Shown piece by piece: positions 1 to 27,094 of a DNA stretch of 27,094 nt; the first letter of the stretch is position 1, and every line of letters starts with the position of its first letter. The DNA is from Ectocarpus siliculosus. Lineage: Eukaryota; Sar; Phaeophyceae; Ectocarpales; Ectocarpaceae. Location: contig FN649751.1 of the NCBI GenBank assembly GCA_000310025.1, positions 2,113,579 through 2,140,672 on the forward strand, written 5' to 3'. The position numbers and the translations under genes were made by a program. The notes below the pieces were generated by a model that was not told the origin of the DNA, ran no database searches, and worked only from the letters and a program-made list of their open reading frames with translations.

Positions 1-812
1 AGTCATGAACAAATCTGACAGGCCGAATGTGTATATCTGCACGGTGAGCAGCGTAGATTCTTTCCAACGGTTGATTATAGTAGGTGTGATGGGTGATACA
101 TTGTTGAGTGTGCTGAGAGCACTATTTACGTAAACATGATTGAATCTGCACTTTGCTCAGTTCGTGTATCTCTGTACAGGCGGGTGCTGAGCGCGCCTAG
201 GAAGGCTGGACGTTTATTTTTTCCTGTTGTGGAGAGAGAAGGGGGTTGCCTTTTACTGCCCCTGCAGAGCACCCCTGCATGACAGCTTTATCTTTATCTC
301 TTCTATTTTTTTGGTGGAGTCGAACGTTGGTCGGGTTTTCTCAAGTGCCCTAAAGAAAGCTCGATTGTATTTCTCGCCCGAATTTCGAGGAAGCTCCCAC
401 CGTGCAAAGACATGTTTTACCTGGCTAGGCAGTGCTTCTTCTTCTCCATACACATGTGCACAGCAGTCTATCTACGCCGTGATTCCACGGGTCAGCCCGC
501 AAGCACGGTCGATGTCGATGTCTCCCACCAAGATTGTCACACGCACGGCGCTCTTCTCGGGAAGAGTGAATATGTGGTTGCATAGGATGCAAGAAACTAC
601 AGAACGCAACCACACGATCCCTTTGTTCGGCAGACGAGACTCAACAGTATGCCCTTTCCATGGATGAGTCGGTCACAGTCACAGCAGTCGGTCCTTATTT
701 TTTATGGCAACATGGAGCAGCTTGTTAACACATCCCTCCCCGTCCGGCTTGTACCCTACCCGAACGTTTTCCCTGTCACCCCTTGTTTCACGCAGGTCAC
801 CGCGGGTTCTCT

Positions 813-1036
813 CTAGAGAAGCACGTGTTTGTTTTCGCTCTGAAGGATATCGCGGTGGAAGACGAACTCTTCCACGACCCCGTGGAGAGCGTCATCAGCC
901 TGTGAACGGGCTTTAGGGGGCTGTAGAAAACTACCTAAAGCCTGGTCACAGGCTGATGACGCTCTCCACGGGGTTGTGGAAGAGGTCGTCTCCCACCGTT
1001 ATGTTCTTCAGAGCGAAAACAAACACGCTTCTCTAG
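813..1036. repeat. Long inverted repeat (hairpin), arms 813-905 and 946-1036
   Basis: The left arm (93 bases) and the reverse complement of the right arm (91 bases) match along their whole length with roughly a dozen differences. A second, perfect 9-bp inner stem pairs 909-917 with 934-942, leaving a 16-base loop, so a transcript could fold into one very long hairpin. Both arms read as protein in the same frame on opposite strands. The plus reading of the left arm contains FALKDIAVEDELFHDP and ends VESVISL-stop. The minus reading of the right arm contains FALKNITVGDDLFHNP and ends identically. An acceptor-like site (ttgtttcacgcag) ends at 795. The peptide faintly recalls the end of a SET domain (A-rdI-x-x-eEL), but too weakly to name it. 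Confidence 0.85.
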
Positions 1037-2803
1037 TTCATGTAGAACTAATGAACACCCTCGGGCAAGTTCGTTCTGTAGATACTTGGAAGTTTTCTTC
1101 TCTAGAAATAGTCTTTCCTCGAGGTTACACTTGAGCCCACAACAGACCGGCGCCCCACAGACGAATAATCTGGCGCAGCGCGTGTCGCCGTATGCCGCGG
1201 TTCTCTTGACCCAAGCTCTTCAGAGTTCGGATGGGGCTGTGTCCTTTGGGTTGGGCGTTGGGAAGAGAGACGGGAGGCCAAGTCTGATGGCTGATGTAAC
1301 TAACGTGCATGTTTGTGATGTGGTGTGGTGTGGTGAGGTTTTGAGAGAAAGGGAGTGAGCCAGCGGCCAAAAGCACGAAATTCCCGCTACCCCCACAACA
1401 TCTCTATATTTTCGCGGGCGGGTGCACTGCCTTTCGACGACGCAAGCTGCGTTGGTTTTGTTGCTGGTTCAGAGTCTGCACTGCTGTGGAGGCTGTAATT
1501 TTGTGCTGGTGATGTAGTACCTGGCTGTAGCTGTAGTTTTTTTATTTACGTGAATTTTAATTTACGCCAAAGCGAAATACCGGCGAGAACGGGTGGGGCT
1601 AGGCGCAAGTAGCCAGACGGGGGAGGAAATTGTGTTTGCCAGTGTTGTCGTGTGTTTATTTTACCTTGGAGCAGACCAGCCGCGGCGGTAGAATCCGTAT
1701 GGAAGAAGTGGCCGCGTTGGCAGGCAATACGGGTCCCTTTCTCGGAGTGGCACAGCCACGGCCTCCGCCGGGTGGAGAAATTATAATACGTCACGGGTTG
1801 TGTTTTAGGTTTAGGGAATGTAAATGTGGATGCTTTGATGTGTATGCGACGAGTGCCGTGGGGTCGACAAAGCACGCCAAGGACGCAAGGGGGTATCATA
1901 GAAATGAGTTGTTGTGAGGCAGGTGTTGGTTCGTTTGGTGATTTGTTGTGTGGGTCGATCTTCCCGAGAGATTTCATGAATGGCTCCATTGTTGCCACGA
2001 CAGACGAGAGTAATGCCCGTTTGTGCGGGAGAACGGGGGAACTGATGTTGTGTCGTGAAAATTGAAGTAATGATGAAACCGGTTAGACTCATAGGTAGAG
2101 GCAGGTTTGGCACACCGTTAATATTATCATGCGGTGGTCGAAGTCTTCCACGCGCAGCACACCATTTTATCTTCCGTTTGATTTCTAAAAGAAATGCTTA
2201 CCCGTTTTTTCGGTAATTGGGCTGGACCACGTAAGGTGCCCGAGTCAGTTACACCAGCAGAGTACGGATATTAGAAGGTGCTGAGGAGATAGCGAACAGA
2301 ACGATTTCTATTGTGAAGACCAGAGCATCGGGGCGGGAGAGAAGCTTTGTTTCTCGTACCCCGCCCCGGGAAGAACAACAACCAACACGGCGGTGTTGTC
2401 GTGTTCCCTTTACTTTACTCATCGTGATGAACAAACTTGGCGGCTTGAGAAAAACCAACAATCTCTCTGCGACTTACCACCATGCCCACCGGTCGTGACG
2501 TGGCTCGTCTGCGAAATGAATGATGCCGGTACTAGACTACACGGGCTTCCTCTTGCCGTTAACAGATCCATTGAACATGAGTAGGACGGAAAGCGAGGCC
2601 GGTTTGCACGCGCGCGTGGAGGGGGGGGGAGGGATGGTGGAGCCGGCGGTATCAACCGGAATCATTGCGTTGGCGCCGAATCAAAACAATCACGAATTAT
2701 ATTGCTGCTACTACAGTAATGTAGTACTGCAACTATTTTTACGCATTGCCTCGCATCAACTACTAGATACTGATGCGGTAGATGACACTAAACTCTGTCT
2801 TCG

Positions 2804-3497
2804 TACAAGCTGGGCCAGCCAAGAAGCTCACTTTCGTTGTTTCGCGTCTCATGCTGTCGTTTCCACGAAATTAGGCTTGAAATTTGGTGGTTACTCTTAT
2901 GAGACAATAGGGAAAACGCAGATGCCAGGATTTTTCGAATCCGAGTTGATTTAGGTATTGAACAATCAATTGGCGGCGTAGTGGGGGATACTTTCGGTAC
3001 TGAAATCAGCATCAAAAAAGTTTCACAGAATAAGCTGAAATTTGGTGTGCGCTTACCTGAGAGCATTGCGAGAAAATGATGGCAGTTGCAAGGCTCACAT
3101 CATCTTCCATCAAGAGTTGCGGCCTCGAAAAGGATCCGATACAAAACACAAGATAGTTAAGAACATGTGAGGTTGTCGCAAAATACCATCACGATTTTTA
3201 CGAGTTGGAATCTGCAATTTTGACATGTGGTTGGTATTGTTAAAACCAATACAACTGCTAGCCGTACTTTTTCTTTTTTTCGTTTTCGGTCCTCCTATAC
3301 ACAAACAAAAGGGTTCCCGTTTTTCCTTTAATAGCGCTACCTCATGAAAAAACACCAAAAAAATAAAGTACGGCCAGCAGTTGTATTTGTTGTACTAATA
3401 CGAACCACATGTCAAAGTTTCAGGTTCCAACTCGTAAAAATCGTGGTGTAATTGGCTTTCAACCATTTTGTTAGCTTCTTGGCTGGCCCAGCTTGTA
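2804..3497. repeat. Nested inverted-repeat element, possible MITE or transposon remnant
   Basis: Two pairs of inverted segments are nested. The outer pair is a perfect 25-bp match, 2804-2828 against 3473-3497. The inner pair is about 87 bp with scattered mismatches, 3184-3270 against 3365-3452, around a T-rich then A-rich spacer of about 94 bases. On the right, the outer and inner arms are separated by about 20 bases; on the left they are separated by about 355 bases. This asymmetry suggests an insertion into the left arm, or a deletion from the right. No transposase was recognised inside, and I did not identify a clear target-site duplication. Confidence 0.7.
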
Positions 3498-4305
3498 TTG
3501 CATCGCCTTATCTTTTCCACTTCGACCTCATCTGGGTGCTGGGGACACAGCTAGGTGATGAGGGTAAATTCGTATGCCGCTTTGGACACACCCATCCGTC
3601 GCAACGGCCCGACTTTTGAGAGTGTCAAAACTACTACCGAAGAGTAAGCGTAACATATGCTAGTGGCAAACAATATTCCACATCTGTCGTGAGAGAAATC
3701 GACCTCGTCCAGCACTTGCCGCTCTTTAAAGGACGTATCTCGATGGAAAGTTGCAAACTGTCGTTGTTGGAGAACGAGACATTGAACAAGTAGGTCAAGT
3801 TCCCGCCCAAAAGAAATAATGGCTTTTGGCACCATAGGTCCAGTCTAGTCTAGGTGGCGAGACCTTTATGAGGGTCACATATCCCCCAACGCCTATCGAG
3901 GACGGCTCCCTCTAGTCACACATGCGCTAATTGATAACGTGGCGTGAGCTCATAGCTTAAGAAATCATTGGGGAAAACGCTTCCCGCGTTTCATACGAGG
4001 ACTCCATTATTCTTGTGTGCACGGCATGATGTCGCCAGAGGAACAAACAAATCACGCAGCAAGCCACCTCTCTCAGGATTCCCGTTGGGATTTCGTCCCG
4101 GTACTCGTAACGTTCAAACTACAGCGACGATGTCAATAAAACGTTTTTTACTCTAATTTATATTGTCACAAATCAAGTCAGCGCTCACAGCACTTGTGCC
4201 GTTTTAACGCAACCCGTGGTCACACAAAATGATTCCTCCCTATCTATTTGGTTTTGGAGCAACTCTTTTCATTCCACCACCCACTACCATCGAGCAACAT
4301 TGTCT

Positions 4306-6843
4306 CTACGAGGCCTCCACTTGGTCGGCCGCGGGTGGTTTCCTCGATGCTGTCCTGGTCGGAGAACGTTTAGAGACAGCATCGGTGTGAACCAGCGTAG
4401 CGCCGACACTGAACTTCGGCAAGAAGTCCCCCTGCCCTTCGTGATCCGAGCCAAGAGCATCCAGCCACCCGGCTTTCACGTTGGGAAAGGCGTCGCAGTA
4501 GCCGATGTACGGTTTGATGTCCAGCACCGGGGTACCTGTCCAGGAAGCGGGGGCAACAGGATGTGACAACCTCAAAATTATCTCACTCTCGCACTAAACA
4601 GAAACACAACAACAATCACGACACCAACGTTGCACTCGTCGGAGCGCAGCATTTGACAAAATCCAACGATCCTCTCTTGTGACCGTTTTCACCAGCGGTA
4701 ACAAACGGACGTGCTGCTGTGTGAGCTGTTTAGTTGCAAGAGTCTAGCAAGACACCACCATCAACGGCTGAGAGCTATGTAGAGCTCACAAGTTGTGGTG
4801 CACGTCAGGATACATGCGCTTGATTATTATCTCATTGGTTCCATATTTTCTCTTTGTTTACGCTTACCGTCGAGCAGGTCCAGGCCGTGCACGTAGATCA
4901 CACCGTTAGCGGCATCTACCCGCCCCACGCGCAGAGACGACAACGCAATCGCGTTCGGTCTGTGTGGGCTTCGCGTGGAGAAGAGGCCCTTTCTCTCCTC
5001 TGGTAACCGAGGGGGGCGGACCTTGGGATTCCATCCTTTGTTCAGGTGCATGTGGGTTAGTACCCAGATCATGTCGAAACCGCTTAAATCGTGAAGGGCT
5101 TCCTCTGTCCGTGTAACGTCCCACATACATACGAGAGGATGCGTGGGCAGTTGTTTAAAATACGTGTCATGATTCCCAGACGGAAGCAGGATGTGTCTCC
5201 ACGAAGCAAAAGACGTTGGGTCTACCTTTCGAAGATGGCCATGTGCCAACAAATGAAAAGGTGGTGCAGCATGCAGGCGTGCAAACCACCCAACCGACCG
5301 CTAGCACCTGTTTAATCTTGCAAGGGTAATTACAGACAGATGAGGAACTTTATTAAGACTCTCTTGGACCGCCAGGGTGCTCACCATACCCGCGTCCTCG
5401 GAGAAACACGATCTGCCCTTCCTGAGCGCCCCCATGTAGCACAGAGGCGGTCACCTGCGGTTGGCGCGGAGTCCCAAACCTCTCCCGGTACGGACTCCTA
5501 ACCACCGCCACGGGGCGGTATGATATTTCCATCTTGCCGACGTCTTCCACGAAATTGTCCGTGTAGGTAGCGCGTTCTTTAGGCTGCGAACAAAGCACCG
5601 CAAACAACAGCATCGAGAGAGCAAGCTCGCGCTCTCCCCCAACGAACTCATCACCTAGAGCCGTGCGCGCGTTCGCCGCAAAGGATGGAGCTGGTCGCAT
5701 GCTTTGGATGTTCGCCAGAGCTTCGCCATCGTCCGACTTCTGAGCCTCTTCCACTACCGCCCTGGCCTGCTCGAGAGCTGAGAGGGGGTTCAGGTCTGCG
5801 GCCAACCAGTTTTCACATGCTTCCTTCACTACCGCCGCTGTGCTCTTCTGTGGGCTCTTCGCCGCCGCAGCCCTCAGTGCATCCGCAGCTTGCTTCGCCG
5901 TTGCCCTGACGTTGCTCTTCCCCAGCTCAAGTTCAACTACAGATTCAGGGTATGACCCCGCGCGGAAAGCGACGGACACCTTCGCCTGGCCGACGGCAGC
6001 AATGGCAAGCACCATTCGAGACCGAGAACCACGGACGCAGCACTCAAAGTCAGTGTACCTTGTGCCCATAGATCCAGAGCCTTCCTCGCCACCGGGGCGC
6101 TCCGCCAGGCGAGGAAGCACAAGCACGGCATCCGACCGAAGGAGGGCTGGAGTAACATGGCGCAGCTGCGTTGATCTTACGTGTCTGGTAGAAGAAGAGC
6201 TGCCCGCGACGCAAGATCTACCCACGTAGACAAACGAGAGGTCCGGGTTGCGCTGAAGATAGGCGCGCGTAGTCTCGAAGTCCTGCACCGCCCAGCCTGT
6301 TCCTTCCCCGCCCCCAGCGCTTGCCCACGAGCAGCTAACGTAGAGCACACGCAGCTGCTCGACTCCGGCAGTAGCCGCCCTCGCCTGGCCTAGAGAGACA
6401 AGTTGGTCGCGGCATTCGGCGTAAGGCACAAACCGCCCGGCGACGATGAAACATGCCCGTGGGAGGAGAAGAAGCGACTCGTAGTCTCCCTCGCCGATGC
6501 TCTTGATGTAGGATCGGGCAACCCTCGTCCAGGCGTCGAGTGCGAGGCACCGAGGCGCCAGGTTTTTCTTGCGGCTACGGGTCCTTCGCGACGACAGTAG
6601 TACTTGGTTGCTTCGTTTTTCTTCCTCCGATGGCGGCGACGCGACGCCGGCCGCTCTGGCCTTAGAGTTGTCCTCGCTCTTCTTTATCCGTGCTCGACGC
6701 TTGGCCCCCCTGACGCTGCATGGGTGTTGTTGGGTTTCCTTGTTACCCCCACCACCTGCGAACCTCCCAACCGCAAATCCAACCACCAAGGCCGAAGACA
6801 GTGCTAATATGTTGGTCGCAACGGCGGCAACGGTTGGACCCAT
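4306..6843 (-). CDS. TrmO-type tRNA (N6-threonylcarbamoyladenosine37-N6)-methyltransferase domain fused to an unknown N-terminal region
   Basis: Three exons join in phase: 6843-5385, 5104-4868 and 4535-4306 (641 residues). Introns are 5384-5105 and 4867-4536, both GT-AG (GTGAGC and GTAAGC donors). The last ~200 residues are a TrmO (YaeB/TRMO) domain: PVAVVRSPYRERFGTPRQ near residues 444-461, KVRPPRL near 515-520, the family signature STRSPHRPN at 529-537, and DLLDGTPVLDIKPYI at 562-576, which is created exactly by the second splice. In this family the enzyme adds a methyl group from SAM to t6A37 of ANN-decoding tRNAs. Residues 1-437 are unusual for the family: a hydrophobic segment at about 10-30, a basic Ser/Arg/Lys stretch, then a globular-looking region I do not recognise. 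The start is an ATG heading an uninterrupted frame. Spliced structure is confident; membrane location is inference. Confidence 0.85.
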
Positions 6844-7253
6844 TGTCCGCCGCCAACGAAGAAATGTCCTGCGGTGCTGCTGTAGCCGTCTGTAGGATCC
6901 ACTTCACAGCTGCGCAGCCGTCAGAGTGGAGTGTTGAACTTCAGGTTTTCAGCATACACACGCTGATGCATACGCTGGAAGCACCAAAGGTAGAGCCGTT
7001 GCGCAGAAGAAAGGAGCATTCGAGGTCTCAAGTGCCCAACAGAGTTGTGGCGTTGTGGCCAAGCCTCGAGCTTCAAGGCTGCGAGCTGCGACAGGCTGCG
7101 TGGCTTGGAGCAAACCCGCCGCACCGTAGCCACGGTGCCCCCACCCCTCCGGGTTATTGTGCGGGGAGACCCGCAGAGCACGCAGAGGCAGGAGCAGGCA
7201 GCCAGCAGACCAGACGAGCGAGCATAGTAGTAGTGTGCCGGCATCATCCTGTA
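6844..7253. promoter_or_regulatory. Divergent intergenic region between the TrmO gene and the CX9C gene
   Basis: About 410 bases separate the two ATGs facing away from each other (6843 minus, 7254 plus), so both promoters and 5' UTRs must fit here if exon 1 of the CX9C gene is right. Open frames in this stretch on both strands look like read-through of GC-rich sequence. I see no convincing TATA box. Confidence 0.35.
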
Positions 7254-9341
7254 ATGTCGGGCGAGAGGGCAAAACTGGTCGTTCTCGGGCTTGTTCTTGC
7301 GGTCATCGCCCGTTCATACATCATGAGTGATGTCTTCACGCGTGGATACATGATGAGGTGAGACCTGGGTGAGCGCGGAACTGCTGTTGTTTTTTTTGCT
7401 GCGCCAACGGGAGCACACCACACAGTAGGACACCTGCGCGGTTTTGCCTGTGGTGTGTTCTGTGATCGATACTGCCCGAAGGTCTAGTTCCAGAGGCGGG
7501 AGTCCTTGTTCGTAGCCCGTACTCCACGGACCACGACGCTTTGAACGTCGCTGTGATGCAAATTGCAGTTCCGCAGTTCGCGAGTTCGCGCGTTGATCGT
7601 TCCGCCGCTCGCTGGAGTTGCGCCGCATCTCTCACCTCTGTTTTGCGTTTTGCGCCAACGCGGAAGCAGGCTCTGCCGGTTATGTTGCTTGCCTCCCGTC
7701 CCTTGCATACCTCCTCGACAACGAGTGAATGCCACAAGCATTATCCAATAATCACGGCGTTGCCGAACGAGACGCGACAACACCGACACATACATGCAGT
7801 CCCATAGACGGAAGTCTTCCGGAGGTCATTTACCACGTCGTTAGGCTCTATGGAAGTCCGCAAGGATCCCACTACGGAGTGTGGAGATACTTCGAAGAAC
7901 CGAAAAGGATTTTCGAGTTTTATCATCACACTTCTCCCCAATATTAGTATATTTGTACCGGCTTGCTGTGCTGGTAACTTGGGAGACATATTTATGTGGG
8001 AATTGTAAACTTCCGACTACCGGTTGAATATACTTGGGATAGAGTTAGCGCTCAACAAGAGGTTGTCTCGTTGTTTGAGAAACATCCCCCCATGTATGAA
8101 CTACTAACACACATAGGCACATGTTGACGTCAAACCCCAAAAAGCAGTTGAGGACACCTTCTTGTGCATCCGGAAGTCCCTCAAGGCATGGCATACATGG
8201 AAAGCTCGGAAAACTCGTGCCTACTACCTCTCTCGTTCACCGACTTGATCGTGCCCTGCGGTCCTGTCGTCGCTGCCAGCGTTCTCTCGCTACATCTGAA
8301 GTTCAACCGCAACCACGTGTGTTGGTAACAATATTTCATACTCAGCGCTTCGAGGGGCTCAGATGGTCGATGACATGGTCGATGCAACGGCGGTCTTTGA
8401 GCAGATTTCCCCTGCCCCAAGTAGTCCCCTGCTCAACTAGACCGCTGTTGGCTTGCATTGCGTGGGCCATGTGAGCCCATCAGTAATGCTGTAGCGGAGA
8501 ACCCCACAGCTGTTGCCGTCCCGTCATCCGGCCCCTGCTTAATATAAGGCCCCGCTTGCCCACCGACCCCTTTTCCAATGTGGTTCCAGTTCCACCCTCG
8601 GGTTTTTCGAAGACAACTTGTGTAAGGGAAGGCCGCCGGCAGACCGGGATGGCTGCAAGGCCACGCTGGCGACGGCGCTTGCTCCTGCAAAGCTCTCCTG
8701 CATGTCTGTTTTTCACGACTTCGTCCGTTGTCGAGACCCCGCCGACGGTGGTGGTGGTGGTGGTGGTAGAAACAACCTACCCTGCCAGAAGGAGAACCAG
8801 AAAATCTTCGAGTGCTTGCAGGTGTGTTCGCGCGCGTTCGGGACGGTGCTTGGATTGGTTCCTGTGCGACGAGCGGCTGTGCTACAGAAATGTGCCGGTT
8901 ATCTTGTGCAGGCCAAGAAGGACACACACACACCTCTCTCTTAGCAACGTATCTGTTTCTCCTGTTTTGGGTTGCAACCTCCAGAATGCGCATCGCTCGC
9001 CTCCGCCACAGATGCACAAATCAAAACGACAACTCTCTTCTGCTCCCTGGCCCCACCCGTGGCAGGCACACCTGGCACCCTACGGTTTCAGTGACGAGGA
9101 AATCTTTCGGCTCATCTACAAGACTCAGCAGCAGCCCCCCCCGCCATCAAAACCGTCCGTGGAGGTTTCAGACCACGGCAGGGAAGGAGACGAGAAGGCA
9201 AAGGCCAATGAGAAGCCGGGCGAGGGTGATAACGCGGGGGGCAAGAGTGCGAACCGTGGAGAGGAGACGGATGTAGAAAAAGGAGGGCCAAAGGTGGAGG
9301 TAGAACATGAGCCGAAACAAGGCGGGGGCGGCGCGCGATAG
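7254..9341 (+). CDS. Twin-CX9C (CHCH-type, Cmc1-like) protein
   Basis: The secure part is the exon ending at 8821 and the exon 9066-9341, joined in phase 0 across intron 8822-9065. The middle exon has two CX9C pairs, C72/C82 (CMSVFHDFVRC) and C100/C110 (CQKENQKIFEC), 17 residues apart and followed by LQ. This is the arrangement of helix-coil-helix proteins oxidised by Mia40 in the mitochondrial intermembrane space; the second half resembles the Cmc1 family. The last exon contributes AHLAPYGFSDEEIFRLIYK and then a charged, disordered tail. The N-terminus is tentative: an ATG exon 7254-7357 (hydrophobic segment, donor AG/GTGAGA, phase 2) fits an acceptor at 8589 behind a pyrimidine tract, giving 203 residues. 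A hydrophobic N-terminal segment is unusual for this class, so exon 1 could belong elsewhere. Confidence 0.55.
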
Positions 9342-9945
9342 CGCGTGTAGAGCGCAGCTGTGGAGACTTCCCCGAGTTAACGTGTGTAAAAAGAGTCCCG
9401 CGTAAGCAGTATATCGATGTGTCGTGTCCGTGTTGCGTGAGTGTGCATGTCGCATAATCGACCACTTTCTCACACATTTTGAAAGGTTTGTTGTTAGACG
9501 AGAAGGGAATTATCAACCATACCACAAGTGTCGGCGTTGTGAAAGTAACGTCTAGGGCATGCTTAAACATTGGGCTGCTGTTTCAAAGAGATTATAATAC
9601 TTGCCTTATAGGCTTCGATGGCTGCACACGCAAAAACATATTGTGCGGCGAACGAACCCAGCTGACCTGTATGAAATCAACCAAACAAGTGCAACGCTGT
9701 TCTGTTGCCGCGTTATCGTGCAACCGTCGCTGGGGCGCGAACATCAACTCGTTTAGTTTTCCAGTGCCTGATACGCAAGAAAAACGTATGTTCATCCCCA
9801 TGAACCCAAGCCAACCACACCAAACGTCTCGTCAAAAATCACGTGTCGAAGTTGAATTATTGTCACTCACGACCCCAACAACAGCCAGCAGTATTCAATG
9901 TCCAATGATGGACGCTATCGCCGACGAGTTCAGAAGGCCGCGCTT
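9342..9945. other. Convergent tail region between the CX9C gene and the SNARE gene
   Basis: About 600 bases lie between two stop codons facing each other (9341 plus, 9946 minus). It is less GC-rich than the neighbouring exons and presumably holds both 3' UTRs. The 161-residue plus frame 9479-9964 has no recognisable family and overlaps the last SNARE exon on the other strand, so I do not call it. Confidence 0.4.
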
Positions 9946-10098
9946 TCAATTCTTCATGGTATAGTACACCGCTGCTATCGCCCCGATGACTAGCACGAGC
10001 CCGATCCCGTACATGATGCATCTCTGTTGAACCTCTCGTCGGTTCATGTTGTGAACCAGTCGGCGCGCGCTTGTAGTCATGCCTGACACATCTCGCAC
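9946..10098 (-). other. VTI1: SNARE last exon, membrane-anchored version
   Basis: The acceptor ctgttcag lies behind a pyrimidine-rich stretch and precedes a phase-0 exon of 50 residues. It begins VRDVSGMTTSARRLVHNM, continues NRREVQQRC, and has a hydrophobic helix IMYGIGLVLVIGAIAAVYY before a four-residue end. Spaced from Asn162, the hydrophobic layers fall on V, V, T, A, V and M, which completes the SNARE helix directly into the anchor, as in other Vti1 proteins. This is the likely main product. Confidence 0.75.
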
Positions 10099-13000
10099 CT
10101 GAACAGCGAGCGGCAGGCAATGTACCCGAGCAATCAACAATTTTCGTCGCTGTGCTGGAGAACATGATTGTCGCCGTAAATTTCGGTCTCCATGTCCTTG
10201 TCAAATTTAGCGGTCAGGGCCGATTTCAATGCAGGCAAGACAAGTTTTTTTTTCACAGGCGGTACGGCATGGCCATAGTAGCCGCTGCCTCGACGACAAT
10301 ACAATCGTTCCGTTACCCAATGCCAGCTGCCGCTGCTGTACACGCTTCGAGAGGAGAAAAAGAAAATCATGTCGAGCCGTACCAAGGGAAAGAGAGATAG
10401 GAGTGTCGTAGCAGCATCAGCGGGTGTCAAGAGGGGTGATGGAGTGTCGAAAATTGGGCGTCAGCACCTAGTTTTGCCCTTTAGGGTTGGGGGAGTTGGC
10501 TCCATCCGACCTCATTGTAAGGTCCTAAGAGGGCGTAAAGCCGCGACAACCAACACTCCACCACAGACATATGTGACGATCTGCCCACCGTTTCGGGCAA
10601 GGCTTTGTACTGTAGCAGGAACGGCGTGATTTTCAAAGTCCAACAAACGTCACACGCGCCCAAGATTGCTCCAGGGGCCGATGCCGTGGAATGCACATTC
10701 AGCAAAAACGAGCCAAACAGGCGCCGTTATTGCCCAGTTCACTTAAGCTCGGCTGGCAACAGCGAGGCAAGTCGAAACAAAGCACATGTTGTTCGCCCTC
10801 GGTCGGAAGGGAGGCTGTGCAATAACAACCTAACTCAGGGACGTACTCTCGAAAGCTAACCACCGTTGAATGGGGCTCAATACCTAAAATTGTGGCGCTG
10901 TGTCGAACCTAGACTATGTACCTAAGACTACTTCCCAGAACCACAACCAGAATGCACAGAAAAAAACACCCCGTGACATCTAAAGAGGGGTGTGTTGAAA
11001 CAGCAAATAAAACATATTTGCGACAAACCACGGTACTTGAAGAGGGCAAAACCTTCAAGCTTGGTTTTCCGCCTACATAAAACCACAACGCTTTATTCCT
11101 TGGACAAAAAAAAAGAAGGTATCACTCTCAAGTCCTCCAAGCAAAGGCTAGTGCGTATTGCATACACAGGCTGCGTGGAAAGCGTGCGAGAAGCTGATAC
11201 AAAAAAAAAGCCAGGTAGAAAGAATGCTGCGCAGGCACAATCTGTGAAAAGTAAAAAAAAAAACTTTTACATGTATCAACTCTTACGGGAAACCTTCGCA
11301 GATCTACAGCAACCCCCAAAAGAGTGGGATTCCAAGAATCTACGGAACCAGAACACTGCACATCGACCTTCTCGGCAAAACAAGCCGTAGGGAAGGTCGC
11401 ACCACCAAAATATTTACAAGCGGAGCAAAGGGCCACGCCAACAAATCCCAGCAGATTATGATTCGCATCCGCAAACAAACAAACGCCAACCGTATGTCAA
11501 AACCGGAATACAGGTCGGTTCAGCGGCGCGGCGCGGCGCGGCGCGGTTCGGCGCGATGGTTCGTGAATGTTTACAGATTGCGGAACCAGCCGTTCATCTT
11601 GTCGAGGATGCCCTTGCCCTCGTCTAGGTTTGATTTCGTCTCCCGCACCTACCGTATGTCGGGCACGGGCGCGCGCGGGCAACAACAACAACGGCACGCA
11701 CAGCAACGACACACGCAGAGCATCCCATGTGTGTGTGTGAGAGAGAGAGACATACGCCGCTAACTCGTCGACCAAGGATCCCTCGCACGAGCAGGGAGTT
11801 AACACTGTTTACCGAAGAACAACTACGGGACGCATTGCAATGCCACAAGTCATGCCCGTAAACAAACACTTTCGCTTGGCAGCAACTCGCCTGAGGCTAG
11901 ATCCTGCTCAAGTGAGTCCATTCGCACGACTGACCAAAGCAAACGCGGAACCCCCGTTAAGCAACGTTCACATCACAATAAAACACCATTGTCCCAGCCA
12001 AAGCCTGCACATACCCTTGGACTAAAACGTGGGATATATATACCATCCTCCATAAAAGCCAAACTCGAAACACAGGGCAGCGAACTGCCAAAACGCTCGT
12101 GCGCTTCACATATCGAACAGTACGGCACTGCAGCAGGGTGCGGTGTGGACCTGCTTGCGCGAACCCCCTGCTTGGTACCAGGCAAGCAAGCACCTTGTGC
12201 AACACGCACCCGGGGCGGGGCTTCGTGTCTCAGGGGCACCGGCGAATGACATATGTAGGCCATGCACAGCACCCAACAGCTTTGTGCGGGCTTGACATAG
12301 AGAGGTGAAAGTAAACCATCCTTTGAGTGGATGGTTTGAGTTTGGACGGGTCTGATAATTGTTGGCTCGGAGCGCGCTGAGGACACTTTAAGAAAAAAGC
12401 CATGTGGTTGAAAAAATGGTGTGACCGTATCCATATATCTTACGCGTGACGTACTGCTGTATGGGTCAGAAAAGGACCAAGGATCTCCTGTATGCATGTC
12501 CGTGTAGACGGTCAGGTGAGGTCGTTTGCTATATAACTTGAGGCTCGGCGGGAACAGCGACCACTGTAGGGACGGCCCGAACAGTTAACTATCTTTGGGG
12601 GCACGAACGGCCAAGGCTAACGTTGCGCGGCCTATAAGAAGAAAGCCAAGACACCGTCATCGGGCACTCCGTCCGTTCCTCCCAACTCCTCACCTTGTCG
12701 TGCACCTCTCCGATCTTCTCTCGGTTCCGTCCCAGCTCCGTCGTGATTTCCATTGCTTTTCGATCATACGAACGATGAGACACAAAGACGGGCCGCGAGC
12801 AAAAGTTATGGTTGTTTCGAGACACGGCAATGTTGTTTTCGAGACACGTGCTGAGTGTTGCGGACGGAGAACAGATGGGCGGAAAATGTGGGCCGAGGTG
12901 TGGCAAAATTGCTGGCACTTCAAGTAAGGGCGCCACGAACCAGTGGTAGCTCTCGGAACGTTCACCTACCATGCTTGATAGCCCGAGGCCGGGAAAGCCT

Positions 13001-13524
13001 CAGGATGACCCCATGACTTTTGACTTGGGGGGGAGATTAGAACAGACAAGCCGCTTCGCGAAATGGGTCGATTGCCGATGGGACCGTGGGCAGCCAGTCA
13101 CCGCACAGTCTTACAATGAAGACGGCAAGAAAAAACCACGAGAACGTCAAGAGACTACAACCTTCATCACCAACCACTGTTTTTCTAATAGCTTTGTCGT
13201 AGTCATCGTAAAAAGAGCCTNNNNNNNNNNNNNNNNNNNNNNNNNNNNNNNNNNNNNNNNNNNNNNNNNNNNNNNNNNNNNNNNNNNNNNNNNNNNNNNN
13301 NNNNNNNNNNNNNNNNNNNNCCAAAAGGGGTTTTTTCCCAAGGGGCCCGGGGGCCCCCCTTCCCCCCACTTTTTTAAAAGGAGGGGGGCAAAAAAAAACC
13401 CCGGAGCGTTCGAGGGCTCCCCCCTTTTTCCCCCCCCCCCGTTTTTTTAAAAAGTTTTTTCGGTGCCCTGAAAAAAAAAGCTTTTTTTTTTTTCCTGCCC
13501 CCCCCCCCCCCCCCCCCCGGCGCC

Positions 13525-13563
<39 letters not shown>

Positions 13564-14984
13564 CCGCTCACCGGTGTCCTCAATCTCCATCATGGTTCTC
13601 TTGCTGTCCTCTAATCGCCGACTCTGCCCGTCCAGGCGGTCGGTCGTTTGCAGCAGTCGATCCCGCTGCTCCTGCGAGGCGCCGCCCTGCGCGAACGCCT
13701 GCCGCGCCGCACGGAAAGAAACGCAAGCAACGCGCGAAGAAGGGGATTATAGCACGTGACCTGGGCACGACGCGGGCAACGCGTCACAAGAACAATGAGG
13801 AGCGCCCACAGCAGCTGAAGCCAACGACACAAGCCCGACACACAGCGTCATATCATGAATATTGCAGCATAGACGGGAGGCAACGCAGGGGGGCACCAAG
13901 AGACTTTGCGAGACCTCGTTCTCTGGGCGGTGACTACTCGACACCAGCATGACGTCACTGCCACCGCCGAAATGGCCGTCAAGCCCATTTCGTTGGGAGA
14001 GGGCACACGAGGTGACAAGAGTGTCTCTGCTCTATTGCTCCGCTCAGCTCCGTGCGCGATGCCTCGCCGTGCGAAAATCTCACCGCCTCTCTCCCTCCCA
14101 GAAGCCCCTCCCGCTCTTGCTTCTCCACAGCCCGCTGGTAGTCCCCTCGCAAAGACTGGAGCGTCTTCTTGTAGCTGGCGATCTTGCTGTTGGTCGTTGC
14201 GACAGAGTCGGTAGAGTAGTGGAGAGCAGCCCGGTGGCGGGGGTTAAGGGTTTAAATGCCAGGGCGTTGCATTCGGAGAGGGGCTTCCAAACTAAACCGC
14301 GCGGACAATCGGGTGCTTCGAGAGGAACCTCGAGCAGCAAGGGTTATGATACACAGGTGCTTGGTCGAAGCCAGGCTCCTGTATGAAAGTCTACCGATTT
14401 GACTCCTGGAAAGCAGTAACCAAGATCCGTCTTCTGAAGCAGTATAAATAGCGCTTTGATTAGGTGCCCATTTTGAGGTGGGGGTACTGGCGTGTGCTCC
14501 TTGTTGGGCTCGAGTTACATGTTACATGACAGGAGTTTGTGCGTGCATGCTCTCTTTCCCCCCCTGGTCCTCTCGCCGTGCCCTGATCTTTCTCTCGGTC
14601 TCCCCCTCTGCGTGGGTTTGCGAGTCTGTATTTCTGTATATCGCATCGACCGCGCTTGACCAACGAACATACGCCAATTTCATAGGGGGATATAATGCGT
14701 AAAGAGGCTTTCTGTAGTCAAATCCAAGTCCCGGGAAGGGGGGGCGTACTCTTAAGTATTGCATGCCTTAGCGGTAGACCATTGACCACGCGTCCTCGAG
14801 AGGATGGAGCATTGTTCCCACACGACCGATCACCGATTGGGATCCCAGGAGGGGGGGGGGGGATTCGAAGAATAGGCGTTGCCTGAACGTGTGTACATCT
14901 GTCTACCGCCTTACGTTCTACCTGCTGTGGGCTTGCTGGCCGTGGTGCTTTGTTCCGTCGAGAGCTAACCTGTCTCTGCCTCTT

Positions 14985-15023
<39 letters not shown>

Positions 15024-16219
15024 CACTCTTTACTCCCTCTCTGACTGTCTGTCCGTCTTTCCGTCCCTCCCTCCCTCATCCTTCGTCACATACTGCTGCT
15101 GCCTTACTGCCTCAACTCTGCGGCGTCTCCGCCCCTCCTGCTAAATAATGCCGTGCATATAACGGGTGTCTTCTGCACGAAAGCGTGCTCCGGTAGGTAC
15201 TGCTGTGTTTACACGCCGCACGCCGCAACTCACTCACCCCTGCAGCTCTTTCTTGCTTGCGGCATCCTGCGTGCTGCGGACTTCGATCTCCATCTGCTTA
15301 AGCAGATCCCCGGCCTGCCCCACGAGGGCATCGATGTGCGTCAACTGCGTTCGTTTTTTCCCTTCAAGAAACGGGCATCGTGGACAAGGCGCCAAAAAAA
15401 AAATGGGAGGACTGCTGGTAAGTCGATACTATATGGTGGAAGGGACACCCGCGAAGGTGGTCGGTCGTGAAAATTTGGCATCGCATTAGAGCGCCATTTA
15501 TTGCCCCCGCGATAGATTTGTGATTCCAGGACGAAGAGATTGGCCAGGAACGAGAATCACCGTTTGTGCTCACCTCGCAAATACGTGCCTAGGGAAAAGA
15601 GGTGTTCAATGTAGTGAGTGAGAGCTGATGTAAAGTGATCAACAAGAAGAGTGAGAGCTGATGTAAAGTGATGAACAAGAAGGTGTATGCCTTGCCTATG
15701 GATACGATGAGCAGCACATGCATAGATTACCATTTCATCATTCCACCGGTACCTGTTCGTACCAGGCATCATAAGTGGTGCCTTCCCAACTTCCTTTTTG
15801 AAAGTTTGCCAAGAGAAAGGGTGATGGACAGCAGTGGTTAATGCAGGGGGGGCGGGGGCGAGTACAACACCACCCATGCTACGCACCTTGGGCTATGGAT
15901 GGTACACCAGTACGATACCATGTGACAAGGTGATCAGGAAATGGGTTCGGAGTGCTCCAGAGAGCGTACAGCAGGTTCTTCGAATTTGGCGGGGGAATTC
16001 TGACATGGAGCGACCTCGAACAAACAGATGGGCACGGCGTAGTTTTACGTCCTGAGAGGGGGGACGGCTTTTGTTGTACGACACCATGGAAGAGAGACTT
16101 CGGCCAGAGACAGACTCACCGGCGTCGGTCTCGTAGGTGTTCAAGTGGCTGATGTTGTTGCCGATGTCCTGGGTGAGAGCCAAGAACTCCTCGTCGTAGG
16201 CCTCGAAAATCGAAGACAT
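9946..16219 (-). CDS. VTI1: Vti1-type Qb-SNARE, two alternative last exons
   Basis: Five shared exons join in phase: 16219-16120, 15361-15238, 14186-14084, 13698-13572 and 12755-12694 (172 codons). They are followed either by 10098-9946 (50 residues, transmembrane anchor) or 11648-11571 (25 residues, no anchor). The start reads MSSIFEAYDEEF, as in other Vti1 proteins. Exons 2-3 give the N-terminal three-helix domain (GQAGDLLKQMEIEVRS, then KIASYKKTLQSL). Exons 4-5 give the SNARE motif (LLQTTDRLDGQSRRLEDSKR, then AMEITTELGRNREKIGEV). The anchored form is 222 residues, the usual Vti1 size. Family knowledge: Vti1 is the Qb-SNARE of Golgi, endosome and vacuole fusion. By alignment with animal Vti1a the central 0-layer position is Asn162, where those proteins have Asp and yeast has Gln. 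The assembly gap lies inside intron 4 (13571-12756), so no coding bases appear lost. Confidence 0.85.
11524..11556. repeat. GGCGC-type short tandem repeat
   Basis: Five-base units (ggcgc with one variant) repeat just downstream of the anchor-less SNARE exon, inside the long intron that leads to the anchored exon. The tract is nearly pure G+C. Confidence 0.7.
11571..11648 (-). other. VTI1: SNARE alternative last exon without a membrane anchor
   Basis: The acceptor acggtag precedes a phase-0 exon of 25 residues, VRETKSNLDEGKGILD then KMNGWFRNL and a TAA stop. It fits after exon 5 (donor AAG/GTGAGG) exactly as the anchored exon does. Its layer residues (V, T, L, G, L, M) and the pattern RET-xx-NL-x5-IL-xx-M match animal Vti1a more closely than the anchored exon does. 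After the last SNARE layer it stops with a Trp/Phe-containing tail. A possible donor (GTAAAC) overlaps the last codon and stop, so joining to a further exon cannot be excluded. Confidence 0.6.
13221..13320. other. Assembly gap
   Basis: One hundred unknown bases, a conventional placeholder length, so the true gap size is not known. It falls in intron 4 of the SNARE gene. Confidence 0.99.
13321..13526. other. Low-quality or artefactual homopolymer-rich sequence beside the gap
   Basis: The stretch is made almost only of runs of A, C, G and T two to twenty-two bases long, including a pure C run at about 13497-13518. The texture is unlike anything else nearby except the far right end. It directly abuts the gap, which suits unreliable read ends. 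The neighbouring dinucleotide repeat may have caused the sequencing failure. Confidence 0.8.
13527..13558. repeat. (CT)n microsatellite
   Basis: A pure CT dinucleotide run of about 16 units. It lies 13 bases downstream of the exon 4 donor of the minus-strand SNARE gene, where it reads as (AG)n. Confidence 0.9.
14985..15022. repeat. (TCTG)n microsatellite
   Basis: About nine tetranucleotide units in intron 2 of the SNARE gene, flanked by further pyrimidine-rich sequence. Confidence 0.95.
15618..15683. repeat. 33-bp tandem duplication
   Basis: Two adjacent copies of a 33-base unit starting gtgagagctgatgtaaagtg differ by one or two bases (positions 15618 and 15651). They lie in intron 1 of the SNARE gene. 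Confidence 0.9.
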
Positions 16220-16741
16220 AGCTCCCCGTCCGCAACAAACTGCTGCCGAAATTCAATGGTGAGGATACCCGGTGGATAATGTACCAGACCTGCGGAACCT
16301 GAGGACTGCGCCCACGGTGTAATGTGTGAGTTCGAGTTCACAACAGCAGTGCAACACAGGCACGGGCCGAAAGACAGCAGTCAGGGGGTCCGCCATTGAC
16401 AATTCTCATTTTACCCTCCCCCCCCCTTCTACGCTACTTGCTGCAGTCAAGTTCTGCCGCACGAACTATATTCCTCTCCCCTGGGGGGCTTACTTTCCTC
16501 TTTCCTCTCGACGGCAAGCGCTCTCTCGGGCGACGAATGACCTCTTCCTCTCCCCCCTCAGACGTCTGTTGTTGGTCTCCGCACGCGACGCGATTCCCGC
16601 TCTTCCCACCTCGCGGAACCGCGGCAGCGGCTGGAGCTGGCCTGGAAGAGCGCCGTAGCGAAAACAGTCCCAAGTAGTCTAGGTGCTGTAGGTGCTGCTG
16701 AGAGGAGCGTGACAAACGCTGTGAAGGAAGGCGCGCCCGCG
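16220..16741. promoter_or_regulatory. Divergent intergenic region between the SNARE gene and the MYND gene
   Basis: About 520 bases separate the SNARE ATG (16219, minus) from the first in-frame ATG of the MYND gene (16742, plus), so both promoters and 5' UTRs should lie here. The middle part (about 16410-16560) is rich in C and T. No specific promoter element was recognised. The overlapping open frames on both strands are not supported as genes. Confidence 0.4.
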
Positions 16742-17613
16742 ATGTCGAACCGCGGCAAGCAGTTCAAGGCGCTCTCTCCAAAGAAGGTGTCCAGGAGGAA
16801 ACGCACCCCTCGCTGCGACTCGTGCGGCAAGCGAGATGGAGAGGACGCGGGCGGCGAGGGTCAACCAAAAATCCGCCTCAAGCTGTGCGCGCGTTGCAGA
16901 GCAGTGGCCTACTGCGGGATGGAGTGCCAGAAGGTATGCATATGTACGGTACACAGACACACAGGGTAACGTCGACTTGTGGTTCAGAGGCTATTTGAGG
17001 TTGGATGTTGGATGGTTGTGATGCGCCAGCTGGGGGTACTCATAGAAAGCTGGTCTCGTGCTGTGGTTTGTGTGTTTCTTACTTCTTGAACGTACAAGTG
17101 TCACCACCCCGTTGTGCTTCGTATACATCTACAATTACTCCACCACGGCTCTGCACAGCAGTACAGTACGCATGCAAACTACGGTTGTGAGACAACCTCC
17201 CGGCGCGCACCATTGGCCCGTGGTATTACACAAGCAACATTCTCCCGCCGATTCACCACCCGTTCCCCCCTTCGCCCCACCCCCCCTGCTGGCAACACGA
17301 AAGGCGGGCTGGAAAGTACACCGGGAGGTGTGCGTGCACTACGCCAGCGCGGCCGAGCTTCCCTCGCAGTCCCCGTTGGTGAATCACCAGAAGGTCTCCG
17401 GGACCGGCCAGCGGGGCAGCAGGCGAAAAGTAATCTACGGCGGCGCCGTGGGAACCGTTGGAGCCACCCCCCGCCAGAGGGAGCACGCGCCCACGAGGCA
17501 CCCGTTCTTCGGGCGGCAGAATTCGATCGAGAGCGATAGGCGCGCCACGGTCGGGAACCCCCAATCGTCGAAGGCGTTACGGGAGGGACAGCGGCAGCAG
17601 CAGCAGCAGCAGC

Positions 17614-17658
<45 letters not shown>

Positions 17659-20600
17659 CGGAAGAAGCACGGCGACAGTCGCCGCAGACGACCCAGACAG
17701 CGAGCGAGGAAGAACCCTGTCCATCTCCCCCGATGATGCAACGGCTAAGCTATCCGGGGGGCGGCCGAAGCCGGCAAGGCTCGAAATCGGGCAACATCGG
17801 GGGGAATGACGCCAAGCGCCCCTCACCCGTCGGCAAGAGTCCTTCCGAGAAGCAACAGCCTCGGCAGAGTCCTGGAGCAGCGGTGGCCGCCGCCGTCAAG
17901 ATGGCAGCCTCGCGAGCGCGTCGACGGACACACAACCTGACGAAGGGCGGACGCGCCTACGGCAGCCTCTCGCCGACGCCGCCTCCCCCCGACGCCGAGG
18001 AAGTCAAGAGGAGGCGCTCCGGCTCCGGCCCCGTCCGGAGAGAGAGCGCGCCGCTCTACCCCGCAGTGCTGGAGAAAACGAAACGTCTCGCGGCAAGGAA
18101 AGATGCCTCGCTCACGGCAGACGCTAGTCGGAGAGGACCTCCGCCGCCGTACTCTTCCGTTGCTCACCGCGCCGAGTCTGCCAGGAAGCCACCACCTTCC
18201 ACCAGCCCTAATGATGGCAAGGCCGCGGCAGCACCCCCGCGAAGATCTTCGTCGACCGCGGACGTCCGGCAAACTACTCGCATCCCGCCGCCATTGCCTC
18301 CGCGCCCTTCGGTAAGCCTTGACGCGAACACGGCGTTCCCGCGCGGCTCGTCGCTGTCGCCAGGGCTTGCCGGCGGTACTTCGACAGGATCGCCGCAACA
18401 GCTCGCACCGGAGAACAAAGCGGGAGGAGACCAACCGGCGGGTGAGCACGAATCGACGGCAGGGAAGGGTGTCGAGGCGCCGCGAGAGTCGCAGCTGGAG
18501 AACGAGAAACCGCAGGTTTCGAGGTCCGGCGGAGGCGGGGAGGCGGAGATCGACGCGCTCGAGGTGCCAAAAGAAGGAGAGGGCGAGGGGACGCAGGCAG
18601 CACGGGAGGGCGGGGAGGAGGAGGAGGAGGAGGAGGAGGAGGAGGAGGAGGAGCCGACGCCTGAGCCTAGAGCTGGCGACGACGCGCAAGCGCGGGATGC
18701 GCGCGGGGCTCCCGAATGGGTTGTCCCGTCGCCCGTGGCTAAGGACCGCTCGCAGGACTCGGCGGCAGGCTCTCCACGGGCGCGAGAGGACGACAACGGG
18801 GTGGTTCCGGTGCAGCCGGCCCTCACGAAAGGTTCTGCACACGAAGTATCGCAAGATTTGGCTGCAGGTTCTGTGTTGGGTCGGGAGGGCGATCCAGCTC
18901 TGGCGAAGGATTCCGCCGCAGGTTCGTCGCGAGACTCGGCGGCAGGCTCTCCACGGGCGGGAGAGGACAGCAGCGTGGTTACGGTGCAGCCGGCCCTGAC
19001 GAAAGGTTCTGAACACGATTTATCGAAAGATTCGGCTTCAGTTTCTGTGTCGGACCGGGACGGCGACGCAGATCTGGCGAACGATTCCGCCGCAGGTTGG
19101 TCGCGAGACTCGGCGGCAGGTTCTCCACGGCCGCGAGAGGAGGACAGCAGCGTGGTGCCGGTGCAACCGGCCCTGACGAAAGGTTCTGAACACGAAACGT
19201 CGCAAGATTCGGCTGCAGGTTCTGTGTTGAGTCGAGAGGGTGGAACAGCCGCCGCAGGTTCGTCGCGAGACTCGGCGGCAGGTTCTCCTCTGCCGCGGGA
19301 GGACAACGTGGTGCCGGCGAGGCCGGCCATGGCGAAAGGGTCGGCTGGGACGGTGTCGCAAGACTCCGCTGCGGGTTCCATGTCGGGCCAGGAGGGCGAC
19401 GCAGCAGGCGTTCCCGTGCGGCCATCGCTGGCGCCCTGCTCCGTCGATTCCCTTTCGCAAGACTCCGCGGCGGGATCTACGACGGCGCACGAGAACCACC
19501 AAGCGCCTGCCGTGCCACTCCCCATGGAACCACCTCCACCCATCCAGACGTCCTCCAAGACGGGAGCCTCGAGCCTAGCGGACACAGGAGTGTTTGACTC
19601 GTGCCCACCCTCGACCGGGGCAAGTCCATCGGAGCCCGGCTCCCAACGATCTCTATCGGTCGGCACCGTGCCCCAGTTCCTCTCGATGCCTCTCGTGCTG
19701 GCAGCCAGAGAGAAAGCTTCGGCGGCGGTGGCGGCTTGGCAGAAGGATCGCAGGAACTCCCCTAGGCCTCGCCCTCCGGTCAGCCCGGGACCGGCGGCGC
19801 TGTCGCAGTCTTCGCCGCTGAAGTCGGCCTTCCGCTTCCGGAAGCCTTCGGCGGCGGTGGAGCACGACGACGAAGGGCCGGAGATAACCCCCCCCTCCGC
19901 CGCGACCTTGGGAGGCGGGTCGGGGAGAAAGTTGTCGGCACCGCCCTTGTCGCGCACATTCTCGGCGCTTTCTAGCGCGGCGAGCCATGCATCACCTGGG
20001 TCGGCTTCCCGGTCGGCTTCCCGGACGACGCGCCCGCCGTTCGTGCCGACCATCGAGCTGTCCCCCCGGGCGAGCCTGCCGGCCTCGCCTCACGCCCCGG
20101 GTCCAAGGATCACCGACACAGCGAAGTTTTACCGGGAGCGGGCAAACGCGGCGCCGGCGCCGGCGGGCGACATCGGCTTGTTGCCCCCGGCGTCCAAGGC
20201 GTACTTCGGCCGGCCCTCCGGCTTCTCCGTGCACGTGCTGGTAGCGTCCGCTCTTTCGGCTGCCGATCTTGGGGACCGACAGCAGCAGCACCTCGAGGGC
20301 GGCGGCAACAACAGCCCTCGACTGTACTACTCGTTCGAGGACCGCGGGAGGGTGGCGGAAGCGCTGCGCCCGGGAGACGTGGTCCTGGTCACTCCGGGGC
20401 GGTACGAGGCCCGGGCGTGGGGCTTGCAGCGCTTGGTGTCGAGCGTCGAGATCATCGGGGCCGGCGACGCCGGCGACTGCGTGCTGTACAACGACCGGGT
20501 CTCTTCGGGCCCCGATGGGGAGCACTATCTCGTCGGGGTGATGGGGGGCGCGCTGGGCAGCGCCGGCGCCGGCGGGGCGAGCGTGCCGGAGGTCAAGGGC

Positions 20601-22465
20601 AAAGACGTGGTCGCGGACGACGACGACAGCGACAGCGGATTCGAGGACGGCGCGCTGGGACCCGCGAACAGCTTGGTCCACTCCTTCAGCAGCAGGGCGG
20701 TGCGAGTGCGCCTCGCCAACCTCACCCTTGAGCAGGGCTCCGGGTACAGGGGCACGGTGTATCAGCTCGGGCGAGAGTCGCACCTGGAGATGGACGGCTG
20801 CACGGTGGCGGGCTCGAAGGGGGGCGTCAACATCGACCAGGGGACCTGCATCATCTGCGACTCTTGGATCTCCGGCAGCGAGGTCTTCGGCGTGCACATT
20901 GGCGGAGAGGGCGCGGTAGAACACTGCTCGATCCGCGGCTGCGGCCGCGGGGGTCGAGGAGGAGGAGGAGGAGAAGAAGGAGGAAAGTATTTGTCGTCGT
21001 CCACCGTATGTAACGCCGGGGACGAGGACGAGGACGAGGACGACGATGACGGCACGGACGTGAATCGGGTCGGGAGCATGCCGGCTATCAGCATCCTCCA
21101 GAGCTCGCGCGTGCGTGTGCGCTTCAACGTGATCCGAGACAACGCCGGGCACACGCTGCAGTACCGGGACGCCCCCCTACCCGGCGGGGACGGAAAGTAT
21201 GCCCTCCTGGCACGGCGAGCGGAGGCGGAGGCGGAAGAGGTACGCTTGCGTGTGGTTATTGGTCTTGCTTCTTGTGAGCGCCCGCTATGTATGTTTTCTT
21301 TTGTTGTCTTTGCTTAGTGTGTTTTTTGTGTTTTGAAACGGGTCTCGATACAGGTAAGTTTTTTTCTTGTGAGGGAATGACTGTTTGAAGACCTCCCTTT
21401 TTTATTTCCTTGACATGGCTCCACCATTCTACATGTAGTACGGCATTGGTACCACTTTGCTCAAGTTGGTATTTTAGATGCGCTGATCGTGCGTTGGGTT
21501 CGCTCGATAAAGACGATTGCCCCGCTCGGTTTTCGCACGCACTTATTTGAAGCATCGTGCATGATCGATGGATTGACTTCACGGTTGGGCCTGTCGTCCA
21601 GCGTTCGATTTTCCAACATCTAATCTAGCTAGCCACCTCTAGGTTCGGTGTTCTTTGTACCTGTTTTCGACTGCCCGTGTTCTTGAACGCGGTCATGTTG
21701 CCCGAAATTCAGCTCAAAGGCCAAACCTCCGCTTCATGGAGAGAACAGACTGTGCTAAGGTCATCAAACGCTTCCCGCCGGACAGACCCAAGCTTGGACC
21801 GTACGGTTTTCCAGCCCCTTGTTTTTAGAAAAAACATGCATGAAACATACTGAAAGACTGCCCGTTCGGAATACAACCACGGTCGTTTTTAGCTCGAGTG
21901 CGACTGACTCCATACTCTCGCGTGTTGCTCCGTTGCGTGGGTCCAACCCTAACCCTCTCTTCTCCCGCAGAAGCTGAGGTCGTGGCTCGGGTCTGCATCG
22001 GTCTTACTCCGAGAGCACCTCCAAGGGCAGCACCGTGAAGGCTCCGTCGTCTCCGAGGGCAACCAGTGCCACCTTAACAGGGGGTGCGACCTCGCGCGCT
22101 GCTCCGGAGGGGGCGCGGCAGAGGAGATCGGAGCAGCAGCTCGGGGGGGGGCTGGCGGTGGGTCCGTGGCCTCCGGCGCTGCAGCCGAGTCCACGGCCGG
22201 CGAAGGAGAGGGTCTGGAGCCGGAAGTCGGTGGTCAGGAAATAGGTGAAGAAGTGTCGCGTGATGGTCCCGGCGGGGGGGAGACGCGGACGGGAACGCTG
22301 AGGGGGCAGCAGACCTGTGTCCCCACGGCGGAGGAGGAAGGGCTTCCCTTACCGGCGGCCATGACGCTGCGATTCCTTGCCGCGATGGATGAGGGCTACG
22401 TCGGTAGCAGGCGGGAGGAGAACGCCCGGTTGAAGAAGAGAAAGAAGGAGGGTGGGGCGGGCTAA
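16742..22465 (+). CDS. MYND zinc-finger protein with a right-handed beta-helix-like C-terminal region
   Basis: Exons 16742-16933, 17304-21239 and 21971-22465 join in phase 0 (1540 residues). Splice 1 completes a perfect MYND finger: C25, C28, C49, C52, C58, C62, H70, C74, with the last two from exon 2. MYND fingers usually bind proline-rich peptides. Next come a Gln run (160-182, two Arg), long Pro/Ser/Arg-rich disorder, a run of 13 Glu (502-514), and about four 54-59-residue repeats built on DSAAGS (549 to about 785). From about 1038, short strands and turns resemble a pectin-lyase-type beta-helix (GDVVLVTPGRYEA, VEIIGAG, then about 1196-1284 and 1324-1353 with TVYQLGRESHLEMDGCTV and VNIDQGTCIICDSWISGS). 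The acid tracts inside it look like loop insertions. The tail is Gly/Glu-rich and ends in Lys/Arg. Exon 3 has a strong acceptor (ttctcccgcag). The start is the first ATG in an open frame. Function unknown. Confidence 0.8.
17589..17657 (+). repeat. CAG repeat encoding polyglutamine
   Basis: Mostly pure CAG codons, broken by two CGG (Arg) and one CAA, encode residues 160-182 of the MYND protein. Being in frame inside a disordered stretch, its length is probably free to vary between strains. Confidence 0.95.
18615..18653 (+). repeat. GAG repeat encoding polyglutamate
   Basis: Thirteen uninterrupted GAG codons encode residues 502-514 of the MYND protein, just before the DSAAGS repeat block. Confidence 0.95.
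18756..19485 (+). repeat. Coding tandem repeat block (DSAAGS units)
   Basis: Copies begin at gactcggcggcagg at 18756, 18933, 19107 and 19269, spaced 177, 174 and 162 bases, all multiples of three. A partial fifth copy follows. Each unit has two or three DSAAGS-like hexapeptides and a segment close to VVPVQPALTKGSEH. The units differ by substitutions and in-frame deletions, so the block has been kept in frame. Confidence 0.85.
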
Positions 22466-22634
22466 CAACAAGGGTTGGAGGCCTGGGGGGTGTCGGCGTG
22501 TAACGTCGCGACGAGATTGGAAGCGTGTAAAATTTGGATGGTGTTTTTATTTTAGCCCCGGGCGAGGTGGAGGCTTGGGGGTCTTTGTTTGCTGTCAAAT
22601 CGCCAGGTACCGCGTCGCCCTGTTCCCGGCGTCT

Positions 22635-22635
<1 letters not shown>

Positions 22636-22673
<38 letters not shown>
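22636..22673. repeat. (CT)n microsatellite
   Basis: Nineteen CT units, uninterrupted, about 170 bases after the stop codon of the MYND gene and probably in its 3' UTR. Confidence 0.95.
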
Positions 22674-22676
<3 letters not shown>

Positions 22677-23393
22677 CCGAGATAGAATACCGTATCGATG
22701 TTGATTGTGTGTGTGTTTCCCTTGGGTTCTCTTGTTATCGTTTGCAAGAATCGGGTTGCGTCGTCGGGATAAGGTGGGACCGGTTGGCAGGTGCACATGG
22801 CTCTCGTTCGGCATTGGAACCCCCCCGCGTCGCATCCTCACCCTTCGTTTTCCCCCCGGTACAGCAGTAACTGGTTGTAGTTGGTGCATTTTTTCTCCCT
22901 TTTTTCCGAAATAAACAAACTCCCGGTGGGGGGGCATGGTACGCGCGTGCACGGTGTACAGGGTCGAATTGTATCTGATAACCGTCGTGTTAGCAAGAAC
23001 TTGTTCTCGTCCCCAAAAGGTTTCGTGTGTCTTGTACTTGAAACAGTCTTGTTTGGTGTCTTTTTACTTCTGTTGGTGACGGGTTGCTGTTTTTGTTCCT
23101 ATGCTTCGGGTGTGTGGTGTTTTTAACACTCGTAGGGAGAGTCCCTTTTTTTGTGCGAAAGTCCACAACGCCTGTGGCAGGTTGCATTAGTTTGGCACGT
23201 ATGGAGCGTTGTGCCCTTGGGGAGGATTGTGCGGGTAATCCTGTACCATTTTTAAAATTTTAACAGTAGTCCATATTGGGGTAACGTTGGCGTTGACTGT
23301 TATGCTGTGGCCTCTCCCGGTATGTGGTCGTGCTCAATTCTTGCGGTATATTTGTTCAGGAGCACATTATTGTTTCGAGGGTTTTTGTGGTTT

Positions 23394-23412
23394 GGGGGGG
23401 GGGGGGGGGGGG
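23394..23412. repeat. Poly-G run
   Basis: Nineteen consecutive G. The surrounding sequence looks normal, so it is probably genuine, although its length is uncertain. Confidence 0.8.
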
Positions 23413-24016
23413 ACTCCTTGTGCCGATAGTTAGCTGATACGCATAGCGAGACCGATTGGGTCGGTCAGCTACCTTGGTCTGCTTCACGAGATACGGTAGC
23501 TGTAGCACGACGTTCTGTGGCAAAAACATCAAGCCGAGTCTCGTCGTCCCTGTTAGTGTTTTGTGTAGGCGTAGCGCCCCTAGTTTAAGGACGGCGTGCT
23601 GCCTCACGATGTGCAAAGCTCACTGTCGTCGTGTGTTTCACCACCACGTTGGAATTTTTTTCGGAGCAATGATGCTGCACGACTTGACCAGGTGGTTTGG
23701 CCCTAGTGCGACCGAAGTGTGGCAGACCTCCTTGTCCTGATGGTGAAGCTGTATTCCAATCCATTGGCTCCTGCTCCCGGAAGAAAAACAATCGCCAGTT
23801 TTGAACCGGTTTGTTGGGGGTCGCTTTTTTGAGTCCGTTAGCATTTCCTCTCTGCTCTCACGAAAGCTACGCGCACGAGATGGCGGCGGCGCCATCGCGC
23901 GGCCTAGACCTCGACACCGGTGCCAAACCCCAAGCACTGTTCCATGCTTCTGTGCACATCAGCATCCTTTTGACGTCTTTCTTTCGTCTTTGCTTTGATT
24001 CTCTTCTTCGCCGCAG

Positions 24017-24229
24017 CTGAATTCCCTGGGTCTCAACAAACTTACGATCACGAGGTTCGCGGCCCTGCCTCCGCATACACCAGCCCTCGCCAACGCACCG
24101 AGCGTTTCACCTCGCGTCACAGGCAGCAGCAGCAGCAGCGAAAATGTACAAAACACACGGACTCACACGCGCCGCGGAGGCAAAAGCCCCACGCGTCCCT
24201 TCACTGGCGACGTTCTCCACAACCGATGA
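24017..24229 (+). CDS. Possible orphan terminal exon
   Basis: A very good acceptor (ttctcttcttcgccgcag) ends at 24016 and is followed by an open frame of 70 codons to TGA. It begins LNSLGLNKLTITRFAALPPH and continues with a Ser/Pro/Arg-rich tail. No family is recognised. A short ATG stretch at 23880 (MAAAPSRGLDLDT) followed by a GTGCCA donor could be its upstream exon, with an intron of about 95 bases, but that is shorter than the other introns here. A competing 157-residue frame (23995-24468) covers the same DNA. It could equally be chance. Confidence 0.25.
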   Translation: MNSLGLNKLTITRFAALPPHTPALANAPSVSPRVTGSSSSSENVQNTRTHTRRGGKSPTRPFTGDVLHNR

Positions 24230-24776
24230 AGATACAGCGCCATGCTAGCCGCGGCTCAATGCGACATGTTGCAAAGGAGAAACCACAGAACTTGGTCACT
24301 GATTGGACGCACACTAAACAGCACGGCGTTACGACCGTGGGCCTTGTCGTCCCTCCCGTTTATGAGCCCACCTATACAACCTCGCGGGCAGATTTTTGGC
24401 GCCGCCGCAAACAAACAAGAGACCCCCCCCGCGCCCCAACAAGAGCTTGTTGCCCTTTTCTCTATTAGATACATGTACAACACATGATGTCACACTCACC
24501 CCCAGCACTTTTTGACTCTCCACCAACACATGACGCGTATGTGGTGCTCCCCAGACCTCTATAAAACAAAAAATGGTAGTACACCAAATGGTACACAGCC
24601 CCCAAGAGAGAAAGGACACAACAGGCACGGGAAACAACACACACGGCACACACATCACCAAGACGCACAAGATAACCCACCCCCTGATCCAGTCTTTAAC
24701 GACTTCAGTCAACCTTCTTACGGCACACACACCACCTAAGACGTTTGCACCTCCTGAGTAATGATACATCAGCCCT

Positions 24777-26515
24777 CTAGACAATATCCGAGTTTCTAGT
24801 AACCCCTTCATCCACCGCCGCCGCCGCAGCCGCCGCAGCCGCAGCCGGCCCAATTGGTGCCAATTCATATTCTGCGCTAGCACCGCCACCACCTCTCCTT
24901 CGCCCCCCGCCACCGTCAAACCTGTTCCTGCCAAACAAGCCCCGCAGCGCCGACGACCTACCGCCGACTGCCGCGTCTCCGCCACCGTCGCCGCTGCCGG
25001 TGCTGCTGCTGCTGCTGCTGCTGCTACCCCCGGGGCTGCTGCTGCCGAGGCTCTCCGGGGAGACGTGCGGCGACGGCTCCGCCCCGCCGAAAAACGCCGC
25101 TATGTTGGCGTTCAACACTCTCATCCTCCTCGTCTCTCCGTCAAGCGGAGAGTCCTCGTCGTGACCGGTGTCGCCGCGATCGTCGTCCAACTTTTCCTCC
25201 CCGTTGCTACCGTCATCGTCGACCCGCTGCCACTGCCGCCGCCCCCCGCGCCCCTCGCCGCCGCCGCCGCCGCCGCCGCCGTCTCCAGAGTGGGCGAAAA
25301 GTCGCGCCAAGGAAGACGGCAGTCCTCGAAACCAAGCTCCCACGGGCGTTGGCGTTCGTGTCGGGGTCGCTGTTGTCGCGGGCACGGTGCTATCGCGGTG
25401 CTGCTGCGCTCGCTGCGCTGCTGCTTCTGCCGCTGCTCTCAAGCGACGACGCCGCCGGCGATTTCGCCTCAAGCCTTCGCGGGCGCTGCGCTTGCAGAGC
25501 GGACACGACACGGACAGATGCAGCCACTCGTCCACGCACTTCTGATGGAAGAAATGGAGGCTGGGGGATGGGGACGGACATGTCCGCGCAGATGCGGGAG
25601 GGGCGGCGATTTAGGAGGTACAGTACAGTATGCGTAGACGTAGCACCATCGGGAGTAAACGGCGAACGGGGGGAACTAGGAGATGCTTTACGTGCCATGG
25701 CGACACGGCCCTGCCTTTTGTAGAAGCACTGACACATTTCGGGAGGTCCTTCGCAATAGTACCCACTGGTTCTACTTACAGCCCGGGTGTATTTCATCCT
25801 TCTCGCCGAGCTGCTATATACCCGCGTGGATAATCCATTTACAATATAACTCCGCGGCTTCCAGCACTGTGCTTAAATCTAAGAGGAGTGGCCTTGCTCG
25901 TACTGTCGAGTTGACCCGGGTTTACGCCGCCTTGACTTTCCAAGTTTGACTCCACACAAAAATGGATCTATTATAGTTACTACTTCGAGTTCCACATTAC
26001 ACAACATCAGCAAAAGGGAGCCACACGTGAGTGACTCCCGGAGAGAGCGAGCGGCCTGTGGTACATCTTTCACCCCCATGCATCCGCCCTCGCTGCCTAT
26101 AGACTCACCAAGGAAGCTTGCGCAGCACGTCGCCCTCCTCGAAGCCGCCAAGGCAGATCGCACAGTCCGCGGACGAGGCTGCCTCCGCACCCTGCGCGAT
26201 GAAAGCCTCGTCGTCCCCGCCCGTCACCCCCGCCGATTCCACCCCCCCCCCCTTTTCCTCGCTCCCACTACTACTCCTGCTGCTGGTGGGGCTAACCTTC
26301 TCTCCGATCAGTTCAACACCGCTGCTGTCGCCGCCCCCGTCCGCCGCGCAGCTGTTGTCGTCGTTGCCCTTGTCTTTCGAGACGATGTCGATGGCGGTCG
26401 AGTACTCGACGGTCTCCAGGCAGTCCAGCTCCGACGGGGAGAGGCCCCGGTGCCGAGAAAACGCCCTCCGCCGCAGGGTTCCGTGGCGATCCCTGAGGCC
26501 GATAATTAATAACAT
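24777..26515 (-). CDS. RING-H2 zinc-finger protein, probable E3 ubiquitin ligase; 5' end probably incomplete
   Basis: Exons (26515-)26109 and 25560-24777 join across a 548-base GT-AG intron. The splice creates one of the zinc-binding cysteines (TG+C, C136). Numbered from the ATG at 26515 (396 residues), the ligands are C118, C121, C136, H138, H141, C144, C155 and C158: C-x2-C-x14-C-x-H-x2-H-x2-C-x10-C-x2-C, the canonical RING-H2 form with WL before CPLC. Such domains bind E2 enzymes and transfer ubiquitin. The tail carries an Arg-rich stretch, Gly, Ser and Ala runs and no recognised domain. The frame stays open upstream of 26515 to about 26614 and reads a hydrophobic segment (TLVLVLVPC, then LMLLIIGL) that the chosen ATG would cut in half. 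This suggests a membrane-anchored ligase with further 5' exons beyond 26614, perhaps in or past the poor sequence on the right. Confidence 0.75.
25003..25022 (-). repeat. GCT/AGC trinucleotide run (polyserine codons)
   Basis: A short run of AGC codons on the minus strand encodes serine in the disordered tail of the RING protein. A neighbouring GCC-type run at 25260-25281 encodes glycine, and one at 24815-24845 encodes alanine. Confidence 0.8.
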
Positions 26516-26801
26516 GAGAGCGCAGTCGCAACCAACGCAGGGAACCAAGACGAGAACGAGAGTACGCAGGGCGGGGAGCTTGTTCGGACTGCCTTCGCCA
26601 GGGTATTGTTTGCTTTATCAATGATCGAGAGACTGGGGTTTCGTAGCACTAAACCTAATCTCCCTAACTCAAACCCGTGACTTACCCTACTAAACTCAAG
26701 CATTCGCGAAGGCTACAAGTTTGTTCCGCTGGGCGGAGCAAAGAATTGTGCCGGAGGGAGGGCGGAAACGGACATACAATCGAAAAGTGCTGAATAGCGA
26801 C

Positions 26802-27094
26802 GGGGGGGGGGGGGGGGGGGGCTTCCCCCCCCCGCCCCGGAAACCCAAAACCCCAAAAGCGGTGGGTTTTTTCCCTTTGGGGAAATTTCGGCTCCCTTGG
26901 GGAAAAAAATTTAAAATTCCTCGGGGGAAAAACCCCAAAAACCCCCTAAAAAAACCCACCCCCCAATCCCCCCCAAAGGGGGGGTGAATGAAACAAAAGG
27001 AGGGGGCCCTTCCCCCCCCAAAAACCCCGGCCCCCTTTAAAAAAAAACCCCGGGGGTTCCTTTCCCCTCCCCCCCCGAAAACCCCCGGAAAAAG
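26802..27094. other. Low-quality homopolymer-rich sequence at the right end
   Basis: It opens with a 20-base G run and continues as alternating runs of C, A, G and T in the same artificial-looking texture as 13321-13526. No feature should be read from it. It most likely marks a contig end or the edge of another gap. Confidence 0.8.

What the first reader, a model, noticed from the sequence alone, without database searches (positions are those of the whole stretch)
9946..12755. Vti1 SNARE gene with two alternative last exons: anchored versus anchor-less
Exon 5 ends in phase 0 in the middle of the SNARE helix. Two downstream exons (11648-11571 and 10098-9946) each follow an AG acceptor in phase 0, each start with VR after GTGCG, and each supply layers +3 to +8. 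One adds a transmembrane helix (222 residues in all); the other stops after GWFRNL (197 residues). The anchor-less exon is closer to animal Vti1a over the helix, so it is unlikely to be chance translation of an intron. A soluble Qb-SNARE made by terminal exon choice could act as a natural inhibitor of fusion or join complexes by another route.
Basis: partly seen in the sequence, partly recalled or inferred. Interest (0 to 1): 0.85.

Follow-up and report, generated by a model that had tools for sequence, protein, structure and literature searches.

The report
Vti1 gene with anchor-less alternative ending
A membrane-fusion gene, probably of a brown alga, carries two different final exons that each complete its fusion helix, one with and one without the membrane anchor, so it can probably make both an anchored and a soluble form; no RNA was seen, and the design resembles one known in human syntaxin 3.

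Summary
A minus-strand Vti1 gene has five shared exons; exon 5 ends in phase 0 within the SNARE helix. Two later frames can complete it: 6a (11648-11571; 197 aa, no anchor) and 6b (10098-9946; 222 aa, anchored). 6a is very unlikely to be chance: over layers +3 to +8 it is the best match to Vti1a among 7,082 AG-preceded open frames in 126 kb, its codon usage exceeds 99.7% of 2,039 open windows of this gene's introns, and it raises the Pfam SNARE score from 23.9 to 40.2 bits. Serial splicing of 6a into 6b is argued against: donor and acceptor score -8.3 and -9.3 bits, against at least 5.2 and 0.6 for real sites. The genome also holds a second, plainly anchored Vti1 gene, closer to 6b than to 6a. 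6a keeps the helix layers but not the basic residues before the membrane. Because yeast Vti1 with a full SNARE domain and no anchor supports fusion in vitro, I favour a fusion-competent peripheral Qb-SNARE over an inhibitor. Transcripts, poly(A) sites and conservation could not be tested. Syntaxin 3 has a similar terminal-exon design: a new variant of a known kind.

The parts
16120..16219 (-). Vti1 exon 1 (start codon; Habc domain)
   Evidence: Pfam V-SNARE N-terminus matches residues 1-94
15238..15361 (-). Vti1 exon 2 (Habc domain)
   Evidence: exon hit in genome search
14084..14186 (-). Vti1 exon 3 (Habc domain)
13572..13698 (-). Vti1 exon 4 (linker and start of SNARE motif)
12694..12755 (-). 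Vti1 exon 5 (SNARE motif up to layer +2; phase 0 donor AAG|GTGAGG, 10.6 bits)
11571..11648 (-). alternative last exon 6a: layers +3 to +8 (V T L G L M), ends GWFRNL stop, no anchor; acceptor 5.6 bits
11092..11097 (-). AATAAA, 473 nt after the 6a stop; weak evidence (8 of the 13 window matches are on this strand, so about 0.4 expected in this 1.5 kb)
11402..11402 (-). first base of a donor-like site GTG|GTGCGA, 6.0 bits, 168 nt after the 6a stop: would make 6a a poison exon if used
9946..10098 (-). alternative last exon 6b: layers +3 to +8 (V V T A V M), basic linker and transmembrane helix; acceptor 10.2 bits

Best explanation
The gene encodes the Qb-SNARE Vti1 and ends by choice of terminal exon. 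If splicing joins exon 5 to 6a and the transcript is cleaved and polyadenylated inside the old intron, a 197-residue Vti1 is made with a complete Habc domain and a complete SNARE helix but no anchor. If 6a is skipped, exon 5 joins 6b and the usual tail-anchored 222-residue Vti1 is made. Shown by sequence: the exon anatomy, the exon-like codon usage of 6a, helix layers +3 to +8 in both endings, the lack of a donor of ordinary strength inside 6a past its first codon. Inferred: that both transcripts are made, that polyadenylation falls between 11570 and 10100, and that the soluble form works as a peripheral Qb-SNARE that joins Qa/Qc/R bundles at a membrane (as anchor-less sQb does in yeast reconstitutions), tuning rather than simply blocking endosomal or vacuolar fusion.
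For: 6a improves V-SNARE_C from 23.9 to 40.2 bits and is the best of 7,082 AG-preceded frames over layers +3 to +8. Its codon usage is exon-like: 11.4 bits, above all 5,684 windows of chaperonin introns and 99.66% of 2,039 windows of this gene's introns. Of the 12 acceptor-like sites of 5 bits or more between 12650 and 10090, only 6a and 6b, read in phase 0 and judged by eye, continue a SNARE helix. The 6a acceptor (5.6 bits) lies within the range of 23 training acceptors (0.6-14.6) and of this gene's other four (1.5-10.6). The two GTs inside 6a past its first codon score -0.7 and -8.3 bits, against 5.2 or more for real donors. AlphaFold of the 6a form gives three Habc helices and one unbroken SNARE helix 118-196; mean pLDDT 85.6, block means 91-94 from residue 171 to the end. 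6b resembles the anchored paralogue on C4 (10 of 25 identical). Precedents: soluble Vti1 supports fusion (PMC8143792, passages); STX3A/STX3B swap half of the SNARE motif and the anchor by alternative terminal exons (PMC11476516 and PMC8263458, passages).
Against: No RNA or conservation data. The 6a acceptor is weaker than that of 6b. Base composition after 6a did not tell 3' UTR from intron, in a test that was itself flawed, and the AATAAA is no more than chance would give. A donor-like site after the 6a stop (11402, 6.0 bits) leaves room for a poison exon. Training sets are small (23 introns, 50 exon hits, one protein family). Over all 25 residues 6a is only 3rd of 7,082 frames. The paralogue on C4 shows no such split: its SNARE helix, from about profile position 5 on, and its anchor lie in one open frame.
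Confidence: 0.62

Rival explanations
1. Serial splicing: 6a (donor CT|GTAAAC, first intron base 11574) joins an acceptor inside 6b (exon from 10021), so that 6a supplies the helix and 6b only the anchor (221 residues).
For: The phases fit and the product ...WFRNL-CIMYGIGLVLV is collinear with Vti1 (read; phases).
Against: Donor TCT|GTAAAC scores -8.3 bits (real donors 5.2-11.6) and acceptor CAACAGAG|A scores -9.3 bits (real acceptors 0.6-14.6). The skipped part of 6b would then encode SNARE layers for no reason, though it ranks first of 870 frames and matches the paralogue at 10 of 25.
Confidence: 0.04
2. Poison exon: inclusion of 6a, joined onward to 6b through the donor at 11402, puts a stop far upstream of the last junction and sends the mRNA to decay, lowering Vti1 level.
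For: A 6.0-bit donor lies 168 nt after the stop.
Against: Six donor-like sites of 5 bits or more occur in this 1.56 kb stretch (one of them is the 6a start itself), so such a site is unremarkable. A poison exon needs no SNARE layers, yet 6a keeps them and has exon-like codon usage.
Confidence: 0.13
3. 6a is a relic: a former last exon, left from a duplication of the gene's end, no longer spliced in.
For: 6a and 6b share 29 of 75 bases (440 of 20,000 codon shuffles reach this), in line with a duplication; no transcript evidence.
Against: The frame is intact, in phase, with an acceptor of ordinary strength and exon-like codon usage. The whole-genome protein search showed no other piece of a second gene copy beside it.
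Confidence: 0.15
4. The soluble form is made and acts chiefly as a natural inhibitor that titrates Qa/Qc/R partners.
For: A soluble SNARE domain could compete for partners (general knowledge, from no call).
Against: With a complete SNARE domain soluble Vti1 supports HOPS-dependent fusion in yeast reconstitutions when Qa and R are anchored; removal of layers past +3 abolishes it unless Sec17 and Sec18 are added (PMC8143792, passages). An inhibitor would not obviously need the kept +3 to +8 layers (inference).
Confidence: 0.2

Closest known systems
Vti1 family (Qb-SNARE; animal Vti1a/Vti1b, yeast Vti1p)
   Same: Habc (PF05008) plus V-SNARE_C (PF12352) over the curated cut-offs; helix collinear with 2nps Vti1a.
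   Different: Second, anchor-less ending; the zero-layer residue (position recalled) is N (LGRNREK), where 2nps has D and the C4 paralogue Q.
Syntaxin 3 alternative terminal exons (STX3A/STX3B, and the truncated form 3D)
   Different: STX3 is a Qa-SNARE (class recalled); 3A and 3B differ in, and so both have, an anchor; 3D is described as lacking both SNARE and transmembrane domains. Here a Qb-SNARE would keep the whole SNARE helix and lose only the anchor.
sQb, engineered anchor-less yeast Vti1 used in vacuole fusion reconstitution
   Same: Vti1 with complete SNARE domain and no anchor (PMC8143792, passages).
   Different: Man-made; here the form would be genome-encoded.
Vti1a-beta brain isoform of vertebrates
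   Same: Splice isoform of a Vti1 gene (seen as a cited title and in passages on a brain-specific microexon of vti1a, PMC12626420).
   Different: A microexon, not a change of ending; recalled, from no call: both Vti1a forms keep the anchor, and the microexon is the beta insert.

Membership tests
Vti1 Qb-SNARE | N-terminal Habc domain (PF05008) | tested here: met
   74.7 bits (6a form) and 67.6 bits (6b form), cut-off 25.9; three helices before the SNARE helix in the 6a-form model
Vti1 Qb-SNARE | Qb SNARE motif (PF12352) through layer +8 | tested here: met
   40.2 bits with 6a, 33.9 with 6b, cut-off 27.1; 23.9 without either
Vti1 Qb-SNARE | C-terminal transmembrane anchor | tested here: inconclusive
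   6b has a hydrophobic 19-mer of mean 2.33 at 10020; no 19-mer of mean 1.8 or more lies in 6a: met by one ending, not by the other
Vti1 Qb-SNARE | Glutamine at the zero layer | tested here: not met
   N in this gene (against the alignment); animal Vti1a has D at the same place, so the feature does not exclude Vti1
Alternative last exon (skipped terminal exon) gene | one donor, two acceptors in the same phase, each exon with its own stop | tested here: met
Alternative last exon (skipped terminal exon) gene | no usable donor in the proximal exon | tested here: inconclusive
   none of ordinary strength within the 6a coding part past its first codon, but a 6.0-bit site 168 nt after its stop
Alternative last exon (skipped terminal exon) gene | poly(A) site after each stop | tested here: inconclusive
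   composition and AATAAA not informative
Alternative last exon (skipped terminal exon) gene | both transcripts present | not testable with these tools
   no RNA data held

The most novel reading that the evidence does not exclude
A natural counterpart of the engineered anchor-less Vti1: the alga makes, by terminal exon choice, a full-helix soluble Qb-SNARE that is fusion-competent, so that the anchor of a Qb-SNARE is an optional, regulated part.
Probability: 0.35. Interest if true: 0.68.

Novelty: new variant of a known kind. Interest (0 to 1): 0.5.

Why it matters
Which SNAREs of a fusing bundle need a membrane anchor has been probed with engineered soluble forms (for example PMC8143792, passages). 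A gene that encodes both versions of one Qb-SNARE, with the whole helix kept in the soluble one, would give a natural test in a multicellular lineage separate from animals and plants. It would also show that swapping the C-terminal half of a SNARE by terminal exon choice arose in a Qb-SNARE and not only in syntaxin 3.

Tried and rejected
Chance intron translation was rejected. Serial 6a-to-6b splicing was argued against by splice-site scores (the first line printed there for this donor was one base off, the value used, -8.3, is from the GT list of the same call). A separate anchor exon for 6a: hydrophobic stretches occur between 6a and 6b in T-rich DNA (11462, 11263-11254, 10992-10968), but neither GT inside 6a past its first codon scores above -0.6 bits, so none was pursued. 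Duplicate gene copy: the whole-genome search with the 6a form gave 8 matches, 6 of them exons of this gene and 2 with E above 6; it did not list the C4 paralogue. That second gene was found through PF12352 and PF05008 and read. The first exon-2 start tried (15344) broke the frame and was replaced by 15361.

3' UTR composition from five chaperonin genes did not separate UTR from intron. The test is flawed: the frame of L007 ended before the hit ended, and by eye the stops taken for L005, L010 and L012 are not the true ones either. AATAAA was uninformative. A viral-contig scan with the 6a form found no relative (10 pattern matches, 0 confirmed). PF05739 in the genome gave 8 matches at 8 separate places, none in tandem; that search would probably not have seen 6a itself.

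Literature: ten searches, seen as listings; three lists were cut short (15 of 611 papers, 12 of 36, 12 of 82). In none of these listings did I see an anchor-less Vti1 isoform or a study of brown algal Vti1. Poly(A) signals of brown algae were not searched (one search failed on a term format).

Rows dropped: 33 neighbouring exon pairs were formed, 10 gave no admissible junction and 23 were used. In one search, 50 of 59 chaperonin hits were used; 9 hits with a stop inside were left out, but 2 others with a stop were kept. The chaperonin-intron null and the exon set were also the training data; the 2,039 windows of this gene's introns were not. In one search the loci L001-L004 were left out of the frame set (L001, L003 and L004 overlap other pieces; L002 does not).

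Full report
What is there. The window lies at C26:2113579-2140672 of a 189 Mb genome. 102 matches to the WSC domain (150 of 244 candidates scored) fit a brown alga (that link is recalled, from no call); the species is not known. On the minus strand five exons (e1 16219-16120, e2 15361-15238, e3 14186-14084, e4 13698-13572, e5 12755-12694) encode the Habc domain and the SNARE motif of a Vti1 protein up to layer +2 (layer spacing recalled). Exon 5 ends in phase 0 with a strong donor, AAG|GTGAGG, 10.6 bits. Two later frames, each after an AG in phase 0, complete the helix: 6a at 11648-11571 (stop after GWFRNL) and 6b at 10098-9946 (basic linker, transmembrane helix).

Is 6a more than chance? Pfam V-SNARE_C scores 23.9 bits for exons 1-5 alone, 40.2 bits with 6a and 33.9 bits with 6b; the 6b form also matches Sec20 weakly (22.3 bits, under its cut-off of 27). 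Against solved structures, Vti1a 2nps is the best match of the 6a form (32.6 bits) and the second best of the 6b form (27.3 bits). Among 870 AG-preceded open 25-codon frames on the minus strand of the window, 6b and 6a rank first and second against the 2nps helix; without the AG condition 6b is first and 6a shares third place of 29,628 open windows on both strands; 106 and 71 of 200,000 residue shuffles reach the scores of 6a and 6b. In a larger set of 7,082 AG-preceded frames over 125,897 bases, 6a ranks first over the 18 residues of layers +3 to +8 (34, next 26); over all 25 residues 6b is first (26), an unrelated frame on C4 second (22) and 6a third (20). So 6a keeps the layers and not the membrane-proximal part. 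Layers +3 to +8 read VTLGLM in 6a, VVTAVM in 6b, LTLSLM in Vti1a and VTAALI in the C4 paralogue.

Codon usage, trained on 50 chaperonin exon hits against introns of the same genes, gives 6a 11.4 bits. None of 5,684 open intron windows of those genes (in-sample) and 0.34% of 2,039 windows of this gene's own introns (held out) reach that; 24% of the 50 training exon windows score as low or lower. The helix part of 6b scores -2.3, below all 50 exon windows, and its anchor part 5.3. Windows overlap, so these are ranks and not probabilities. The low score of the 6b helix does not make it doubtful by itself, since 6b shares 10 of 25 residues with the anchored paralogue, but 6a is the more exon-like of the two.

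How the ends can be joined. A donor and acceptor model was built from 23 introns of chaperonin genes. This gene's own sites, not used in training, score 5.2-10.6 bits (five donors) and 1.5-10.6 bits (four acceptors of e2-e5). The 6a acceptor scores 5.6 and the 6b acceptor 10.2. A serial splice, from CT|GTAAAC at the end of 6a to an acceptor inside 6b at 10021, would be in frame and collinear (221 residues). Both sites score far outside the real range, -8.3 and -9.3 bits, so this is unlikely. The two GTs inside 6a past its first codon score -0.7 and -8.3 bits. Of 12 acceptor-like sites of at least 5 bits between 12650 and 10090, only 6a and 6b continue a SNARE helix in phase 0, judged by eye. 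A donor-like site of 6.0 bits lies after the 6a stop (11402), one of six of at least 5 bits in 1.56 kb, so a poison exon is not excluded.

A second Vti1 gene. The strongest V-SNARE_C match in the genome is on C4 (54.5 bits; 53.7 bits for the read frame), with a Habc match about 1.7 kb upstream that is under the cut-off (21.1 bits) but aligns with this gene over KxMEIEVRS; this gene's own Habc exons are also under the cut-off when searched one by one. Its last frame carries the SNARE helix and the anchor together and shows no split. The 6b ending resembles it (37% over 47 residues, E 0.056; 10 of 25 residues); 6a does less (4 of 25). The likeliest history, an inference, is that the anchored ending is shared ancestry and that 6a arose beside it, perhaps by duplication (29 of 75 bases alike; 440 of 20,000 codon shuffles reach this), then kept its layers and lost the membrane-proximal residues.

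What it probably does. The model of the 6a form shows three Habc helices and one unbroken SNARE helix 118-196 (single-sequence AlphaFold, mean pLDDT 85.6, pTM 0.52). [quoted passage not shown] A form that loses only the anchor and keeps all layers is what selection for a working soluble Qb would leave; an inhibitor would not obviously need the +3 to +8 layers. That is an argument and not a test.

What is known. [quoted passage not shown] Alternative splicing of tandem exons is reported in brown algal ROCO genes (PMC11378527, passages, one of them from the abstract). I saw no report of an anchor-less Vti1 isoform in the listings of the searches named under Tried and rejected. Hence: new variant of a known kind.

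Limits. No RNA reads, no relative with the same intron, small training sets, an assembly gap and low-quality DNA in intron 4, no evidence on poly(A) sites. The claim that both exons are real coding ends is well supported; that both are used, and the role of the soluble form, are inference.

Noticed in passing
window 12755-12694 (minus), residue N of LGRNREK: The zero-layer residue of this Vti1 is N, where animal Vti1a (2nps) has D and the C4 paralogue Q (layer position recalled).
   Followed up: partly
L015 (G000:C4:3520700-3529699), minus strand: Second Vti1 gene with SNARE helix and anchor in one frame; the genome has at least two Vti1 genes.
   Followed up: yes
G000 C2:7060781, C10:2685146, C12:2395851, C118:95717: Four matches to the second half of the SNARE motif (PF05739, positions 26-53, or 26-48 on C118) in open frames of 62-63 aa, E 0.04-1; maybe one exon shared by several syntaxin genes.
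   Followed up: no
window 13572-13200: Intron 4 holds a gap of N (about 13320-13221) flanked by homopolymer-rich, probably low-quality assembly.
   Followed up: no
window 4827-5252 (minus): Frame with a TrmO N-terminal domain (tRNA methyltransferase O; 81.3 bits); the 496-aa frame at 5353-6843 (minus), with no Pfam match, may belong to the same gene.
   Followed up: partly
window 17058-21317 (plus): Open frame of 1419 codons, low-complexity, with a weak right-handed beta-helix match near its end (20.7 bits, under the cut-off).
   Followed up: partly
window 26105-26548 (minus): Possible start of a RING finger (21.5 bits, under the cut-off of 27).
   Followed up: partly
window, both strands: AATAAA occurs 13 times against 6.3 expected; 0 of 100 shuffles reach 13.
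   Followed up: no
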